Source: an uncultured Gemmatimonadota bacterium (GTDB lineage: Bacteria; Gemmatimonadota; Gemmatimonadetes; Gemmatimonadales; Gemmatimonadaceae). From it: a DNA stretch of 64,000 bases. The position numbers were made by a program, and so were the translations under genes. The stretch lies in contig CADEFN010000001.1 of NCBI GenBank assembly GCA_902826615.1, positions 992,001 through 1,056,000 of the forward strand, read 5' to 3'. Positions 1 through 64,000 of this stretch are shown piece by piece; within the stretch, counting starts at the first letter, position 1, and every line of letters starts with the position of its first letter. Under the pieces are notes generated by a model. The model did not search any database and was not told where the DNA came from. It worked only from the letters and a program-made list of their open reading frames with translations.

Positions 1-1
1 G

Positions 2-235
2 TCGCTGGCGTGGCCCTCGGCGACCGCCGGGGACGAGTCCATGCGACGCACGGCCTGCTCGATGCTGGTGTCGGCAATGTTTTCCGATGCCATCGGCCGT
101 GATGTGGTATCGGCGGCCTATCCGGTGCCGGCCGAGTCGGCGGCACAGAAGTACCTGACCGTGTTCCTTCGCACGATGGGTCCGGTCCGGCGCCCGACCG
201 CAGGGCGGACACTGGCAACTGCTGCAAATGACTAG
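2..235 (+). CDS. C-terminal fragment, probable TetR/AcrR-family regulator
   Basis: This is an open frame that runs in from the window edge and ends at TAG 233-235, so only the last 77 residues are visible. The fragment is mostly helical in character, with ACSMLVSAMFSDAIG and AAQKYLTVFLRTMG resembling the ligand-binding C-terminal half of TetR-type repressors. No DNA-binding domain is in view. Its position 33 bp upstream of a TolC-MFP-RND operon on the same strand is the usual place for a local efflux repressor. The family assignment rests mainly on that context and is tentative. Confidence 0.45.
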   Translation, partial: SLAWPSATAGDESMRRTACSMLVSAMFSDAIGRDVVSAAYPVPAESAAQKYLTVFLRTMGPVRRPTAGRTLATAAND

Positions 236-268
236 TCCCACCGTCTTCACGAATTTCACAGGATTTCC

Positions 269-1939
269 ATGAGAGTTTTTCTCCGAACGCTGGCCGCGGG
301 GGTCGCCCTGACCCTGATCGCCGCAGACGCACGCGCCCAGGGTGTTCGCGCCATCACCCTCGAAGAAGCCCTTCGCATGGCGGAGAGTCAGAGCGAGGCC
401 GTGCGTATTGCGCAGGCTGGGGTCAGGCGTGCCGACGGCCAGGTGATGCAAGCCCGGTCGCAGTATCTCCCGCAGATCTCGGGGTCACTCGGCTACACGC
501 GCACGCTGGCCACGCAGTTTTCGGCCTTTAATACGGCGCCCCCTCCGGTGCCGGCGACTGAGCCACCGGCACCCCCACGCGACACCGTCAGTTACTTCCA
601 GCCCTGCTTGCGCTATCTCGCGCCCGCGGGCGCGTCGGATGCGGCGCGGGTGCGCGGCCTCGAGACATATGCGCGATGCTCGTCGGGGGGCGGGCTCGAT
701 TTCACGCGGGTCGGTTTTGGCGCCCAGAACCAGTACCAGTTTGCGGCGAATGGAAGCCTCACGCTGTACTCCGGTGGGCGTGTGCAGCTGCAGAATCGCG
801 CGGCCGTGGCCGGTCGGCGTTCGGCAGATATCGAACTCACGGCGCAGCGCGCGCAGATGGCCCTGAATGTGACCGAGTCCTACTACGACGCCGTCCTCGC
901 CGACCGCCTGGTGGCGATTGCGGAATCGTCGCTGGTGCAGACCGAGGGCACGCTCAGACAGACAACATTGGCGCGGCAGGTGGGGAACCAATCGGAGTTC
1001 GAGTTGCTGCGCGCGAAGGTGACACGCGACAACCAGCTCCCGGTGCTCATTCAGCGTAAAACCGACCGTGACCTGGCGTATCTGCGCCTGCAGCAGCTCC
1101 TCAACCTGCCCTATGGTGAACCGCTGCGCCTGACGACGACAATCGAAGACCAATCGCTGGCGACTGTGCAGCTGGTGGCGAACACCACGATGGGCGGCAC
1201 CCAGCCTGATACGAGTGCCTCGGCACGCAGCTCGGTGCGGCAGCTCGACGAGTCGCTGCGGGCCGGTGAGGCGCAGCTCAAGTCGGCGAGCCGGGAATGG
1301 ATTCCCACCATCAGCATGACGTCGGCGTACAGTCGTGTCGGGTTTGGCACCGGCATTCCGTCGTGGGGGAATTTCCTGAACAACTGGACGGTGTCGCTTG
1401 GCGCCAGCTTTCCCTTGTTTACCGGGGGGGCGCTCAAGGGTGCGCAGATGGTTGCCCAGGCGTCGGTGGAGGAAACCCGCGCCCGGCTCGACCAGACCCG
1501 TGAGCTCGCGGCGCTCGATGCGCGGCAGTCGGTGTTTCAGCTGCAGCAGGCCGAAGCAGCCCTCGCCGCGTCGGCTGGCACCCAGGAACAGGCGGCGCGG
1601 GCCTACAGCATTGCAGAAGTCCGGTTCAAGGAAGGGATCTCCACGCAGCTGGAGCTGAGCGAGTCGCGCTTGCTGCTCGAGCAGGCGGCGGTGAACCGCG
1701 TGCAGGCCGCGCGCAACGTGCAGGTGGCGCGAATGCGGCTGACCCTGCTGAAGGATCTCCCGTTAGGCGCGGGGGGTGGCTCGTTTGGTGGTGGTGCGCA
1801 GGGCGCCGGTGGTGCCGGTGGCTTTGGTGGTGCCGCTGCCGGTGCGGGCGGTGGGATACAAGCCCCGCAGCAAGGGGGACAGGGACAGCGCAGGGCGCCC
1901 ACAGCAGCGGCGTCGACGGGAACGGGACAGCCTCAGTAG
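269..1939 (+). CDS. TolC-family outer-membrane efflux protein
   Basis: Outer-membrane channel component of a tripartite efflux pump. The 556-residue product starts with a Sec signal peptide (residues 1-24, ending ADARAQ). Two TolC-type repeats of long amphipathic helices follow, recognisable in the EEALRMAESQSEAVRIAQAG opening and in the later LDARQSVFQLQQAEAALAAS helix. An insertion with two cysteines (about residues 85-150, proline-rich at first) lies in the first repeat. The last ~60 residues are an odd Gly/Ala/Gln-rich tail, probably disordered. It is followed after 15 bp by the fusion protein gene, so the three pump genes are one operon. Codons near 1761 contain a copy of the octamer CGTTAGGC. 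Confidence 0.9.
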   Translation: MRVFLRTLAAGVALTLIAADARAQGVRAITLEEALRMAESQSEAVRIAQAGVRRADGQVMQARSQYLPQISGSLGYTRTLATQFSAFNTAPPPVPATEPPAPPRDTVSYFQPCLRYLAPAGASDAARVRGLETYARCSSGGGLDFTRVGFGAQNQYQFAANGSLTLYSGGRVQLQNRAAVAGRRSADIELTAQRAQMALNVTESYYDAVLADRLVAIAESSLVQTEGTLRQTTLARQVGNQSEFELLRAKVTRDNQLPVLIQRKTDRDLAYLRLQQLLNLPYGEPLRLTTTIEDQSLATVQLVANTTMGGTQPDTSASARSSVRQLDESLRAGEAQLKSASREWIPTISMTSAYSRVGFGTGIPSWGNFLNNWTVSLGASFPLFTGGALKGAQMVAQASVEETRARLDQTRELAALDARQSVFQLQQAEAALAASAGTQEQAARAYSIAEVRFKEGISTQLELSESRLLLEQAAVNRVQAARNVQVARMRLTLLKDLPLGAGGGSFGGGAQGAGGAGGFGGAAAGAGGGIQAPQQGGQGQRRAPTAAASTGTGQPQ

Positions 1940-1954
1940 CCACTCACAACGACC

Positions 1955-3106
1955 ATGACACAGCTCAATCGATACAACTCCCTTGCCGCTGCGGTGGCGC
2001 TCGCGGCCTCGCTGAGCGCCTGCGGGGGCGAAAATGCGGCCGCCAAGGGTGCTGAACCCAAGCCGGTGGCCACGATGAATGTCGGCCCCGAGAACATTGC
2101 GGTCGTGGGCCGCGAACTGGTGTCGTCTGGCCCGGCCATTTCCGGAAGCCTGGCGGCGGAACGCGAGGCGACGGTCCGCGCCGAGATTGCGGGGCCCGTG
2201 CTGTCGACGCACGCCGATCAGGGGTCTCGTGTGGCACGTGGGGCGCTGCTGGCGCGGATCGACGACCGCACGCTGCGGGACGCCTTCCTGTCGGCGCGTG
2301 GTGGTGCGAATACCGCCCAGAGCACCCTCAATCTTGCGCAGCGTGAACTCGACCGCTTCACCAAACTCAAGGAAGCCGGTGCCATCTCCGACCGCGAGTT
2401 CGAGACGGTGCGCTGGAATCACGAGGCGGCCGAGTCACAGGTGGCCGATGCCAAGGCGCGGCTGACCCTGGCACAAAAGCAGCTCGATGACGCGCAGGTG
2501 CGGGCCCCGTTCAGCGGGATCATCAGCGCCCGAACGATCAATGCCGGTGATGTCGCGTCGCCGGGCGGGGCGTTGTTCACGCTCATCGACCCATCGAGCA
2601 TGCGGCTCGAAGGCTCGATCCCCGCGGCGCAGCTGTCGTCGGTGCGGGTGGGTGCACCGGTCTCGTTCCGCGTGAGCGGCTACCCGGACAAGGTGTTCGC
2701 CGGCCGCATCTCGCGGGTGAGCCCCGAGGCCGACGCGTCGACGGGCCAGATCAGGGTGGTGGTCTCGATCCCCAATACGCGTGGCGGGCTTGTCGGTGGG
2801 CTCTTTGCCGAGGGCCGGGTGGCCGCGGACAAACGCGATGGGCTCACGGCGCCGGCGACGGCGATCGACCAGCGCGGACTCCGTCCGGCGGTGCTGCGAC
2901 TCAAGAGCGGAAAGGTGGAACGCGTCGAGGTCCAGATCGGGTTGAAGGACGAGGAGTCGGAGCGCGTGGAAATTGTCCAGGGTGTGGCGGCGGGTGACAC
3001 GCTGCTCATCGGCGCGGCGCAGGGAATTTCGGCGGGCACACCGGTGAAGGTGAGCACGCCATCGGATGCACGGGCCGCTGGTGCCGCCGTGCCCGCGAAG
3101 AACTAA
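1955..3106 (+). CDS. RND efflux periplasmic adaptor (membrane fusion protein), lipoprotein
   Basis: Periplasmic adaptor that bridges the RND pump and the TolC channel. The 383-residue protein has a lipoprotein signal with lipobox LSAC (Cys at about residue 23), so it should be anchored in a membrane. The biotinyl-lipoyl-like half motifs, the alpha-helical hairpin (about residues 110-165, LNLAQRELDRFTKLKEAGAI) and the beta-barrel domain (VRAPFSGIIS onward) appear in the expected order of the HlyD/AcrA family. The gene sits 15 bp after the TolC gene and 21 bp before the RND gene, with a GGAAGAAGG ribosome site ahead of the latter. Substrate cannot be read from the sequence. Confidence 0.92.
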   Translation: MTQLNRYNSLAAAVALAASLSACGGENAAAKGAEPKPVATMNVGPENIAVVGRELVSSGPAISGSLAAEREATVRAEIAGPVLSTHADQGSRVARGALLARIDDRTLRDAFLSARGGANTAQSTLNLAQRELDRFTKLKEAGAISDREFETVRWNHEAAESQVADAKARLTLAQKQLDDAQVRAPFSGIISARTINAGDVASPGGALFTLIDPSSMRLEGSIPAAQLSSVRVGAPVSFRVSGYPDKVFAGRISRVSPEADASTGQIRVVVSIPNTRGGLVGGLFAEGRVAADKRDGLTAPATAIDQRGLRPAVLRLKSGKVERVEVQIGLKDEESERVEIVQGVAAGDTLLIGAAQGISAGTPVKVSTPSDARAAGAAVPAKN

Positions 3107-3127
3107 TCACCGGAAGAAGGCAACCTC

Positions 3128-6100
3128 ATGTTCATCTCCGATTTCGCGATCAAGCGGCCGGTTATCACCGTGGTGGTGATGCTCGCCCTCGCGGTAGGCG
3201 GGCTCTTCGCGTTGTTCAAGCTGCAGACGGACGAGTTTCCCGAAGTGGCCCCTCCGGTGGTCACGGTGGGACTGATCTATCCCGGCGCATCGCCCGACGG
3301 CGTGGAGCGAGAGATCCTCGACCCGGTGGAAGAGGCCCTGTCCTCGATGACTGGGGTGAAGCGCGTGATGGGCTCCGCCCAGGACGGCTTTGCTTCCGTC
3401 GTTGTCGAGTTTGTCTTCGAGAAGCCGCTGCAGGAAGCCACCCAGGACATTCGCGACGCCATCTCCGGCATCCGGCAGGACCTTCCACCGGAAATGGAAG
3501 AGCCGATCATCAAGAAGTTCAGCGACACGGACCGCCCGATTGTCTCGCTAGCGGTGTCGTCGGTGAACCTCTCGTCAGGCGAGCTGACTCGCCTGGTCGA
3601 CCCCGGCATCACCCGCGAGCTGCGCTCGATTGCGGGCGTCGCCGAGGTGACGGTGCCGGGCAAGGTGGAGCGCGAACTGACGGTGCAGATTCGTCCCGAT
3701 GCCATGCAGGCGGCGGGAATCGGTGTTGGCCAGATCGTGGGTGCGCTGCAGTCGCAGAACCTCGCGGCGCCGGTCGGTCGGGTGAATGGCTCGCAGGACG
3801 AACGATCGATCCGGCTCAAGGGTCGTCTTGAACGTCCTGACGAGTTTGCCGGAATCGTGGTGGCGGAACGGGGCGGGCAGCTGATTCGCCTTGGCCAGGT
3901 GGCGGACATCATCGATGCGACTGAAGAGCCGCGGACCATGGCCCTGTTTCAGGAGCGCACGAGTGCGGGCGCACGCGAAGCGGTGGGCATCGACATCAAG
4001 AAGTCGAGCGGGTACAGCACCACCGAGGTGAGCGATCAGATCATTGCCCGTATCGCAGAGATCAAGTTGCCGCCCGGCACCAAAATCGATGTCGTCAAGA
4101 ACAGCGGCGTCAATGTGCGCAACTCGGTGCGGAACGTCGAAGAGTCGCTGATCGAGGGTGCGCTGCTGACGGTGCTGGTGGTGTTCCTCTTCCTCAACTC
4201 GTGGCGTTCGACGGTCATCACGGGGCTCGCCCTGCCGGTGTCGGTGCTGGCCTCGTTCATCGCGGTGTACTGGCTGGGGTACAAACTCGAGACAATGTCT
4301 TTGCTCGGTTTGTCGCTCGCGATCGGTATCCTCATCGATGACGCGATCGTGGTGCGTGAGAACATCGTGCGGCATGTGGAGATGGGCAAAGACCACTACA
4401 CGGCGGCGAGAGAAGGCACGGCGGAAATCGGGCTCGCGGTTGCGGCCACGACGTTCTCCATTCTTGCGGTGTTTCTGCCCATCGGGTTTGTGTACGGCGT
4501 CACTCGGCAGTGGATGGGACCCTTTGCTCTCACCATGGCCTGCTCGGTGGCGGTGTCGCTCTTTGTGTCGTTCTCGCTTGACCCCATGCTGTCGGCGTAC
4601 TGGCCCGACCCACACCTGGAAGAGCACGAGAAGAGCTGGATCACGAAGCTGCTGGACCGCTTCAACGCCTGGTTCAACCGTATGGCCCAGCGCTACAAGC
4701 GCGTAATCGCCTGGGCGCTCGATCACCGCGCGGCGGTGGTGGTCATGGCACTCGGAACCTTCCTCGGATCGTTTGTTCTTCTGCCCAAGGGACTTCCGGG
4801 GATCATCGCGGTCTTTGCGGGGATCGCGGTGGCGGTTCTCGGTCTGACGCTGTTGCGCAGCTGGCTTCTCCGCCTCGGCGCGGTGGCGGCGGGTATCGCG
4901 ATCGCCGTCGTCCTGGTGCCGATCGTGCCGCAGTATAAAAACGTCGGCTTCGGCTTTTTCCCGGCGGACGACAATGGTGAGCTCAACATCAATGTTGAAA
5001 CGCCGCCAGGGTCCAACCTCGAGTACACACGGCTCAAGTCCGAAGAAGTGGCGCGTCAGCTCATGCAGCACTCGGAAGTGAAGTACATCTACACGACGCT
5101 GGGTGGCGGTGATGCCGGCGCCGTGGATATTGCCAAGCTGTATGTGAAGCTCTCCGGCAAGGACGAACGCGCCACGAGTCTGGAGGAGTTCGCGACCGTC
5201 CTGCGTGACGAGCTGGGCACGATTGGTGGGGCAAGTGTGGCCGTGTTCACCACGGACTTTGGCGGGGGGCGCAAGCAGGTGCTCATCGAGCTGCGCGGCA
5301 ACGACACCGACGCCCTCAACACCTTTGCCCTCAAGTCGCTCGATGCGGTGCGCGCCGTGCCAGGTGCCGTGGACGTGGCGCTCTCGTCCAAGGGACAGCG
5401 GCCCGAGCTCAACGTGGAAATGAACCGCGGGCTGGCGGGCTCACTCGGGTTGTCGGTGGGTCAGGTGGCGCAGGCGCTTCGCCCGGCCTTTGCCGGAATC
5501 GACGCTGGCGACTGGCAAGACCCCAGCGGCGAAATGCGCGATGTGGTGGTGCGGTTGTCGCCCGAGGCTCGTCGTCGTGCGTCGGACCTGCGTCAGCTGC
5601 CGCTGGTGGTGCCGGGGCCCAACAACACCTCGAGCACGCTGCCACTCGGTCAGGTGGCGACGGTGACCGAGGGCCTCGGCCCCGCGGTGATCAACCACCT
5701 CAACCGCGATCGCGTGGTGAACGTGGAGTTCAATACCTCGGTGCGTTCGATGGGTGAGGTGACCAACGATGCCATGGCCACCCTTACCGCACTCGGTGCC
5801 CCGGATGGGATCCGGATTTCCACCGGAGGTGAGGCCGAACAGCAGCAGGAAGTGTTTGGCCAGATCTTCATTGCCCTGGGCATCGCCGTCGGGCTCATGT
5901 ACCTCATCCTGGTCATTCAGTTCGGATCATTCCTCGATCCCCTGGCGATCATGCTTTCGCTGCCGCTGTCGCTGGTTGGTGTGTTCCTGAGCCTGTCGCT
6001 CACCGGCAACACGATCAACATCATGAGCCTGATTGGGGTGATCCTCTTGATGGGCATTGTGGCGAAGAACGCCATTCTGCTCATCGACTTCGCCAAGTGG

Positions 6101-6439
6101 GCACGGGAGAAGGACGGCCTGCCCCTGCGTGAAGCGCTTATCGAGGCCGGCGCCATCCGTTTGCGCCCCATCCTCATGACCACGTTCGCCCTGATCGCCG
6201 GCATGGTGCCAACCGCGCTCGGCAGCGGTGAAGGTTCGCAGTTCCGGTCGCCCCTGGGTGTGGCGGTGATCGGTGGTGTGCTCACTTCGACCCTGCTGAC
6301 CCTGATTGCGATTCCCACCTTCTACGAGATCCTGGACGAGATGCGGACCTGGGTGGCGGGGAAGTTCGGGGTCAAAGTGGCGCAGCAGACCGGGGAGCAT
6401 AAGGCGGTTGACGGGCTGGTGCCCCAGTCGGGGGACTAA
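3128..6439 (+). CDS. RND multidrug efflux permease (HAE-1 family)
   Basis: Inner-membrane proton-driven exporter of 1103 residues. The N-terminus FAIKRPVITVVVMLALAVGG is the usual RND first helix. TM4 carries IDDAIVVREN, with the two adjacent aspartates of the proton relay. The porter motifs and the second-half helices (GIVAKNAILLIDFAKWA) are all present, so the pump looks intact. It is about 60 residues longer than typical HAE-1 proteins. The extra length lies around residues 532-600, where one expected transmembrane helix is replaced by about three hydrophobic stretches before the FFPADDNGE motif. It is the last gene of the operon and is followed by a strong hairpin. Confidence 0.93.
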   Translation: MFISDFAIKRPVITVVVMLALAVGGLFALFKLQTDEFPEVAPPVVTVGLIYPGASPDGVEREILDPVEEALSSMTGVKRVMGSAQDGFASVVVEFVFEKPLQEATQDIRDAISGIRQDLPPEMEEPIIKKFSDTDRPIVSLAVSSVNLSSGELTRLVDPGITRELRSIAGVAEVTVPGKVERELTVQIRPDAMQAAGIGVGQIVGALQSQNLAAPVGRVNGSQDERSIRLKGRLERPDEFAGIVVAERGGQLIRLGQVADIIDATEEPRTMALFQERTSAGAREAVGIDIKKSSGYSTTEVSDQIIARIAEIKLPPGTKIDVVKNSGVNVRNSVRNVEESLIEGALLTVLVVFLFLNSWRSTVITGLALPVSVLASFIAVYWLGYKLETMSLLGLSLAIGILIDDAIVVRENIVRHVEMGKDHYTAAREGTAEIGLAVAATTFSILAVFLPIGFVYGVTRQWMGPFALTMACSVAVSLFVSFSLDPMLSAYWPDPHLEEHEKSWITKLLDRFNAWFNRMAQRYKRVIAWALDHRAAVVVMALGTFLGSFVLLPKGLPGIIAVFAGIAVAVLGLTLLRSWLLRLGAVAAGIAIAVVLVPIVPQYKNVGFGFFPADDNGELNINVETPPGSNLEYTRLKSEEVARQLMQHSEVKYIYTTLGGGDAGAVDIAKLYVKLSGKDERATSLEEFATVLRDELGTIGGASVAVFTTDFGGGRKQVLIELRGNDTDALNTFALKSLDAVRAVPGAVDVALSSKGQRPELNVEMNRGLAGSLGLSVGQVAQALRPAFAGIDAGDWQDPSGEMRDVVVRLSPEARRRASDLRQLPLVVPGPNNTSSTLPLGQVATVTEGLGPAVINHLNRDRVVNVEFNTSVRSMGEVTNDAMATLTALGAPDGIRISTGGEAEQQQEVFGQIFIALGIAVGLMYLILVIQFGSFLDPLAIMLSLPLSLVGVFLSLSLTGNTINIMSLIGVILLMGIVAKNAILLIDFAKWAREKDGLPLREALIEAGAIRLRPILMTTFALIAGMVPTALGSGEGSQFRSPLGVAVIGGVLTSTLLTLIAIPTFYEILDEMRTWVAGKFGVKVAQQTGEHKAVDGLVPQSGD

Positions 6440-6467
6440 GCACCGAGGTCTCAGACAGCCATGCGAC

Positions 6468-6496
6468 GGGGCAGTGGGAGAACTTCCCGCTGCCCC
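6468..6496 (+). terminator. hairpin after the RND operon
   Basis: A 12-bp stem (6468-6479 with 6485-6496, one G-T wobble) closes a 5-nt loop 29 bp after the RND stop codon. Only a weak T-rich stretch follows, so it may be an intrinsic terminator of low efficiency or an mRNA 3'-end stabiliser. Confidence 0.6.
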
Positions 6497-6708
6497 GATT
6501 GCGTTCGTATTGTCCGCTCCCGAGGTCACAGTCCCAACAGTAGGGGCGGCGGACAGCGTGGTGGCCATTCTTGGTCGCGTCGACCCGCAGCAACGAGACA
6601 AGGTGAGGGCTGCCTATGAGTGTCTCTCCGACCGCTCGACCGCTCGTCTGCCGCCTGGCACACAGACCGCGAACTGGACGCCGCGCGCTCTGTGTGCCGA
6701 CGGCTCGC

Positions 6709-7050
6709 CTATCCCCTCTCGCTCAAGCGCGTCGCGGGCTCGCGCATCAGGACGAGCGCCAACAGTACCACGACAAACGTGACGCTGTACGTGCCCCAGC
6801 CGAGTGGCGTGAGTAGCGCGATGGCGCCAAGAAAGGCGCAAACGACGAGTGCCTGCCATCGACGCGATCGAGCGCTGGCCCGCGCCTCCATGGCCGCAAA
6901 TCGCCAAGCTATGGCGAGCGCCAACACCCAGCAAACGCCCCGGACTACCCACTCAGTCCACCTTGGCAGAGGAATCTGAGCGACTGCGGCGCCCAACAAG
7001 AGGAACCCGGCGGTCACGAGCAGGAGGCGGAAGGCCTGGCGCATTTTCAT
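6709..7050 (-). CDS. small polytopic membrane protein, unknown function
   Basis: I do not recognise this 113-residue protein. It shows about four hydrophobic segments (LLLVTAGFLLLGAAVAQI, WVVRGVCWVLALAIAW, ALVVCAFLGAIALLTPLGW, VTFVVVLLALVLM) joined by short Arg-rich loops, so it is an inner-membrane protein. I chose ATG at 7050 because it overlaps the TGA of the upstream lipoprotein gene in the classic ATGA arrangement, which implies translational coupling. A GTG six bases earlier is an alternative. The coupling suggests the two products work together. Confidence 0.6.
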   Translation of the reverse strand: MKMRQAFRLLLVTAGFLLLGAAVAQIPLPRWTEWVVRGVCWVLALAIAWRFAAMEARASARSRRWQALVVCAFLGAIALLTPLGWGTYSVTFVVVLLALVLMREPATRLSERG

Positions 7051-8069
7051 CGGCACGTTGACGTGTAAGGGTTCTGAACCAAACAGTACCGGAGGAGCGC
7101 GTCGATCTCGCTCTCCAGCCAGAGAGGAATCTCATCAGGTGAAGACAGCGCTGACTGCGGGAACCGATTTCTCATGACGCAGTCCCGGAGTGCATAGACG
7201 GTCCAGAGGTAGTCGAGAAAGAGCGCGCTTCGAGTTGCCGCGATCAAGATTCCCAACGCCCCGCCAGTGCCGGCGGTACCGAAGACGGCAAACGTCATCA
7301 GCGTAGCAATTCTGGCCAGTTCCTTGTATTCCTTGGCGCACGGCCCGAAGAAAAACTGCGCCTTGAGCTCCTTTGGCAGGAAGGGAGCGAGGGCAGGGGA
7401 AGCCACTGCACTTATGTAGGCCGCAGCATCCTGCGCCACTTGCCCTACTGACTGAAGCACCCCAGCGCTGAACGTCTCGCTCCCCTTAACGCGAGAAACG
7501 AGGTGCGCGCCTGGCTTTCCGTCCTTGAACGCGGTGATGGCAGCTCCCTGAAGCAACCAGGCGCCGCTCTCCCGAGCCCACCTCAACTGCACCGCCTGGG
7601 CAGCTATCCTGTTGGCGAAGACCAGCACACGAGAGACAGGCCCCCCGAGAGAGTCCGTTTGCATGACAATATCGTACCGGACACCCCCCTCGTCGAACGA
7701 GTGAATCTTGCTGTCGTTGGGTCGGCCATCTGCGAAACTCGCGGATGAAAGCAGGGCGTAGAACGGCAAGCCGCCCCGCCCTGCCAGTTCTTCGTCCGGC
7801 ACCAAAATGTTCGAAGCGACGCCACCAGTCGGACGGTCATGGCGGGTTGTCGCTACTCCGTTGCGAATCGTGGAGGTCGCACTCCACGGCTCCGGAGCAG
7901 AATACTCGAGCTGGCCATCGGACTGAATGCGAATCAGCTGCGTTTCTCCCGTGACATTCAGGGTGCTGCCCTCCTGCAGCCGACTTCTGCTGGCGAACGG
8001 CCGGACGGTGTCACATCCCGCCAGAGAGATTGCGAGGAAGGCGTACGCAAATCCAGATAATTTGTTCAT
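7047..8069 (-). CDS. hypothetical lipoprotein
   Basis: This is a 340-residue protein of unknown function. The start at 8069 gives a good lipoprotein signal (MNKLSGFAYAFLAISLAGC, lipobox LAGC). The longer upstream frame has no signal and was rejected. The N-terminal half looks beta-rich. A glycine-rich hydrophobic helix lies near the C-terminus (TAGTGGALGILIAATRSALF), and four to five cysteines fall in the last third (GPCAKEYKELAR, LRDCVMRN, RYCLVQN, STCR), possibly forming disulfides outside the cytoplasm. It is coupled to the following small membrane protein by a 4-bp overlap. Confidence 0.65.
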   Translation of the reverse strand: MNKLSGFAYAFLAISLAGCDTVRPFASRSRLQEGSTLNVTGETQLIRIQSDGQLEYSAPEPWSATSTIRNGVATTRHDRPTGGVASNILVPDEELAGRGGLPFYALLSSASFADGRPNDSKIHSFDEGGVRYDIVMQTDSLGGPVSRVLVFANRIAAQAVQLRWARESGAWLLQGAAITAFKDGKPGAHLVSRVKGSETFSAGVLQSVGQVAQDAAAYISAVASPALAPFLPKELKAQFFFGPCAKEYKELARIATLMTFAVFGTAGTGGALGILIAATRSALFLDYLWTVYALRDCVMRNRFPQSALSSPDEIPLWLESEIDALLRYCLVQNPYTSTCR

Positions 8070-8349
8070 CGTAGTTGGGTCCAATGAGGATGGGACGCTT
8101 TTCGGGATGGGCGTCGTCCCGCGATGTCCGTCTGGCGCTTTGGACCCGGTCTGCTGTGCACGGATCGCCCGACGATTCGAACCCGGGTGGGTCAAGTACA
8201 GCCGCAAGCATGTGGCGTCCCCGAGAGTCTCCCGATGCTCGGCACTTTAGGAGCGAACGTCACGTCGGCGTCACACGGCACCGTCCACGCTGTACGGTTC
8301 TGCCTCGTCTCGGATAGCCGCGCACTGGACTCGACGCCACGATCGCTAG

Positions 8350-8371
8350 CCTGAGGCCTGTCGACCTCAGG
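8350..8371. promoter_or_regulatory. inverted repeat in the 8070-8498 divergent gap
   Basis: The 429-bp gap between the minus-strand lipoprotein gene and the DUF3299-like gene must hold both promoters. The clearest structure in it is a perfect 7-bp inverted repeat, CCTGAGG and CCTCAGG, with an 8-bp spacer. It lies about 130 bp before the plus-strand start and could be an operator or a small hairpin. I see no convincing -35/-10 pair and no coding signal in the gap. Confidence 0.35.
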
Positions 8372-8498
8372 GCCGGGGCGCAACCCGTGGCGATACACTG
8401 TGGCCCCACCGTCTCGCTGTCCGGGTTCACCGTGGTGCAAGATCGGAGCAGCGGCTAACCTTCAGGAACACCGGTCAGAACAAAAGGTACGACCCATC

Positions 8499-8996
8499 AT
8501 GCGCAACCTCGCTCGTCTCGCCCTCGCCCTCTCGGCGGCCGCCGCTTTCGCTGCCCCCGTCAGCGCGATCAACGCCCAGGACGACGTGCCCAAGGGCTTC
8601 CAGTACGTGGGCTTCAACATCCTGAGCGGCTATGACTGGGAGATGCCCGACCCGCTCGACCCCACCGCCAAGGTCCCCAAGAACGTGATTCCGACCACGG
8701 TGAAGGCGCTGGACGGCAAATCCGTCTACCTCAAGGGGTTCATGCTGCCGCTCGACCTGGACGCCCAGGGCGTGACCAAGTTCATGCTGAACGCCAGCAT
8801 CGACATGTGCTACTTCGGGGCACCCGTTCGCCTGAACGACTGGATCATGATCACCATGAAAACCGGGAAAAAGGCGAAGTTCACCCACCTCCCCACCGGG
8901 GTCTGGGGGCGGCTCGAAGTCGGCGAAGAGGTCAAGAACGGACGCACGGTCAGCATCTACCGGCTGGTGGCCGAGGACGCTCGTACCGAGGGCTGA
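8499..8996 (+). CDS. exported DUF3299-like protein
   Basis: This is a 165-residue secreted protein of unknown function. Residues 1-27 are a signal peptide (RLALALSAAAAFAAPVSAINAQ). The mature part has ALDGKSVYLKGFMLPLDLD and a single Cys in DMCYFGAPVRLNDWI, which matches the layout I recall for DUF3299 (a GFMLPL strand, a conserved Cys, then an OB-like strand ending in G-x-L-x-V). ATG 8499 was preferred to the earlier in-frame codon because it begins the signal peptide. It appears monocistronic, with a strong terminator 25 bp downstream. Confidence 0.7.
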   Translation: MRNLARLALALSAAAAFAAPVSAINAQDDVPKGFQYVGFNILSGYDWEMPDPLDPTAKVPKNVIPTTVKALDGKSVYLKGFMLPLDLDAQGVTKFMLNASIDMCYFGAPVRLNDWIMITMKTGKKAKFTHLPTGVWGRLEVGEEVKNGRTVSIYRLVAEDARTEG

Positions 8997-9020
8997 CGCC
9001 CCGACGTCTTGAGGCCAGCG

Positions 9021-9054
9021 AAAGGGGAGCCATCGGGGCTCCCCTTTTTGTTTT
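9021..9054 (+). terminator. rho-independent terminator of the DUF3299-like gene
   Basis: GGGGAGCC (9024-9031) pairs with GGCTCCCC (9037-9044) around a 5-nt loop. The stem is extended by three A-T pairs and followed by TTTTTGTTTT. This is the most canonical intrinsic terminator in the window. Confidence 0.92.
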
Positions 9055-9129
9055 CAGCAGGACGCACCGTTTCGCGCTGGTTGCCCGGAACACAGATTCC
9101 CCGGTGACGCTCGTACCGACCTCCCTCCC

Positions 9130-10155
9130 GTGCCCGCCCGCCTTTCCTGGACCCGATTCTCTGACGAGAAGTTGATGCGTGTTCGCCTCAAGGATCTGGG
9201 GCTGAGCATCGAGGGAACACATCTGGCGGGACTGGTCGACAAACTCTACGAAGAACTCGACGGGCGAAATGTGCGAGTGCGCCCCCATGTGTGGCTGTCG
9301 ACGGAGTGGTTTTCGCCGGCCGGGGTGCCCGGCTTTGCGATTCCGTTTTATCTGGCGCACAAACGCCTCCGTCGGCTCGAGCGCAGCCAGTTTCTGGACG
9401 TCGAAGGGGCGTCACGTGCCGACTGTCTGCGCATCATGCGGCATGAAACGGGGCACGCGATCCAGCATGCCTACCAGCTGCATCGCCGACGCAAGTGGCA
9501 GCAGGTCTTTGGGAAGTCATCGACCGACTACCCGGAGTACTACCGCCCCAATCCCGCAAGTAAACGCTACGTCCAGCATCTCCGGCTCTGGTACGCGCAG
9601 AGTCATCCCGATGAGGATTTCGCTGAAACGTTCGCCGAGTGGCTTCGCCCGCGGAGTGACTGGCGCGTTCGGTACAAGGGATGGCCAGCCCTCAAGAAAC
9701 TGCAGTACGTCGATGAACTCATGGAGGAGCTCTCGCTCCTCAAACCCCGCGTAACCGCACGACGAATCATTGAACCGCTGCACAAACTCGGTCAGACCCT
9801 CGACTCGCACTACACCGAGCGTCGGCGAAAGTACACCACGGTTTTTCCGGACGTGTACGACGCGGACTTGCGCCGGTTGTTCTCTGATCAGCCACATCAT
9901 CGGCGTGCCGAGGCGGCGTCCGCCTTTCTTCGCCGTCATCGCGGCGAAATTCGCCACCTCGTGGCGAAGTGGACAGGTGAGTATCAATACACACTGGATA
10001 CCGTGCTCGGAAATATCATCGGCCGATGTGGCAACCTGCGGCTGCGTGCCGTGGGCAATGAACGACAACTTCTGATGGATTTCTCCGTTCTGCTGACCGT
10101 CAAAACCATGCACTTCCTGTACGAGCAGGGCCGCCGCGACTGGATCGCGTTGTAG
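9130..10155 (+). CDS. putative zinc-binding metallopeptidase
   Basis: A 341-residue cytoplasmic-looking zincin with no signal peptide. The metal site is HETGH (H105, E106, H109), and E166 in DEDFAETFAEWL is the probable third ligand. The GVPGFAIPFYLAHKRLRRLE stretch and the overall layout match the family annotated as putative zinc-binding metallo-peptidase (PF15887 type, from memory). The GTG start at 9130 keeps the N-terminal segment LSWTRFSDEKLMRVRL that I recall in relatives; ATG 9175 is the alternative. Its stop codon is directly followed by the ATG of an ATP-grasp gene, so the two should be co-translated. The substrate is unknown. Confidence 0.75.
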   Translation: MPARLSWTRFSDEKLMRVRLKDLGLSIEGTHLAGLVDKLYEELDGRNVRVRPHVWLSTEWFSPAGVPGFAIPFYLAHKRLRRLERSQFLDVEGASRADCLRIMRHETGHAIQHAYQLHRRRKWQQVFGKSSTDYPEYYRPNPASKRYVQHLRLWYAQSHPDEDFAETFAEWLRPRSDWRVRYKGWPALKKLQYVDELMEELSLLKPRVTARRIIEPLHKLGQTLDSHYTERRRKYTTVFPDVYDADLRRLFSDQPHHRRAEAASAFLRRHRGEIRHLVAKWTGEYQYTLDTVLGNIIGRCGNLRLRAVGNERQLLMDFSVLLTVKTMHFLYEQGRRDWIAL

Positions 10156-11187
10156 ATGGCCCAGCGCAAACTCCGCATCCTCCTCATTTCCGATCCGCGG
10201 TGTATTCCGCCGGAGAACATCGAGCAGCTCTCGGCTGAGGAGCAGCTGCCCTTCCGCACCGAGTGGGATGTGTTGCGCACCTTGCGATCGATCGGGCACG
10301 AGGTGCGCACGCTGGGGGTGTACGACGAGCTGCGACCCATCCGCGCTGCGATCGATGAGTTTGCCCCCGAACTGGTGTTCAACCTGCTCGAGGATTTTGC
10401 CAGCAATACGCTCCAGGGCTACAACGTGGTGGGGCTCTTCGAACTGCTGGGCGTGCGACACACCGGGTGCAATTCGCGTGGGCTGATTCTCTCCGGGGAG
10501 AAGTCGCTGGCCAAGAAGGTGCTGATCTATCACCGCATCCGTGTGCCCGCGTTTCACGTCTTTCCGATCGGCCGCAAGGTTCGGCGACCACGCTCGCTGG
10601 CCTTTCCGCTGATCGTGAAGAGCCCAACGGAGCACTCATCGCTCGGCATCTCGCAGGCCTCATTGGTGAGCAGCGACGACGAGCTGGCGGACCGAGTGGC
10701 CTTTGTGCACCGGCGGCTCAAGACCGACGCGATGGCGGAGCAGTTCATCAGCGGGCGCGAACTGTACGTCGGCGTGATTGGCAACGACCGTCTGGTAGCG
10801 CTCCCGCCGCGAGAGCTGGTGTTCGAGAAGGCGCCCCCAGACACGCCCGTCATCGCGACGGCGCGTGCCAAACACAATCTCGAATACCAGAAGCGCTACG
10901 GCATCGAACAGCGGGCCGCCGACGAGCTGCCACCGCAAATAGCGGCGGACCTGGTCCGCATCTCCAAACGGATTTACCGCATCCTCGGGATAACCGGCTA
11001 CGCACGTTTGGACTATCGCATGAGCCCCGACGGGCAGCTCTGGTTTCTGGAGGCCAACCCCAACCCGGAGCTGACGGATGGGGAGGAGTTTGCGTCGGCG
11101 GCAAAGGCCTATGGGTTCTCGTACCCCGAGCTGCTAGCGCGCATTGTGTCGCTGGGCATGAGTGGGTCCGGCCCCGGCGACGACTGA
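10156..11187 (+). CDS. ATP-grasp ligase, D-Ala-D-Ala ligase-like
   Basis: This 343-residue ATP-grasp enzyme would join a carboxylate to an amine using ATP. The pre-ATP-grasp domain (about 1-100) is followed by the ATP-binding lysine strand FPLIVKSPTEHSSLGI, the second lysine region MAEQFISGRELYVGVIG, and the metal-binding end LWFLEANPNPELTDG. It is not a housekeeping Ddl: the N-terminal sequence is divergent and the context is unusual. ATG immediately follows the peptidase stop with no gap, and the DedA gene start overlaps its TGA by one base. The amino-acid or peptide substrate cannot be deduced. Confidence 0.82.
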   Translation: MAQRKLRILLISDPRCIPPENIEQLSAEEQLPFRTEWDVLRTLRSIGHEVRTLGVYDELRPIRAAIDEFAPELVFNLLEDFASNTLQGYNVVGLFELLGVRHTGCNSRGLILSGEKSLAKKVLIYHRIRVPAFHVFPIGRKVRRPRSLAFPLIVKSPTEHSSLGISQASLVSSDDELADRVAFVHRRLKTDAMAEQFISGRELYVGVIGNDRLVALPPRELVFEKAPPDTPVIATARAKHNLEYQKRYGIEQRAADELPPQIAADLVRISKRIYRILGITGYARLDYRMSPDGQLWFLEANPNPELTDGEEFASAAKAYGFSYPELLARIVSLGMSGSGPGDD

Positions 11188-11762
11188 TGCTCGAGCTGTT
11201 GTGGAGTTATGCGACGTTGGCGGTGTCGGTGGTGTTCACCCAGGAGCTCGGCGCCCTGGTGGGCGGCTTTGCCGCAGAGCAGGGGCATCTCGCCTTTCCG
11301 ACTGTGGTGGGGGTGAGTGCGCTGGCGGTCTTTGGTGAGTCGGCCGTGTTGTACGGGCTGGGCCGATGGCGGGCGGCGTGGGTGCGGCTGCGGCTGCGCA
11401 AGTCACCCCCGGTCGTGAAAAAACTCCTGTCGGCGATGCGCTGGAATCCGTGGCGGGCCACAATCATTTCCCGTTTTGCGTTCGGGGCGCGGATCGCGCT
11501 TCCCATGGCGTGCGGCGCCGCGCGTGTGCCGCCCTGGATTTTCCTGACGGGCACGGCGGTGGCCTCGCTGGTGTGGGCCACGGTGGTGGTGTCGTTAGGC
11601 TGGGTGTTCGGGCAGGGGGCGGTGCTGCTGGTGGGTGAAGTGAAGAAATACGAAGGCACCGTCACCGTAGTGCTGGTGCTGCTGGTGATCGTGGTGTTTG
11701 TCGTACTCAAGCGCCGGCAACGGCGCACCCCGGGCGAATCGCCGCTTGACAGTCAGCGCTGA
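11187..11762 (+). CDS. DedA/VTT-family membrane protein
   Basis: A 191-residue inner-membrane protein of the DedA (SNARE-associated/VTT) family, whose members act in lipid scrambling and envelope homeostasis. The family signature is seen as SRFAFGARIALPMACGAARV followed by WIFLTGTAVASLVWA, then two more hydrophobic helices and a basic tail. TGATG links its start to the ATP-grasp stop, making it the third gene of a coupled operon. Its 3' end overlaps that of the convergent EamA gene by 10 bp. A copy of CGTTAGGC lies at 11593. Confidence 0.78.
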   Translation: MLELLWSYATLAVSVVFTQELGALVGGFAAEQGHLAFPTVVGVSALAVFGESAVLYGLGRWRAAWVRLRLRKSPPVVKKLLSAMRWNPWRATIISRFAFGARIALPMACGAARVPPWIFLTGTAVASLVWATVVVSLGWVFGQGAVLLVGEVKKYEGTVTVVLVLLVIVVFVVLKRRQRRTPGESPLDSQR

Positions 11763-12676
11763 CGCACCGCTGTCCGGGCCCCGGACGCGCCCCAGGTGAC
11801 AATCAGCGCGACGGCGGTGACGATGGTGGCGGCCGCGAGCAGCATCCGTGTCGTGAGTGGCTCCCCGAGAAACACCGCGCCTAACGTCACCGCCACCACG
11901 GGATTCACATAGGCATACGTCGTGGCGCGCGCCGGTGAGGCATGTTCGAGGAGGTACACGTAGGCAGTGAATCCACCGATCGACGCCACCAGCACCAGAT
12001 ACCAGAACCCGATCCACGAGCGTGCAGTGGCCGTGGCAGGCGCCACATCGCTCCAGAGACCGACAGCGACACAGAAGAGCGTGAGCGCCACTCCTCCTCC
12101 AAGCATCTGCATGCCGCTCAGTAGCGCGGCTGACCTGGGCCGGGCTGCCGTGCGTGAGTAGACCGACCCAGCGGCCCAGATCAGCGTTCCCGCGATGACG
12201 GCCAGCGTGCGTGCCACGTCGATCCGTTCCGCACCGAGCAAGTGGCCGGGCTCCACGAGAATGGCGATTCCCCCAAGACCAAGAAGCAAACCGGCCACGA
12301 CGCCAGGATGTGGACGCCGGCTCCGGTCCCGCCACCATTCGAGGAGGACCACCCAGCATGGCGTCAGGGCGACCAGCAGTGCCGCCACGCCCGAGGGAAT
12401 CCTTTGGACGGCGTACGCCACGGCGGCATTCGAGAGGACGAGTGCCGACCCGGCGATCGTGGCCGACCGCCACTGCCTGAGCCCTGCACGCTCACCTGTG
12501 AGGAAGAGGGCGACCAGTGTGAGGAGAGCGCCCGCGAGGATGAATCGTGCGCCCGCCATGGGTAAGGGTGGAAAGGACTCGACTGCCAGACGGTTGGAGA
12601 GATACGACGCCCCCCACACGAGGTAGACCGTGGCGTAGGCCAGCGTGAGGCGCCAGCGTGGCGGCGCTACTTCCAC
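11753..12676 (-). CDS. EamA/DMT-family transporter
   Basis: This 307-residue protein has ten hydrophobic helices arranged as two EamA repeats. Diagnostic stretches are YATVYLVWGASYLSNRLAVE at the N-terminus and YVNPVVAVTLGAVFLGEPLT near the end of the second repeat. Members of the drug/metabolite transporter superfamily export amino acids and other metabolites; the substrate is unknown here. GTG 12676 overlaps the 3' end of the upstream ABC permease gene by 10 bp, so the two are probably one transcript. A very long upstream extension of the frame has no family match and was discarded. Confidence 0.85.
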   Translation of the reverse strand: MEVAPPRWRLTLAYATVYLVWGASYLSNRLAVESFPPLPMAGARFILAGALLTLVALFLTGERAGLRQWRSATIAGSALVLSNAAVAYAVQRIPSGVAALLVALTPCWVVLLEWWRDRSRRPHPGVVAGLLLGLGGIAILVEPGHLLGAERIDVARTLAVIAGTLIWAAGSVYSRTAARPRSAALLSGMQMLGGGVALTLFCVAVGLWSDVAPATATARSWIGFWYLVLVASIGGFTAYVYLLEHASPARATTYAYVNPVVAVTLGAVFLGEPLTTRMLLAAATIVTAVALIVTWGASGARTAVRQR

Positions 12677-13731
12677 CGAAAGAGTCGCAGGGCGAGCCCA
12701 AAAGAGAAGAGCAGCCAGGCGCCCAGGATGGCCAGCTCTCCGATGACGCCGCTCAGGCCGGCGCCCTGCAGCATGTTGAGCCGCAATGCGTCCACCACGG
12801 CGGTCAGCGGGAGCGCCTGCACAAAGGGCTGGACGACGTCCGGAAATCGTGAGGCGGCGAAAAACACTCCCGACGCCACCCACATGGGAAGCATCACCAG
12901 GTTCATCATCCCCGACGCGCCTTCCACCGTTTTGGCGCGAGAGGCGATCAGCAGCCCCATGGCGCCAAAGGCCAGCGTGCCCATGAGGGTCACCAGGAGA
13001 AAGACCCACACTGGCCCGCGCATCGGTACACCAAAGACAAACCGGCCAAAGGCGCCGATGACCGCGACTTCAATGACCATGAGCGCCAGCCGCATGGCCA
13101 GGTACGAGAGCAGAAAGTGACTCCGCCGCATGGGGGTGGCCGCCAATCGTTTGAGCAGCTTCTTGCGTCGGGCGTCGACAATGGTGAAGCCGATCCCCCA
13201 GATGCCGCTGCCCATGAGGTTCATGGCCAGCAGACCGGGGAGCACAAAGTCCACGTATCGGGATCCCGGCTCCGAGATGTAGGACTCCGTGGCCGCAACA
13301 GGATTGTAGGCTCCGGCGCCACGTTGCACCGCGCGGTCGACGAGAAGCTTGGCGTTGCGCGACTCGGGGCGGGCGTCGTCGTAACGGTACTCCACCGCGG
13401 TGGGACCCGTCGGGAGCACGGCCAGCGCGATGGTGCCGAGTCGAAGGGCTTCGGAGGCCTCCTGCTCGCTCATCAACGCCACGTCGAGAAGGCTGTCTGC
13501 CTTCACCGCTGCGAGGAGCGGCTCGCTGCGCGGCTGACCCGCGACGACCGCCACCTTGACCACCTCGGCGGGTCGCGATCGGAACGCGATTCCAAGTCCG
13601 GTCGCGAGGAGGATGGGAAAGACAAACGTCCAGAAGACTGCTTCCGGCTCGCGGAGAAACTCGAGGAACCGGATTCTGGTCAGCTCAACGAGGGGAGAGT
13701 ATCGCACGAGAGTCGAAGGTGTGTCCGGCAT
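12667..13731 (-). CDS. ABC-2 type transporter permease
   Basis: A 354-residue permease with one N-terminal helix (FVFPILLATGLGIAF), a large extracytoplasmic domain, and five helices in the C-terminal half. ARRKKLLKRLAATPMRRS before the helix cluster is typical of ABC-2 exporters of the DrrB/NatB class. ATG 13731 is preferred over GTG 13734. No ATPase is next to it. The nearest on the same strand and upstream is 18465-19409, separated by a 4.5-kb opposite-strand block, and that is its probable partner. Confidence 0.85.
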   Translation of the reverse strand: MPDTPSTLVRYSPLVELTRIRFLEFLREPEAVFWTFVFPILLATGLGIAFRSRPAEVVKVAVVAGQPRSEPLLAAVKADSLLDVALMSEQEASEALRLGTIALAVLPTGPTAVEYRYDDARPESRNAKLLVDRAVQRGAGAYNPVAATESYISEPGSRYVDFVLPGLLAMNLMGSGIWGIGFTIVDARRKKLLKRLAATPMRRSHFLLSYLAMRLALMVIEVAVIGAFGRFVFGVPMRGPVWVFLLVTLMGTLAFGAMGLLIASRAKTVEGASGMMNLVMLPMWVASGVFFAASRFPDVVQPFVQALPLTAVVDALRLNMLQGAGLSGVIGELAILGAWLLFSFGLALRLFRWK

Positions 13732-13946
13732 CACGCCGAAATACGGCCGTGGTCGTCACGTTTGGCGATCCATTGGCAGACGTTCGGTCCGCGCGGGTGG
13801 CGACGGTTACCTGCGACCTCTTCGGGAGGTCAGCTGCGCAGGTGGTCGGCGTCGGGGAAGCGGGCGGGATCAAATGTCTGGATCAAAATAACTCTCTGCG
13901 GTCTCTCCGACGCGGTTGCACACCTCACCCCTCCTCCGGCCCCGGG

Positions 13947-15497
13947 ATGACGGACGATCTGGCAGTCGATACATCGGATGAAGCAGAGGCGCCGTCGCCG
14001 CGCCGCACCTTCCTGGGGTTGGGCGCGGGACTCGCGGCGTCGGCAGTCCTGGCCCGGGCAGCCGAGGCACAGCGCCCCACCCGACGCGCCGACATAGGCA
14101 CCCTGACCGATCGTCTGGGCCAGCGTCTGGAGTGGCGCAGCACGGAGTTGCGGCTGTTGCGCCGAATTTCCATGGGTGTCACGGCCGCCACGGCGGACCG
14201 GGTTCGCAACATCGGCTTCACCCGCTTTCTGGAAGAACAGCTCGATCCAGCGTCGATCGACGACTCGGCCTGCCAGCAGCGGATCAGTACCAACTATCCC
14301 CAGTTTGCCTATTCCCAGGCCACCCTCCTGGCCAAGGACAGTGTGTTCTGGCAGGAGGTGGCCTCCCCCGTCATGCGCAGCATCGTCGAACGGGCCTGCT
14401 TTTCGGAGCGCCTGCTCGAGCAGCGCATGATCGAGTTCTGGTCCGATCACTTCAATATTCAGCTGTCGGCGCCGCGAGTGGTGGACTACCGCGACGTGAT
14501 CATGGCGAATGCGCTGGGCAAGTTCGGAGATCTGGTGCGCGCCAGCATGCGAAGCCCGGCGATGCTGATTTATCTCGACCAGGTGTGGAGCACCAAGTAC
14601 GGTGTCAACGAGAACTACGCGCGCGAATTGCTGGAGCTGCACACCGTGGGCTGGGATGGTGGCTACACGCAGCAGGACGTGCACGACTTTGCGCGGGTGC
14701 TGACCGGCTGGACCATCGACAATCAGCGGCGGTTCACCTACAACGCCGGGTACCACGACTTCGGCGCCAAACGCGTGATGGGGCAGGTCTTTCCCGCTCG
14801 TACGGAGGCGGGGGGCACAGCAGGGATGGATGAGGCGATCAACTTTGCGGAGTATCTCATTCATCATCCGGCCACGGCGCGTTTTATCTGCACGAAACTC
14901 CTGCGCTGGTTCATCCGCCCCGATCCCACGGCGGCGCAGATCAGCGCCGCGGTGGCCGCCTTCACCAGCACCGACGGCGATATCAAGGCGGTGCTCCGCG
15001 CCATTCTCACCGAAAGCAACCTCGCGTCGGCGCCCGCCAAGCTCAAACGCCCCTTCCACTATTACGCCTCCATTGTTCGGGCGACTGGTGCCACCATCGA
15101 CCCGTGGACCGACTGGACGACGTGGGAAGGGGTCGTGGGGCATCACTGGGACAACGCCCATGCGCCCCTCACCTGGGCGACACCGGATGGCTTTCCGGAC
15201 CGCGCCGAATACTGGGCCGGGCTCATGGTCAACCGCTGGAATGCCGCGACCTCCATTCTCTACAACTGGGGTGTGCCGGGCCGGTATCCGCGATTCACGC
15301 CGGCACCCTTCATGGCGACGGCGACACCCACGGCGGTGATCAACGAGATCAATCGCCGCATGTTCGCTGGCGAGATGACCATGGCGCTGCGCACCGAGTT
15401 GCAGTCCACCTTTGGATCCGCGACCACCTTGTCGTCGTCGCACGTGCAGAATGCGGTGCATCTGGCCGCCTGCTCCCCCGACTTCCAGTACTACTAG
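13947..15497 (+). CDS. DUF1800 family protein, Tat-exported
   Basis: A 516-residue exported protein of unknown biochemical role. The N-terminus has a twin-arginine signal (SPRRTFLGLGAGLAASAVL, RR at residues 19-20). The body shows the DUF1800 hallmarks LLRRISMGVT near the start, WSDHFNIQ, NENYARELLELHTVG, FARVLTGWTI and a C-terminal fold rich in Trp. ATG 13947 was chosen because it gives a short n-region before the Tat motif. DUF1800 genes are commonly paired with DUF1501 genes, as here (13-bp gap), suggesting the two exported proteins act together. Confidence 0.9.
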   Translation: MTDDLAVDTSDEAEAPSPRRTFLGLGAGLAASAVLARAAEAQRPTRRADIGTLTDRLGQRLEWRSTELRLLRRISMGVTAATADRVRNIGFTRFLEEQLDPASIDDSACQQRISTNYPQFAYSQATLLAKDSVFWQEVASPVMRSIVERACFSERLLEQRMIEFWSDHFNIQLSAPRVVDYRDVIMANALGKFGDLVRASMRSPAMLIYLDQVWSTKYGVNENYARELLELHTVGWDGGYTQQDVHDFARVLTGWTIDNQRRFTYNAGYHDFGAKRVMGQVFPARTEAGGTAGMDEAINFAEYLIHHPATARFICTKLLRWFIRPDPTAAQISAAVAAFTSTDGDIKAVLRAILTESNLASAPAKLKRPFHYYASIVRATGATIDPWTDWTTWEGVVGHHWDNAHAPLTWATPDGFPDRAEYWAGLMVNRWNAATSILYNWGVPGRYPRFTPAPFMATATPTAVINEINRRMFAGEMTMALRTELQSTFGSATTLSSSHVQNAVHLAACSPDFQYY

Positions 15498-15510
15498 ACC
15501 GGAGCATCAC

Positions 15511-16788
15511 GTGACGACTCACGAGGAACAGTGCGCCTGCGAGGAATACCGCGAGCTCTCCCGTCGCGGCTTTATCGGCGCGACGGGTGTGGCCGCCGGT
15601 GCCGCTCTTCTCCCAGGCTGGCTGCCCGAGATCAAATACGCCGAGAGCCAGAACTCCAGCCGCGACGTGATCGTCTCGGTCTTTCTGCGTGGCGGGGCCG
15701 ACGGGCTCACCATGGTGGCCCCCTTCGCCGACGCCGACTACTACCGGGGCCGACCCGCCATTGCGGTTCCCCGTCCCGATACCTCGGCCTCCAACCGGGG
15801 AACGGCGCTCGACAACTTCTTCATGTTTCCGCCGGGGATGATGGGGCTGTATCCCGCGTGGCAGGCGCAGAATCTGGCCATTGTCCATGCGACGGGTCAG
15901 CTCGGCACAAACTCGCGGTCGCACTTCGAAGCCGAGCGGTACATGGAGGCGGGGAAGCCTAACGATTACAATCTCGTGACGGGCTGGCTGGCCCGGCATC
16001 TCATGTCCTCTGCGCCGATGCGCGCGGGGGCTCCCTTGCGGGCGCTGGCGTTAGGCTGGGGCGGGATGCGTCTCACCCTCAGTGGGGCGCCCAACACACT
16101 GCCCATCCCCGAGCCGCCCAACTACACGATGGCCCGCAATATCGGGCCCCAGCTCGACCGGCTCTATACGTCGGCGTGGGCGCCGGCGCGCAACGCTGCT
16201 CGGGATGGCATTTCCACCATCAACCTGCTGCAGTCGATCAACTTCCGCGGCTATGTGCCGTCTAACGGCGCGGTGTATCCCAACACCGATTTCGGACGTG
16301 GCTTCCGGTCGCTGGCCGCCCTCATAAAGGCGGATGTGGGTGTGGAAGCGGCACACCTCGATATCGGGGGGTGGGACACCCACGCCCAGCAGGGGTCCAC
16401 CGGTGGTGTGATGCACAACCTGATGGTGGATTTCTCGAACACGCTGGGCGCGTTCTGGGCCGACATCATCAAGGGGCCCACGACCCGGCGTCTGACCGTG
16501 GTGTGCATTTCGGAGTTTGGCAGGAATGCCCGCGAGAATGGCTCACAGGGCACGGACCATGGCCGGGCCGGGGCCGCCTTCTTCCTCGGGACACATATCC
16601 GTGGCGGGCGGGTGATCTCCAGCTGGCCTGGCCTCGACCGGGCGGTGCTCGAAGATGGGCAGGACCTGCGCGTGACCATCGACTATCGCGACCTGCTCGC
16701 CGAAATCGTGCAACGCCGTCTCAACAACCCCAACCTCGACCTCGTCTTTCCGGGATACGTACCGGTGGAGCGGGGGATCACCCTATGA
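15511..16788 (+). CDS. DUF1501 family protein, Tat-exported
   Basis: A 425-residue partner of the DUF1800 protein, related to the alkaline phosphatase/sulfatase superfamily. It starts with GTG 15511, preceded by GGAG. A Tat signal ([21 protein letters not shown]) begins at residue 18. Characteristic strands include [30 protein letters not shown] and [20 protein letters not shown], which contain the probable metal-binding Asp/His residues. The ATG of the next gene overlaps its TGA, so translation is coupled. Two copies of the octamer CGTTAGGC (15957 and 16049) lie 92 bp apart inside it. Confidence 0.9.
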
Positions 16789-17309
16789 CGATGCCCGTTG
16801 TGCGACAGGCCCTGCTCCGCGTAGTGGCAGTTGCCAGTTTGTCAATTCTCGCGGCGTGCGGCACCGACGGTGCCGTCGGGCCGGCCGGACCACAGGGCCC
16901 TGCAGGACCGCAGGGACCCGCCGGGACCAACGGGGCGACCGGCGCCACCGGGCCACAAGGACCGGCGGGGCCAACTGGTCCCACGGGGCCCACCGGGCCA
17001 GCGGGACCCCAGGGTCCCCAGGGCATACCAGGCACCGGCACAACGGCGCGTATGGATGTCACCGGCACCTTTGACGCGACGGGGCTCGTGGTGATGCCAC
17101 TCCCGGCGTCGGCGGTGGCCAACGGCAAGCTGCCCCTCATTGCCTGTTTTGTCAGCGTGGACCGCCGCACCTGGATTTCGGTGGCGCAGGTTCCCATTAC
17201 TCCTGATGACACCTACTGCGCCGTCACCGGCGTCGGGACGGCGACACCGGCGATTACGCTGGTGAATGGGGTGACGGGGCAGCACTACTACATCGTGGCC
17301 ATGTGGTGA
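16785..17309 (+). CDS. collagen-like repeat lipoprotein
   Basis: A 174-residue lipoprotein with lipobox LAAC (Cys25) directly followed by 19 uninterrupted Gly-X-Y triplets (about residues 29-85), rich in GPA, GPQ and GPT. This should form a collagen-like triple helix outside the cell. The remaining ~90 residues form a small beta-rich C-terminal domain with two cysteines ([18 protein letters not shown]). It starts at ATG 16785, overlapping the stop of the DUF1501 gene, and overlaps the next gene by 7 bp. It may be a surface stalk or trimerising tether for the exported proteins of this operon. Confidence 0.85.
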
Positions 17310-18457
17310 GGTGGGTAGTGCGCAAGTATCGGCATGCACTCATCGCCGCGGCCCTCGGGGTCGCGGCGATCGCGTGTCGCGGAGAATCGGCGGTGGACAC
17401 ACCTCCCCCGCCCATCACCATCACCACACCCGCCACACTGCCCCAGGCCACACTTGGCGCAGCGTACGAAGTGGTGCTGCAGGCCAGTGGAGTGCCGGGG
17501 CAGGGCTTCCAGTGGGAGGTCACTGACGGTGCCCTTCCCGCAGGGCTCACACTCTCCACCGCAGGGGTCGTGTCGGGGATGCCACTGCAGCCCGCCCAGG
17601 CACGTTTCACGGTACGCGCCACGCAGCAGGGGCGATCAGCGACCGCGGAGCTCATGCTGGTGGTGGACTTCCGGACGCTGGTGGTGACGACGACTGGCCT
17701 CGCCCTCGCCATTCTCGGTCGAGGGTATACGCAGTTGCTCAACGCCACGGGTGGTGACACTACACAGCAAGTGCAATGGACCCTCGTGTCGGGCACCATG
17801 CCGGCGGGCGTCACGCTCGGCGCTGCCGGCACCGTGACGGGCAACCCGGTGGCACTCGGGGCCTTCGATTTCATGGTGCGCGCCACACGCGGGTCGCGGA
17901 CCGCCGAGCAAAGCCTTCAGCTGCGAGTTGAGCCGCCCCCTCTCGGTATCACCACTGACATGCTGCCGCCGGCTCGGGTGGGCGTGCCATACATCGTACA
18001 GCTCGAGGCTGTGGGTGGCGTCGCGGAGCGTTCCTGGTCGCTGTCATCGGGACGTCTTCCGGCAGGGCTGGCGCTTGGAGGCAACGGCCTGCTGAGTGGA
18101 ACCGGCACGGCGGAGGACAGCTCGGCGTTCACGGTGGAAGTGACAAGTGGTACGCAGCGGGTCACCCGTGTGCTCACGCTCGTGGTGGAACCGTCGGTCT
18201 TTCCGGCTTCGGCCATCGTTGACATGCCGGGCGATGTCTTCGCGCCATTTCTGGTACGTGTGCGCGTGGGTGGTGTGGTGACCTGGCGCTTTCCCGTGAG
18301 GGAGCACAACGTGATTTTTGCTCCCGCGGTCGGGGCGCCCGCCGACATCAATATCGTGTCGAATGTGGAGGTGAGCCGCACCTTCACGCGACCCGGGGAG
18401 TTTCGGTACGACTGCACTATTCACCCGGGGATGGCCGGGCGCGTGGAGGTTCGTTAG
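17303..18457 (+). CDS. Ig-like repeat lipoprotein with C-terminal cupredoxin domain
   Basis: A 384-residue lipoprotein (lipobox around AAIAC, Cys25) with three putative-Ig repeats, each marked by an LPAGL/MPAGV turn ([42 protein letters not shown]). The last ~100 residues form a plastocyanin-like domain with a complete type-1 copper set: H335 in REHNVIF, C371, H374 and M377 in CTIHPGM. It is therefore a likely periplasmic or surface electron carrier on an Ig stalk. Its TAG stop lies inside a CGTTAGGC octamer. It is the last gene of the DUF1800-DUF1501 operon. Confidence 0.85.
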
Positions 18458-18464
18458 GCAGCGC

Positions 18465-19409
18465 TCAGGCGCCTTCGCGCAGCTGCCGCCCGGTCAGGGA
18501 GACAAAGACATCCTCGAGCGTGGGCGAGTGCGTGCGCAGCTCGGTGAGTGTGGCGCCGCGGGCGCCCAGCATCTGCAGCAGGGCGGGAATGGTTTCGTGG
18601 GCAGCATTCACCTGCAGCGACCACACCGAAGCGTCGACGCGTGCCCCGATCACGCCGGGCAGGGCGCGGAAGTCCTCGGCGCCAGGGCCATCACCGGGCG
18701 CCACGGCACATTCCACCATCTGTTCGGCACCTAACGAGCGGATCAGCTCGCGTGGAGTGCCGAGGGCAATCACCTTGCCGCGGTCGACAATCGCCACACG
18801 ATCGCACAGGCGTTCGGCTTCATCCATGTAGTGCGTGGTGAGCAGAATGGTGCGCCCGAGGGTTTTGAGACGGTCCACCAGATCCCAGAGCTGGCGACGG
18901 GATTGCGGGTCGAGGCCGGTGGTTGGCTCGTCGAGGAAAATCAGGTCGGGGTCGCCGACGAGCGCACAGGCGACCGAGAGCCGCTGTTTCTGGCCACCGG
19001 ACAACGTGCCAACTCGGGCCTTTCGCTTCTCCTCGAGCTGCACCAGCGCAATGACCTCGTCGACGTCGCGCCCACTTGGATAAAAGGACCGGAAGAGGCG
19101 GATGGTCTCCTCGACGGTCACCTTCTCGGCCAACTGGGTCTCCTGAAGCTGGATTCCGAGTCGCTGGCGAAGGGTCGTTTCATCATGCCGCCAATCGAGC
19201 CCGAGGATCTTCACCTCGCCGCCATCGGGTTCAAGGAGTCCTTCGCACACCTCGATGGTCGTGGTTTTTCCGGCGCCGTTGGGCCCGAGGAGACCGAAGC
19301 ACTCACCGCGTGTGACGAGGAGGTCGAGTCCATCGACGGCCGTCACACTGCCATACCGTTTGATCAGCCCACGGACTTCGAGGGCGAGGGTGCCAGTGGT
19401 GGAGGACAT
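18465..19409 (-). CDS. ABC transporter ATP-binding protein (DrrA/CcmA type)
   Basis: A 314-residue ATPase with Walker A GPNGAGKTTT, Q-loop IQLQET, signature LSGGQKQRLSVA, Walker B LIFLDEPTTGLD and H-loop TTHYMDEA. A C-terminal ~85-residue extension (PTLEDVFVSLTGRQL) is typical of ATPases that work with ABC-2 exporters. ATG 19409 was chosen because the sequence upstream of it has no family similarity. No permease follows directly; the expected partner is the minus-strand ABC-2 permease at 12667-13731 beyond the DUF1800 block. Confidence 0.9.
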   Translation of the reverse strand: MSSTTGTLALEVRGLIKRYGSVTAVDGLDLLVTRGECFGLLGPNGAGKTTTIEVCEGLLEPDGGEVKILGLDWRHDETTLRQRLGIQLQETQLAEKVTVEETIRLFRSFYPSGRDVDEVIALVQLEEKRKARVGTLSGGQKQRLSVACALVGDPDLIFLDEPTTGLDPQSRRQLWDLVDRLKTLGRTILLTTHYMDEAERLCDRVAIVDRGKVIALGTPRELIRSLGAEQMVECAVAPGDGPGAEDFRALPGVIGARVDASVWSLQVNAAHETIPALLQMLGARGATLTELRTHSPTLEDVFVSLTGRQLREGA

Positions 19410-19565
19410 GACAAGGAATGCTAGCCATGTGCACCGAGTCAGGCATCGGGGCCGCTCAATTCCAGCACCCGCCACTGGTTTTCACGTAGAGTGGATCTTG
19501 CGCCCCTGCGGATGCGCAGCACGTTCTGCCCACCGCATCACACCCTCCCCCGATCCCCTCCCTCC

Positions 19566-20459
19566 GTGCTCTCCGTCAACAGCCTCGTTAAAGTCTATCC
19601 CGGGCCAGTCGCTGCGCTGCAGGGCGTCACCCTTGATGTACCCAAAGGGATGTTCGGCCTGCTCGGCCCCAACGGCGCTGGAAAGACCACCTTCATGCGC
19701 ATTCTCTCGGGTGTACTCGAGCCGACGTCGGGTTCTGTGACGCTGGATGGCAAGGATGTACTCGCCGATCCGCACACATTGCGAGCCTCGCTGGGATATC
19801 TGCCGCAGGACTTCGGATTCTTCCCGCATCTGACGGGACAGCGCATGCTGGAGTACCTGCTCAAGCTCAAGGGCATTGACGGGCCGAGCGGGGTCTCGCG
19901 ACTGGCTGCCGAGCTGCTCGAGCGGGTCAACCTTGCCCATGCGGCGCAGCGCAAGGTGAAAGACTATTCGGGCGGCATGCGTCAGCGACTTGGGATCGCC
20001 CAGGCGATCGCCGGGAACCCGCGGCTGATCATCGTCGATGAGCCAACCGCGGGGCTCGATCCTGAAGAGCGGCTGCGTTTTTATCGCATTCTTTCGGAAC
20101 TGGCGCAGGATCGCACGGTGATCCTCTCCACGCACATCGTGGAAGATGTGGCGGTGTTGTGTCCCCGCTTTGCCGTCATTAGGCAGGGGAAGGTGGTGGC
20201 GCTCACCTCGCCGCGAACCGCGCGCGAATCATTGGTGGGGACCATCTACGAAGGTGATGTCGAGGGAGCGATGCTCGACGAGATGCGGCGCACACATCGT
20301 GTGACGCAGGCCATTCTGGTGGAAGGGCGCAATCGTGTTCGGGTGCATGCCCCAAGCGGCAATGTCCCCGCGGGTTTTGAGCCGGTGACTGGCACGCTCG
20401 AAGACGCCTATCTGTTGCTGATGCAGGGTGACGCGGTCGCTGTCGGGAGTGCGGCATGA
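19566..20459 (+). CDS. ABC transporter ATP-binding protein, partner of the permease-peptidase fusion
   Basis: A 297-residue ATPase with Walker A GPNGAGKTTF, signature YSGGMRQRLGIA, Walker B LIIVDEPTAGLD and H-loop STHIVED, plus a short C-terminal domain ending TLEDAYLLLM. GTG 19566 begins the conserved first strand (LSVNSLVKVYPG). Its TGA overlaps the ATG of the downstream 1199-residue permease-peptidase in an ATGA junction, so the two are one transporter. It is divergent from the ATPase at 18465-19409. Confidence 0.92.
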   Translation: MLSVNSLVKVYPGPVAALQGVTLDVPKGMFGLLGPNGAGKTTFMRILSGVLEPTSGSVTLDGKDVLADPHTLRASLGYLPQDFGFFPHLTGQRMLEYLLKLKGIDGPSGVSRLAAELLERVNLAHAAQRKVKDYSGGMRQRLGIAQAIAGNPRLIIVDEPTAGLDPEERLRFYRILSELAQDRTVILSTHIVEDVAVLCPRFAVIRQGKVVALTSPRTARESLVGTIYEGDVEGAMLDEMRRTHRVTQAILVEGRNRVRVHAPSGNVPAGFEPVTGTLEDAYLLLMQGDAVAVGSAA

Positions 20460-23400
20460 GTTTCACCCGACTCTGGGTGGTTGCCTCGGACGAGTTCCGG
20501 CTCACCCTCAAACGCCCGATGATCTGGGTGTTGATTGCCTTCCTGCTGTTCCTCACGTATGGGTTGTCGGCTGGGTGGGTGCAGATCGCCATTTCCTCGG
20601 GTGACGCCGCGGTCGGCGGGAAGAAGGCATTCCTCACCTCCGAATTCGCTCTCACGCAGGTGTTCGCCGTCTTCACCTGGTCGGGATTCATTTTCTTTGT
20701 GGCGGCAGCGGCCGGTTTGAGTATCACGCGTGACGATGAAGCACGGGTCCACGAGGTGCTGCAGTCCACGCCGCTCAAGGCCAGTGAGTATGCGTGGGGA
20801 AAGTTTCTCGGCGTGTTCGCCGCGTTCCTGGTGCTCCTGGCGGGGATGGCCGGGATGCTCATCCTCAGCCTGGCGGTACTCCCTAACGCGGAAATGATCG
20901 AGACCCGTGGCCCCTTTGTCCTGGGCCACTACCTCAAGCCCGCCCTGACCTTTGGCGTGCCGAGTCTGTTGTTCATGTGTGCGACGGCCTTTGCCGTGGG
21001 CACGGGGACTCGCAAGCCGATCCTGGTGTTTGCGCTTCCCGTGGCACTGCTGCTGTTCTGCACACTCTTCCTCTGGAGCTGGTCACCCGCGTGGCTGAGT
21101 GACAGCGCCAATCGTGCGCTCATGTTCGCCGATCCCGCGGGTGTGCGATGGTTGCGCGAAACCTGGCTCAACGTGGATCGTGGGGTGGCGTTTTACAACG
21201 CGCAGCCCGTGGGGTACGACGCCACCCTGATCTGGGGGCGTGTCTTGTGGGTGGGGCTCTCGCTTGCGGCGGTGGGGCTGTCGGTCCGCCGCTTTGCACG
21301 CCTCGCACGCGCCTCACACCCCGTCAGCGCCGACCTGGTGCGTCAGGCACTGAGCGCTCCTGCCGTAGTGCCGATGGCCCACGTTCCGGCTACACAGCGG
21401 TTGCCGGGTTCCACCACGGTCGCGGCCCCCTGGTGGCGCACCGCACTCCTCATTGCCGGTGCCGAAGCGCGAGAACTGCGATCGCAGCCGGGGCTCTACC
21501 TCTTTGTCCCGTTAGTACTGCTGCAGGTGATTGCCACGTCGATGCTGGCACTGGGTGCGTTCGATACACCGCTGCTGCGCACCCCGGGGCAGCTGGCCGT
21601 GTCGCAGATGGAGCTCCTGGCCGCGTACGTCACCTTGCTGCTCGTGTTTTACGCGGTGGAAAGCCTCGAACGCGAGCGGTCCACCCGCCTCAACGCCATT
21701 CACGACACCTTGCCGCTGGGTACTGGCACCCTGCTGGCGGGCAAGGCGCTGGCGCTGGGGGTCGTCATCGGGGTCATCGTCCTCACCTGTCTGGCGGCGT
21801 CTGCGGTGCTTGTGATGATCGAAGGAACGGTGCGGTTCACCCTTGGCCCGTATCTGCTGCTCTGGGTCCTCCTCCTGGTGCCGACCTTCTTTGCGGTCAT
21901 TGCCTTTGTGTTTGCGGCGTACGGCGTGGCCCGCGGACGCTACGGGGCGTACGGAATTTCGTTAGGCGCCATTGGTATCGGGGTCTGGGCCGGTCTCACG
22001 GACCGCGAGAACTGGGTCAGCGACTGGTCCCTGACCTCGGCCATTCGATGGTCCGACATCTCTGTTCTGGAGTGGGATCGTCCCGCCCTCATTCTCAATC
22101 GCCTGTTCTGGCTGTCCCTGGGCGTGTTGTTCTGGCGGGTGGCGGTGTGGCTTTACCCGCGTGTGGATCGCGATCCGGTGCGCTGGTTGCAGGGAGGACT
22201 CCTCAAGCGCCGCTGGCGCGCGTTGCGTCCGGCGCTTCCGTTCATCGCTGTTCCGTTGCTGCTCGGTGGTCTGACGTGGCGCGAGGTCAGCCGAGGTCCC
22301 GACGGCGCACGCGCCGAGAAGATGCAGAAGGACTACTGGCGGAAAAATCTCGCCACATGGTGGAATGCCCGTACGCCGTGGATGAAGGATGCGGACCTCC
22401 AGGTGCGACTCGAGCCCGCTGAACGGCTGTGGGATGTCAGCGGGACCTTCCTGCTCGTCAATCACCGCGACACCACGTTGCAGCGCATTCCCCTCACGGT
22501 CGGGCCGTGGCGCAATCTGCGATTCACGGTGGATGGTGATTCGATCCAGCCCGACACGGCGTCGCGCCTTTTTGTCTTCACACTCAAACGTCCCCTTGCA
22601 CCCGGCGACTCGGTGCGGCTCGGCTTTGCATACACCGGGCAGGATGTTGGCGCGTCGCGCGCCGGCGGTGGTGCCTCCGAGTTCATTGTGCCCTCCGGTG
22701 CCGTGATGGCGGGCTGGGCGCCGCAGTACTTCCCGGTGGTCGGGTATGTGCCGTCTATCGGGTCGGACGAAGACAACGCCTTCGAACCCCGTGACTACCC
22801 GGAAGACTTCTGGCAGGCGGTCACCCCAGCCCTGTTTGGCTCCGAGCAACCGATGACGGTGCGCACAAAGCTCGACGTGCCTGAAGCATTCCGGGCGAAT
22901 GGCGTGGGCGAGTTGGTGCACGAGGAAGTGAAGGGAGGTCGCCGGATCACCGAGTTCCGGTCAGACGTTCCGGTCATGGCCTACAACGTGGTAGCAGGCA
23001 AGTGGGCCGTGCGAAAGGGGAAGGGCACCGCGCTGTATTATCACCCAGCGCACACCTACAACATCGACGAGATGATCGATGCGATGGACAATGCCCGGCA
23101 GTGGTACGGCACATGGTTCGGAGCATTTCCGTGGAAGGAGCTGCGTATCTCCGAGTTTCCCAACCTCGCCGGCTACGCGCAGGGCTTCCCCACCAACATC
23201 ACCTTCTCGGAAGGAATCGGCTTTCTCACGAAGAGTGAACCGAAGACCAACCTTGCGTTCATGGTGACCGCCCACGAAATCGCACACCAGTGGTGGGGCA
23301 ACATGCTGCAACCAGGGCAGGGTCCTGGTTCCAACATCCTCAGTGAAGGCATGGCGCATTTTTCGACCGCCATGCTCATCGAGCAGGTGAAGGGCCAGCG

Positions 23401-24055
23401 CAATGGGCTCGAGTTCCGCAAGCGCATCGAGACGCAGTACGGTGAACGGCGCTTCTCCGACGCCGAGCGCAAGCTCTATCGCGTGGATGGCAGCAAGCAG
23501 GGCGATCAGACGCTGACCTACGACAAAGGCGGCTGGGTGTTCTTGATGCTGGCCGATCTCATGGGGCGCGAGAACGCGTTTCGCGGAATGAAGGAGTTCA
23601 TTGATGTGTACCGCGGGAACCCCGATCACGCCGTGCTGCAGGACTTCACTCGACACATGCGGGCCTATGCGCCCGACACCTCGAGTTACGACGCGTACGT
23701 CAGGCAGTGGTTCGACTCGGTGGTGGTCGCCGAGTACAAGGTGGACAGTGCCACGACACGCAAACGCGAGGATGGGAGCTGGGAAACCCGCGCGCTGGTG
23801 CGCAACGTCGGCACCGCGGTCATGCTCGTGGACGTGGCCGCAACCCGGGGTGAGCGATTCCCGGACGACACGACGAAGGGCAAGGAAAAACCCTACCAGC
23901 AGGCCGTCGCACGTCAGGTGTTTGCAGCTGGTGGTACCGGTGCGTGGGTGACGATAGTGTCGGCATTTGAACCGGAGAAGGTCGTCGTGGACCCCGATGT
24001 CCGGGTGCTGCAGCTCCGGCGCTCACAGGCGGAGCGGGCCATCGCCAAGCGTTAG
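20456..24055 (+). CDS. ABC-2 permease fused to M1-type aminopeptidase domain
   Basis: A 1199-residue fusion. Residues 1 to ~600 hold two sets of ABC-2 membrane helices separated by a cytoplasmic linker. Residues ~650-1190 form an M1 peptidase-like region with HEIAHQWWGN (H940, E941, H944) and a downstream Glu in SEGMAHF. The spacing from the second His to that Glu is 19 residues instead of the usual 18. The GAMEN exopeptidase motif is replaced by GYAQGF. The zinc site looks intact, but substrate recognition must differ from classical aminopeptidases. Such fusions are known in several phyla, with unknown function. The TAG stop is within CGTTAGGC. Confidence 0.88.
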   Translation: MSFTRLWVVASDEFRLTLKRPMIWVLIAFLLFLTYGLSAGWVQIAISSGDAAVGGKKAFLTSEFALTQVFAVFTWSGFIFFVAAAAGLSITRDDEARVHEVLQSTPLKASEYAWGKFLGVFAAFLVLLAGMAGMLILSLAVLPNAEMIETRGPFVLGHYLKPALTFGVPSLLFMCATAFAVGTGTRKPILVFALPVALLLFCTLFLWSWSPAWLSDSANRALMFADPAGVRWLRETWLNVDRGVAFYNAQPVGYDATLIWGRVLWVGLSLAAVGLSVRRFARLARASHPVSADLVRQALSAPAVVPMAHVPATQRLPGSTTVAAPWWRTALLIAGAEARELRSQPGLYLFVPLVLLQVIATSMLALGAFDTPLLRTPGQLAVSQMELLAAYVTLLLVFYAVESLERERSTRLNAIHDTLPLGTGTLLAGKALALGVVIGVIVLTCLAASAVLVMIEGTVRFTLGPYLLLWVLLLVPTFFAVIAFVFAAYGVARGRYGAYGISLGAIGIGVWAGLTDRENWVSDWSLTSAIRWSDISVLEWDRPALILNRLFWLSLGVLFWRVAVWLYPRVDRDPVRWLQGGLLKRRWRALRPALPFIAVPLLLGGLTWREVSRGPDGARAEKMQKDYWRKNLATWWNARTPWMKDADLQVRLEPAERLWDVSGTFLLVNHRDTTLQRIPLTVGPWRNLRFTVDGDSIQPDTASRLFVFTLKRPLAPGDSVRLGFAYTGQDVGASRAGGGASEFIVPSGAVMAGWAPQYFPVVGYVPSIGSDEDNAFEPRDYPEDFWQAVTPALFGSEQPMTVRTKLDVPEAFRANGVGELVHEEVKGGRRITEFRSDVPVMAYNVVAGKWAVRKGKGTALYYHPAHTYNIDEMIDAMDNARQWYGTWFGAFPWKELRISEFPNLAGYAQGFPTNITFSEGIGFLTKSEPKTNLAFMVTAHEIAHQWWGNMLQPGQGPGSNILSEGMAHFSTAMLIEQVKGQRNGLEFRKRIETQYGERRFSDAERKLYRVDGSKQGDQTLTYDKGGWVFLMLADLMGRENAFRGMKEFIDVYRGNPDHAVLQDFTRHMRAYAPDTSSYDAYVRQWFDSVVVAEYKVDSATTRKREDGSWETRALVRNVGTAVMLVDVAATRGERFPDDTTKGKEKPYQQAVARQVFAAGGTGAWVTIVSAFEPEKVVVDPDVRVLQLRRSQAERAIAKR

Positions 24056-24072
24056 GCGGGAGGTCGTCGTTC

Positions 24073-25293
24073 ATGGAAGAGGGGAGGGCGCGCCAGGTCG
24101 AGGAGTTTCTGCAACGTGGTGTCGACGGTGAGGTCATCACCGAGGCCCAGCGTGCTGCGCTCCTGGCCCTGGCTCGCGAGGGCGCCGCGGGTCCGGAGGA
24201 GTCACGCACGCTATCTGTCGTTGGCGTGGCCTATACGCTGGGTGCGCTGCTCGTGCTTTTTGCGTCGGGGTGGTTTCTGGTCAGCCGCTGGGCGTCGCTC
24301 GGCGCAGGGGGAGTGCTGGCGGTGGCGCTGGGCTATGCGGTGGTACTCGTGGGGGTGGGCCTGCGTCTCACCGGCATCGGGTTTCCCAGGGCGGCAGGGA
24401 TCGCGCAGATCCTTGCTATCTCCCTCACGCCCCTGGTGGCCTGGAGCCTGATGCGACTGGCGGGTGAGTGGCCTGCAACGGATCCGCTCGATCCCCTGTG
24501 GCAGTACGCGCCCTGGCGAACATCGCGTTACCTCGTGCTCGATCTCGCGACGCTGCTGGTGGCACTGGTCACGTGGCGGGCGAGGCGTTTCCCGCTGCTC
24601 ATCGTCCCGATCGCTGTCGCGCTTTGGTGGACATGGTTCCACGTGAGCCAGATGCTGGAGCCGGCGGGTATCGGTGCCCGTTTTGACGAGTGGGTAATGC
24701 TGGGTGGCGGATGTGCCATGCTTGCTGGTGCAGACGCGCTCGACCGATGGCAGCGACGCGAGCAACTCGAGCTGCGGGATGGTGATTACGCTGGCCCGAT
24801 GTGGTACGTGTCGATCGTGGCGTTCGCGATCGGGTTCATGGTCGTCTGGTTCGACCTCAATCGCGCGCAACGACATGTGATGCTTCCGGTGGCGCTGGCA
24901 GTGCTGGGGCTTTCACTCGCCACCCGACGCCGAGCTCTTTTTGCCGTCGGGCTCGCTGGTGTGTTTGGCTACCTCGCCTGGCTGGCCGACGACGTCTTCA
25001 AGGCTGGCGCCCTCTTCCCGATTGTCTTGGCGGCGCTCGGAATCGGGATGATCACGGCAACCGTGTGGGCACAGCGCCGATTCCCGGTGATAGTGGCCAC
25101 CATGCGTGGCGGCGGGAAGGATCTCCCCTGGCCTCACTGGGTTTCGTGGCTTCCTGCGGCGCTCTGCGTGGTCATTGTCGCTGGTGAGGTTCGAGGACTG
25201 GGGGACCGAGAGCAGGCGCTCTTTCTCGAGCGCTTCAGGGCGGCGCAGAAGGAAAGTCACGGCCCTCGCCGGGGTAACGATCGGGCGCGCTGA
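24073..25293 (+). CDS. polytopic membrane protein, DUF2157-like N-terminus
   Basis: A 406-residue membrane protein with about ten hydrophobic segments. The first ~45 residues are soluble and helical (RQVEEFLQRGVDGEVITEAQ), like the short cytoplasmic region before the helices of DUF2157 proteins. I see no catalytic motif. It starts 17 bp after the permease-peptidase gene with a GGAGGT ribosome site, and its stop is 65 bp before the outer-membrane barrel gene, so it could belong to the same transcript. Confidence 0.6.
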   Translation: MEEGRARQVEEFLQRGVDGEVITEAQRAALLALAREGAAGPEESRTLSVVGVAYTLGALLVLFASGWFLVSRWASLGAGGVLAVALGYAVVLVGVGLRLTGIGFPRAAGIAQILAISLTPLVAWSLMRLAGEWPATDPLDPLWQYAPWRTSRYLVLDLATLLVALVTWRARRFPLLIVPIAVALWWTWFHVSQMLEPAGIGARFDEWVMLGGGCAMLAGADALDRWQRREQLELRDGDYAGPMWYVSIVAFAIGFMVVWFDLNRAQRHVMLPVALAVLGLSLATRRRALFAVGLAGVFGYLAWLADDVFKAGALFPIVLAALGIGMITATVWAQRRFPVIVATMRGGGKDLPWPHWVSWLPAALCVVIVAGEVRGLGDREQALFLERFRAAQKESHGPRRGNDRAR

Positions 25294-25358
25294 CCGAGAG
25301 CCGGGAAACCCCACTCCCGTGGGAAGCGTACAAACCGGGAGACCCCCAACCCCCGCCC

Positions 25359-27824
25359 ATGTCCGTCGTCCTTGCACTCACCCTTGCTCTTCAGGTCTCC
25401 GTCAAGGTCGGGGGGGACAAAGCCAAGCCCGACAGTATCAAGCGACTGGAGGTACGAGATTCGGTGCGCAGGGCAATTGCCATGGCCATCGAGGACGAAA
25501 AAAAGCGTGCGCCTCGCCGAATCCCGGTTACGCCGGAACACGAGCGCACCGCCTTCCATGACTCGGCTGCGCGCACTCTGCTGCTGCGTGCCAGAGATGC
25601 TCGGCTTCGACTCGATTCCACCCTCGTGTCATACGATGCATCCGCGTACCAGCGCGTCTCCGCCGGGTTCGGATTTCGTGCGACGGGCCGTGACCGCCTG
25701 CTCTTCAGGACCGAAAACGCCTCTCGGGTCCGCTGGTCGAAAAACGGCGGGTTGCACGTGGACGTCACCGGCCGACGCACGGCCTTGCCGGTCTCTGACG
25801 ATGAGGGGGACGTGGACGTCGGTGACATAGGCCCGATCCCCTACTATCCCGGGCGGGACCAGCTCTGGGTGGGAGGCGGTGACGGCCTGGCGCGCGCCGA
25901 GGTTGATGAACGCGAGCTGATTCATCCGATCGCACTCGGCGCCGAGGCCTACTACCGCTATTCGGCAGGCGATTCGCTCACCATCACACTGTCCGACGGC
26001 AAGTCGATCAGACTACGAGAGCTACGCATCGAGCCGCGCAAACCCGAGTGGCGCTTTTCGGTGGGTTCGTTCTGGTTCGATCAGGAATCCGGGCAGCTGG
26101 TACGCGCTGTGTATCGCTTTGCAGCAGTGATGAACGTGTGGACGGTGGCGACAGAGGAGATCGAGCGCGAAAAGCAGGAGAAGATTGCCCGGGGTGAGAA
26201 GCCCGACCCCGACGACGACGTACCAGGATGGGTGAAGGGCATGATCTCGCCCATGGAAGCCAACCTCGAAGCGGTCACGATCGAGTACGGTCTCTATGGT
26301 GGGCGTTACTGGATGCCGCGCACCCAATACGCCGAGGGGTACGCCAAGGCGGCATTCATGCGGATTCCCTTCAAGTTCGAAGAGTCGTACAAGTACGCGA
26401 GTGTCAACGGGACTGACACACTGCCGACACCGCTGCGCGAGAAGTCATTCCGGGAGTTGCGCGATTCCCTTTTCGAGGGGGACACGACCCGGTGGCGGGA
26501 CCTGCCCGACTCCGTGCGCAAGGCTCGCAACGTCATCATGGCGCGTGTCGACAGTGTGCGACGCGAGGAACGGCGTGCGCGCCGGGCGCAGGAGTGTGCC
26601 TCGACCGGATTCTACAGTTCAGTTGAGTCGCGGTTTGAGGGCGCGGTGAAGGCGACGGTGCGCATGCCATGCGACACCACCGTGCTGGCGAAGTCGAAGG
26701 ACCTGCCGCCCAGTATCTACGACGACGGTGAGGAGTTGTTCGGAGTGAACGAACGGAACGAACTCCTCAAGGCGCTCGACTTTTCGCTGGCGCCAGTTTG
26801 GGCACCGCTCCCGATTCGCGTGGAGTATGGTCTGGCACAAACCCGCTACAACCGGGTGGAGGGATTGTCGACCGCCCTTCGTGCCTCACAACAGCTGGGG
26901 AAGGGGTATTCGTGGGATGCCTCCGTCCGTGGCGGGACCGCCGATCTCAGTCTGTATGGCGATCTTGGTGTGTCGCGTTCGAATGGCCGGCTGACCTATC
27001 GCGCTGGTGGGTACCGGCGACTGGCTGTGGCCAACAATGATTGGGGAAGCCCGCTGTCGTTTGGTGCATCGTTAGGCTCGCTGCTCTACGGGCGCGACGA
27101 AGGCTACTTCTACCGGGCGTCTGGTGTGGAACTCGAGCGCTCGCAGGCGCGGGGTGGAGGGCTGAGCCTCAAGGCCTTCCTCGAATTGCAGCATCAGGCA
27201 ACATGGAACACGCGCTTCAACGTCTCCCGCGCCTTTGGCAGCGCCACCGAGTTCTTTCCCAACATCACGGCCGAACGTGCGACCGTGGCGGGCGTCGCCC
27301 TCAGGCAGCAATTCAGCAAGGGGCTCGATCCCGCCCGCTGGCGTCTGCTGGGCGACGTGCGGGCCGAGGGTGGCGCGCTGCTCGACCGGGCACGTGGCGA
27401 CAGTGCCGGGAATACCTACGGACGTCTTGCCGGCGACCTCACCGTGTCGGGTCCCCTGGTGGGCAATGTGTCAGCGGCGCTCACCACCAGTGCCGGGTAT
27501 GCACCCAATGCCCCGCTGCAGCGCCAATTTTTCCTTGGTGGAGCGCAGACGGTGCGCGGGCAGCTGCTCGGGACGGCGGCTGGTGACACCTACTGGATGG
27601 GCCGACTCGAGGCAGCGTGGTCGAGGAGTGTCACGCGACCGGTGATTTTTGGTGATGTTGGCTGGGCAGGACCCTGGTCAGCGAAATCGAATCCCGGTCG
27701 GCCGATCAGCGGCGTGGGGATCGGCAATTCGATATTCGATGGCCTGATTCGTCTCGATCTCTCGCGCGGCATCTATCCGCGCAAGCAATTCAGGCTGGAT
27801 CTCTACGTGGAGGCGCGCTTCTAG
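25359..27824 (+). CDS. outer-membrane beta-barrel protein
   Basis: An 821-residue protein. A short signal-like N-terminus is followed by a soluble region with charged helices (EEIEREKQEKIARGEKPDPD). From about residue 460 onward, alternating amphipathic strands end in VEARF, a C-terminal Phe typical of barrel insertion signals. FFLGGAQTVRG near residue 725 resembles the FxGG-x-x-x-RG motif of Omp85/BamA-type barrels, but no POTRA repeats are evident. The function is unknown; export of a surface component is possible. Codons at 27070 include CGTTAGGC. Confidence 0.65.
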   Translation: MSVVLALTLALQVSVKVGGDKAKPDSIKRLEVRDSVRRAIAMAIEDEKKRAPRRIPVTPEHERTAFHDSAARTLLLRARDARLRLDSTLVSYDASAYQRVSAGFGFRATGRDRLLFRTENASRVRWSKNGGLHVDVTGRRTALPVSDDEGDVDVGDIGPIPYYPGRDQLWVGGGDGLARAEVDERELIHPIALGAEAYYRYSAGDSLTITLSDGKSIRLRELRIEPRKPEWRFSVGSFWFDQESGQLVRAVYRFAAVMNVWTVATEEIEREKQEKIARGEKPDPDDDVPGWVKGMISPMEANLEAVTIEYGLYGGRYWMPRTQYAEGYAKAAFMRIPFKFEESYKYASVNGTDTLPTPLREKSFRELRDSLFEGDTTRWRDLPDSVRKARNVIMARVDSVRREERRARRAQECASTGFYSSVESRFEGAVKATVRMPCDTTVLAKSKDLPPSIYDDGEELFGVNERNELLKALDFSLAPVWAPLPIRVEYGLAQTRYNRVEGLSTALRASQQLGKGYSWDASVRGGTADLSLYGDLGVSRSNGRLTYRAGGYRRLAVANNDWGSPLSFGASLGSLLYGRDEGYFYRASGVELERSQARGGGLSLKAFLELQHQATWNTRFNVSRAFGSATEFFPNITAERATVAGVALRQQFSKGLDPARWRLLGDVRAEGGALLDRARGDSAGNTYGRLAGDLTVSGPLVGNVSAALTTSAGYAPNAPLQRQFFLGGAQTVRGQLLGTAAGDTYWMGRLEAAWSRSVTRPVIFGDVGWAGPWSAKSNPGRPISGVGIGNSIFDGLIRLDLSRGIYPRKQFRLDLYVEARF

Positions 27825-27916
27825 CGGCTCGGGTCGTCGCTGACCGCGTGAGCACTCAGCGCCGTGTGAGGATCAGCTGATCCAGGCCACGTGCGCCACG
27901 CTGGATCGGCACCGCT

Positions 27917-27949
27917 GACATGTCGCACGGTCGGGCCATGCGACATGTC
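27917..27949. terminator. perfect 11-bp inverted repeat between convergent genes
   Basis: Arms GACATGTCGCA (27917-27927) and TGCGACATGTC (27939-27949) flank an 11-bp spacer. They lie between the stops of the barrel gene (27824) and the convergent mscL gene (27985). A bidirectional terminator is the simplest reading, although there is no T-tract. Each arm also contains the palindrome GACATGTC, so a protein-binding site is possible. Confidence 0.5.
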
Positions 27950-27984
27950 GTTCGTCCAGTATGAACCAGACGCCGGTCCGATGC

Positions 27985-28419
27985 CTAACGGCTCTTGAGA
28001 AGGTCGCGGATCTCGCCCAGCAGCACGACGTCCTGCGGCGGTGCTGGTGGTGGCGCAGGTGCTGCGGCTTCTTCGGCCGCCATGCGAGCCTTCATCTTGT
28101 TCACCATCCGAACCACCATGAAGACCGCGAAGGCCAGGATCAGCGTGTTGACGAGGACGGTGATGAATTGCCCGTAGCCCAGCACGACGGCTCCGGCAAT
28201 CTTGCGCGCCTCAGCGAGCGGCGTCCCATCAGGCACGGCCCCCTTCAACACGAAGTACATGTTGGAGAAGTCGACCTTGGAGAGGAGGCCCGTGAGGGGA
28301 ATGATCAATTCATCGACGAAGGCCTTGAGGATTCCAGAAATCGCGCTGCCGATGATGACACCAACTGCGAGATCAATTGCGCTGCCTTTGCCTATGAAGT
28401 CTCGAAAATCCTTCCACAT
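27985..28419 (-). CDS. mscL: large-conductance mechanosensitive channel
   Basis: A 144-residue MscL that releases solutes during hypo-osmotic shock. MWKDFRDFIGKGSAIDLAVG is the N-terminal amphipathic helix and start of TM1. TM2 is seen as QFITVLVNTLILAFAVFMVV, and the C-terminal cytoplasmic helix as LLGEIRDLL. ATG 28419 gives the family N-terminus; the frame extends further upstream but without similarity. The TAG stop lies inside a GCCTAACG octamer (27983-27990). It appears to be its own transcript. Confidence 0.95.
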   Translation of the reverse strand: MWKDFRDFIGKGSAIDLAVGVIIGSAISGILKAFVDELIIPLTGLLSKVDFSNMYFVLKGAVPDGTPLAEARKIAGAVVLGYGQFITVLVNTLILAFAVFMVVRMVNKMKARMAAEEAAAPAPPPAPPQDVVLLGEIRDLLKSR

Positions 28420-28554
28420 CACTTGCCTCGTTCGTTGGGGGGCGGGCATCTTAGCACTGCCATTAGAGGTCGTCAATAACAGGCGTCGGAGCAGATGAGG
28501 TGCTTGCGACCCCAATCGTGCGGTCGCGCTCGGTCTTCGCGCCGACGTTCGCAG

Positions 28555-29466
28555 CTAAAGCGTGATCAACCCCTCGCTCACCATCACGCTGGGCCCGCCT
28601 ACTCGCACCGCGGTGATTGCTCCCGCGTCTTTGTCGGCTTCGACCTCGATCTGGCTCGGTCGGCCGATTTCATACCCTTGTTCCACCGTCCAGCGCAGCG
28701 TGCCATCGCGCCGGGCATCACGCGCCGCCAGGTAGCCACCTAACGCGGCGCAGGCAGATCCGGTGGCCGGGTCTTCGGGGACCGAGACACCGGGGCCAAA
28801 CATGCGGGCGTGGACGTCGTGCCCGGGTTCATCGGCCTCCATCGCGAAAGCCATCACCATGTGGTGTGGTGTGGCGGCAAGTGTCTGTTCCCAGAGGTCG
28901 GTGCGGAACTTGATGCGACGCACGGCGTCGCGGCTGCGCAGTGGCACAAAGGAGAACGGCAGCCCACACGACACCGCTTGCGGATGAAAGACTCCGTCGA
29001 GGAGGTCATCCACGTTCAGTGAAAGCATGGGCGCCAGCACTTCGCGTCCCGGCAAGGGCGGAAAAATCTCCGGGAGTTTTGCCACCGACAGCTGACAGAA
29101 GGTCGGTTTCCCGCCACTGGACCGGATGAGCACGGGCACCGGTCCCACTCCTTCCTCAAAGACAATGCGGGTTTCGTCGCCGGTCAGGGCAATCAGGCCC
29201 GCGGCCGCGAGTACGTGGGCCGTTCCCACGGTCGGATGGCCGGCAAAGGCCATCTCTTCGCCCGGCGTGAAGATGCGTACACGCCGGGTATGTGCCGGGT
29301 TGTCCGGCGGGAGCACAAAGGTCGATTCCGCGTAGTTGAACTCGCGCGTGATTGCCTGCATCTGCTCGGTTGTCAGCCCGCGGGCGTCGGGCAGCACCGC
29401 GAGCTGGTTGCCGCCGAACATCCGTGAGGTAAAGACGTCGGCGGTGAAAAAGCGGTACGACGCCAC
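28555..29466 (-). CDS. PhzF-family isomerase-like protein
   Basis: A 303-residue member of the PhzF phenazine biosynthesis/epimerase-like family. N-terminal FFTADVFTSRMFGGNQLAVL, the catalytic-region motif REFNYAESTFVLPP with the conserved Glu, and EDPATGSACAALGGYLA are the family hallmarks. No phenazine genes are nearby, so it is probably a generic isomerase. The GTG start at 29466 lies 2 bp after the stop of the P5C dehydrogenase gene, implying one operon. Confidence 0.9.
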   Translation of the reverse strand: MASYRFFTADVFTSRMFGGNQLAVLPDARGLTTEQMQAITREFNYAESTFVLPPDNPAHTRRVRIFTPGEEMAFAGHPTVGTAHVLAAAGLIALTGDETRIVFEEGVGPVPVLIRSSGGKPTFCQLSVAKLPEIFPPLPGREVLAPMLSLNVDDLLDGVFHPQAVSCGLPFSFVPLRSRDAVRRIKFRTDLWEQTLAATPHHMVMAFAMEADEPGHDVHARMFGPGVSVPEDPATGSACAALGGYLAARDARRDGTLRWTVEQGYEIGRPSQIEVEADKDAGAITAVRVGGPSVMVSEGLITL

Positions 29467-29468
29467 GC

Positions 29469-31166
<1,698 letters not shown>

Positions 31167-31392
31167 TGTCAGACGGTCGGGAGGTCGCGGCCGGCCATGG
31201 CCGCAAAGAGTGGCGAGGTGTGGGAAAGCTACTTCCCGAGCACAGCGGAGTCAGGGGCGGAGGTGGACGCCAGTCGTACCGTAACACTCCAGGCTGGCTC
31301 TCGTGACGTACGTAGGTGTAGCAAGTCGTCGTGTGTCTGATAGTTTGAAGAGGCCCATGAGGGGCATCGACACTGAACCGGACAGGAGCAAC

Positions 31393-34035
31393 ATGCGCCA
31401 GATTCGTCTGCAGAAATGGAGTGCGGTGGGGGCCGTGGCAGTGCTCGGCGCATGTGGTGGCGGTGGCGACAGCCCGCCGGCGGTGCCAAAGGTGTCTGTG
31501 GTCACAGTGACCACCCCCACGCCGCAGATCGAAGTTGGTGCCACGGTTCAGCTGCAGGCTGCGGCGCGCGACTCCAAGGGCGTGGCGCTCACGAGGACAT
31601 TCACATGGTCCTCCAATGCATCCACCATCGCCTCGGTTGATGCCAGCGGTATCGCCACTGGAGTTGGAGCTGGCTCGGCCACCATTACGGCGACCGCTGA
31701 CGGCATCTCCGGTTCGGCGCAGCTGACGGTGATCCCGGTCGCAGTGGCGGCCGTGCTGATCAACGAACGCACACCGGCCGTGAAGCAAGGCGAAACCGTC
31801 CAGCTCAGCGCCATCACCCAGGATGCGATCGGGCGTCCTATTCCGGGTCGTCCGATTGCCTGGTCATCGCAGAGCCCGGCGACGGCAACGGTATCCGCTG
31901 CGGGTCTGGTGTCGGGCGTCGCGGCCGGCAGCACCTTCATTATCGCCAGCTCCGAAGGCAAACGCGACAGCGTCAGCCTTCGTGTTCGCAGTCTCAACGC
32001 GCCGACCATCGCCACGACAACGCCAGCGCAGTGGACGCCGGGAGTGGACGCGACCGTGACCGGCGCGAACTTCAGCACCGTGGCGGCTGAAAACGAAGTG
32101 CTCGTGAATGGCGTTCGTGCCTCCGTGTCGGCGAGCACGGCGAGCACCGTCACCTTCACGGTGCCAGCAGCCTCTTCGCTGCCCTGCTCCGCGACAGGCC
32201 CGGTGCCGATCGCCGTCGTGGTAAACGGGGACTCCGCCGTGTCGACTGCCAACTTGCGCATGGCAACGCCGCGTACGCTGGCCGTTGGTGCACACCTGCT
32301 GCTGACCACATCTGCCGACGTCTCCTGCAACGAATTCCCGGTTACGGGTGGTCGCTACCTGGTGACGGCGTTCAACTACACGCAAAGCTCGGGGACACGC
32401 ACGAGTTTCCAGCTCCGCGGAGCGGCCAATGCCGCGATCGCCGACCAAGCGTCGGTTGCCGGGCTGCCTGCGCCGACGGCTCCGGCCTTTGGCCCCACTC
32501 GCGCTGCGGCGATGGAGCTGACGGACGGGCAGCGGTTTGCCCGGGGTCACATGGCGGTCCTCGAGGAGAACGCCCGTCTCATGGGGCGGAGCGATGACAT
32601 GAGAGCGTCGCTGGTCCAGCGCCGGGCCCGCGCGCGCGCCGGCGCTGCCGGCGTGAGCAGCCTGGCTCGTCAGGCGTTCGGGGGCACGTCGTCGGCCCGC
32701 AGCATTCCGGTGCCGCCGCCTAACGTTGGTGACAAGCAGTGGCGTCGGATGCGAAAAACCTTCAACGACGCCACCACCCCCGATTCGGCGCGCATGCGGG
32801 TGGTGTACGTCGGACCGCGTCTCATCATCCTCGAGGATACCACCAACGAACTGGCTGGCACGATGGACGCCGAGTATCAGTCGGTGGGGAGCGAGTTCGA
32901 TCGCGATATGTGGAGTTTCCTCTCGAACTTCGGCGATCCGCTGGCCATCGACTCACTCACCGACAACAACGAGCGCGTGATCGCCATCTTTTCCAAACGA
33001 GTGAACGAGTACCAGCCGAACGGGGGTGGCTCTCTCCTCGGATTTGTCACGCTCTGCGATTTCTTTCCGCAGACGGATCCGGATCCCGATGACGCCTGCC
33101 CCACGAGTAATGAGGGTGAGTACTTCTACGCGATTGCGCCCAATCCCAACGGACTTCGTGGCAAGTACGACCTGGCGCTGTGGAAGCGCTATGCTCGCGG
33201 GACGATGATGCACGAGCTGAAACACGTCGTGATGTACGTCCAGCGCATTTTCCTGGATGCCTCGCAGGCCGAGGAGACGTGGCTCGAGGAGGCCACAGCG
33301 CAGGTTGCCACGGAACTGTGGGCGAGAAAGATCTATGGCAACTTTGGTCCGCGGTCGGATATCCGCTGGCAGGATGGTCCCCGTTGCGACTACTCCTCGG
33401 TCACCGCCACCTGCGGCGACCCGGTGGAGGCCATCATGCACCCGTTCAACTTTCTCTACAATCACTACAACACGCTCGAGAGCAACTCGATCATCAACAA
33501 CGGTTCCCAGGTGATCTACGGCAGCTCCTGGTCGTTTGCCCGCTGGGTCACCGACCAATACGACGGGGGCAACGAGGGGAACTTCCTGCGCGCCCTGGTC
33601 CAGCAGCAGAACGACCGCGGCATCACCAACGTGCTGAATCGTACGGGACGTCCATGGCCTGAGTTGCTGGGTCTGTTCTCCATGGCATCGACCGCCGACA
33701 ACTATCCCGGCGGCACCATCACGGATGCACGCCTGCGGTTGCCGAGCTGGAATACCCGCGATGTATTTGCCGGGATGAATGCCAACATCATCTTCCGCAA
33801 TCAGGATGGCAGCACCACGCCGGCCTTCCCGCGTGTGTTTCCCATGAACCTTCGAACACCAACGTTCGGGAACTTCACCTCGAGCGTGAGCACGGTGAAC
33901 TCGCTGCCGGGGGGCGGCTGGGCGGCGTGGGACATCAGCGGCACGCAGACGGCGCCGCAGGTGCTGGGCATCCGCAATGCGTCGGGCGGTGCGCCCCCCG
34001 CCAACATCGGCATGGTGGTGCTCAGGGTGCAGTAA
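31393..34035 (+). CDS. BIG2-repeat lipoprotein with metalloprotease domain
   Basis: An 880-residue lipoprotein (lipobox LGAC, about Cys19). ATG 31393 is preceded by AGGAG, and earlier in-frame codons lack a signal. Two bacterial Ig-like (BIG2) domains follow (FTWSSNASTIASVDASGIAT; WSSQSPATATVSAAGLVSGV), then an IPT-like domain (about 225-310). A C-terminal gluzincin-type protease has HELKH (H607-H611) and E632/E633 in TWLEEATA, resembling the M30 hyicolysin group. It is probably a surface or secreted protease. A copy of GCCTAACG is at 32718. Confidence 0.82.
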   Translation: MRQIRLQKWSAVGAVAVLGACGGGGDSPPAVPKVSVVTVTTPTPQIEVGATVQLQAAARDSKGVALTRTFTWSSNASTIASVDASGIATGVGAGSATITATADGISGSAQLTVIPVAVAAVLINERTPAVKQGETVQLSAITQDAIGRPIPGRPIAWSSQSPATATVSAAGLVSGVAAGSTFIIASSEGKRDSVSLRVRSLNAPTIATTTPAQWTPGVDATVTGANFSTVAAENEVLVNGVRASVSASTASTVTFTVPAASSLPCSATGPVPIAVVVNGDSAVSTANLRMATPRTLAVGAHLLLTTSADVSCNEFPVTGGRYLVTAFNYTQSSGTRTSFQLRGAANAAIADQASVAGLPAPTAPAFGPTRAAAMELTDGQRFARGHMAVLEENARLMGRSDDMRASLVQRRARARAGAAGVSSLARQAFGGTSSARSIPVPPPNVGDKQWRRMRKTFNDATTPDSARMRVVYVGPRLIILEDTTNELAGTMDAEYQSVGSEFDRDMWSFLSNFGDPLAIDSLTDNNERVIAIFSKRVNEYQPNGGGSLLGFVTLCDFFPQTDPDPDDACPTSNEGEYFYAIAPNPNGLRGKYDLALWKRYARGTMMHELKHVVMYVQRIFLDASQAEETWLEEATAQVATELWARKIYGNFGPRSDIRWQDGPRCDYSSVTATCGDPVEAIMHPFNFLYNHYNTLESNSIINNGSQVIYGSSWSFARWVTDQYDGGNEGNFLRALVQQQNDRGITNVLNRTGRPWPELLGLFSMASTADNYPGGTITDARLRLPSWNTRDVFAGMNANIIFRNQDGSTTPAFPRVFPMNLRTPTFGNFTSSVSTVNSLPGGGWAAWDISGTQTAPQVLGIRNASGGAPPANIGMVVLRVQ

Positions 34036-34039
34036 GCGC

Positions 34040-34942
34040 GTGCCGTTTTTCATCGGAGTACATCCCAGCGACGCCGGCGGAATCGAGATGGCCGTGCGTC
34101 GCGCGGCTTCGGCGGGGGCAAAGGCGCTTCAGGTCTTTAGCGCCAAGCCCCAGTTCTACAACGAGAAAATTTCAGTCCGCCCCGAACGTGCGGCCCGGTT
34201 TGCCGAGTCCATGGCGGCCACCGGGCTCGATCGCCAGCACTGCCTGGTGCATGCGGCGTATGTGCTGAATACCGCCTCGCCCGAGCCCGAGAAGTACGAA
34301 CGGGCGGCGCTGGGTCTGCAAAAGGAACTCGAACGCACCAGCGTCCTGGGGGCCTTCGCCTGCTGCTTTCATCCCGGTTCTGCGCAGAATGGCGATCCCG
34401 GTTCGGCGCTCGATCGTGTGGGCGATGCGATTGTGCGGGCCGTGGAAGGCGTGCCCGGGAGCGCGCGTGTGCTCGTGGAGAACACGGCGGGTGCGGGACG
34501 CACGATGGGGCGCACACCGGAAGAGATTGCCGCCATGCTCGCGCGCGTGCCGGCGGGGCTGCGTCACCGGACGGGGTATGGTCTGGACACCTGTCATCTC
34601 TTTGCGAGCGGACTCGACTTCACATCGTCGCCCGAAGCGCTGCGTGGGCTCCTTGATCGCTTCTGCGATGTGATCGGTGAGGCGCCCGCGTTTTTTCACT
34701 GCAATGACAGTGAGGGTGAGTTCGCCTCCAATCGGGACCGCCACGCCCTCGTGGGCGAAGGACGCATTGGTGTCGAGCCGTTCCGCTGGCTGCTCGCCGA
34801 CCCTCGCGCGCAGGGGATTCCGCTGATTCTCGAGACACCACACGAGCGCGAAACGGTCGCTGATGACGATGCCACGGCAGACCCATTCGACGTGCGAATG
34901 GTGCATTTGCTGGGAGAATTCGCCTCTTCACGCGAAGTGTAA
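34040..34942 (+). CDS. nfo: endonuclease IV (AP endonuclease)
   Basis: A 300-residue TIM-barrel apurinic/apyrimidinic endonuclease of base-excision repair. Zinc-site stretches are seen in order: LVHAAYVLN, CCFHPGSAQ, VLVENTAGAG, GYGLDTCHLFA, FFHCNDSEGEF, DRHALVGEGRIG and LILETPHE. GTG 34040 begins the first strand (PFFIGVHPSDAGG), 4 bp after the lipoprotein stop. The family assignment is secure. Confidence 0.93.
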   Translation: MPFFIGVHPSDAGGIEMAVRRAASAGAKALQVFSAKPQFYNEKISVRPERAARFAESMAATGLDRQHCLVHAAYVLNTASPEPEKYERAALGLQKELERTSVLGAFACCFHPGSAQNGDPGSALDRVGDAIVRAVEGVPGSARVLVENTAGAGRTMGRTPEEIAAMLARVPAGLRHRTGYGLDTCHLFASGLDFTSSPEALRGLLDRFCDVIGEAPAFFHCNDSEGEFASNRDRHALVGEGRIGVEPFRWLLADPRAQGIPLILETPHERETVADDDATADPFDVRMVHLLGEFASSREV

Positions 34943-34993
34943 GTCACTCGTCAGGCGGCTCGTTTCACACGCGTGCACAGAGAAAAACAGCGT

Positions 34994-35106
34994 TTTCCCT
35001 AGGGAAAGTGGCCTTTTCCCCAGCGAAAATGCCTTTGCACCTATTGCGCACACACGGAGTGGTTTTACCTTTTTTGCGCGTTGCTATGCTGTTTTACCGG
35101 GAAAAC
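34994..35106 (+). promoter_or_regulatory. three dyads in the promoter region of the SWIB gene
   Basis: The 189-bp gap before 35132 is strikingly AT-richer than its surroundings. It holds a perfect 14-bp palindrome TTTCCCTAGGGAAA (34994-35007), a related imperfect dyad TTTTC-N6-GAAAA (35014-35029) whose centre is 21 bp away (two helical turns), and a third, GTTTTACCGGGAAAAC (35091-35106). A possible promoter is TTTACC (about 35063) with TATGCT (35085-35090), spacer 16. The third dyad would then overlap the transcription start. Confidence 0.55.
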
Positions 35107-35131
35107 ACGCAACAACAAACAGGAGTTGACC

Positions 35132-35497
35132 ATGGCGGCAAAGAAGAAGGCAGCAAAGAAGGCGGCCCCCAAGAAGGCTGCCCCGAAGAAGGCAGCCCCG
35201 AAGAAGGCGGCTGCAAAGAAGGCACCAGCCAAGAAGGCTGCGAAGCGCAAGCCGAATCCGGCATTCATGAAGCCGATGACCCCGAGCGCCGCACTGGCCG
35301 CGGTGATCGGTCCCAAGCCGCAGCCCCGCTCGGCGGTGGCCAAGGGCCTCTGGGATTACATCAAGAAGCACAAGCTCCAGGACGCAAAGAACCGTCGCAA
35401 CATCAACGCCGACGCCGCGCTCCAGGCGGTCTTCGGTGGCAAGAAGACGGTCTCGATGTTCGAAATGACAAAGCTCGTCAGCAAGCACCTCTCCTGA
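35132..35497 (+). CDS. SWIB/MDM2-domain protein with histone H1-like tail
   Basis: A 121-residue basic protein. Residues 2-45 are Lys/Ala/Pro repeats (AAPKK and AAKK units) like the tail of histone H1. Residues ~50-121 are a SWIB domain (SAVAKGLWDYIKKHKLQDAK, then INADAALQAVFGGKKTVSMF and MTKLVSKHL). Such proteins are thought to be DNA-condensing or chromatin-like factors in bacteria. ATG 35132 has AGGAG 7 bp upstream. A dyad-rich promoter precedes it and a 9-bp hairpin follows, so it is probably transcribed alone. Confidence 0.9.
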   Translation: MAAKKKAAKKAAPKKAAPKKAAPKKAAAKKAPAKKAAKRKPNPAFMKPMTPSAALAAVIGPKPQPRSAVAKGLWDYIKKHKLQDAKNRRNINADAALQAVFGGKKTVSMFEMTKLVSKHLS

Positions 35498-35519
35498 GCC
35501 TCGGCTCTCCGGCAGGTGT

Positions 35520-35548
35520 CGAGGCGCGTCCGATCAGGGCGCGCCTCG
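35520..35548 (+). terminator. hairpin after the SWIB gene
   Basis: CGAGGCGCG (35520-35528) pairs perfectly with CGCGCCTCG (35540-35548) across an 11-nt loop, 23 bp beyond the stop. There is no clear T-run. Downstream, the 12-mer ATTCCGCACTCC is directly repeated at 35599 and 35621, just before lepB. Confidence 0.55.
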
Positions 35549-35635
35549 CTGCATTCTGGAACCGCGCACGGTGTGCTGCGTAGTTAGATTTGCCCCCGAT
35601 TCCGCACTCCTCCTCCCCGCATTCCGCACTCCCAC

Positions 35636-36430
35636 GTGGCCAGGAAGTCCGCTGCCTCCAGCAAACCCAGCAACGTCGTCAGTGCCGCGCGCGGCAAGGC
35701 GACGCCTGCCACTTCGTGGCGCGAGAACTTCAAAGGGCTTCTCGGCACGGTCGCGATCTTCCTCTTCATCCGCATCTTTTTCGTTGAGGCCTATCGCATT
35801 CCGTCCGGCAGCATGATCCCGGCGATGCTCATCGGCGACTGGCTCTTCGTCAACAAATTGGCCTACGGGCCGAACATCCCCTTCACGAGCATTAACCTGC
35901 CGGGGTACGCGGAGCCCAAGCGGTACGACATCTCCGTCTTCAAGTCGCCAGACCAGATCGATCAGCCGTGGGATCCGAATCCGACCCTGGTGAAGCGTGT
36001 GGTCGGTTTGCCGGGCGACACGCTGCACATGCGAGACGCCAAGCTCTTCGTGAATGGCATTGAGCAGCGGCAGGGATATGGCGCCGAGTCCGAAGTGGGT
36101 GATCCCAACGAAGTCAGCCCGCTCTTTGACTGGCAAAAGCAGTACGCGCTTGCGACTTCGCGCTTTGGTGACGCGCCGGTGCAACCCACGCATGACAACT
36201 GGGGCCCGCTGGTGATTCCCGCCGGTCACTATTTCATGATGGGTGACAACCGCTACAACTCCAAGGACTCGCGGTACTGGGGCATCGTGCCTCGCGAGAA
36301 CTTCCGGGGGCGTCCCCTCTTTGTGTACTACTCGTGGGACGCCGAGTGCTCGGAGCGTGGCGACTGCCTGAGTCCCCTCCCGGCGATCACCGATATTCGC
36401 TGGGGCCGTCTCGGGCACTGGATACGGTAG
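35636..36430 (+). CDS. lepB: signal peptidase I
   Basis: A 264-residue membrane-bound serine protease that removes Sec/Tat signal peptides. A basic, Ser/Ala-rich cytoplasmic N-terminus is followed by one TM helix (about 36-50). The catalytic dyad is S59 in PSGSMIPAML and K120 in LVKRVVGLPGD. The box MMGDNRYNSKDSRYWG is intact. GTG 35636 is the only reasonable start. The many signal peptides and lipoproteins around it fit its role but do not imply linkage. Confidence 0.95.
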   Translation: MARKSAASSKPSNVVSAARGKATPATSWRENFKGLLGTVAIFLFIRIFFVEAYRIPSGSMIPAMLIGDWLFVNKLAYGPNIPFTSINLPGYAEPKRYDISVFKSPDQIDQPWDPNPTLVKRVVGLPGDTLHMRDAKLFVNGIEQRQGYGAESEVGDPNEVSPLFDWQKQYALATSRFGDAPVQPTHDNWGPLVIPAGHYFMMGDNRYNSKDSRYWGIVPRENFRGRPLFVYYSWDAECSERGDCLSPLPAITDIRWGRLGHWIR

Positions 36431-36433
36431 AGC

Positions 36434-36469
36434 GGAAGCACGGGAGGCACGGGAGGCACGGGAAGCACG
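36434..36469. repeat. 9-bp tandem repeat, 4 units
   Basis: Four head-to-tail nonamers of the form GGAAGCACG/GGAGGCACG begin 4 bp after the lepB stop. The same unit family occurs in the sufB-sufC spacer (61511-61669), so this is a dispersed intergenic simple repeat. Confidence 0.8.
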
Positions 36470-36543
36470 ACTCGGTCCGGGCTGACCTACCGAATGCGCG
36501 GCTGGGGTGACAGGTTGGCAGCGCTTCCACCCCCACGTGCGCG

Positions 36544-38919
36544 ATGACCATCTCCCTCCATTCTCGATTCGCTGCACCGGTCGCGCTCTTTGCGCTTGTC
36601 GCTGGAGCGCGCATGCCCGTCGTCGACACTGCTCCGTCGAGTACCGCCGCTGCCACGTTTCTCGCTCCCGGGGCGATTCCGGAGACAACCCACGTGCTGC
36701 CGGGGCTGCGTGGGTCGGTCGAGGTGCGTCGTGATCGCTGGGGTGTGCCGCACATCTACGCCGGCAACACCCATGATCTCTTCTTCGCCCAGGGATATGT
36801 GGCGGCGCAGGATCGGCTCTTTCAGATGGAGATGTGGCGCCGGCAGGGAGAGGGACGACTGGCCGAGGTGCTTGGCGCTGCCGCAGTGGATCGTGATCGT
36901 GGTGCCCGTTTGTTTGCCTATCGCGGCGACATGTCCCGCGAATGGGCGGCGTATGGCCCCGATGCCAAGGCGATTGTGTCCGCGTTTGTGGCGGGAGTGA
37001 ATGCGCGCATTGCCGCCGTCGGTGACGACCTTCCACCCGAGTTCGGACTGCTCGGCTTCAAGCCCGAGCCCTGGGACATCACCGTTCCGCTCGCACGGGC
37101 CACGGGGTTGTCGGGGGTCAGCAATGCGTCGAGTGAGGTGCTGCGGGCACAGCTGGTGACCGCACTCGGTGCGGCCCGTGTGGACGAATTGCTGCCTGCC
37201 GATCCGGTGCGTCCTCTCGATCCCGCGCCCGGGCTCGACCTGGCCGGGGTGTCCTCTGCTTCGTTAGGCGGGTTCGGGTCGACGTTTGGCGACATCGCAT
37301 ACAACCGGGTCGAGGGTTCCAACAACTGGGTCGTGGGCCCGACGAAGACGGCGACGGGTGGGGCGATTCTCGCCAACGACCCGCACCGGGTCATCACCAA
37401 CCCAGCGGTCCGCTACCTGACCCATCTGGTGGCCCCGGGATGGAACGTGATCGGCGCTGGAGAGCCAGCGAGCCCCGGGGTCGCCATCGGGCACAATGAT
37501 CGCATTGCATTCGGGCTCACCGTGGTCGGGATGGACCAGCAGGATGTGTACGTCGAGTCGTTAGGTGATTGTCCTGGAGCGCAGGCCGGTTCGCTCGGTT
37601 GCTACCGCTTTCGCGGCGCGTGGCGCCCGCTGAAGACCATTCGAGAACGCGTGCGGGTGAAGGGTGCGCCCGATCGGGTGCTCACGCTCCAGTTCAGCGT
37701 CCATGGCCCGGTGGTGTCCATCGACAGCACGCGCAAACGTGCGATTGCCATTCGGTCGGTCCACAGCGAGCCCGGGACGGCGGCGTACCTGGGGTCGCTG
37801 GTGCTCGACCGGGCACGCAACTGGCGCGACTTCCAGCAGGCCATGACGCGCTGGCTGATGCCGAGTGAGAACATGATCTACGCTGATGTGGCGGGGAACA
37901 TCGGCTGGGTCGCCGGGGGCATCATGCCGCGCCGCTCCTGGTCGGGTCTTCTCCCCGTTCCCGGTGAGGGCACGCACGAATGGACAGGGTTTGTGCCAGG
38001 CATGCAGCTCCCGCGGGCCTACAATCCGGCAGAGGGGTTCATTGCCACAGCGAACCACAACATTCTGCCCAAGGGATACACCACGCCGATCGCGTATGAG
38101 TGGGCGACGCGATATCGCATTGACCGGGTGAAAGAGCTGGTGGGGGAGGCGCGTCGTTTCACCGTACAGGACTTCGAGAGTTTTCAGCACGATGACCTCT
38201 CCACGCTGGCGATGGCGCTGGTGCCGCGCCTGATCGAGGCTGCGAGGGCGCTGGGTGTCGGTGAGCGTCGTGAGATCAGAATGCTCGAGGGCTGGAACCG
38301 GCGCATGTCGCGTGATCAGGTGGCCCCGACCCTTTTCAGCGCGTGGGCACCGGCGGCCTACCGTCGTGTCATCAGCACCGAGCTCAAGGATCGGCCCGAT
38401 GTTGGTGCCATGCTGGCTGGGCGACCGTCGTACTCGTGGCTGGAAGGCTCCTGGGAGCCCGCGAGACTTTCGAAGCACCCCGGAGGTCGTGCCGCGCTCG
38501 ATAGTGCCCTGCTCGGCGCGCTGGACGATGCTGTTGCGGATCTCACGAGCCGTTTCGGCGCTGATCAGTCCAAGTGGCGGTATGGCGACATTCATGTCGC
38601 GACGTTTCGTCATCCCCTGTCGGCCAAGTACGATCTCGCCGCGGTCTCACGGGGTGGCGATGCCAACACGGTGTACGCGACCGGGGGAGCCAACTTCCGG
38701 CAGAGTGCGGGCGCCTCGTTCCGCGAGATCATCGATCTCAAGGACTTTGACAAGTCGGTGGTGACGAATGTGCCGGGGCAGTCCGGTGATCCGCGCAGCC
38801 CGCACTACAGCGACCTGCTGCCGCTCTGGGGGAACGATCAGTATTTCCCGCTGGTGTACTCCCGTGGCCGGGTGGAAGCGGAAACGGAGTCGGTGTTGTG
38901 GCTGGTGCGGAAACGCTGA
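36544..38919 (+). CDS. penicillin acylase family protein (Ntn hydrolase)
   Basis: A 791-residue precursor of an exported N-terminal-nucleophile amidase. A signal peptide spans about residues 1-22. The alpha-subunit region starts with VEVRRDRWGVPHIYAGNTHD. The autoprocessing site is EGSNNWVVGP, where Ser259 would become the beta-chain nucleophile, followed by GGAILANDPH. FIATANHNILPKGY and the C-terminal region also fit. Relatives act on beta-lactams, acyl-homoserine lactones or other amides; the substrate cannot be told. Two copies of CGTTAGG (37262, 37559) are in its reading frame as Ser-Leu-Gly. Confidence 0.9.
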   Translation: MTISLHSRFAAPVALFALVAGARMPVVDTAPSSTAAATFLAPGAIPETTHVLPGLRGSVEVRRDRWGVPHIYAGNTHDLFFAQGYVAAQDRLFQMEMWRRQGEGRLAEVLGAAAVDRDRGARLFAYRGDMSREWAAYGPDAKAIVSAFVAGVNARIAAVGDDLPPEFGLLGFKPEPWDITVPLARATGLSGVSNASSEVLRAQLVTALGAARVDELLPADPVRPLDPAPGLDLAGVSSASLGGFGSTFGDIAYNRVEGSNNWVVGPTKTATGGAILANDPHRVITNPAVRYLTHLVAPGWNVIGAGEPASPGVAIGHNDRIAFGLTVVGMDQQDVYVESLGDCPGAQAGSLGCYRFRGAWRPLKTIRERVRVKGAPDRVLTLQFSVHGPVVSIDSTRKRAIAIRSVHSEPGTAAYLGSLVLDRARNWRDFQQAMTRWLMPSENMIYADVAGNIGWVAGGIMPRRSWSGLLPVPGEGTHEWTGFVPGMQLPRAYNPAEGFIATANHNILPKGYTTPIAYEWATRYRIDRVKELVGEARRFTVQDFESFQHDDLSTLAMALVPRLIEAARALGVGERREIRMLEGWNRRMSRDQVAPTLFSAWAPAAYRRVISTELKDRPDVGAMLAGRPSYSWLEGSWEPARLSKHPGGRAALDSALLGALDDAVADLTSRFGADQSKWRYGDIHVATFRHPLSAKYDLAAVSRGGDANTVYATGGANFRQSAGASFREIIDLKDFDKSVVTNVPGQSGDPRSPHYSDLLPLWGNDQYFPLVYSRGRVEAETESVLWLVRKR

Positions 38920-38993
38920 GACTTCCGTTGCGCGTGAGCGGGAGAGGGGATACACATGGTCCCGGTCCGCGTCCCCATTTGCCCCTATCTGAC

Positions 38994-39476
38994 ATGCGCC
39001 TTCTTGCTCTCCTGCTCACGGTTGTCCTTGCCGCTTGCTCGAACTCCAGGCCACAGACGGCGCCGGCGCCCGACGCCAGCACCTATGCAACGGACAATGG
39101 CGTCACCTGGATTACGCCCTACGGGAAACCGACGCGCCCCTTCAGTCCTGCGGTGCAGGTAGGGAATCTGTTGTTTCTCGCGGGGCAGATCGGGACGGCC
39201 GCAAACGCGCAGGGCGGGGTGGTGCCTGGTGGCATCAAGGCGGAAACTCGGCAAACGATGCTCAACATCAAGGAAGTGCTGGAGAAATCCGGGTCGTCGC
39301 TGTCGCGGGTGGTGAAGTGCACAGTGTTCATGGCCGACATGCGCGAGTGGGATCAGATGAACGAGGTGTATGCGACGTTTTTCCCGGGCAACAAGCCGGC
39401 GCGCTCGGCTCTGGGCGCCAATGGGCTGGCCTTGAGTGCCAGGGTGGAGATTGAGTGCATGGCGGCGGTGCCATGA
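38994..39476 (+). CDS. RidA/YjgF-family lipoprotein
   Basis: A 160-residue protein with a lipoprotein signal (RLLALLLTVVLAACSNS, lipobox LAAC, Cys15) joined to a RidA fold. Recognisable parts are VQVGNLLFLAGQIG, TRQTMLNIKEVLEKSGSSLSRVVKCTVFMADM and ARSALGANGLALSARVEIEC. The Arg that binds the carboxylate of imines in active RidA (RVEIE) is present. Most RidA proteins are cytosolic deaminases; export is unusual. ATG 38994 starts the signal. Its stop overlaps the ATG of the esterase gene. Confidence 0.85.
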   Translation: MRLLALLLTVVLAACSNSRPQTAPAPDASTYATDNGVTWITPYGKPTRPFSPAVQVGNLLFLAGQIGTAANAQGGVVPGGIKAETRQTMLNIKEVLEKSGSSLSRVVKCTVFMADMREWDQMNEVYATFFPGNKPARSALGANGLALSARVEIECMAAVP

Positions 39477-40576
39477 GGGCTGCAGGGACGCGGCAGGGGC
39501 GCACGGGGTGGGGAAGGGGTGGGTTGATGGCGCTGCTGCTGACCGGGCTGTGTATCGGGCGGGATGGGCTGGCGCAGCAAACGATCGGTGACGCGGGGGG
39601 CCCCCCCGAGCTGAATTTCGGCCAGGTCCGTCACGTCGCCATCACACCGCCCCCCGCGAAATCGGCGGGTCGCGTGGATACCGTCACGTTCTGGGCGCAG
39701 TCGTTAGGTGTTCACAAGCGCTTTGTCACCTGGCTCCCCCCGTCGTACTCCGCCCAGTCACGCCGACGCTACCCCGTCGCCATTTACCTGCATGGCCTCT
39801 GGGGCAGCGAGACCGACTGGGTCGCTCAAGGATTCATCCACCGCGCCCTCGATTCACTGGTCGCCGCCGGCGGTCCCGAGTTCATCGTCGTCATGCCCGA
39901 TGGCGACGACGGCTGGTACACCACCTGGAATGCCCTCGGCGACTACCCCGGTTGCCGTCGCGACTTTACCGCGCGCCCTGGTGACACCGTCGATTCGTAT
40001 TGTGTGCCATGGCTCCACTACGACGACTACATCGCGCGCGACGTCGTCTCGTTTGTGGACCGCGCCTATCGCACCGAGCCGCGCCGCGAGCGCCGTGCAA
40101 TCGTGGGACTCAGCATGGGAGGCTATGGCGCGCTCACCATTGCCTTTGCTTACCCCGACGTGTTTGCCGCGGCGGCTTCGCATTCCGGCGTGCTTTCGCC
40201 GCTCCTCGACGGCACGCGAACCGACCCACCGCGCTACATCCAGACGATGGCCCGGATGCAGGAAAGCTGGGGCGATCGCTTCTGGCCCCTGATCGCACCC
40301 GCCTTCGGCCCGGACACCACCGCCTGGTGGTCACGCGACCCGGCGCGCCTGGCCAGCAAGCTGTGGAGCCGTGATCGACGTCGTATGCCATCACTCTTCA
40401 TCGACATCGGGACGGACGACGGCCTCCTCTCCCAGAATCGCGCCTTCCGGTACGAGCTGCAGCAGGCGGGCATACCGCACGAGTATGCCGAATGGCCCGG
40501 AAACCATGACTGGGCGTACTGGAGCCGTCACGTCGTGGAGAGCCTGCGTTTTGTGGGACGAATGGTAAGCCGCTGA
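39473..40576 (+). CDS. secreted alpha/beta-hydrolase, putative esterase family
   Basis: A 367-residue exported esterase of the esterase D/antigen 85-like group. The nucleophile elbow is GLSMGGYGAL, the oxyanion-side strand YPVAIYLHGLWG, the acid is probably in FIDIGTDDGLL and the His in GNHDWAYW. ATG 39473 overlaps the RidA stop (ATGA) and gives an Arg-rich n-region before a short hydrophobic core. ATG 39527, behind AAGGGG, is an alternative. A G-quadruplex-capable run (39505-39523) lies between the two starts. CGTTAGGT occurs at 39702. Confidence 0.82.
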   Translation: MRAAGTRQGRTGWGRGGLMALLLTGLCIGRDGLAQQTIGDAGGPPELNFGQVRHVAITPPPAKSAGRVDTVTFWAQSLGVHKRFVTWLPPSYSAQSRRRYPVAIYLHGLWGSETDWVAQGFIHRALDSLVAAGGPEFIVVMPDGDDGWYTTWNALGDYPGCRRDFTARPGDTVDSYCVPWLHYDDYIARDVVSFVDRAYRTEPRRERRAIVGLSMGGYGALTIAFAYPDVFAAAASHSGVLSPLLDGTRTDPPRYIQTMARMQESWGDRFWPLIAPAFGPDTTAWWSRDPARLASKLWSRDRRRMPSLFIDIGTDDGLLSQNRAFRYELQQAGIPHEYAEWPGNHDWAYWSRHVVESLRFVGRMVSR

Positions 40577-40668
40577 CCGCTGCTGGTCCCACGTGTCGCG
40601 TGCCGCATCTCGCGGCTTTGTGATCCACTCCGCTTCTGCCCGAACCACAACCGCCCTAACTTCACGGC

Positions 40669-41187
40669 ATGGCCTCGTTCTTCCCGCAGGTCACCGGCAG
40701 CTTTGCCCTCGACGAGCCGCCCAAGCGCTTCTGGCTCTCGTCGGTGGCCGTGGGCGTGGTCACGGGTGTTGTGGTGCGTCTCTACCGGGCCCTGACGCTG
40801 ACGGTTGGGCCTAACGAGAGTATGCTCTATGTGGGCGCCGCCTTCGTCGTGGGACAGCTCATTGTCCTCGGTATGGCGACGCTGCATCTGGGGAGCTTCA
40901 CCCTCAAACGCTGGATTTCGCGCGCCCCCCTTTTTGCCCTGACCGAGGCGGCGACCGAACTGCTGGTGTCGCTGGGACTCATCGGGCTTGGCGTCGAGCG
41001 CCTGGGGTCGGTGCGCGCCACCTTTGGTGACTGGCCCGCTCTGGCGGTCAACACTTTGTTGGCGCGCGTGCTGGTGGTCCTCCTCTATGCCGGCGTGCTC
41101 GCCGGTGTGGTCCAGCTGGTGCGTCGCTGGATGCTCAAGCGGGAACACCGCGATCACACGCTGCAGGCGGTCGAAGGCCGCAAGTAG
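40669..41187 (+). CDS. small integral membrane protein, unknown
   Basis: A 172-residue protein with about four hydrophobic helices (LSSVAVGVVTGVVVRLY, MLYVGAAFVVGQLIVLGM, ALTEAATELLVSLGLIGLGV, LARVLVVLLYAGVLAGVVQL). It ends in a basic tail. I do not recognise a family. It stands 92 bp after the esterase and 78 bp before the M24 gene, with GCCTAACG at 40809 (Pro-Asn codons). Confidence 0.6.
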   Translation: MASFFPQVTGSFALDEPPKRFWLSSVAVGVVTGVVVRLYRALTLTVGPNESMLYVGAAFVVGQLIVLGMATLHLGSFTLKRWISRAPLFALTEAATELLVSLGLIGLGVERLGSVRATFGDWPALAVNTLLARVLVVLLYAGVLAGVVQLVRRWMLKREHRDHTLQAVEGRK

Positions 41188-41265
41188 GCGTTGGGCGGTA
41201 GACAGCGGCGGGACGAAACGAGAGCTTCCCTTGTCGTGACCTCCACCGCCAACCGTCGCACCCTC

Positions 41266-42675
41266 ATGTTGCTCCGTTCAGTTGCTGCCGCCGCCCTCGG
41301 GCTCGCGGCCCTTGTTCCGCCTGCGCTCGGCGCACAGGCTCCGCAGCGCCCCTTTGGCACACAGCGTGAGCAGGCCGAAATGCAGCAGCGGTGGCTGCGC
41401 AAGCGCATGGAAACCGTCCTGCCGGCGCTCATGCGCAAACACGGCGTGGACATGTGGGTCATTCCGGCGCGCGAATACAACGAGGACCCGACCTTCAGCT
41501 CCCTCGTCTCCCCGACCACGTTTTACGCCCGGCGCCGCACCATCTACGTCTTTTTTGACAAGTGCGCCGCCGCGGCCAAAACCGATCCGGGCGATGGCTC
41601 CTGCATCGAACGCCTCGCGTTAGGCGGGACGTCGCAGGGGAACATCTATCGCGAGTACCGGGCGAAGAAGGTGGTCGCCAATCCGGTCAACACCCGTCAG
41701 GCCGAGTTGTGGGGGGATGCGCAGTGGCAGGTGCTGAAGGAAGTGGTGGAAGAGCGCAACCCGAAGGTGATCGGCATCAATGTCTCGCGCACCCATGCCT
41801 TTGCGGACGGACTCACCCACGGAGAGCACGAGGGGATGTCGCTGGCACTCGGCCGTAAATGGACCGTGCGCTACAAGCGGACGGAACTCCTGCCGCTGGA
41901 GTTCATCGCCGCGCGCATTCCCGAAGAGGAAGAGTTCTACGGACGCTTGACGCAGTTTGTGCACGCGCAGGTCGCCCGCATGTTCTCCAGCGAGATCATT
42001 ACGCCCGGGAAAACCACGACGCAGGAGCTTGTGTGGTGGTGGCGCCAGATGGTTGCCGACAACGGCCTGACCACCTGGTTCCAGCCTTCGATCGCCATCC
42101 AGCGCAAGGGCACCCTGCCGGAGTTGATGGGAGAGAATCCGGTGATCGATGCGGGAGATGTGCTCTGGTGTGACGTCGGCGTCACCGCGCTGCGGCTCAA
42201 TACCGACACCCAGCACAGCGGCTACGTTCTGCGTGAAGGAGAAACCGAGGCTCCCGCAGGGCTGCGCGCGGCGCTCGCCAACTCCAACCAGTTGCAGGAC
42301 TTCCTGTTCGAGGAAACGCGACCCGGTCGCACCGGGAACGAGATCCTCCGTGGCTCACTGGCGAAGCTCAAGGCGACCGGGGTCATGGGCACGATGTACT
42401 CGCACCCGATCGGGATGCACGGGCATGGTGCCGGTCCCGTCATAGGACTGTGGGACTATCAGGAAGGCGTGCCGGGCCGCGGCGACGCCCCGGTGATCCC
42501 GGGTATGTGGTTCTCGTCGGAGCTCCAGACGACGAGCCCGGTCCCTGAATGGGGTGGGCAGCCGGTCCGGGTGGCGCAGGAAGAGGATTTCATCGTCGGG
42601 CAGGATGGACGGCCGCGATGGGCCTTCAAGCGGCAGAGCGAATTCCACCTCGTGCGCCCTCGTCCGGCCAGCTGA
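41266..42675 (+). CDS. exported M24-family metallopeptidase (Xaa-Pro aminopeptidase-like)
   Basis: A 469-residue protein. ATG 41266 opens a signal peptide (residues 1-23, ending ALGAQ). The N-terminal creatinase-like domain is followed by the pita-bread domain with candidate metal ligands in order: the Asp residues of WCDVGVTALRLNTDTQHSGY, the His of HPIGMHGHGAG, and the Glu residues of FSSELQTT and AQEEDFIV. The second Asp position looks non-standard compared with the usual D-x-D pair, so activity is likely but not certain. It should act on proline-containing peptides outside the cytoplasm. Confidence 0.82.
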   Translation: MLLRSVAAAALGLAALVPPALGAQAPQRPFGTQREQAEMQQRWLRKRMETVLPALMRKHGVDMWVIPAREYNEDPTFSSLVSPTTFYARRRTIYVFFDKCAAAAKTDPGDGSCIERLALGGTSQGNIYREYRAKKVVANPVNTRQAELWGDAQWQVLKEVVEERNPKVIGINVSRTHAFADGLTHGEHEGMSLALGRKWTVRYKRTELLPLEFIAARIPEEEEFYGRLTQFVHAQVARMFSSEIITPGKTTTQELVWWWRQMVADNGLTTWFQPSIAIQRKGTLPELMGENPVIDAGDVLWCDVGVTALRLNTDTQHSGYVLREGETEAPAGLRAALANSNQLQDFLFEETRPGRTGNEILRGSLAKLKATGVMGTMYSHPIGMHGHGAGPVIGLWDYQEGVPGRGDAPVIPGMWFSSELQTTSPVPEWGGQPVRVAQEEDFIVGQDGRPRWAFKRQSEFHLVRPRPAS

Positions 42676-42696
42676 GCCCGACACCGGACAAGGGCA

Positions 42697-42738
42697 CCTC
42701 ATATATTTGAGGCATGCGGGTCCCATACCGCATGCCTC
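42697..42738 (+). promoter_or_regulatory. two overlapping hairpins upstream of the GroES-like gene
   Basis: CCTCA (42697-42701) can pair with TGAGG (42708-42712). An 11-bp perfect stem, GAGGCATGCGG (42709-42719) with CCGCATGCCTC (42728-42738), reuses the bases GAGG. The two stems are therefore mutually exclusive. The larger may terminate the M24 transcript; together they could form a switch in the leader of the gene at 42808. No CIRCE element is present. Confidence 0.5.
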
Positions 42739-42807
42739 CGGAATCTCATCACTCACCTCTCGCGGTTCGCCTCCCCAGCCGCGATTTGAACCAGACCAAA
42801 ACGGCAC

Positions 42808-43185
42808 GTGCAGCGCGGAAACAAACGACTGGTAGTTGTGGGCGACCGGGTCCTCATTCGCCTCGAAGACGGGGAGGAGCGGACCAACGTGGGTCTCTAC
42901 CTTCCGCCGACCGCGATGGAATCCCAGGCGGTGCAGGGCGGCCATATCGTGGCCACCGGCCCCGGGCACCCCATGCCCGACTTCAACGAGTCTGGCGACG
43001 AGCCCTGGCGCATCACACCCCGTGAGCCCGGGCAGAAGTTCGTGAAGATGCAGGCGCGCACTGGCGACTACGCCCTCTTTTTCCGGAAGGCGGCCGTCGA
43101 GATCACCTTCGAAAACGAGCGGTATCTCGTGGTGCCACAGAATGCGCTTCTTGCCCTGGTGCGCGAGAGCGACCACGAAGACTGA
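42808..43185 (+). CDS. GroES-like co-chaperonin (Cpn10 family)
   Basis: A 125-residue protein longer and more divergent than housekeeping GroES. The Cpn10 pattern is visible as VVVGDRVLIRLEDGEERTNVGLYLPP, GGHIVATGPG and DYALFFRKAAVEITFENERYLVVPQNALLAL. An insertion (about 55-75) occupies the middle. GTG 42808 is the start. No groEL is adjacent, so this is probably an accessory paralog. It is 48 bp upstream of a bacilliredoxin gene, suggesting a small stress-response unit. Confidence 0.82.
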   Translation: MQRGNKRLVVVGDRVLIRLEDGEERTNVGLYLPPTAMESQAVQGGHIVATGPGHPMPDFNESGDEPWRITPREPGQKFVKMQARTGDYALFFRKAAVEITFENERYLVVPQNALLALVRESDHED

Positions 43186-43233
43186 CGGCCGGACGATTGT
43201 GCCGCGTTCCATTCCCGAACCGAGACCAGCTGT

Positions 43234-43677
43234 ATGCGACGAATGATGTACGATGAGCGCCTGGTAGCTCCCATGCGCGAAGACCTCACCCGCATCGGAT
43301 TCGCCGAACTGCGGACCGTCGACGATGTCGAAGCGGCCGTGCCTAACGGGCAGGGCACCACGCTGGTGGTGGTCAACTCGGTCTGCGGCTGCTCGGCGCG
43401 GATGGCCAGGCCGGCGCTAAGGATGGCACTGGAGACGTCGACGACGCGCCCAGAACATCTGACCACGGTGTTTGCGGGTCAGGATGTGGAGGCGACGGAA
43501 CGCGCCAGGTCGTACTTCACCGGCTATCCACCCTCGAGCCCATCGATCGCCCTCCTCAAGGACGGCAAACTCGTTTACATGATGGAGCGCTGGCAAATCG
43601 AGAGCCGGACGGCCGATGCGATCGCCGCCGACCTCCGGTCGGCTTTCGCCACGCACTGTACCAGCGGCACCGTCTGA
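43234..43677 (+). CDS. bacilliredoxin, BrxA/BrxB family
   Basis: A 147-residue thioredoxin-fold protein. The CGC motif (C51-G-C53 in NSVCGCSARMARPA), TTLVVVNSV, TVFAGQDVEATERARSYFTGYPPSSPSIALLKDG and the C-terminal AFATHC match YphP/YqiW closely. These enzymes remove bacillithiol from proteins, so the organism may use bacillithiol or a related thiol. GCCTAACG lies at 43341. The CpaE-like gene starts 8 bp after the stop. Confidence 0.9.
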   Translation: MRRMMYDERLVAPMREDLTRIGFAELRTVDDVEAAVPNGQGTTLVVVNSVCGCSARMARPALRMALETSTTRPEHLTTVFAGQDVEATERARSYFTGYPPSSPSIALLKDGKLVYMMERWQIESRTADAIAADLRSAFATHCTSGTV

Positions 43678-43684
43678 GCCGCTG

Positions 43685-44230
43685 ATGGTGCTTACCCTCT
43701 ACGCCGACCGGCGAACGCCGAACGTCGTAGGGGTTGCACATCACCTGGCCGAGGCACTCCGGCGCTCGCGCCGGACTCGTGTGGTGGAGCTCTATCTCGA
43801 TGACGCGCTCGCGCGGCTCCCCGAAGCGCGCGCGTTGAGTGTTCCACCGCGCCTGCTGCCGGGCAATGTGCGAGCGCTGCTGCCTCGATTCGCGGGGGAT
43901 GACATTGCCGTGATCGCCATGCGCAGCCCCGTGCGCGAGCAGGTCATCACCGCCTTCGACCTCTCCGCGCGGATCGTGGTGGTAGCTGATCCCTCGGTGC
44001 CGTCGCTGCGCGCCACCCAGCGTGTGCTCCGACTCTGTGCTGATGTGGGGTACCCGCTGCAGAAAACCGATGTCGTGATCACCAGGCTCGACAAGCCGGG
44101 GGACACGGATTGCGACGCTGTCCGGGCGGCCCTCCGGCGCGACGTGTCGTGTGTCGCGCCCGTGCTTCCGGCCGACGGGAGCGGGAGCGCCGCCTATAGC
44201 GCGCTCGCCGCCCGCATCTCCGGCGCCTAA
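43685..44230 (+). CDS. CpaE/ParA-like protein lacking a P-loop
   Basis: A 181-residue protein whose strand-helix order (GVAHHLAEALRR, RVVELYLDD, RIVVVADPSVPSLRATQRVL, KTDVVITRLDK) resembles the CpaE/MinD superfamily. The N-terminal position where a GKGG Walker A would be expected reads YADRRTPNVVG, so it should not bind ATP in the normal way. ATG 43685 follows the bacilliredoxin stop by 8 bp. Its TAA stop shares the heptamer CCTAACG with the TAG stop of the convergent ABC permease. Confidence 0.5.
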   Translation: MVLTLYADRRTPNVVGVAHHLAEALRRSRRTRVVELYLDDALARLPEARALSVPPRLLPGNVRALLPRFAGDDIAVIAMRSPVREQVITAFDLSARIVVVADPSVPSLRATQRVLRLCADVGYPLQKTDVVITRLDKPGDTDCDAVRAALRRDVSCVAPVLPADGSGSAAYSALAARISGA

Positions 44231-44232
44231 CG
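44225..44232. repeat. octamer GCCTAACG holding two convergent stop codons
   Basis: TAA 44228-44230 ends the plus-strand gene, and TAG read from 44229 to 44227 ends the minus-strand permease. The two stops overlap inside one copy of the window-wide octamer. Confidence 0.9.
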
Positions 44233-45507
44233 CGCCAGACGCACCCAGCGCAGTACTTCGGTCACCGACGGCTTCTTGCCGTACATGAGGACGCCCACGC
44301 GATAGATACGTGCCGCGAGCCAGATGGCACCCAGGCAGGTCAGCACCAGCAACGCCATCGATCCCAGCACTTCCACTATCGGCACACTCGTCAGGCTCAT
44401 GCGGACCGGCATGAGGATTGGCGCCGTGAAGGGGATGAGCGTCACCACCCGCGCCAGTGTGCCACTCGGTTCGAGCAGCACTGGAGCCAGGAGCAGAAGG
44501 CTGGGAAGGATGAGCAAGGTGAGTGGTGTGGCGACCTGCTGCGCGTCCTGCGTACTCGACACCATCGATCCGGCTGCCGCAAACATGCTGGAGAACAGGG
44601 TGTACCCCAACACAAAGAAGACGAGAAACGCCACGGCGGTGCCAACCGACACCTCGGGAATCGTGAAGGACGGCCCCGACGCCGCCAGGCCAAGCGCCGC
44701 GCCAATCCGGTCCTTGAACTGCATGAGCAGGAGCGCCGAGCCCACCCACACCAGCTGCTGTGTCATGCCGACCGCGCCCACACCCACCACCTTGCCCGCC
44801 AGCAACTTGTCGGGCGACACCGAGGCCACCACCACTTCGGCCACGCGCTGACTCTTCTCCTCGATGACCCCCATCAGGATCGACTGGCCGTACAACACGA
44901 TGCTCATGTACAAAAGCATCGCCACGGCATAGGCAAGCCCGACGGCGTTTTCACCAGCGTCGCCACGCCCGCGTTCGCTCAGGCGCTCGGTCTTGAACTG
45001 CATGTCGATTTTCGAGAGCAGTCGCACACGTTCGCCGTCGAGACCGGCATCCTCGAATCGTTTGCCAAGCACGGCCTGGCTGACCGCTCCCTCAATCAAG
45101 CGCATGTCCGGGATGGTGCTGGCATTCCGGCCCGCATACCGCGCCCGTTCACCACTGACGGTGAGCGCATCCACGACCAGATATCCCGTCTTCTTCTTGT
45201 CCAGCACCTCGCGCGTGAGGGTGCTCTCCGCCGCCGCGATTTCGGCCGGCGTCACCACACGCACCTCGGGGACCGGACCACCCGGCGGCATCCGTTCAGA
45301 GATCCGCGCGCCCAGGTTCTGACCCGACGCGTCGACGATGGCAATGTCGGTGACATCGGCTGAGGGCTTGGAACGCCCGGCCAGCCAGGCTGGAAGAAAG
45401 AGCAGCACCGCCATCATCAGCGGGCCGAAGAACGTGGCAAAGAGGAACCACTTCGAACGCACGCGTTCGGTGTACTCACGACGCGCGACCGCCAGAAACT
45501 TATCCAT
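44227..45507 (-). CDS. ABC-2 permease, NatB-like
   Basis: A 426-residue exporter permease with a first helix (WFLFATFFGPLMMAVLLFLPAW cut across residues 20-42), a ~140-residue extracytoplasmic domain, and a cluster of five or six helices in the C-terminal half (MSIVLYGQSILMGVIEEKSQR; FLVFFVLGYTLFSSMFAAAG). This layout is that of sodium/drug ABC-2 exporters such as NatB. ATG 45507 overlaps the ATPase gene by 8 bp; GTG 45513 is an alternative. The TAG stop lies in GCCTAACG. Confidence 0.88.
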   Translation of the reverse strand: MDKFLAVARREYTERVRSKWFLFATFFGPLMMAVLLFLPAWLAGRSKPSADVTDIAIVDASGQNLGARISERMPPGGPVPEVRVVTPAEIAAAESTLTREVLDKKKTGYLVVDALTVSGERARYAGRNASTIPDMRLIEGAVSQAVLGKRFEDAGLDGERVRLLSKIDMQFKTERLSERGRGDAGENAVGLAYAVAMLLYMSIVLYGQSILMGVIEEKSQRVAEVVVASVSPDKLLAGKVVGVGAVGMTQQLVWVGSALLLMQFKDRIGAALGLAASGPSFTIPEVSVGTAVAFLVFFVLGYTLFSSMFAAAGSMVSSTQDAQQVATPLTLLILPSLLLLAPVLLEPSGTLARVVTLIPFTAPILMPVRMSLTSVPIVEVLGSMALLVLTCLGAIWLAARIYRVGVLMYGKKPSVTEVLRWVRLAR

Positions 45508-46465
45508 GGCCACTCATTCCATCTTCAATGCCCGTGGCACCGACCTTCTGGAGGAAGATCTGGTGCAAGGACGGTTGGACCTTCTCGAATCGCTCCACGA
45601 CGGCGCCGGCCCCAACCAGGCGCTGCAGCAACACCTGGGCACTGGCCTGTTCGGCCAGTTCGATCTCGAAGAAGCGGCTCGACGCATCCATCCGGCGCAC
45701 CAGGGTAGTGTCGCCGAGCACCTCGCGCACCTCGGGGCTCGCTGAGCCCGCCAGCCCTAACGCGATGTGATTGCCGCCATGCGCCGCCCGTACCTCGGAC
45801 ACCGCGCCGTCCAGCACCTTCTCACCCCGTGAGATGATGCAGACGGCGTCGCACATCCGTTCGGCGTTGTCCATCAGGTGAGTACTGAAGATGACCGTCT
45901 TGCCGCGTCGCTTGAGATCGAGCACGGTGTCCTTCAGCGCCTGCGCGTTGATGGGGTCGAGACCGCTGAAGGGCTCGTCCAGAATGACAAGGTCGGGATC
46001 GTGCAGCAGTGTGCCGATGAACTGCACCTTCTGCTGCATGCCACGCGAGAGCTCGTCCACTTTAGCCAGGCCCCAGTCCTTGTCACTCGATCGCAGCGAC
46101 AGCCGTTCCAGCCACTCGTCAATGCGGCGATCCGCGTCGCGACCCTTCACTCCCTTGAGTTCGCCGAGGAAGCGGAGAAGCCGCCGCACCTGCATCTTGC
46201 GATAGAGGCCCCGTTCTTCCGGGAGGTAACCCACCCGATCCAGCACCCCGGCGTTGCCGTTGGGCGCGCCCATGATCGAGACACTTCCCTCGTCCGGGGC
46301 GATGATGTTCAGCAACATCCGGATGGTCGTGGTCTTTCCAGCGCCGTTGGGGCCGAGCAGGCCGTACACGGAACCGACCGGAACCTGCAGCGACAAGTCG
46401 CGCACGGCGGTATGGCCGGCGTATCGCTTTACGACATGCCGTACATCAACAGCGAATGAGGTCAT
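45500..46465 (-). CDS. ABC ATPase, NatA-like
   Basis: A 321-residue ATPase paired with the overlapping permease. Walker A GPNGAGKTTT, Q-loop region VGYLPEERGLY, signature ELSRGMQQKVQF (the first Gly of LSGGQ is replaced by Arg, as is common in the NatA group), Walker B LVILDEPFSGLD and H-loop STHLMDNA are present. A C-terminal ~90-residue domain ends SLHQIFLQKVG. ATG 46465 was chosen; ATG 46504 would add 13 residues. It is divergent from the permease at 46549. Confidence 0.9.
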   Translation of the reverse strand: MTSFAVDVRHVVKRYAGHTAVRDLSLQVPVGSVYGLLGPNGAGKTTTIRMLLNIIAPDEGSVSIMGAPNGNAGVLDRVGYLPEERGLYRKMQVRRLLRFLGELKGVKGRDADRRIDEWLERLSLRSSDKDWGLAKVDELSRGMQQKVQFIGTLLHDPDLVILDEPFSGLDPINAQALKDTVLDLKRRGKTVIFSTHLMDNAERMCDAVCIISRGEKVLDGAVSEVRAAHGGNHIALGLAGSASPEVREVLGDTTLVRRMDASSRFFEIELAEQASAQVLLQRLVGAGAVVERFEKVQPSLHQIFLQKVGATGIEDGMSGHG

Positions 46466-46548
46466 GTGAGGGGAAGCGGACAAGGCAATATACTTGACCG
46501 TCATACGGCACATTCTCCGGCGGCGTTTCTCGCGACACCGACTTCCCC

Positions 46549-47373
46549 ATGACGTCATCCCCAGCACCGAGTGACACGATCGGCCGTGGTGTGCGGCGGG
46601 TGCTTGCCGCGACCTTCGCCTCGCTGCTGCTGGTGGTGTTACTCCTCCCTGTCGGTGCACTCCTCGCGCGTGGAGGCACCGGAGGTGTCCTGGGCCTGCT
46701 GCACGACAACGAGCTTCGGGCCTCGCTCGCCCTCACCGCGATCACGGCCACGCTGGCCACTCTCGTCGGGGTGGTACTCGGCACTCCGCTGGCGTACCTC
46801 CTTGCGCGGCGCTCCTTTCGGGGCAGAGCGCTGGTCGCCGGTGCCCTCGACCTCCCACTGCTCATACCGCATCCGGTGGCGGGCATCGCACTGCTCCTGG
46901 TGTTCGGACGCGAGTCCACTATCGGGCAGGTGCTGGGGACGTTTGGGCTGCGGGTAGTGGGCTCTTCGGCTGGAATCGTGCTGGCGATGCTTTTTGTGTC
47001 GGCACCACTCTTTGTCAGCGGCGCGCGGGAGGCTTTTGCGCGTGTTGATCCGCGTTACGAGGCGGTGGCCCAAACACTCGGCGACACACCGTGGCGCGCG
47101 TTGCGTCGCGTCACCTTTCCCCTCGCATTTCGTGGTCTCCTGGCGTCGGCGGTGGTGATGTGGGCGCGCGCTGTGAGCGAGTTTGGCGCGATTGTCATTC
47201 TTGTGCACACCCCGCGCACGGTGAGTGTGCTCAGTTATGATCGCTTCACCACATATGGCCTGAACGAGGTGGTGCCCGTCGCGGCCGCGCTGGTTGTGCT
47301 GGCGCTTGTGCCCCTTGTCCTGTTGCGCGCGTTGCGAAGTGACGACACCGGCGGCCGGTCGGTGACCGCGTGA
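46549..47373 (+). CDS. ABC permease, molybdate/tungstate type
   Basis: A 274-residue permease with six helices and the EAA loop EAVAQTLGDTPWRALRRVTFPL. Stretches such as LDLPLLIPHPVAGIALLLVFG and WARAVSEFGAIVIL match the ModB/WtpB/TupB group. Its GTGA overlap with the next gene couples it to an ATPase with a TOBE/Mop-like domain, which supports oxyanion uptake. No substrate-binding protein is adjacent. Confidence 0.83.
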   Translation: MTSSPAPSDTIGRGVRRVLAATFASLLLVVLLLPVGALLARGGTGGVLGLLHDNELRASLALTAITATLATLVGVVLGTPLAYLLARRSFRGRALVAGALDLPLLIPHPVAGIALLLVFGRESTIGQVLGTFGLRVVGSSAGIVLAMLFVSAPLFVSGAREAFARVDPRYEAVAQTLGDTPWRALRRVTFPLAFRGLLASAVVMWARAVSEFGAIVILVHTPRTVSVLSYDRFTTYGLNEVVPVAAALVVLALVPLVLLRALRSDDTGGRSVTA

Positions 47374-48413
47374 TTCGCGTCGAGCATTTGTCCGCGCGGC
47401 AGGGAGCCTTCAAGCTGGAGGACATCAGCTTCGAGGTGCCAGAAGGATCGTGGGGCGTGGTGATTGGCCCGGCCGGCTCGGGCAAGACCACACTGCTCGA
47501 GACCATCGCGGGCATCGTGCCAGCCGCCCGAGGCAGAGTGTTCGCCGCCGGGCGTGAGGTCACGACGGCCCCGATCAGTGCCCGCAGTGTGGGGCTGGTG
47601 TATCAGCACGCCTACCTCTTTCCGCATCTCCGCGTTGGAGAAAACGTCGCCTATGGCGCCGCCACGCAGACCCTGCCGTCTACGCTCCTCGCGCGATTTG
47701 GCATCGAGGCACTGATCGAGCGCCGTGTCGCCTCGCTCTCCGGAGGCGAACGACAGCTGGTGGCACTGGTGCGGGCACTGGCCCAGCAGCCGCGGGTGTT
47801 GCTCCTCGACGAACCCTTCAGCGCCCTCGACCCCAAACGGCGGAATGCTACACGACGCCTGGTGCGGGACCTGCACCGTGAGTGGGGCATCACCATTCTG
47901 CAGGTCACTCACGACTTTGCCGAGGCCGGGCTCCTTGGCGACGTGACCGTGTTATTGGACGCGGGTCGCATGCTGCAGGCGGGGCCAACGGCCGAGGTCT
48001 TTCAGAAGCCCGCGTCGCCCTACGTCGCAGAGTTTCTCGGCGCGGAGAATGTGCTGGCTGGCACCGTCACTGGAGATCCCGTGGGAGGAGGTGGATCGCG
48101 GTCCGTGGTCTTTACCTGTGGGGCACTGGCCGTTCACGCCGTGAGTGATGTTCCGGATGGGCCTGCCCATGCGGTCATCCGGGGAGAGGAGGTCACCCTG
48201 TCGCGCGAACATCAGGCCTCCTCTGCCCGGAATCATTTTGCTGGCACCGTAACCGACGTGGACCCGCATGGTCCGTGGGCGCGGGTGACTGTTGATGTCG
48301 GCGGGGTTCCCATTGTCGCCATGCTGACCAATTCCTCGGTGTCGGAACTGGGTCTCACGAATGGCGAATCGATCCGGGTGGCCTTCAAGGCCTTTGCCGT
48401 GCACCTCTGCTGA
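47370..48413 (+). CDS. ABC ATPase with C-terminal TOBE domain, molybdate/tungstate type
   Basis: A 347-residue ATPase. Walker A GPAGSGKTT, signature SLSGGERQLVAL, Walker B VLLLDEPFSALD and the H-loop in QVTHDFAEA are intact. Residues ~235-345 carry two TOBE/Mop-like beta domains (NVLAGTVTGDP; NHFAGTVTDVDPHGPWARVTVDVG), which in ModC/WtpC bind oxyanion or regulate transport. GTG 47370 overlaps the permease TGA. Molybdate versus tungstate cannot be distinguished. Confidence 0.87.
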   Translation: MIRVEHLSARQGAFKLEDISFEVPEGSWGVVIGPAGSGKTTLLETIAGIVPAARGRVFAAGREVTTAPISARSVGLVYQHAYLFPHLRVGENVAYGAATQTLPSTLLARFGIEALIERRVASLSGGERQLVALVRALAQQPRVLLLDEPFSALDPKRRNATRRLVRDLHREWGITILQVTHDFAEAGLLGDVTVLLDAGRMLQAGPTAEVFQKPASPYVAEFLGAENVLAGTVTGDPVGGGGSRSVVFTCGALAVHAVSDVPDGPAHAVIRGEEVTLSREHQASSARNHFAGTVTDVDPHGPWARVTVDVGGVPIVAMLTNSSVSELGLTNGESIRVAFKAFAVHLC

Positions 48414-48434
48414 CGAAAGCGTAGTTTTCCCGGG

Positions 48435-50900
48435 ATGAAAGGGTCGCCTCCCCGCCGCATCCTCATCGTCGACGATTCCCCCGACGACGCCGAGCTTGTG
48501 CGCCGCGCGCTCACCCGCGGTGGTCTCACGGTGGTGACCACACGTGTTGACGACGCCGTGGCCTTTCGTCGCGCCTTGCTGGAGAAGTCGTGGGAGCTGG
48601 TCATCGCCGACTACTCGCAGCCGAGCTTTGGGGCGCTCACGGTGCTCGAGGTGTTGCGTGAGACGGCCGCCGACCTGCCGTGCATCGTGATTTCCGGAGT
48701 GGCGGGTGAAGACCGCGCGGTGGAAACCATGCGGGCAGGTGCCAAGGACTTCGTCAACAAGGATCGGCTGCAACGCCTGGTGCCGGCGGTACAGCGTGAG
48801 CTGGCCGAACGGGCCAATCGCGAGGACCGGGAGCAGATACGGCTCGAGGCTGTGGAACGCGACCGCCGTCTGCGCGCGGCCAGTGCTGGTCTCCTCGACC
48901 TGCTCCGCGGCCCCGATTTCGCGGCTGGCAACACCGAAGCGGTCTACTCTGAACTCACCGAGCTGGTCGCACGCACTCTTGAGGTGCAGCGCGTGGCCAT
49001 CTGGGTCTTCGAGCCCGGGCGCGAGCACTTCCGATGCATCGAATCGTTTGACAGTGCGATCGGCGTCCACAGCGGTGGCCAGCGTTTTTCGCGCAGCGAA
49101 TCGCCGGCCTACTTCGAGGCTCTCGAACACAACCGCTTTGTCGAAGCACACGACGGCACCGGTGAGCATGATGGCGAAGTTCGGACGGGTGATGCCGCCG
49201 TGCGATCGCAGCTCGATGCGGCCATCCGTCAGCGCGGCAAAATGGTCGGGGCGTTGTGCCTCGATCACGTCGGATCCCGGCGCGCCTGGCGCAGTGATGA
49301 GCAGGTCTTTGTCGGATCGATTGCCGACCTCGTGGCGCTCATCATGGAAACCGGTGAGCGGCAGCGTGCCGAGGTGGCGCTGCGCGAAAGCGAAGTGCGG
49401 TATCGCGAGTTGTGGCAGAATGCACTCGATGGCATGTGGACCATCGATCCGCAGGGCTGTGTGACGTCGGTCAACGAGGCGGGAAGCAAGCTCACCGGCT
49501 TTGCGCCCCAGGACGTGGTGGGCCGGCTCTTCACCGACTTCGTGGTCGACCGCGACGTGAACGCGGCCCGCCAGCACTTCGAGTCATTGGTGGCGCGTGC
49601 CGAGTATTCCCCGGGTCCGCAACCCTTCAACCTGCTCACGCGCGACCGCCGCAGTGTGCAGGTCGAGGCGACCGCACAGCGCATCGAACGGAACGGGGTG
49701 GTGGTGGAGATCCTCGCCATTGTGCGCGATGTGTCGCAGCGACGCGCGCTCGAGGCGCAGCTCCAACAGTCGCAACGGATGGAGGCCATCGGCCGTCTCG
49801 CCGGTGGCGTCGCGCACGACTTCAACAACCTGCTGACCGCGATCATCGGGTACTCGCAGATCGCCGCCATCAGACCTGACATGCCCGCACCCGCTGTGAT
49901 CGATCTCAAGGAGATCACCTCGGCGGCACACCGGGCGGCGGCACTCACTCGCCAGCTGCTCGCCTTCAGCAAGCGGCAGGTCCTCGAACCCCGCGTGCTG
50001 AATCTCAACGCGGTCGTTTCGGGAATCGAGGCGCTGCTGCGGCGGCTGATCGGCGAGGACATTGTGCTCGACACCGACCTCGATTCGGCGATCAGTCATG
50101 TGCTGGCCGATCCCAGTCAGCTCGAGCAGGTGATTCTCAACCTCGCCGTCAATGCGCGCGATGCCATGCCGACGGGTGGCCGGATTGTGCTGCGCACTCG
50201 CACGGCGGTGTCACTCGATCCGCGTGCCCTCATTACCGCGGATGCCGCGCCCGGACCTTTTGTGGTGCTCGAGGTCGAAGACACCGGCACCGGCATGGAC
50301 GAGACGACCCGTCAGCACATCTTCGAGCCCTTTTTCACTACCAAGGCGTTAGGCACCGGGCTCGGGTTGTCGACCGTGTACGGGATTGTGCAGCAAAGCG
50401 GTGGCGGGATTGCCGTGTCCAGCGAGCAGGGGAAGGGCTCGACCTTCGCGGTCTACCTGCCTGTCGCCGCCGGCAACGTGGACGAGCAGGCAGCGGCGGC
50501 CCCCCAGATGGGGCCGAGTGGGCACGAAACCGTGCTCGTGGTGGAAGACGATGACCGCGTGCGACTGCTGGCGACCCGTGTGCTGCGCCTCGCGGGGTAT
50601 ACCGTGCTCGAAGCGAGCGATCCGCAGGTGGCTATTGCCAGCACGCACGATGCCCCCGGCATCGACCTCCTGCTCACCGATCAGGTGCTGCCGTACATGC
50701 GGGGGGTCGAGTTGTATGAGCGGCTGCGGGCCACACGGCCCCGGATGAAGGTGTTGTTCATGTCCGGGTATCGTGAGGATCTCGAGTCTCCGGGGGTGCC
50801 GCCGACGGCGTTTCTTGGCAAGCCGTTCACTCCAGAGCTGCTGACCACCGCGGTGCGTCGCGTGCTTGATACGCGCGCGCAGCTGGAGTTGGAGCGCTGA
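48435..50900 (+). CDS. hybrid sensor histidine kinase, REC-GAF-PAS-HisKA-HATPase-REC
   Basis: An 821-residue cytoplasmic kinase with no TM segments. An N-terminal receiver (phospho-acceptor D59 in LVIADYSQPSF) is followed by a GAF-like domain (about 155-310) and a PAS domain (about 320-440). The dimerisation H-box is GGVAHDFNNLL (H461). The HATPase has N-box LNLAVNARDAMP, G1 VEDTGTGMD and FFTTKALGTGLGLSTVYG. A C-terminal receiver has Asp in LLLTDQVLPY. It starts 21 bp after the transporter ATPase; whether they are co-transcribed is uncertain. No output regulator is adjacent. Confidence 0.93.
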   Translation: MKGSPPRRILIVDDSPDDAELVRRALTRGGLTVVTTRVDDAVAFRRALLEKSWELVIADYSQPSFGALTVLEVLRETAADLPCIVISGVAGEDRAVETMRAGAKDFVNKDRLQRLVPAVQRELAERANREDREQIRLEAVERDRRLRAASAGLLDLLRGPDFAAGNTEAVYSELTELVARTLEVQRVAIWVFEPGREHFRCIESFDSAIGVHSGGQRFSRSESPAYFEALEHNRFVEAHDGTGEHDGEVRTGDAAVRSQLDAAIRQRGKMVGALCLDHVGSRRAWRSDEQVFVGSIADLVALIMETGERQRAEVALRESEVRYRELWQNALDGMWTIDPQGCVTSVNEAGSKLTGFAPQDVVGRLFTDFVVDRDVNAARQHFESLVARAEYSPGPQPFNLLTRDRRSVQVEATAQRIERNGVVVEILAIVRDVSQRRALEAQLQQSQRMEAIGRLAGGVAHDFNNLLTAIIGYSQIAAIRPDMPAPAVIDLKEITSAAHRAAALTRQLLAFSKRQVLEPRVLNLNAVVSGIEALLRRLIGEDIVLDTDLDSAISHVLADPSQLEQVILNLAVNARDAMPTGGRIVLRTRTAVSLDPRALITADAAPGPFVVLEVEDTGTGMDETTRQHIFEPFFTTKALGTGLGLSTVYGIVQQSGGGIAVSSEQGKGSTFAVYLPVAAGNVDEQAAAAPQMGPSGHETVLVVEDDDRVRLLATRVLRLAGYTVLEASDPQVAIASTHDAPGIDLLLTDQVLPYMRGVELYERLRATRPRMKVLFMSGYREDLESPGVPPTAFLGKPFTPELLTTAVRRVLDTRAQLELER

Positions 50901-50953
50901 GGGCGGGTCCCGACCGCTCCTGATCACACTCGGGTGTCAGTGGCAATCGTTTG

Positions 50954-51210
50954 TTATGCCGCCGACTTGTACGTTGCGTGGGCATCGAGTACAGCGACCA
51001 CAGTGTGCATGACCGCCAGCAGGTGCCAGAACTCTTCGTCGCTGAGGCCCAAAGGCTCCATTGCATCTGCACTGCGGACTCACTCGCCTGTCGGACCGAC
51101 GTTACGTGCTGGCGGTAGATCTCGTAGAGCGCGACCATCATGGTACGCGCGTGGTCGCTGACCTCCAGGCGCATCTCGTGGGTGAACGCCACCACAAAGC
51201 CCGCCTTCAC
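50954..51210 (-). pseudogene. frameshifted remnant of a small helical protein
   Basis: From GTG 51210, one frame reads a plausible helical protein (FTHEMRLEVSDHARTMMVAL and YEIYRQHVTSVRQASESAV), then turns into low-quality Trp/Ser/Thr sequence. At about 51066 a second frame takes over with MEPLGLSDEEFWHLLAVMHT and VVAVLDAHATYKSAA, ending at TAA 50956-50954. Joining the two gives a coherent ~85-residue protein, so a 1- or 2-base change has probably broken the gene. A sequencing error or two overlapping short genes are the alternatives. Confidence 0.45.
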
Positions 51211-51660
51211 CGGTGACTACCCATCAGGCGGCGCCATGGCCGCCTCTCCCAGCCCGTGTGATCCAGGCCTAAACCACCCTGGCCACCGTCGATGCCGTGC
51301 TCTGGATCATTTGTGTGGCGGAGGCCCATGGCAAAGTGTAGCGCACGAAGTGCTCGTGACAGTCGTGACCGCATTTGCGTTGGTGCTGGCCCCGCACTCC
51401 CAGGCGACGGCTGAAGAGGAAGCGATAGCGCGGCCAACCTTACGCCACGGGAGCAGCGCGGCGTCGACGCCCTGATTGCCGACAGCGAACGGCGGTGGCG
51501 CGACGATCGCTTTGCCTCACAGACGGCCCCTCGCGACGAAGAAGCCGCTGGATGACAAGACCCCGCCGTCGTACGAACCGCGCGCTTTCAGCCGAACCGC
51601 TTCCAGTCTGTTCCGGTCGCGCGGACCTCTGTGCGCACCGCGAGGTAAGTAGGCCGGCAT
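51211..51660. other. 450-bp stretch without a supported gene
   Basis: This stretch lies between the broken gene and the HipB promoter. One plus-strand frame at about 51345-51475 reads like a signal peptide (VTVVTAFALVLAPHSQATAEEE) but stops soon after without a conserved body. The rest shows no codon bias of the kind seen in neighbouring genes. It may be decayed coding sequence. Confidence 0.4.
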
Positions 51661-51668
51661 CCATTAAT

Positions 51669-51715
51669 GGAAAATATAGTTTCCGGTATTGACGCTAAAG
51701 GAAATGATATTTAGC
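51669..51715 (+). promoter_or_regulatory. two inverted repeats upstream of hipB, likely operators
   Basis: GGAAA-N6-TTTCC (51669-51684) and GCTAAA-N10-TTTAGC (51694-51715) lie in a short, very AT-rich segment ending 8 bp before the HipB start. HipB-type antitoxins autoregulate by binding such repeats. The centres are 28 bp apart, and the two sequences differ, so they may not be bound by the same protein. Confidence 0.55.
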
Positions 51716-51722
51716 ATTACTA

Positions 51723-52124
51723 ATGCCACGGAAGACACCGATCCTCCCGATCACCACCCGCCGCGAGCTCGCCACCCTCGGCACCGATCTCCAGCACGCC
51801 CGTCGCCGCCGTCGCCTCACCACGATGATGGTCGCCGAACGTGCGCAAATCACTCGACCGACGCTCCTCCGCGTAGAGCGCGGCGATCCCGGCGTGAGCC
51901 TCGGCGTCTACGCGACGGTGCTCTGGGTGCTCGGCTTCGGTGATCGGATCTCACGTCTCGCAGCGGCCGACACAGACACCGTCGGCCTGAGTCTGGAGGC
52001 TGAGCGTCTCCCGAAGCGCGTCTCGTCGCGTCGGCCGCGGGCCAAACGAAGCAAACGCGCCGCAACCGACACATCGAGTAATACGAACGCCGGCGTCAGA
52101 GAGCAGGACGGGACGCACGAATGA
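51723..52124 (+). CDS. hipB: HipB-like antitoxin, XRE-family HTH
   Basis: A 133-residue protein. The HTH lies at about residues 14-75 (LGTDLQHARRRRRLTTMMVAE, then ITRPTLLRVERGDPGVSLG). A long basic C-terminal tail is probably disordered. It would neutralise the HipA kinase and repress the operon. ATG 51723 follows the AT-rich operator region; a typical ribosome site is weak. Its TGA overlaps the HipA ATG (ATGA). The overall base use of the pair differs little from neighbours. Confidence 0.85.
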   Translation: MPRKTPILPITTRRELATLGTDLQHARRRRRLTTMMVAERAQITRPTLLRVERGDPGVSLGVYATVLWVLGFGDRISRLAAADTDTVGLSLEAERLPKRVSSRRPRAKRSKRAATDTSSNTNAGVREQDGTHE

Positions 52125-53401
52125 CCAGCCCCACCGCATACGTCTACATGGAGCTCGATGGTATCACGCGTCCCGTCGGCCGCTTGTGGGCGCACCGTGA
52201 TCGAAATCGCGAACGCGCGTCGTTCGAGTTTGATCGCGAATGGCTCGCGGACCCCGTGCGCCACGCACTCGGCCCTGCGTTGCCGGCGCAGGAAGGTGCG
52301 TTTCATACCGCCGAGGGGCGCGCACTCTTCGGCTCGCTGGGCGACTCGGCGCCGGATCGCTGGGGACGGCGACTCATCACGCGCAACGAAGCGCAGCGCG
52401 CGCGCGAGGCCCGGACAACGCCCCGCGCTCCGCGAGAGATCGACTTTCTGCTCGGCGTCACGGACGTCGTTCGCCAGGGTGCACTTCGTTTCCGCTTGGT
52501 GGAAGACGGACCGTTCGTCGCACCGTTCGGTGTCGACGAAGGCCAAGCGCATGTCCCACCGCTCATCGAGTTGCCGGCGCTGTTGAATGCCGCAAACGCG
52601 CTCGCGGACGACCCGGATTCCGTGGAGGCAGACAACGCTGTACGCCTGCTGCTCGCGCCGGGTTCCTCGCTCGGCGGCGCAAGGCCGAAAGCGTCCGTCC
52701 TCGATCACGGGGCACTCGCGATCGCGAAGTTTCCGGATCGGGCCGACACCATCGACGTGATCCGGTGGGAGCGGGTGATGCTCGAGCTGGCTCGGCGAGC
52801 CGGCATCAGTGTCGCTGACGCGGGGCTGCAAGATGTCGGTGATTCGGTCGTGCTCATCGTACGCCGATTTGATCGCAAGGGAGACCGGCGCATTCCGTTT
52901 CTTTCGGCGATGAGCCTCCTCGACGCGGCTGACGGTGATCAGCGAAGCTACGTCGAGATTTTCGACGCCTTGAGGCGAGTCGCAAGCGCGGCGGCGGAGG
53001 ACGGCGCGCAGCTCTGGCGGAGGCTGGCGTTCAACATCCTCGCATCGAACTTTGACGATCACCTTCGCAATCACGCTGTGCTGTTCGATGGTGACGCCTG
53101 GCGCTTGTCCCCGGCATACGATCTCAACCCCGTACCGGCGCACGCAAAGTCGCGCCACCTGTCGACGGCGATCAACCTTGACGGCGACACGACGGCCTCG
53201 ATCGAGCGTGCCGTCGACGCAGCGCCAGAGTTCTTTCTCAAGAAAAACGACGCGAAGCAGACCGCGATCGACGTGCGGCGCGTGGTGAAGCAATGGCGCA
53301 ACCTGGCGAGCCAGTTCGGCATTCGCCGCGATGAAGTGGAACGCATGACGGGTGCATTCGAACACGACGATGCCGAGACCGTCGATAGGTGGACCACTTA
53401 G
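52121..53401 (+). CDS. hipA: HipA-like serine/threonine kinase toxin
   Basis: A 426-residue HipA, close to the E. coli length. The N-terminal subdomain is followed by the phosphate-binding loop SSLGGARPKASV, the ATP lysine in LAIAKFPD, the catalytic loop NILASNFDDHLRNHAVLF and the metal-binding SPAYDLNP. All are present, so it should be active. Known HipA toxins phosphorylate aminoacyl-tRNA synthetases and cause growth arrest. Together with HipB it forms a type II toxin-antitoxin unit of the accessory region. Confidence 0.92.
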   Translation: MTSPTAYVYMELDGITRPVGRLWAHRDRNRERASFEFDREWLADPVRHALGPALPAQEGAFHTAEGRALFGSLGDSAPDRWGRRLITRNEAQRAREARTTPRAPREIDFLLGVTDVVRQGALRFRLVEDGPFVAPFGVDEGQAHVPPLIELPALLNAANALADDPDSVEADNAVRLLLAPGSSLGGARPKASVLDHGALAIAKFPDRADTIDVIRWERVMLELARRAGISVADAGLQDVGDSVVLIVRRFDRKGDRRIPFLSAMSLLDAADGDQRSYVEIFDALRRVASAAAEDGAQLWRRLAFNILASNFDDHLRNHAVLFDGDAWRLSPAYDLNPVPAHAKSRHLSTAINLDGDTTASIERAVDAAPEFFLKKNDAKQTAIDVRRVVKQWRNLASQFGIRRDEVERMTGAFEHDDAETVDRWTT

Positions 53402-53566
53402 GCATTCACAAGCCCGGCCGCACCGCACCGATCCGTTTGGACCCTCGGGGAACCCCCAGTATCCACGAGCTCTGCCGTGCGCTAACATGGCCGGACCTCT
53501 GACCCGCACTCCGCGCGTGGGGTGGTGGGTGCACCATGCAACGCGACATACCTGGGAGGCTGGACG

Positions 53567-53914
53567 ATGACGGCACCGCAACCACGAAATCACGAGATCG
53601 ATCTCAAGACAGCGACCGAGATGACAGAGCGTCACCGGAAAGGGGTGACGGTGCAGGGGTCTCGAGCCCCAGCAGAGGGTGACTTGGGGGGAATGTTCTC
53701 TCGCGATGCTGTGATCAAACTCCTGTCCCAGACCAACGCGCAGTATCTCCGGTTCTACTATGGTCGGAACGCGAAAGGGGGGCGCGAACTGGTGCTGGTT
53801 GCCGCCGATGCCAATGGCAACGACCTGACGGGAGACGGTGGGGTTGGTGCCCTTGACGGGCACATCCCGTGTCCTCCGTTCTGCCCGAATACTTTCAGCG
53901 CTTTGCGCGGTTAA
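53567..53914 (+). CDS. small protein with C-terminal CPPFCP motif (paralog 1)
   Basis: A 115-residue protein that I cannot assign to a named family. It begins at ATG 53567 with GGGAGG upstream. An N-terminal helix (IDLKTATEMTERHRK) is followed by a segment FSRDAVIKLLSQ, a beta strand pair LRFYYGRNAKGGRELVLVAADANGNDL, and the ending LDGHIPCPPFCP. Every one of these elements recurs in the next gene. I recall similar ~120-residue proteins ending in PCPP-x-C in Bacteroidetes, also without function. The paired Cys could bind metal, form a disulfide or be modified. Confidence 0.75.
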   Translation: MTAPQPRNHEIDLKTATEMTERHRKGVTVQGSRAPAEGDLGGMFSRDAVIKLLSQTNAQYLRFYYGRNAKGGRELVLVAADANGNDLTGDGGVGALDGHIPCPPFCPNTFSALRG

Positions 53915-53941
53915 CCGACCATCCAAACCGGAGAAGAACTC

Positions 53942-54322
53942 ATGACAGCCCGAAAAGAGTCGCGCCCCAAGCCCCTGCCCAAGCCGATCAACCAGCGCAT
54001 TCGCCTCAAAACCGCCATCGACCTGACCAAGCGGTACCAGCGCTCGGCGCCGGCCAGTGAGAAGGCTGGGTTCTTTTTTGCGTCGGGTCTCAAGGACTTG
54101 CTCGCGCAAGAAGGGGTTTATGGCATGCGGATCTACCACGGACTGGATAAGGATGGTCGTTATCGCATGGTGCTGGTCGGTGTGGACGCCAAGGGCGAGG
54201 ACATCACGTCAACTCGCCGCGTGGCGAAGAGCACCACTGCGTTCACTGCTTCCCAGGAAGCCGTGCTACTCGACGGCCACATTCCCTGTCCTCCGTTTTG
54301 CCCGCCCGGATCGCCTCTTTGA
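53942..54322 (+). CDS. small protein with C-terminal CPPFCP motif (paralog 2)
   Basis: A 126-residue paralog of the preceding gene, 27 bp downstream. Shared features in order are IRLKTAIDLTKRYQ, FFFASGLKDLLAQEG, MRIYHGLDKDGRYRMVLVGVDAKGEDI and LLDGHIPCPPFCPPGSPL. It has a basic, Pro/Lys-rich start and a longer linker before the motif. The tandem arrangement indicates local duplication with divergence. It is followed 18 bp later by a membrane protein gene and then a two-component pair, which suggests a link to signalling. Confidence 0.75.
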   Translation: MTARKESRPKPLPKPINQRIRLKTAIDLTKRYQRSAPASEKAGFFFASGLKDLLAQEGVYGMRIYHGLDKDGRYRMVLVGVDAKGEDITSTRRVAKSTTAFTASQEAVLLDGHIPCPPFCPPGSPL

Positions 54323-54340
54323 GTTAGCTGGTACAGGCGG

Positions 54341-55105
54341 GTGCCCGTGAGGGGCTGGGGAGCGTGGGTCGTCACAGGCCTAGTGTGGCTCGGCTTTCAG
54401 GCTTGGATGAACCAGGCCGTGGAGTCGCTAGTGTGGTGGCAGGCGGCGGTGATAAGTGCCGCCGTCGCCACGCAACTGCTCCCCACGCTTGCGGTGGTAG
54501 GCCTGCCAGACCCGCGTCCCCTCGCACGCAAGTGGATGGGGGTCTGGGGATTCGCGTTTTTCATCAGCGATGTGCTCCAGCTCTTCATTGCTGAGCACTT
54601 CGGTAACAACCTCTGGTTCCTCGCCATTGCCAATCCCATTGAGGACGCGGCACTTCTCTGGGCGCTCGCCTATTGGCAAACACGCCCGGTCATGCGGCTG
54701 ACCTTCAGGCTCGGCATCCCGGGGCTCGCGATTTCGACCATCGCCATCGCTGCGTACTTCGGCGAGGTTGCCGGCTTCAAGGCGGTGTCATCGCCCTTTC
54801 GCTTGCTGATCATCACCGCGGCCATCGCGTACACCATCGTGCATCGGTCGTTGCGAGAACCGGAACGGATACGGCAGCAGGACTGGTTCTGGGCGTGTCT
54901 CGGAGTCCTGCTCTACTACGCGGCGTACGTGGTGGTCGACCCGGTCACGGCGATGTTGATGCCCGCGCGGATGGACCTTGCGCGCCTTGTGTATGTTGTG
55001 AAGGCTGGGGTGGACACAGTCGCATTCATACTCGTCTGGAAGGGAATGGAATGCCCGGTGGAAACAACGTCTTCTACATCTATGTCGGAGCCGTCCTCGC
55101 GGTAG
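54341..55105 (+). CDS. polytopic membrane protein, possible sensor module
   Basis: A 254-residue protein with about seven hydrophobic helices (WVVTGLVWLGFQAW; AAVISAAVATQLLPTLAVV; ALLWALAYWQTRP; LAISTIAIAAYFGEVAGF; LLIITAAIAYTIVH; ACLGVLLYYAAYVVV; AGVDTVAFILVWKGM). No catalytic motif is seen. GTG 54341 is the likely start. Its last 55 bp overlap the start of the sensor kinase gene in another frame, an unusually long overlap. It could be the membrane sensing partner of that kinase. Confidence 0.65.
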   Translation: MPVRGWGAWVVTGLVWLGFQAWMNQAVESLVWWQAAVISAAVATQLLPTLAVVGLPDPRPLARKWMGVWGFAFFISDVLQLFIAEHFGNNLWFLAIANPIEDAALLWALAYWQTRPVMRLTFRLGIPGLAISTIAIAAYFGEVAGFKAVSSPFRLLIITAAIAYTIVHRSLREPERIRQQDWFWACLGVLLYYAAYVVVDPVTAMLMPARMDLARLVYVVKAGVDTVAFILVWKGMECPVETTSSTSMSEPSSR

Positions 55106-55812
55106 GTGTCATCGTTTTCGCACTGGGTATCGCCGTCGTGTTCTATCAGCGGCGATTCGTGGCCCTCCACCGCGACTACTCCAAGAAGCTCATCGCCGCG
55201 CACGAAGAAGAACGCGCCTACGTTGCCCGCGAAGTGCACGACGATGCTCTCCAGCGCGTGGCCATGTTGCAGCACGATGTCGGCGAATGGATGGATGCTC
55301 CCCCCGACACCACCAACGAACGCGCTCTTTCCACGGCGATCCGCCAGGAAATTGCCGACCTCGGCACCATGCTCCGCGGGGTCGCCCACCGCCTGCATCC
55401 CGCCATCATCGATCAGGGAGGCTTGAGCCCCGCACTCGTTCAGCTTGCCGGTGACACCACCCGAATCACCTCCCTCGACGTCACCGCACGGGTCCCGCAA
55501 TCGGCCGGCCGGATCCTGGACCGCGATAGAGAGATCATTCTCTTCCGCATCGCCCAGGAGGCCCTGCGCAACGTCGCGAAACACGCCGCCGCCACCCGCG
55601 CAGAGATCGCCCTCGAGGTATCCCCGAAAAATCTTGTGATGTCCGTCACCGATAACGGTCGCGGGTTCGACACCGCAGACTCCGATCGGGCCAGCGGGCT
55701 CGGCCTCATTAGTATGCAGGAGCGTGCCCGACTTGTGAGCGGCTCATTCTCCCTGTTGTCGAAACCGGGCGGAGGCACAACTATTCGGGTGAGTATTCCC
55801 CTGTCCTCCTGA
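55051..55812 (+). CDS. sensor histidine kinase, HisKA_3 (NarX/LiaS type)
   Basis: A 253-residue kinase with one TM helix (about 9-32) and almost no extracytoplasmic domain. The HisKA_3 motif is AREVHDDALQRV (H63). The HATPase has LFRIAQEALRNVAKHA and VTDNGRGFDTADSD, then GLGLISMQERA. ATG 55051 has GGAAGGGAA upstream and lies inside the previous gene. With so little sensory domain, it probably receives its input from the adjacent membrane protein or the small proteins. The response regulator follows after 3 bp. Confidence 0.88.
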   Translation: MPGGNNVFYIYVGAVLAVGVIVFALGIAVVFYQRRFVALHRDYSKKLIAAHEEERAYVAREVHDDALQRVAMLQHDVGEWMDAPPDTTNERALSTAIRQEIADLGTMLRGVAHRLHPAIIDQGGLSPALVQLAGDTTRITSLDVTARVPQSAGRILDRDREIILFRIAQEALRNVAKHAAATRAEIALEVSPKNLVMSVTDNGRGFDTADSDRASGLGLISMQERARLVSGSFSLLSKPGGGTTIRVSIPLSS

Positions 55813-55815
55813 CCC

Positions 55816-56526
55816 TTGCGACGCGCCGCCGTTCTGATCTGTGACGATCACCCCCTGATGTCCCAGGGGTTGAAGGCGCTGCTCCGTCCCTCCTTTTTGT
55901 GTGTAGGGATTGTGAACGACGGGCGCGAACTCGTCGATTCGCTGGGGAAAACGAAGCCGGACGTGTTGTTGCTCGACCTCTCCATGCCCAACATCAACGG
56001 GCTCGAACTCCTGCCGATGGTGCGGCAGCAGTTCCCGGAGTTGAAAGTGCTGGTGGTGACCATGCATGTGGATCGTGCCCTGGCCGACCTTGCCATCAAT
56101 TCCGGCGCAAATGGATTCATCCCCAAGGAATCCTCGGCTGAAGAGCTCAACGCGGCGATCGATCACGTGTTAAGCAATGCGAAGCCGTTCATCTCACCAA
56201 GAGTACCTCGGCGCTCGTTTCGTGACGGCGCCGCCGTGGAGCATCCCGCGCTCGACCGGCTCACTCCGCGTCACCGCGAAATTCTCCGAATGATTGGCGA
56301 CGGCGCCTCGTCGCAGGAAATGGCTCAAACCCTCGGGGTGAGTCCACGCACCGTGGAATTCCATCGGGCGAGCATTCGCAAAGTGCTGGGGATAACGACG
56401 GAGTGGGGATTGATGCGGTTTGCGATCATGCTGCGGGTCTCGGACGGCGAGTCTCCGGCCGAAGGATCAGCCGACTCGGGCCATTTGACCACATTCGGGC
56501 AGGAGCCCCCCCAGGCGCACGCCTGA
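55816..56526 (+). CDS. NarL/FixJ-family response regulator
   Basis: A 236-residue regulator. The receiver has the acidic pair ICDDH, phospho-acceptor D54 in LLLDLSMPNINGLE and Lys in FIPKESS. A LuxR-type HTH follows (LTPRHREILRMIGDGASSQE and MAQTLGVSPRTVEFHRASIR). The start is TTG 55816, 3 bp after the kinase stop; no better codon is nearby. The C-terminal ~30 residues are extra and low in complexity. Possible target repeats lie just downstream (56549-56670). Confidence 0.92.
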   Translation: MRRAAVLICDDHPLMSQGLKALLRPSFLCVGIVNDGRELVDSLGKTKPDVLLLDLSMPNINGLELLPMVRQQFPELKVLVVTMHVDRALADLAINSGANGFIPKESSAEELNAAIDHVLSNAKPFISPRVPRRSFRDGAAVEHPALDRLTPRHREILRMIGDGASSQEMAQTLGVSPRTVEFHRASIRKVLGITTEWGLMRFAIMLRVSDGESPAEGSADSGHLTTFGQEPPQAHA

Positions 56527-56548
56527 TTCAGCACGGGGTGGCCCTTCT

Positions 56549-56670
56549 TACCTCACAATTTCGCTTTACCAAGAGAGGCTAACCGGCCCGTCACTCCTTC
56601 GTGACACACCGGTGAGAATCTCGCTGCTCTTACCTCGTATTTCTCCCAGTATACAGCCTTTACCTCGCAT
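56549..56670 (+). repeat. three TTACCTC direct repeats in the 56527-56685 gap
   Basis: TTACCTCACAA (56549), TTACCTCGTAT (56630) and TTACCTCGCAT (56660) are aligned on the same strand. The last two are exactly 30 bp apart, close to three helical turns, and sit just before the gene at 56686. They are candidate binding sites for the adjacent response regulator. A TATACA near 56650 could be a -10. Confidence 0.5.
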
Positions 56671-56685
56671 CCTATCGTGCTGCAC

Positions 56686-57465
56686 ATGAAGACCCCGTTG
56701 TTCATTCTCGAGCCGCCGTACGTCATGGCGCGCCGCATCGCCGATGAGGCGCCGGCGCTAGGTGCCGTGGCATTGCTTGATACTGCGTTTGCCCGTCCGA
56801 CGACCAACGAGGTCAAGGCGCAGATGGAGCTGGCGCCCTGGTGCCCGCTCTGTCTCCTGGCCACACCGGACTCTGGTGTTCGCGCCACCCGCCGTCTTCC
56901 GCGCACCTGTGTGGTGTTCGGGCTCGATGAGTCCGATGGCGCCTCTGCAATTCTCAAGGCGGTTTCTGCGCGCCCACGTCCAACCCCGAGTGATCTGGTG
57001 GACTGGCTTACGCGCCGCACCCGTTTGCCGGGCCTCGCTCGCACGATGTCGGACCTGTTCTCGCGACCCACATTCCGCCGGAATGAAGCCGCGCTCCTGC
57101 CGTACGCCGTGCGCGAGCAGGTGCGTCAGCTCGGTTCGTGGACGGCGCAGGAATGGCAGCAGGCAGCCATGCTCGCCGAGCTGGCAGCCGATCGCTCGCT
57201 CCTCAACCGGACCATGTGCGCCGAAGACGAGCAGAGCCTGCAGCTGCGTGCCGCCATGCGTGACTTGTTAGGCGTGGCCGACCGCGACTTCCACAACCGC
57301 TATGGCTGGGAGTGGGTGATTGAGGCGTCGTTACGGGCCTCGGGCTTTACCGAACGCAGCTCCCGCGTGGTGCGGACGCTGTTTGCGGTGCCGGCCGGTG
57401 TCAGCGACGTGACGTGGGGCGAGAGCCCGGATCTGGGCTTCGCAGTGGCACGGGCAACGGCCTGA
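56686..57465 (+). CDS. unknown protein, possible DNA-binding C-terminus
   Basis: I cannot place this 259-residue protein. The first ~110 residues form alternating strands and helices somewhat like a receiver fold (LGAVALLDTAFA; CVVFGLDESDGASAILKAV) without conserved Asp residues. A helical region follows (RQLGSWTAQEWQQAAMLAEL), then a segment that could hold an HTH (LRAAMRDLLGVADRDFHNRYG). ATG 56686 is preferred over GTG 56677. It has its own promoter region with TTACCTC repeats and is convergent with the suf operon. Confidence 0.6.
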   Translation: MKTPLFILEPPYVMARRIADEAPALGAVALLDTAFARPTTNEVKAQMELAPWCPLCLLATPDSGVRATRRLPRTCVVFGLDESDGASAILKAVSARPRPTPSDLVDWLTRRTRLPGLARTMSDLFSRPTFRRNEAALLPYAVREQVRQLGSWTAQEWQQAAMLAELAADRSLLNRTMCAEDEQSLQLRAAMRDLLGVADRDFHNRYGWEWVIEASLRASGFTERSSRVVRTLFAVPAGVSDVTWGESPDLGFAVARATA

Positions 57466-57495
57466 CCGTCTCGTGCGACTGAGGTAGCAGTCCGA

Positions 57496-57513
57496 GGGTT
57501 GGGTGGGGTGGGG
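57496..57513 (+). other. potential G-quadruplex between convergent genes
   Basis: Four G-runs (57496-57498, 57501-57503, 57505-57508, 57510-57513) are separated by loops of 1-2 bases, in the 155-bp gap between the gene ending at 57465 and the sufU stop at 57621. No terminator hairpin was found in this gap. Confidence 0.6.
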
Positions 57514-57620
57514 TGGATGGGATGTTTGCGGTGTGCCGGACGAGAGTGCGCGATCCGTGTGGGGCGGAAAGTGTGGGGAAACTCCGGACGTGCACACCGC
57601 ATTCCCCTCCCCCGGATCAG

Positions 57621-58079
57621 CTACGGTGTGGCGTCTCGCGTGTCGGTTTTCGAGTGACTGGCCTGGCTCAGGGCGTCCTTCATGGCATGCCAGGCGAGCG
57701 ACGCACACTTCACCCGCGTGGGGAATTTCGCGACACCACTAAATACACGCAGCTTTCCGAGTTCCTGGTCCGTGGCAGAGCCGGTGCCGGTCACCAGCGC
57801 ATGAAAGCGCGCGAAGAGCTCCTCGGCCTCGGCGCGCGATTTGCCCTTGATGGCTTGTGTCATCATGGAGGCAGACGCCTTGGAGATGGCGCACCCGTTG
57901 CCCATGAATGTCACGTCGGAGACGGTGTCGCCTTCCACTTGCAGCCAGATCGTGACTTCATCGCCACAGAGCGGATTTTTCCCGTGCGCGCAGCCCGAGG
58001 CATCGGCCAGCTCACGCATGTTGCGTGGCGACCGGTTGTGCTCGAGAATGACCTCCTGGTACAACGCGCCGAGTTCCAT
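57621..58079 (-). CDS. sufU: SufU-type Fe-S scaffold/sulfur-transfer protein
   Basis: A 152-residue SufU/NifU-like protein that accepts sulfur from SufS. The conserved cysteines are seen in NPLCGDEV, MGNGCAISKASASMM and VKCASLAW, matching the zinc/persulfide-binding pattern of SufU rather than IscU. It is the last gene of the suf operon, 3 bp after sufS. Confidence 0.93.
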   Translation of the reverse strand: MELGALYQEVILEHNRSPRNMRELADASGCAHGKNPLCGDEVTIWLQVEGDTVSDVTFMGNGCAISKASASMMTQAIKGKSRAEAEELFARFHALVTGTGSATDQELGKLRVFSGVAKFPTRVKCASLAWHAMKDALSQASHSKTDTRDATP

Positions 58080-58082
58080 GGA

Positions 58083-59333
58083 TCAGGCAAAAAGCGAGCG
58101 GACTTTGTGCAGCGCCGACACCAGAACATCCACTTCGTCGCGGGTGTTGTACAGGTAGAACGAGGCCCGCGCGGTTGAGGGCACCCCAAAACGCCGCATG
58201 AGGGGTTGCGCGCAGTGGTGTCCGGCACGAATGGCAATCCCCTCGCTGTCGAGGATCGTGCCGATGTCATGCGGATGCGCACAGTCCATGACGAAGCTCA
58301 ACACACCCGCTTTCTGCGCGGCGGTGCCGATCACCCGCAAACCGGGGATCTCCTGCACCTGACGTGTGGCGTACTCCACGACTTCGTGTTCGTGCGCGGC
58401 AATGCGTTCAAGTCCAACACGGTCGAGATAATCCATGGCGTGTTTGAACGCGACCACGCCGGCAATGTCTGGAGTTCCCGCTTCGAATTTTGAGGGGAGC
58501 CGGGCCCAGGTGGTTTTCTCGAAGGTGACGGTGTCGATCATGTCACCGCCTCCCTGGTATGGCGGGAGACGGTCGAGCCAGGCCTCCGTGCCGTAGAGAA
58601 TGCCCACGCCGGTTGGCCCAAGCATCTTGTGGCTCGAGCAGACAAAAAAGTCGCAGCCGACCTCCTGCACATCAACCGTGATGTGTGGCGCAGCCTGCGC
58701 GCCATCGAGCAGCACGGGAATGCCCCGTGTGTGTGCGGCGTTGACCAGATCGCGCACGGGGTTGATGGTGCCGAGCGCGTTGGAGACCCAGGTGATGGCA
58801 ACGAGGCGCGTGCGATCGTTCAGCAGCTGGTGATAGGCCTCGATGTCCAGCTCACCACTCTCCGTGACCGGCACCACCCGCAACTGAGCGCCGCTGCGTT
58901 CACAGGCCAGCTGCCAGGGGACGATGTTGGAGTGATGCTCGAGTGTGGAGAGCACAATTTCGTCTCCCGGTTTCAGCACACTCTGCGCAAACCCCGAAGC
59001 GACGAGATTGATGCCCTCGGTCGTACCTCGGGTGAAGATGATTTCGTGGGCATGCCGTGCGTTGAAAAACCGCTGTGCGGTGGCCCGGGTTTCGTCGTAG
59101 AGGATTGTGGCGAGCTCGCTGAGGTAGTGCACCCCGCGATGGATGTTGCCGTTCTGTGCTTCGTAGTAGGTCGACGTGGCCTCGATCACGGAACGCGGCT
59201 TCTGGCTCGTGGCCGCGTTGTCGAGGTAGACCAATGGCTTCCCTCGCGCGGAAATCCCGAGGATCGGGAAGTCCGCACGCACGCGCTCCACGTCGAGTGG
59301 AGTCTGTGGGGGGGCGAGGGTAGGGGTGGTCAC
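58083..59333 (-). CDS. sufS: cysteine desulfurase SufS
   Basis: A 416-residue PLP enzyme that releases sulfur from cysteine for Fe-S assembly. The PLP lysine is in VCSSHKMLGPTG and the catalytic cysteine is C374 in RAGHHCAQPLM. LDNAATSQKP and the C-terminal SFYLYNTRDEVD also fit group II desulfurases. It follows sufD after a 96-bp spacer with no obvious promoter. Confidence 0.96.
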   Translation of the reverse strand: MTTPTLAPPQTPLDVERVRADFPILGISARGKPLVYLDNAATSQKPRSVIEATSTYYEAQNGNIHRGVHYLSELATILYDETRATAQRFFNARHAHEIIFTRGTTEGINLVASGFAQSVLKPGDEIVLSTLEHHSNIVPWQLACERSGAQLRVVPVTESGELDIEAYHQLLNDRTRLVAITWVSNALGTINPVRDLVNAAHTRGIPVLLDGAQAAPHITVDVQEVGCDFFVCSSHKMLGPTGVGILYGTEAWLDRLPPYQGGGDMIDTVTFEKTTWARLPSKFEAGTPDIAGVVAFKHAMDYLDRVGLERIAAHEHEVVEYATRQVQEIPGLRVIGTAAQKAGVLSFVMDCAHPHDIGTILDSEGIAIRAGHHCAQPLMRRFGVPSTARASFYLYNTRDEVDVLVSALHKVRSLFA

Positions 59334-59429
59334 AGAGTGAGACAGAGTGCCGATGTTGAAGTCAGGTAGTCACGTTGAAAGCTGGATGTTGCGCGCTGAA
59401 GCGCATCCGCGCGCCCATCGGTCTGCCAT

Positions 59430-60740
59430 CTACTTGCTTACAAACCGCTCCAACGCCGACTTCTCCAGCTCACCCTTGAGTGGCTCCAGCTCGATGGTTT
59501 CCAGCACATCAGCAGCAAACGCATAGGTCAGGAGCTGACGGGCCGACTCGGCGCCCACGCCGCGGCTCTTGAGGTAGAAGGCCATGCGATCATCGAGCTG
59601 CCCGATGGTGGCGCCGTGTGTGCACTTCACATCGTCGGCAAAAATCTCGAGCTGCGGCTTGGTGTCGATGCGCGCGCGCGGGGAAAGGAGGAGCGTGTTG
59701 TTGGTCTGCTTCCCATCCGTCTTCTGGGCCACGGGATGGACGTAGACCTTTCCGTTGAAGACCCCATGCGAACTGTCGTCAAGCACGCCCTTGTAGAGCT
59801 CACGCGAGTAGCAATTGGGTTCCGCGTGTTCGATGCTGGTCTGGTGGTCGCAGATCTGCTCCCCATCCAGCATGTACAGCCCATTGAGCGTGGCGCCGCA
59901 CCCGGCGCCGGCAAGGCGCGTGTAGATGTTGTTGCGAGAGAGGGCGGCACCCGTGGCGAACGAGAACGAGATGAAGTGCGAATCGCGGCCCTGGGTCGCT
60001 TCGATGTGCCCGACATGGAAGGCCTTTCGCCCCTCGCGCTGCACCTTGTAGTGCGTGAGGGTGGCCCCGTCGGCAATCACCGCTTCGGTGACCGCATTGG
60101 TGAAGTACCGGGCATCGCCGGTGGCACCGTATTGCTCGATGATGGTGGCTTTGGCGTGCCGGTCCACGACAATCAGATTGCGCGGATACGACACCCCACC
60201 TTCGGCACCGGCATCAGAGAGGTAGACAAGGTGGATCGGCGTCTCGACCACCGTGTCCTGCCTCACATGCAGGAAGGCACCATCCCGCAGCAGTGCGGTG
60301 TTGAGCGCGGTAAACGCAAACGCCTGCTGGTCGTAACGAGCCAATGAGCCCAGGTGCGCGCCCACGAGGGTGGGCTCTTCCAGCAGCGCACTGGCGAGAT
60401 TCATGACGCGCACACCGTCCGGGAGGTGCTCCACGCGGCTCAGCTGAGGCGCGTACCTCCCGTTCACGAAAACAAGGGTCGCCCATTCCGTGCCGGGCAC
60501 GAGGAAGGGCTCCACGTCGGCGGCGGTGAGCGTGCCTAACGCTGGCATCATCGGGGCAAACGCGGCCTCGATGATGGGCGCAGGGCTGGTGAAGTGCCAG
60601 TCTTCGTTGCGGGTGGTCGGAAAGCCGTGGGTGTCAAACGCCGTCATGGCCCCGGTGCGGAGCGCACGCAGCCACTCAGCGCCTTCGGTCGTGGCACCAC
60701 CGAATTGCTGGCGATAGGCGTCACGTGCTTCGGTGGTCAT
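59430..60740 (-). CDS. sufD: Fe-S assembly protein SufD
   Basis: A 436-residue beta-helix protein of the SufBCD scaffold. An N-terminal helical region ([20 protein letters not shown]) is followed by the SufB/D core with [61 protein letters not shown] and SRGV. Its ATG overlaps the sufC stop by 4 bp. GCCTAACG at 60534 encodes Ala-Leu-Gly on this strand. Confidence 0.95.
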
Positions 60741-61504
60741 CGCGCCGCTCCCGCCGTCGTCTCGTGCTCGAGCAGCCAGTCGTACCCGCGAGCTTCGAGC
60801 TCGAGCGCAAGCTCCTTGCCGCCGCTCTTGATGATGCGCCCACCGGCCAGCACGTGGACAAAATCAGGAACGATGTGGTTGAGCAGCCGCTGATAGTGCG
60901 TCACCACGATGGTGGCATTGCCGGGACGGCGAAGTTTGTTCACCCCATCCGCCACGATCCGCAGCGCGTCGATATCGAGACCGGAATCGGTTTCGTCGAG
61001 AACGGCAAGCTTCGGCTCGAGCACCGCCATCTGCAGGATTTCGTTGCGCTTCTTTTCGCCACCAGAGAAACCCTGGTTGACCGAGCGATGCAACATCGAT
61101 TCGTCCATCTCGACCAACTTGAGCTTCTCGGCCATCACATCGAGAAAGTCCATCGGGTCGACCTCGCCTTCGCCGCGCGCCTTGCGCACTTCATTGTACG
61201 CCGTGCGCAGGAAGTAGGCATTGGTGACACCCGGGATCTCGATGGGGTACTGGAAGGCGAGGAAGACACCGGCATGCGCCCGTTCCTCGGGCTCGAGCTC
61301 CAGCAAGTCCTTGCCTTCGTATTCGATGGAGCCGCCGGTCACTTCATAACCGGGATGCCCGGCTATGACCTGCGCCAGGGTGCTCTTGCCGGAGCCGTTA
61401 GGCCCCATGATGGCGTGCACTTCCCCGGCGTTGACCGTGAGGTTGATGCCGCGGAGGATTTGCTTGTCGCCAACGCTGGCGGAGAGGTTCGTGATCGTGA
61501 GCAT
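60737..61504 (-). CDS. sufC: Fe-S assembly ATPase SufC
   Basis: A 255-residue ABC-type ATPase that drives SufBCD. Walker [14 protein letters not shown], signature [11 protein letters not shown], Walker [13 protein letters not shown] and the C-terminal H in VTHYQRLL are all typical of SufC. The octamer at 61396 encodes Pro-Asn of the Walker A. A 174-bp repeat-bearing spacer separates it from sufB. Confidence 0.97.
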
Positions 61505-61510
61505 TGAATC

Positions 61511-61669
61511 AGAAGTACGAGAAGTACGAGAAGTACGAGAAGTACGAGAAGTACGAGAAGGACGAGAAGGACGAGAAGTACGAGAAGCACGAGTGTCAGC
61601 GAAACAGGGGACAGTGAGCGGGAGGCCTGGTGCCGTGCTTCCCGTGCCACCCGTGCTTCCCGTGCCTCC
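61511..61669. repeat. inverted blocks of 9-bp tandem repeats between sufB and sufC
   Basis: Nine nonamers (five AGAAGTACG, two AGAAGGACG, then AGAAGTACG and AGAAGCACG) fill 61511-61591. Four nonamers of the complementary type (CGTGCTTCC, CGTGCCACC, CGTGCTTCC, CGTGCCTCC) fill 61634-61669. Because the blocks are inverted, the suf transcript could form a long imperfect hairpin between sufB and sufC. The same unit is found after lepB (36434). Confidence 0.88.
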
Positions 61670-61678
61670 GCCCCTACC

Positions 61679-63112
61679 CTACCCCACCGATCCCTCAAGA
61701 GAGATTCCCAGCAGCTGCTGGGCTTCGAGCGCAAACTCCATGGGGAGTTCCTTGAACACTTCGCGGCAGAACCCGCTGACAATCATCGACACCGCGTGTT
61801 CGGCACTCATGCCACGCTGCTTGAGATAGAAGATCTGGTCTTCGCCGATCTTCGAAGTGCTGGCTTCGTGTTCAATGATCGCCGTGTTGTTCTGCGCTTC
61901 GATGTACGGAAAGGTGTGCGCACCGCAGGCATTCCCGATGAGCATGGAGTCGCACTGCGTGTAGTTGCGCGCGCCCTCGGCTTTCGGCATCACCTTCACC
62001 TGGCCGCGATACGAATTCTGGCCCTTTCCGGCCGAGATGCCCTTCGATACGATGTTCGACTTCGTGTTCTTGCCGATGTGGATCATCTTCGTGCCGGTGT
62101 CGGCCTGCTGCCGGTTGTTGACCACGGCCACGGAGTAGAACTCGCCGGTGGAGTTGTCGCCCTGCAGAATCACGCTGGGGTATTTCCAGGTGATCGCTGA
62201 GCCGGTCTCCACCTGTGTCCACGAGATCTTGGAGTTGGTCATCGCCTTGCCACGTTTGGTGACAAAGTTGTAGATGCCACCCTTTCCTTCCTCGTCGCCC
62301 GCATACCAGTTCTGCACGGTGCTGTACTTCACGCTGGCGTTGTCGAGTGCGACAATCTCCACGACCGCGGCATGCAACTGGTTGGTGGAGCGCTTGGGCG
62401 CCGTGCAGCCTTCGAGGTAGCTCACATACGCACCTTCGTCGGCCACAATCAGTGTGCGCTCGAACTGGCCGGTGTCAGCCGCATTGATGCGGAAGTAGGT
62501 CGACAACTCCATCGGGCAGCGCACACCCTTCGGGATGTAGACAAACGATCCGTCGGAGAACACCGCCGAGTTGAGCGCGGCGAAGTAGTTGTCGCTGTAG
62601 GGCACGACAGAGCCGAGGTACTTCTCGATCAGCTCCGGATGCTCCTGCACCGCCTCGCCAAACGAGCAGAAGATCACTCCGTGTTTCCGGAGCTCTTCCT
62701 TGTACGTCGTCCCGACGGAGACCGAATCGAACACGGCGTCAACGGCCACTCCGGCCAGCAGCTTCTGCTCGTGCAGCGGAATGCCGAGTTTGTCGTACGT
62801 CTCCTTGATCTTCGGATCGAGTTCGTCGAGTGAGCCGAGCGGCTTCGCCGTCTTGGGGGCCGAGTAATACGACACGCCCTGGTAGTTGATGGGCTCGTAG
62901 GTGACGTTAGGCCACTTGGGCTCCGTCATCTGCTGCCAGCGGCGGAACGCCTTGAGGCGCCACTCCAGCATGAAGGCCGGCTCGTTCTTCTTTTTCGAGA
63001 TGATCCGGACGACGTCCTCGCTCAGGCCGGGCGGGATGGTGTCCGCCTCGATGTCGGTGACAAATCCGTGCTGATACTCTTTGCCCACCAGGGCTTCGAT
63101 GGCCGAACTCAT
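61679..63112 (-). CDS. sufB: Fe-S assembly protein SufB
   Basis: A 477-residue scaffold subunit. [80 protein letters not shown] and [20 protein letters not shown] are signature stretches. The ATG overlaps the TGA of sufR (ATGA), so the regulator and operon are one transcript. The octamer at 62905 encodes Pro-Asn. Confidence 0.97.
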
Positions 63113-63825
63113 TTGGTCTCCTGCAGCTGGCGGTGGCCCGCCGGTTCATCCTTCGGTTCGTCGTGGTGCCGCCGGGCGATCCCCGCCGGCTCCGACACGC
63201 AGTACTCACAGCAACTGCCGCCCTTCGCGATATGGGTGCTCCGAATGACTTCGGCGCCAAGCACCTCCCCGATAAAGCGCTGCTCGGCAGCACAGACCTC
63301 GGGAAAGCGTTTCGCGACCGATTGGATCGTGCAGTTGTGCTCGCGAATGGTGGCCGAGTCGGCGTCGCCGCTTGATTCGGCCATGTAGCCCATGGCGCTC
63401 AGCATCTCGGCGAGGCGCCGGGCCCTCTCAGGTAAAGGCAGAAGGTCGAGTTCCGGTTTCGCCCTCAAGGCCATTTCGCGCCAGCGCCCCCGGAAGAGCT
63501 CAACCACCGCCTCACTACCGTACTGGCGCTGCACCGACTCAAGTACTTGGGCCAGAACAACATCGTAACTGTGAGGGAACAGACGTTCCCCCCTTTCTGT
63601 GAGCTGGTACGTAAAGACCGGCCCTCCCACCCCGCGAATCTCTCGCCGGTATTCGACGATGCCGTCCGCTTCCAACTCCTTCAGGTGTCGCCGAAGGGCA
63701 TTCGCCGTCACTCCGAACTCGGCAGCCAAATCCTTGATGCTCATGGGCTGCCGCTTTTTGAGGGCCTCGAGAATGTCTCCTTTGGCCCCCCGGAACCCCG
63801 GAATTGCGCTGAGCGGTCCTGTCAT
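63109..63825 (-). CDS. sufR: SufR-type transcriptional regulator
   Basis: A 238-residue regulator of the suf operon. An N-terminal winged helix ([20 protein letters not shown]) is followed by a central helical region and an Fe-S-binding C-terminus with candidate ligands in [18 protein letters not shown] and SCCEYC. SufR represses suf when its own cluster is intact. ATG 63825 was chosen because the alternative TTG 63834 overlaps the predicted -10 element. No Shine-Dalgarno precedes it, and the transcript may be leaderless. Confidence 0.9.
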
Positions 63826-63833
63826 GGGGAGCA

Positions 63834-63862
63834 ATGCTATCGGGATTCAGGAAATAAGTCAA
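63834..63862 (-). promoter_or_regulatory. sigma70-like promoter of the sufR-BCDSU operon
   Basis: On the minus strand, TTGACT (63862-63857) and TAGCAT (63839-63834) are spaced by 17 bp. The predicted transcription start, about 7 bases past the -10, falls at about 63827, only ~2 bases before the sufR ATG. Confidence 0.65.
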
Positions 63863-63988
63863 CGAAAGTGTGTGTGAATGGCTCGAGCGATCATCCTGAC
63901 GGGGCGCTGGGTGGTCAGCGGACGAGCTTGACGATTTCCCAGGCCATCACAACCATGGGGAGATCGATTCTCCAAAGGAGTCACTGCT

Positions 63989-64000
63989 ATGTCGCTCGCT
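63989..64000 (+). CDS. start of a gene truncated by the window end
   Basis: ATG 63989 opens a frame (Met-Ser-Leu-Ala) that runs off the window. It has an excellent ribosome site, AAAGGAG at 63974-63980, 8 bp before the start. Nothing can be said of the product. It is divergent from sufR. Confidence 0.6.

Follow-up and report, generated by a model that had tools for sequence, protein, structure and literature searches.

What does a bacterium do with a zinc peptidase and a ligase resembling D-Ala-D-Ala ligase (Ddl) encoded back to back, and does the DedA-like gene that follows them belong to the same system? We examined these questions in a window of 64,000 nucleotides (the whole stretch of DNA analyzed) from an uncultured Gemmatimonadota bacterium. 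The preliminary description of this DNA had joined three genes into one translational unit, and our analysis recovered the three open reading frames and both junctions as it had given them, all on the forward strand. The peptidase gene (Peptidase_Mx family, 341 amino acids, positions 9130-10155) starts with a GTG at 9130 that matches the alignable starts of its relatives. Its TAG stop (10153-10155) abuts the ATG of the ligase gene at 10156, with a gap of 0 (TAG-ATG junction, 10153-10158). The gene for the Ddl-fold ATP-grasp ligase, predicted from its pocket residues not to be a Ddl, codes for 343 amino acids (10156-11187), and its TGA stop (11185-11187) overlaps by one base, the shared A of TGATG (11185-11189), the ATG at 11187 of a gene for a DedA/VTT-domain membrane protein (191 amino acids, 11187-11762, stop at 11760-11762). 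The GC content at third positions is 0.71 for the peptidase, 0.82 for the ligase, and 0.82 for the DedA gene. The likely upstream boundary of the unit is a terminator-like hairpin of 12 pairs with a T tail (9020-9048), in a region where 4 such hairpins were found versus 2.4 expected in shuffles. It lies 3' of a DUF3299 gene whose counterparts in two genus-level contigs, which appear as L028, L029, and L214, share about 93% identity with it. We rejected this gene as a part of the system, as it is absent from the other loci searched and is cut off from the unit by the hairpin.

The preliminary description had found the pairing of peptidase and ligase familiar from other genomes, and the neighborhood is indeed conserved: of 80 named loci, 79 have the two genes side by side, and the remaining one stops at a contig edge. 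A sample of 200 Gemmatimonadota genomes gave 52 strong and 31 weak peptidase places and 89 ligase rows (to E 1.1e-83, plus the truncated G176). The ligase lies beside 50 of the 52 strong places, in peptidase-then-ligase order in 44 and convergently in 6. The weak places encode a zinc-ribbon-type peptidase that belongs to the same Pfam family, and in 28 of 31 the ligase gene immediately precedes it; two have no ligase near (G147:C71 and G060:C2), and G200:C145, matched over residues 203-324 only, was left out of the 28. Nearly all genomes with a strong peptidase (49/50) also carry the ligase at E <= 1e-40; in the remaining one, G014, a contig edge falls inside a ligase fragment. Peptidase and ligase are on different contigs in G163, and G067, G178, and G042, all from the window's family, contain the ligase without any peptidase match. 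Of 60 peptidase places in Planctomycetota, 50 were retained once fragments and matches weaker than 2e-73 had been set aside; they were compared with 54 ligase rows, those down to 4.7e-76 together with G794 and G756. The ligase adjoins 41 of these 50 places, and the peptidase comes first in 40. Nine of the 50 have no ligase nearby and G789 has none at E <= 1e-55, so some peptidases may act alone. All loci retrieved by searches in other phyla had adjacent genes (Pseudomonadota, 9/9; Planctomycetota, 12/12; the phylum of L105, 6/6), and the pair is patchy in Pseudomonadota, being found in 9 of 398 genomes.

The pair thus occurs in three arrangements (peptidase-first, convergent, and ligase-first with the zinc-ribbon peptidase), and the association has therefore been kept or rebuilt through rearrangement. 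Collapsing redundant peptidases left 112 pairs for the residue counts and 108 same-strand pairs for the junction counts. A 4-base overlap (ATGA) joins the genes in 90 of the 108, and the gap of 0 seen in the window occurs in 1; because the junction type recurs in relatives, the coupling is more than chance. The distances among peptidases correlate with those among ligases (r = 0.97, n = 112; 0 of 2000 permutations were as high). Peptidase and ligase form a portable two-gene module present in several bacterial groups, namely Gemmatimonadota, Planctomycetota, Alphaproteobacteria (notably Bradyrhizobium), and a group labelled Deltaproteobacteria, and this module appears to have moved between lineages. 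No third gene conserved across clades was found next to it. A search of full-text literature, outside which the 2009 amidoligase survey of Iyer et al. lay, returned no description of the pair and no Peptidase_Mx member with an assigned role.

The peptidase exceeds the cut-off of Pfam Peptidase_Mx (PF15887) with 36.7 bits versus 27, as do L054, L107, L020, L023, and L027. Its HExxH zinc-binding and catalytic motif, HETGH (residues 105-109; 9442-9456), is invariant at H105, E106, and H109 across all 112 non-redundant relatives, and a second motif, HPDEDFAET (residues 159-167; 9604-9630), is equally constant at H159, P160, E162, D163, and E166. E166 is likely the third zinc ligand. The Pfam domain spans only about 70 of the 341 residues, and no recognized relative was found in this analysis for the largely helical C-terminal part (residues about 205-341). 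Sequence searches returned no related solved structure at E <= 10, and a Foldseek search gave no match at E <= 0.001. The best structural neighbor of residues 20-204 is an M34 catalytic domain (Z 8.7, 3.3 Å over 140 residues), followed by Pro-Pro endopeptidases (PPEPs; Z up to 7.4). The fold assignment is thus of middling strength, as a Z of 8.7 at best is near the stated background of the tool.

The ligase superimposes on a Ddl with a Z of 33.6 (2.1 Å over 293 residues), and Dala_Dala_lig_C (PF07478; 92.9 bits, cut-off 24) is the sole Pfam family over its cut-off. The ATP/Mg catalytic set of Ddl (Lys, Lys, Arg-x-Asp, Glu-x-Asn) is retained in the ligase family: K116 and K155 are kept in all 112 relatives; the catalytic/Mg strand R284-x-D286-x-R288 (11005-11019) has R284 and D286 in 111 of 112 and R288 in 112; and E299-x-N301 (11050-11058), a Mg-ligand motif by analogy with Ddl, has E299 in 110 and N301 in 111. 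The residues expected to recognize D-alanine are not retained. Two protein alignments took in 53 and 59 sequences. The Ddl set used for comparison consisted of 13 of 17 loci examined, chosen for carrying signature 1 or 2, so its 13/13 signature score holds by construction. HGxxGEDG, which we take to be Ddl signature 1 as given in PROSITE, is absent from all 59 ligases of the family, and signature 2, as written here, matched neither the ligases nor the 13 Ddl. E15, S150, Y216, and S281 are presumably the D-Ala recognition residues of E. coli DdlB, and they map to the conserved Ddl columns E40, S199, Y265, and S330 of L001. These columns are invariant in the Ddl set (13/13), whereas their commonest residues in the ligase family are K/R/L, A/S/G, H/W, and E/S/A, the N-terminal column (E15/E40) being gappy and hence less certain. 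The best sequence matches of the ligase are Ddl and Van ligases, but it falls below every curated NCBIfam Ddl/Van cut-off shown (best, 118.7 bits versus 243; VanA, 57 versus 775). Judged by these residues, the ligase is a Ddl-fold enzyme that keeps the ATP/Mg machinery but has lost the positions predicted to contact D-alanine. It is also not the only Ddl-type enzyme of its genome, a possibility that the preliminary description had set against its own idea: a separate true Ddl (G000:C1:364185; Dala_Dala_lig_C, E 1.3e-60) carries HGGRGEDG.

We propose that the likely task of the pair is to attach a small chemical tag or peptide and to take it off again. In the form that we prefer, to which we give a probability of roughly 0.5, a cytoplasmic ligase and hydrolase make and unmake (or trim) an amide-linked amino acid or peptide, and the making or trimming of a peptide envisaged in the preliminary description survives as what we infer the pair to do. 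If the chemistry follows that of their families, the ligase, with its Ddl fold and non-Ddl specificity, would use ATP to activate a carboxylate as an acyl phosphate and join it to an amine, giving an amide of an amino acid or short peptide with an acceptor other than D-alanine. The co-translated zinc peptidase would act on the same molecule as an eraser, hydrolyzing the amide of the ligase product, so that the abundance of a peptide tag or peptide metabolite would depend on both enzymes, much as that of polyglutamate depends on RimK and RimB. A cytoplasmic location is consistent with the hydropathy profiles. No 19-residue window has a mean above 1.01 in the peptidase or 0.76 in the ligase, and no membrane segment is predicted in either, which leaves no sign that they are exported or attached to the membrane. 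We count in favor of a writer and an eraser the asymmetry between the three ligase-only genomes and the near-universal ligase in genomes with a strong peptidase. Against it we count the solo Planctomycetota peptidases, the split pair of G163, the solo viral homologs described below, and the middling Z of the peptidase fold. In a more specific and more tentative version, the ligase of this portable module would descend from the cell-wall enzyme Ddl and extend a terminus of a cellular protein or peptide by an amino acid, which the dedicated zinc peptidase would remove again. The system would then have been hidden in plain sight, as its ligases match database Ddl models. This version is possible but would not be our expectation.

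Adjacency and overlap alone cannot separate an eraser from an enzyme that makes the ligase's substrate. The peptidase might instead trim a protein or peptide to expose an end that the ligase then caps or extends, the two acting in sequence rather than in opposition. Such sequential action would fit the peptidase-first order seen at 44 of 52 places in Gemmatimonadota and at 40 of 50 in Planctomycetota, and the authors of PMC8939145 proposed that protein-derived peptides are supplied by peptidases in graspetide branches 7 and 8. However, the order is reversed in 28 places and convergent in 6, and ligases without any peptidase match are awkward if the peptidase makes the substrate; we regard this explanation as rather unlikely.

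It is less likely still that the ligase makes a free dipeptide or pseudopeptide, such as an osmolyte, a siderophore part, or an antibiotic-like compound, which is then recycled or matured by the peptidase. ATP-grasp ligases that resemble Ddl without being Ddl, such as BacD and MysD, form dipeptides and conjugates, and the patchy distribution in Pseudomonadota would suit an accessory metabolite. Nevertheless, no transporter, tailoring enzyme, or regulator is conserved beside the pair across clades, and the second, helical part of the peptidase exceeds the apparent needs of a dipeptidase.

The preliminary description had placed the peptide at the envelope, and here only its hydrolase-ligase pair stood. 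The DedA-like protein has three hydrophobic segments and exceeds the cut-off of VTT_dom (PF09335; 40.5 bits versus 33.9), and the one-base overlap in the window could suggest that DedA handles an undecaprenyl-type lipid whose attached peptide is edited by the ligase and the peptidase. Only members of the window's genus (the window, G002, G003, and G004) have the gene behind the pair, and even there the overlap is not kept in G002, where about 24 bases separate it from the ligase gene. No DedA match was found in the 80 named loci; two of these, L028 and L029, belong to the genus itself, and their contigs stop short of its expected position or close to it. We therefore rejected DedA as a system component outside the genus; it is a local passenger. 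The protein also misses the cut-off for the undecaprenyl-phosphate transporter UptA (26.8 versus 250 bits), and neither partner has a membrane segment. The neighborhood test largely refutes a three-gene envelope module, which we consider very improbable. We give even less credit to the idea that the ligase is another D-Ala-D-Ala (or D-Ala-D-Lac) ligase, accompanied by a VanX-like peptidase that removes D-Ala-D-Ala. The fold and the top matches would suggest this idea, but it is opposed by the widely missed Ddl/Van cut-offs, the lack of the Ddl signature, the unconserved first-subsite Glu and Ser/Tyr/Ser positions, and a peptidase that, as an HExxH Peptidase_Mx protein, is presumably not of the VanX family.

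Other partners and settings were also considered. Among open reading frames of 20-110 amino acids within 500 bp upstream or 600 bp downstream of 111 pairs, none was conserved across clades; a precursor gene may lie outside these limits. In 13 distinct loci, a small protein (about 50 amino acids, motif EPxGIxISxG...YxWGPxP; no Pfam or NCBIfam match) is encoded ahead of the peptidase, at a distance of 57-165 bp. It occurs in 67 of the 69 genomes of the window's family in the 200-genome sample and adjoins the peptidase in 14 of the 37 that have one (counts by eye). As it is also present in all 32 family genomes without a peptidase, we take it for a family-wide gene and not a dedicated substrate. 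Carriage by mobile elements was rejected, as a plasmid search with the peptidase gave no match and the phage-collection matches of the ligase were weak, Ddl-like, and 23-28% identical. Peptidase relatives were found in 28 viral contigs, with a ligase nearby only in L222, and the ligase was present in 1 of 19 viral records searched whole, some of which may be fragments. In two phage relatives that were checked, the protein is joined to a Sod_Fe_C-like domain, and a weak DUF4055 match is found close to another. These contexts would fit a part in the virion just as well as counter-modification, and the idea of a phage eraser was dropped. An anti-phage defense role was likewise rejected, as no PADLOC family matched the three proteins at E <= 0.1.

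If the preferred reading of a writer and an eraser is true, the module would be a second system for adding peptide tags reversibly, evolved independently of RimK/RimB and based on the Ddl fold. A further lesson would be that members of this ligase family can pass for second D-Ala-D-Ala ligases. The pair occurs in culturable Bradyrhizobium and related strains, which opens this two-gene system to testing.

Finally, the module can be set beside known systems. The closest structural neighbors of peptidase residues 20-204 are M34/PPEP-type zinc metallopeptidases, but identity is about 13-20%, the Z is near background, and the peptidase lacks a membrane or export segment; nothing in this analysis suggests a secreted or toxic role. 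The HExxH core and the HPxEDxAE-type motif are shared with Peptidase_Mx and with Peptidase_Mx1 (PF15890), whose descriptive name structure 4l7a also bears, whereas the C-terminal helical part is additional to the Peptidase_Mx model. The ligase resembles Ddl in fold and ATP/Mg residues and differs from it in signature, D-Ala recognition residues, NCBIfam scores, and the presence of a separate genomic Ddl. Graspetide branches 7 and 8, as presented in part of PMC8939145, are similar in that a peptidase adjoins an ATP-grasp enzyme in loci without detectable precursors; their ATP-grasps are, however, graspetide-type, and that part of the article names no Ddl-like ligase with a Peptidase_Mx protein. 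The most instructive comparison is with RpsF polyglutamylation in Pseudomonas, where RimB removes the glutamates that the ATP-grasp ligase RimK adds; PMC11957791 also describes RimK-only organisms and a scattered RimK/RimB distribution suggestive of transfer. Our pair likewise combines a co-encoded ATP-grasp ligase and protease with ligase-only genomes and a scattered distribution. RimK belongs to another ATP-grasp family and RimB is a retropepsin-like aspartic protease, whereas the ligase described here is of the Ddl fold and gave no match to RimK in Pfam, and its partner is a predicted HExxH zinc enzyme.

Re-reading the window's sequence bore out the three open reading frames of the preliminary description and both of their junctions: a zinc peptidase (9130-10155, forward strand), a Ddl-like ATP-grasp ligase (10156-11187, forward) and a DedA-type membrane protein (11187-11762, forward). 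In Pfam, the first two matched Peptidase_Mx and Dala_Dala_lig_C, both above cut-off, and the third matched VTT_dom. A terminator-like hairpin (9020-9048) lies at the 3′ end of the upstream DUF3299 gene (8493-8996). The latter shows ~93% identity in two contigs of the window's genus, against 75-83% for the peptidase-ligase pair.

The adjacency of peptidase and ligase was put to the proposed check of neighbourhood conservation at three depths: close relatives, named genomes and phylum samples. Fifteen of the 21 genomes of the close-relative set encode the peptidase, usually with a related ligase alongside. The ligase directly adjoins it in 79 of 80 named loci, selected solely for encoding the peptidase, and the exception (L028) is a sequence that stops 9 bases past the peptidase match. 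A ligase also lies within 3 kb of 50/52 strong peptidase places in 200 Gemmatimonadota genomes and within 3.5 kb of 41/50 peptidase places in 199 Planctomycetota genomes. In the phylum of Dongia (L047), which we take to be Pseudomonadota, 9 of 398 genomes carry the peptidase, all nine with an adjacent ligase; in that of L105 (titled Deltaproteobacteria), 25 of 188 do, and the six examined as loci were all paired. Peptidase-peptidase and ligase-ligase distances across 112 loci correlated at 0.97, with none of 2000 permutations as high.

Gene order in the Gemmatimonadota sample was peptidase-then-ligase on the same strand at 44 of the 52 strong places and convergent at six. At 28 of 31 weak places, the ligase precedes a peptidase that has this Pfam domain and bears zinc ribbons at its N terminus; one such protein, with double zinc ribbons (L027), exceeds the Peptidase_Mx cut-off. 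Both versions of the pair can occur within one genome (e.g. G015, G059, G076, G101). In 90 of 108 non-redundant same-strand pairs, the end of the peptidase gene and the beginning of the ligase gene share 4 bases, and a gap of 0, like that of the window, was seen in one.

The envelope link proposed earlier is unsupported, because DedA was found only within the window's genus: besides the window itself, three genomes of that genus (G002, G003 and G004) carry it 3′ of the ligase (the G001 contig stops too early to be informative), and no match was found at E 1e-3 in the 80 named loci, among them L030, whose match is the same as that of L025 from G009, the nearest other genus. Clustering of genes around the pair loci revealed no third gene kept across clades; the largest clusters were the peptidase, the ligase, antisense or overlapping frames of both, or local synteny. 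At 13 distinct loci, a conserved small ORF lies 5′ of the peptidase; it resembled a precursor but was set aside as a candidate substrate, since 67/69 genomes of the window's family in the sample have it, with or without the module. Its product, an uncharacterised protein of ~50 residues with the motif EPxGIxISxG...YxWGPxP (L115:1219-1368, L017:7409-7558 and equivalents; G000:C4:539368-539493 in the window's genome), had no match in Pfam or NCBIfam. A lysine/alanine-rich, histone-tail-like small ORF lies on the opposite strand 3′ of the ligase in L015, L017, L112, L114, L115 and L121.

The predicted ligase structure is of high confidence (pLDDT 93.0, pTM 0.90) and superposes on Ddl structures with a Z of 33.6, and the catalytic residue set is retained almost without exception. 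Alignment with 13 Ddl proteins from the same or related genomes showed that the N-terminal GGxSxER stretch and the HGxxGEDG signature are altered, as are the columns corresponding to the D-Ala contacts of E. coli DdlB. Judged from this alignment, the features lost are those that define a Ddl. Conserved family residues, E79, Y204, N303 and E311 among them, are candidates for a new pocket; R288, also conserved, is common to Ddl and hence not a pocket-specific candidate. Two subtypes carry either His or Trp after K239. Apart from this ligase, the 5.9-Mb genome encodes a separate Ddl at C1:364185. Many relatives, such as G005, G008, G010, G011, G013, G015 and G019, also encode two other Ddl-like ATP-grasp proteins in tandem (L193-L198, e.g. 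G010:C8:63363-65305), which are not the ligase of the peptidase pair.

The peptidase model (pLDDT 86.6, pTM 0.72) gave no Foldseek match at E <= 0.001. By structural comparison, the closest resemblance of residues 20-204 is to M34/PPEP-type HExxH metallopeptidases and to the putative zinc-binding metallo-peptidase 4l7a, with a best Z of 8.7, near the tool's background. The HExxH and HPDEDxAE motifs are invariant among relatives, the C-terminal part (residues ~205-341) is helical, and no hydrophobic segment was found in the protein. Viral contigs in IMG/VR (L222-L249), the longest 182 kb, encode solo relatives of the catalytic domain, most retaining HExxH...HPDEDxAETF, and only L222 has a ligase; two of the proteins, on inspection, proved to be fusions with a Sod_Fe_C-like domain, and another lies near a weak DUF4055 match.

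That a ligase and a hydrolase are produced together, with no further partner, suggests that both act on one molecule, either in opposition or in succession. In the window's family, three genomes, of which two are small (~2 Mb), encode the ligase only, beside unrelated genes (G067:C3, G178:C22, G042:C12; L138-L140), and no complete peptidase locus in a genome lacking the ligase was found in the same Gemmatimonadota sample, which favors a peptidase relying on the ligase's product. This rule is weakened by the Planctomycetota, where 9/50 peptidase places have no neighboring ligase; several are divergent copies with ligases elsewhere in the genome, and G789 has no ligase at threshold. In G692, from the Planctomycetota sample, several divergent copies of both genes at separate places hint at expansion. 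We favor, at roughly one chance in two, a peptidase that would undo the ligase's product, since ligase-only genomes exist and RimK/RimB parallels the pair. That the peptidase instead prepares the ligase's substrate ranks second and seems unlikely, given the dependence on ligase product to which those genomes point. A small-peptide metabolite made by the ligase and recycled or matured by the peptidase ranks third and is less probable still.

Co-encoded ATP-grasp ligases and peptidases are already a known kind; in our literature search, which did not extend to the 2009 amidoligase survey, no paper described the linkage, in three arrangements, of a Peptidase_Mx enzyme and a ligase related to Ddl. 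For a peptidase that removes what the ligase adds, the best worked parallel is RimK/RimB: according to PMC11957791, RimB strips the glutamates added by RimK and also stimulates it, and organisms with RimK alone exist.

Follow-up and report, generated by a model that had tools for sequence, protein, structure and literature searches.

The locus analysed here lies in a 64,000-nucleotide stretch of an uncultured Gemmatimonadota bacterium (GCA_902826615.1, CADEFN010000001.1:992001-1056000), which as a whole we call the window and whose genome is 5.9 Mb. It comprises two small paralogous proteins (SM family), a seven-helix membrane protein (7TM; TM family), a histidine kinase and a response regulator, together with an upstream palindrome:

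53437..53466 (core 53443-53460, CCTCGGGGAACCCCCAGT), no strand assigned: putative degenerate copy of a palindromic operator 5' of the operon, PWM score 24.3
53567..53914, + strand: SM-A (P0001, 115 aa), AF2 model with a mean pLDDT of 86, without family or fold match
53870..53884, + strand: CPPFC tail motif of SM-A (residues 102-106), read from the sequence
53942..54322, + strand: SM-B (P0002, 126 aa), paralog of SM-A by homology search
54287..54301, + strand: CPPFC tail motif of SM-B (residues 116-120), peptide identical to that of SM-A
54341..55105, + strand: 7-helix membrane protein (P0003), AF2 model with a mean pLDDT of 92.7, GPCR/rhodopsin-like bundle, without significant Pfam family
55051..55812, + strand: histidine kinase (P0004) with HATPase_c, HisKA_3 and H-box, one membrane helix (residues 12-30), without sensor domain
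55816..56526, + strand: NarL/LuxR-type response regulator (P0005) with Response_reg and GerE, start codon TTG

The coordinates of the five genes in a preliminary description of this DNA proved exact, as did the four intergenic gaps of 27, 18, -55 and 3 bp, and good ribosome-binding sites (GGGAGG and GGAG) are found at the ATG of both small proteins. The paralogy proposed for these two is borne out by P0001 retrieving P0002 at 2e-11. Among the motifs they were said to share, LKTA, R-x-Y-x-G, VLVxxDAxGxD and DGHIPCPPFCP are present in both, but FxxxxLKDLL occurs in P0002 only, P0001 having FSRDAVIKLL in its place, and the reported LVLV does not hold for P0002, which reads MVLV. Neither protein has a signal peptide. 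An Rfam search of the locus and a search of plasmid records gave no match, and a scan for sigma-70-type promoters found none. Directly 5' of the operon lie adjacent HTH and HipA-like genes (51723-53401; HTH_31, Couple_hipA, HipA_C), likely a hipBA toxin-antitoxin pair, and further upstream a hybrid sensor kinase with receiver domains (48435-50900), to which related genes also precede the module in L033, L034 and L035. On the 3' side of the regulator, P0006 (56677-57465; no Pfam match) is conserved in the five nearest loci (L033, L034, L036, L037, L047) and not beyond.

Searches of Pfam, NCBIfam and PDB sequences with single SM proteins and with the family gave no match, and no published description of the family was found in the literature searched. 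The SM-A model shows a beta hairpin together with two helices and terminates in an ordered tail, and comparison of the SM model with PDB folds (Foldseek/VIA) returned no E-value below 0.17 and a best Z of 2.6, i.e. no convincing neighbour. Homologs of P0002 occur in 37 of 198 related genomes, and a profile search of 395 genomes of the phylum confined the SM matches to three families of one order, the Gemmatimonadales. The family is also present in Ignavibacteriales, Calditrichota, Edwardsbacteria, Fermentibacteria and Bacteroidota, as seen in a scan of named genomes for conserved peptide patterns, which does not prove absence from other phyla; in an evenly drawn sample of Bacteroidota, 33 of 296 carry it. 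Most SM proteins, both window copies included, have no signal peptide, and 11 from scattered lineages carry, by a simple hydropathy rule, a Sec or lipoprotein signal or an N-terminal anchor (L095, L097, L102, L107, L184, L186, L190, L197, L206, L216, L221). Some loci have the SM duplicated or tandem-fused (L039, L099, L192, L195).

We then compared the presence of the SM and TM families genome by genome. Both are found in 38 genomes, SM alone in none, TM alone in 2 (G144 and G004, the latter a fragment) and neither in 156 (Fisher 1.5e-38, with relatives that are not independent, and with G146 left out for a marginal SM hit, E 4e-4, containing a stop codon). The expected association of the small proteins with the 7TM protein and the two-component pair is thus strong, and, far from SM homologs never lying near such two-component genes, the same-strand order SM-7TM-kinase-regulator is present in 94 of the 111 loci with enough downstream sequence. 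Most of the other loci have the 7TM protein with a different output, or a 7TM protein too divergent for the profile, as in L188 and L191, where it is visible between SM and kinase and was missed. True exceptions to the gene order are few: L107, which has a divergent TM-kinase-regulator set in its neighbourhood, L133, L195, and the fragmented contigs L039 and L067. On the short contig of L067 (2-3904; G086) two SM genes, the one at the contig edge incomplete, are separated by other ORFs, of which one (396-1553) is transposase-like, a possible insertion into the module of this genome. The modules of Niastella-type genomes (L106-L136, e.g. L120) have a second 7TM homolog and a divergent same-family regulator at their flanks, and several of these genomes carry further TM-kinase-regulator sets without SM near the module.

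The only protein families that recur across clades near the module are SM, TM, kinase and regulator. Partial distance correlations between them are 0.28 for SM-TM (p 0.001), 0.40 for TM-HK and 0.50 for HK-RR, with further positive values for SM-HK (0.16, p 0.004) and TM-RR (0.32) and a negative one for SM-RR (-0.14); these values, from partial Mantel tests on distances that can be confounded by rate differences, agree with a chain SM-7TM-kinase-regulator. Given the match between P0001 and P0002, the homologs in the relatives and an order that recurs in ~100 loci of several phyla, the arrangement of the locus is not a matter of chance. Overall, these data indicate that the module is real, widespread and, as far as the searched literature and libraries show, undescribed; the preliminary description, which had proposed an undescribed operon-encoded signalling system, is supported and had understated the case. 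What is new is the two families, SM and 7TM, and the fact that they are paired almost without exception and combined with interchangeable outputs that have a single helix.

The seven helices noted for P0003 are a family-wide feature, to which the P0003 model adds an extra N-terminal helix. By the positive-inside rule, the family-wide helices would have an N-out/C-in topology. The top rows of Foldseek and VIA searches with the P0003 model are all GPCRs, rhodopsins or designed GPCR-like folds, the best match reaching Z 13.7 over 195 residues with an rmsd of 3.6. Note that the tool gives values close to a Z of ~13 for common helical bundles, that Foldseek E-values against GPCRs and rhodopsins are never below 0.02, and that TM-scores stay at or below about 0.5 with no sequence match; the likeness is thus a resemblance and not homology. 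Pfam searches with P0003 and 74 family members gave no significant family, and no match to 7TMR-DISM. In the alignment's own numbering, the most conserved residue of the TM family is W184 (70 of 74), and the commonest residues of their columns are E101 in helix 3 (48/74) and D77 in helix 2 (38/71). P0003 has a lysine in helix 7 and its relatives have other residues; as the retinal-binding lysine is not conserved, we reject a reading as microbial rhodopsin.

By their domain matches, P0004 and P0005 are a two-component system of the HisKA_3/NarL type and ordinary members of it. P0004 matches HATPase_c at 1.3e-14 (55 bits; cut-off 26.4) and HisKA_3 at 0.0011 with 19.9 bits, under the curated cut-off of 24, and its H-box AREVHDD (AREVHDDALQRV) is intact, while P0005 matches Response_reg at 2.1e-26 (92.7 bits) and GerE at 2.6e-12 (46.6 bits). 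The kinase had been described as having almost no sensor domain, and it is indeed limited to one membrane helix ahead of its catalytic part, the sensor domain being absent. The pair is not the constant component of the module. The SM-7TM pair precedes PAS-HisKA hybrid kinases in L097, L102 and L186, PAS-HisKA kinases in L099 and L182, histidine kinases with no adjacent regulator detected in L055 and L058, and in Edwardsbacteria (L101, with L104 a near twin) a PAS-GGDEF-HD protein. Each of the 13 output proteins checked has a short N-terminus and, by a hydropathy rule, exactly one predicted membrane helix. As the outputs vary while SM and 7TM stay, these two are the constant input and the single-helix output is the variable part.

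The CPxxC end is present in 86 of 130 SM domains. Another 8 members keep xPPxxD in the tail with the second cysteine lost, one of them without the first cysteine too; about 30 have no tail, and in a large Chitinophagaceae group the SM end is acidic/aromatic instead of CPPxC. The tail is therefore not obligatory for the SM family. Where it is present, the tails of the two paralogs match within a genome. In the window, the tail peptides of SM-A and SM-B are the same with 5 of 12 codons differing synonymously, and in the six Gemmatimonadaceae genomes with the old duplication both paralogs carry an identical x in CPPxC (F, F, W, F, Y, W; permutation 1/60), although their 72 tail codons include 31 synonymous and 3 non-synonymous differences. 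Over all loci x matches in 11 of 12 SM pairs against an expected 19% each, these pairs being related and some of them recent tandem duplicates. Matching x residues with synonymous codon divergence suggest a shared partner that reads the tail, and the best reading of the CPPxC tail is a recognition element whose x matches between the paralogs of a genome. Gene conversion alone is an unlikely source of the matching tails, since the synonymous codons differ; an old conversion followed by drift may account for them.

The preliminary description had taken the tail for a functional element, in the form of a metal site, a redox switch or a modified peptide. The tail is under selection, which points to a functional element, but the specific forms named are not supported. 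An obligatory metal site or redox switch does not fit the 8 members without the second cysteine or the Chitinophagaceae clade without the tail, and the obligatory metal site is rejected. A modified peptide (RiPP) is likewise rejected, as across clades only the four families of the module recur, with no maturation enzyme, peptidase or exporter recurring beside it. A role as export signal in place of a signal peptide is unlikely because the SM proteins with signal peptides mostly retain the tail. Two Saprospiraceae genes upstream of the 7TM gene encode proteins of differing length and divergent body that bear the tail near the C-terminus: YPCPPYCGD in L137 (290-1204, 305 aa) and CPPICGNQNSPLN in L221 (4367-4915), which has a lipoprotein signal.

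The palindrome was detected as an excess of dyads over shuffles. Its family consensus, ACTRGGG-N4-CCCYAGT, stands ~80-135 bp before the SM gene in many Gemmatimonadales, the form ACTAGGG-N4-CCCTAGT being conserved before the operon in many of them; in L040 it lies at -216 from the start codon used. The window copy, at -124 from the first start codon, has 2 mismatches and is not significant taken alone; at the corresponding position relatives have near-perfect copies. In 468 kb of loci the PWM gave 13 hits scoring above 24, every one of them upstream of an SM gene, a count that tests specificity and is not an independent discovery, as the PWM was trained on SM promoters. In loci of family f3 the variant GACTATGGGATCCCATAGTC goes along with a regulator whose recognition helix differs, and in Chitinophagaceae another dyad, ATAGTAAAAATACTAT, is found upstream of SM. 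Genome-wide, where the search used patterns only, exact copies are rare and at one mismatch the real pattern occurs about as often as the reversed control, which permits no claim of a regulon. A near-copy, ACTGGGGTTTSCCCGAGT (G002 and G030, weaker in G003), lies directly 5' of a GAF/PAS histidine kinase gene that adjoins the gene of a small hydrophobic protein, a possible second target (L249 (1936), L254 (2026), L250 (1942)).

We consider it probable that SM and 7TM form a receptor unit driving the single-helix output protein, the whole being a self-contained signalling module. This reading is built on computed evidence: the order of the genes, the co-occurrence of the two families, the exchange of outputs and their single helix, the resemblance in fold, the matching tails and the conserved palindrome. 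The 7TM protein would be a receptor with a GPCR/rhodopsin-like bundle, and SM the partner dedicated to it, either a regulatory subunit or a ligand of protein nature, presumably in physical contact with it, for which the CPPxC tail, where present, would be an important recognition element. Binding, release or a change of state of SM would alter the 7TM protein, which would relay the change through membrane helices into the one N-terminal helix of the output protein, the likely direction of signalling, in a helix-to-helix relay comparable to sensory rhodopsin II driving its transducer HtrII. In the window, the HisKA_3-type kinase would then phosphorylate the NarL-type regulator, which probably binds the palindrome 5' of the operon and so would control its own module.

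Several considerations weigh against the receptor-unit reading. In most loci the kinase is no less constant than the 7TM protein, so that SM could act on the kinase; most SM proteins have no signal peptide, so that contact of SM with the receptor's outer face is uncertain; and the GPCR-likeness of a helical bundle with such E, TM-score and Z values is weak evidence. The positive SM-HK and TM-RR correlations, the possible confounding of the Mantel tests, the roughly 30 members that have no tail and the degenerate palindrome of the window count against it as well. If SM were instead a feedback inhibitor or connector in the manner of MgrB or CpxP, the regulator would control its expression and SM in turn would damp or tune the kinase or the receptor, with the cysteine pair reporting redox state. 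Its place as first gene behind a conserved palindrome, its small size and conserved cysteine pair, the 11 members with signal or lipoprotein peptides and the precedent of MgrB, in which two periplasmic cysteines are required (PMC8404706), speak for such a role. However, the pair is lost in several clades despite retained gene order, and SM-7TM persists with a GGDEF/HD protein in the kinase's place, where the partner would be the 7TM protein; we regard this role as rather unlikely.

Less likely still is cell-cell signalling, in which SM or a C-terminal piece of it would be exported as an autoinducer for the 7TM receptor, in a layout like agrBDCA/comQXPA. The set of a precursor-like small protein, a multi-TM protein, a kinase and a regulator is suggestive, as are the occasional duplication or tandem fusion of SM (L039, L099, L192, L195), the joint switching of the tail residue in paralogs, the exported SM forms and the possible autoregulation, but the SM body is conserved over phyla beyond the tail, no peptidase or exporter recurs beside SM, the tail varies little among species and most SM proteins are without a signal peptide. 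That SM is a mere regulated effector of the two-component system with no part in sensing we hold to be very improbable: as first gene it carries the palindrome, but it stays with the 7TM protein when the output is a GGDEF/HD protein with no same-family regulator detected downstream, the SM-RR partial correlation is negative, and SM is absent wherever 7TM is absent.

Two families unnamed in the libraries searched make up a conserved receptor-like unit of several phyla, cultivable Bacteroidota included, which would add a split receptor, a small protein plus a bare 7TM bundle, to the sensing modes of bacterial kinases, with the single membrane helix as a common plug accepting different outputs. 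The module offers a small, concrete test system for the way in which a GPCR-like bundle controls a kinase and for what the CPPxC tail recognises. More speculatively, and with more doubt than belief, we can picture a bacterial GPCR-like receptor pathway in the FCB superphylum: a genetically encoded protein partner would gate the 7TM receptor through the CPPxC tail, and one membrane helix could connect the receptor to kinases or c-di-GMP enzymes, possibly for self-recognition or cell-cell signalling.

Among known systems, agrBDCA and comQXPA have a small protein, a membrane or processing protein, a kinase and a regulator in one operon. The module differs from these in having no evident processing enzyme, an SM body conserved across phyla and a 7TM protein without match to a known family. 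In the 7TMR-DISM and LytS-type receptors known so far, the helices are fused to an output domain. These receptors, BtsS among the LytS type, are bacterial seven-helix receptors with signalling outputs (PMC10653868, PMC6107284); unlike them, the 7TM protein of the module is a separate bare bundle, without Pfam match and with a constant small partner. In sensory rhodopsin II, a separate seven-helix receptor acts via the membrane helices of the transducer HtrII into a phosphorelay (PMC5292967, PMC3274258), and the 7TM protein of the module is likewise a separate seven-helix protein; however, its family has no conserved retinal lysine in helix 7, HtrII has two membrane helices where the outputs of the module have one, and SM has no counterpart there. 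MgrB is a regulon protein of 47 residues, which inhibits PhoQ and depends on two periplasmic cysteines. It resembles SM as a small protein that has a functional cysteine pair and belongs to the regulon of the system under its control (PMC8404706), but it is a membrane protein acting on a kinase, whereas SM is soluble, of ~110 residues, and paired with a 7TM protein. NarX/NarL, UhpB/UhpA and MctS/MctR, finally, are ordinary relatives of P0004 and P0005 (MctS 7e-36, UhpB 5e-29, MctR 2e-42), from which the module differs in that the matches are far below curated cut-offs and that the sensor function appears to have moved to the separate SM and 7TM proteins.
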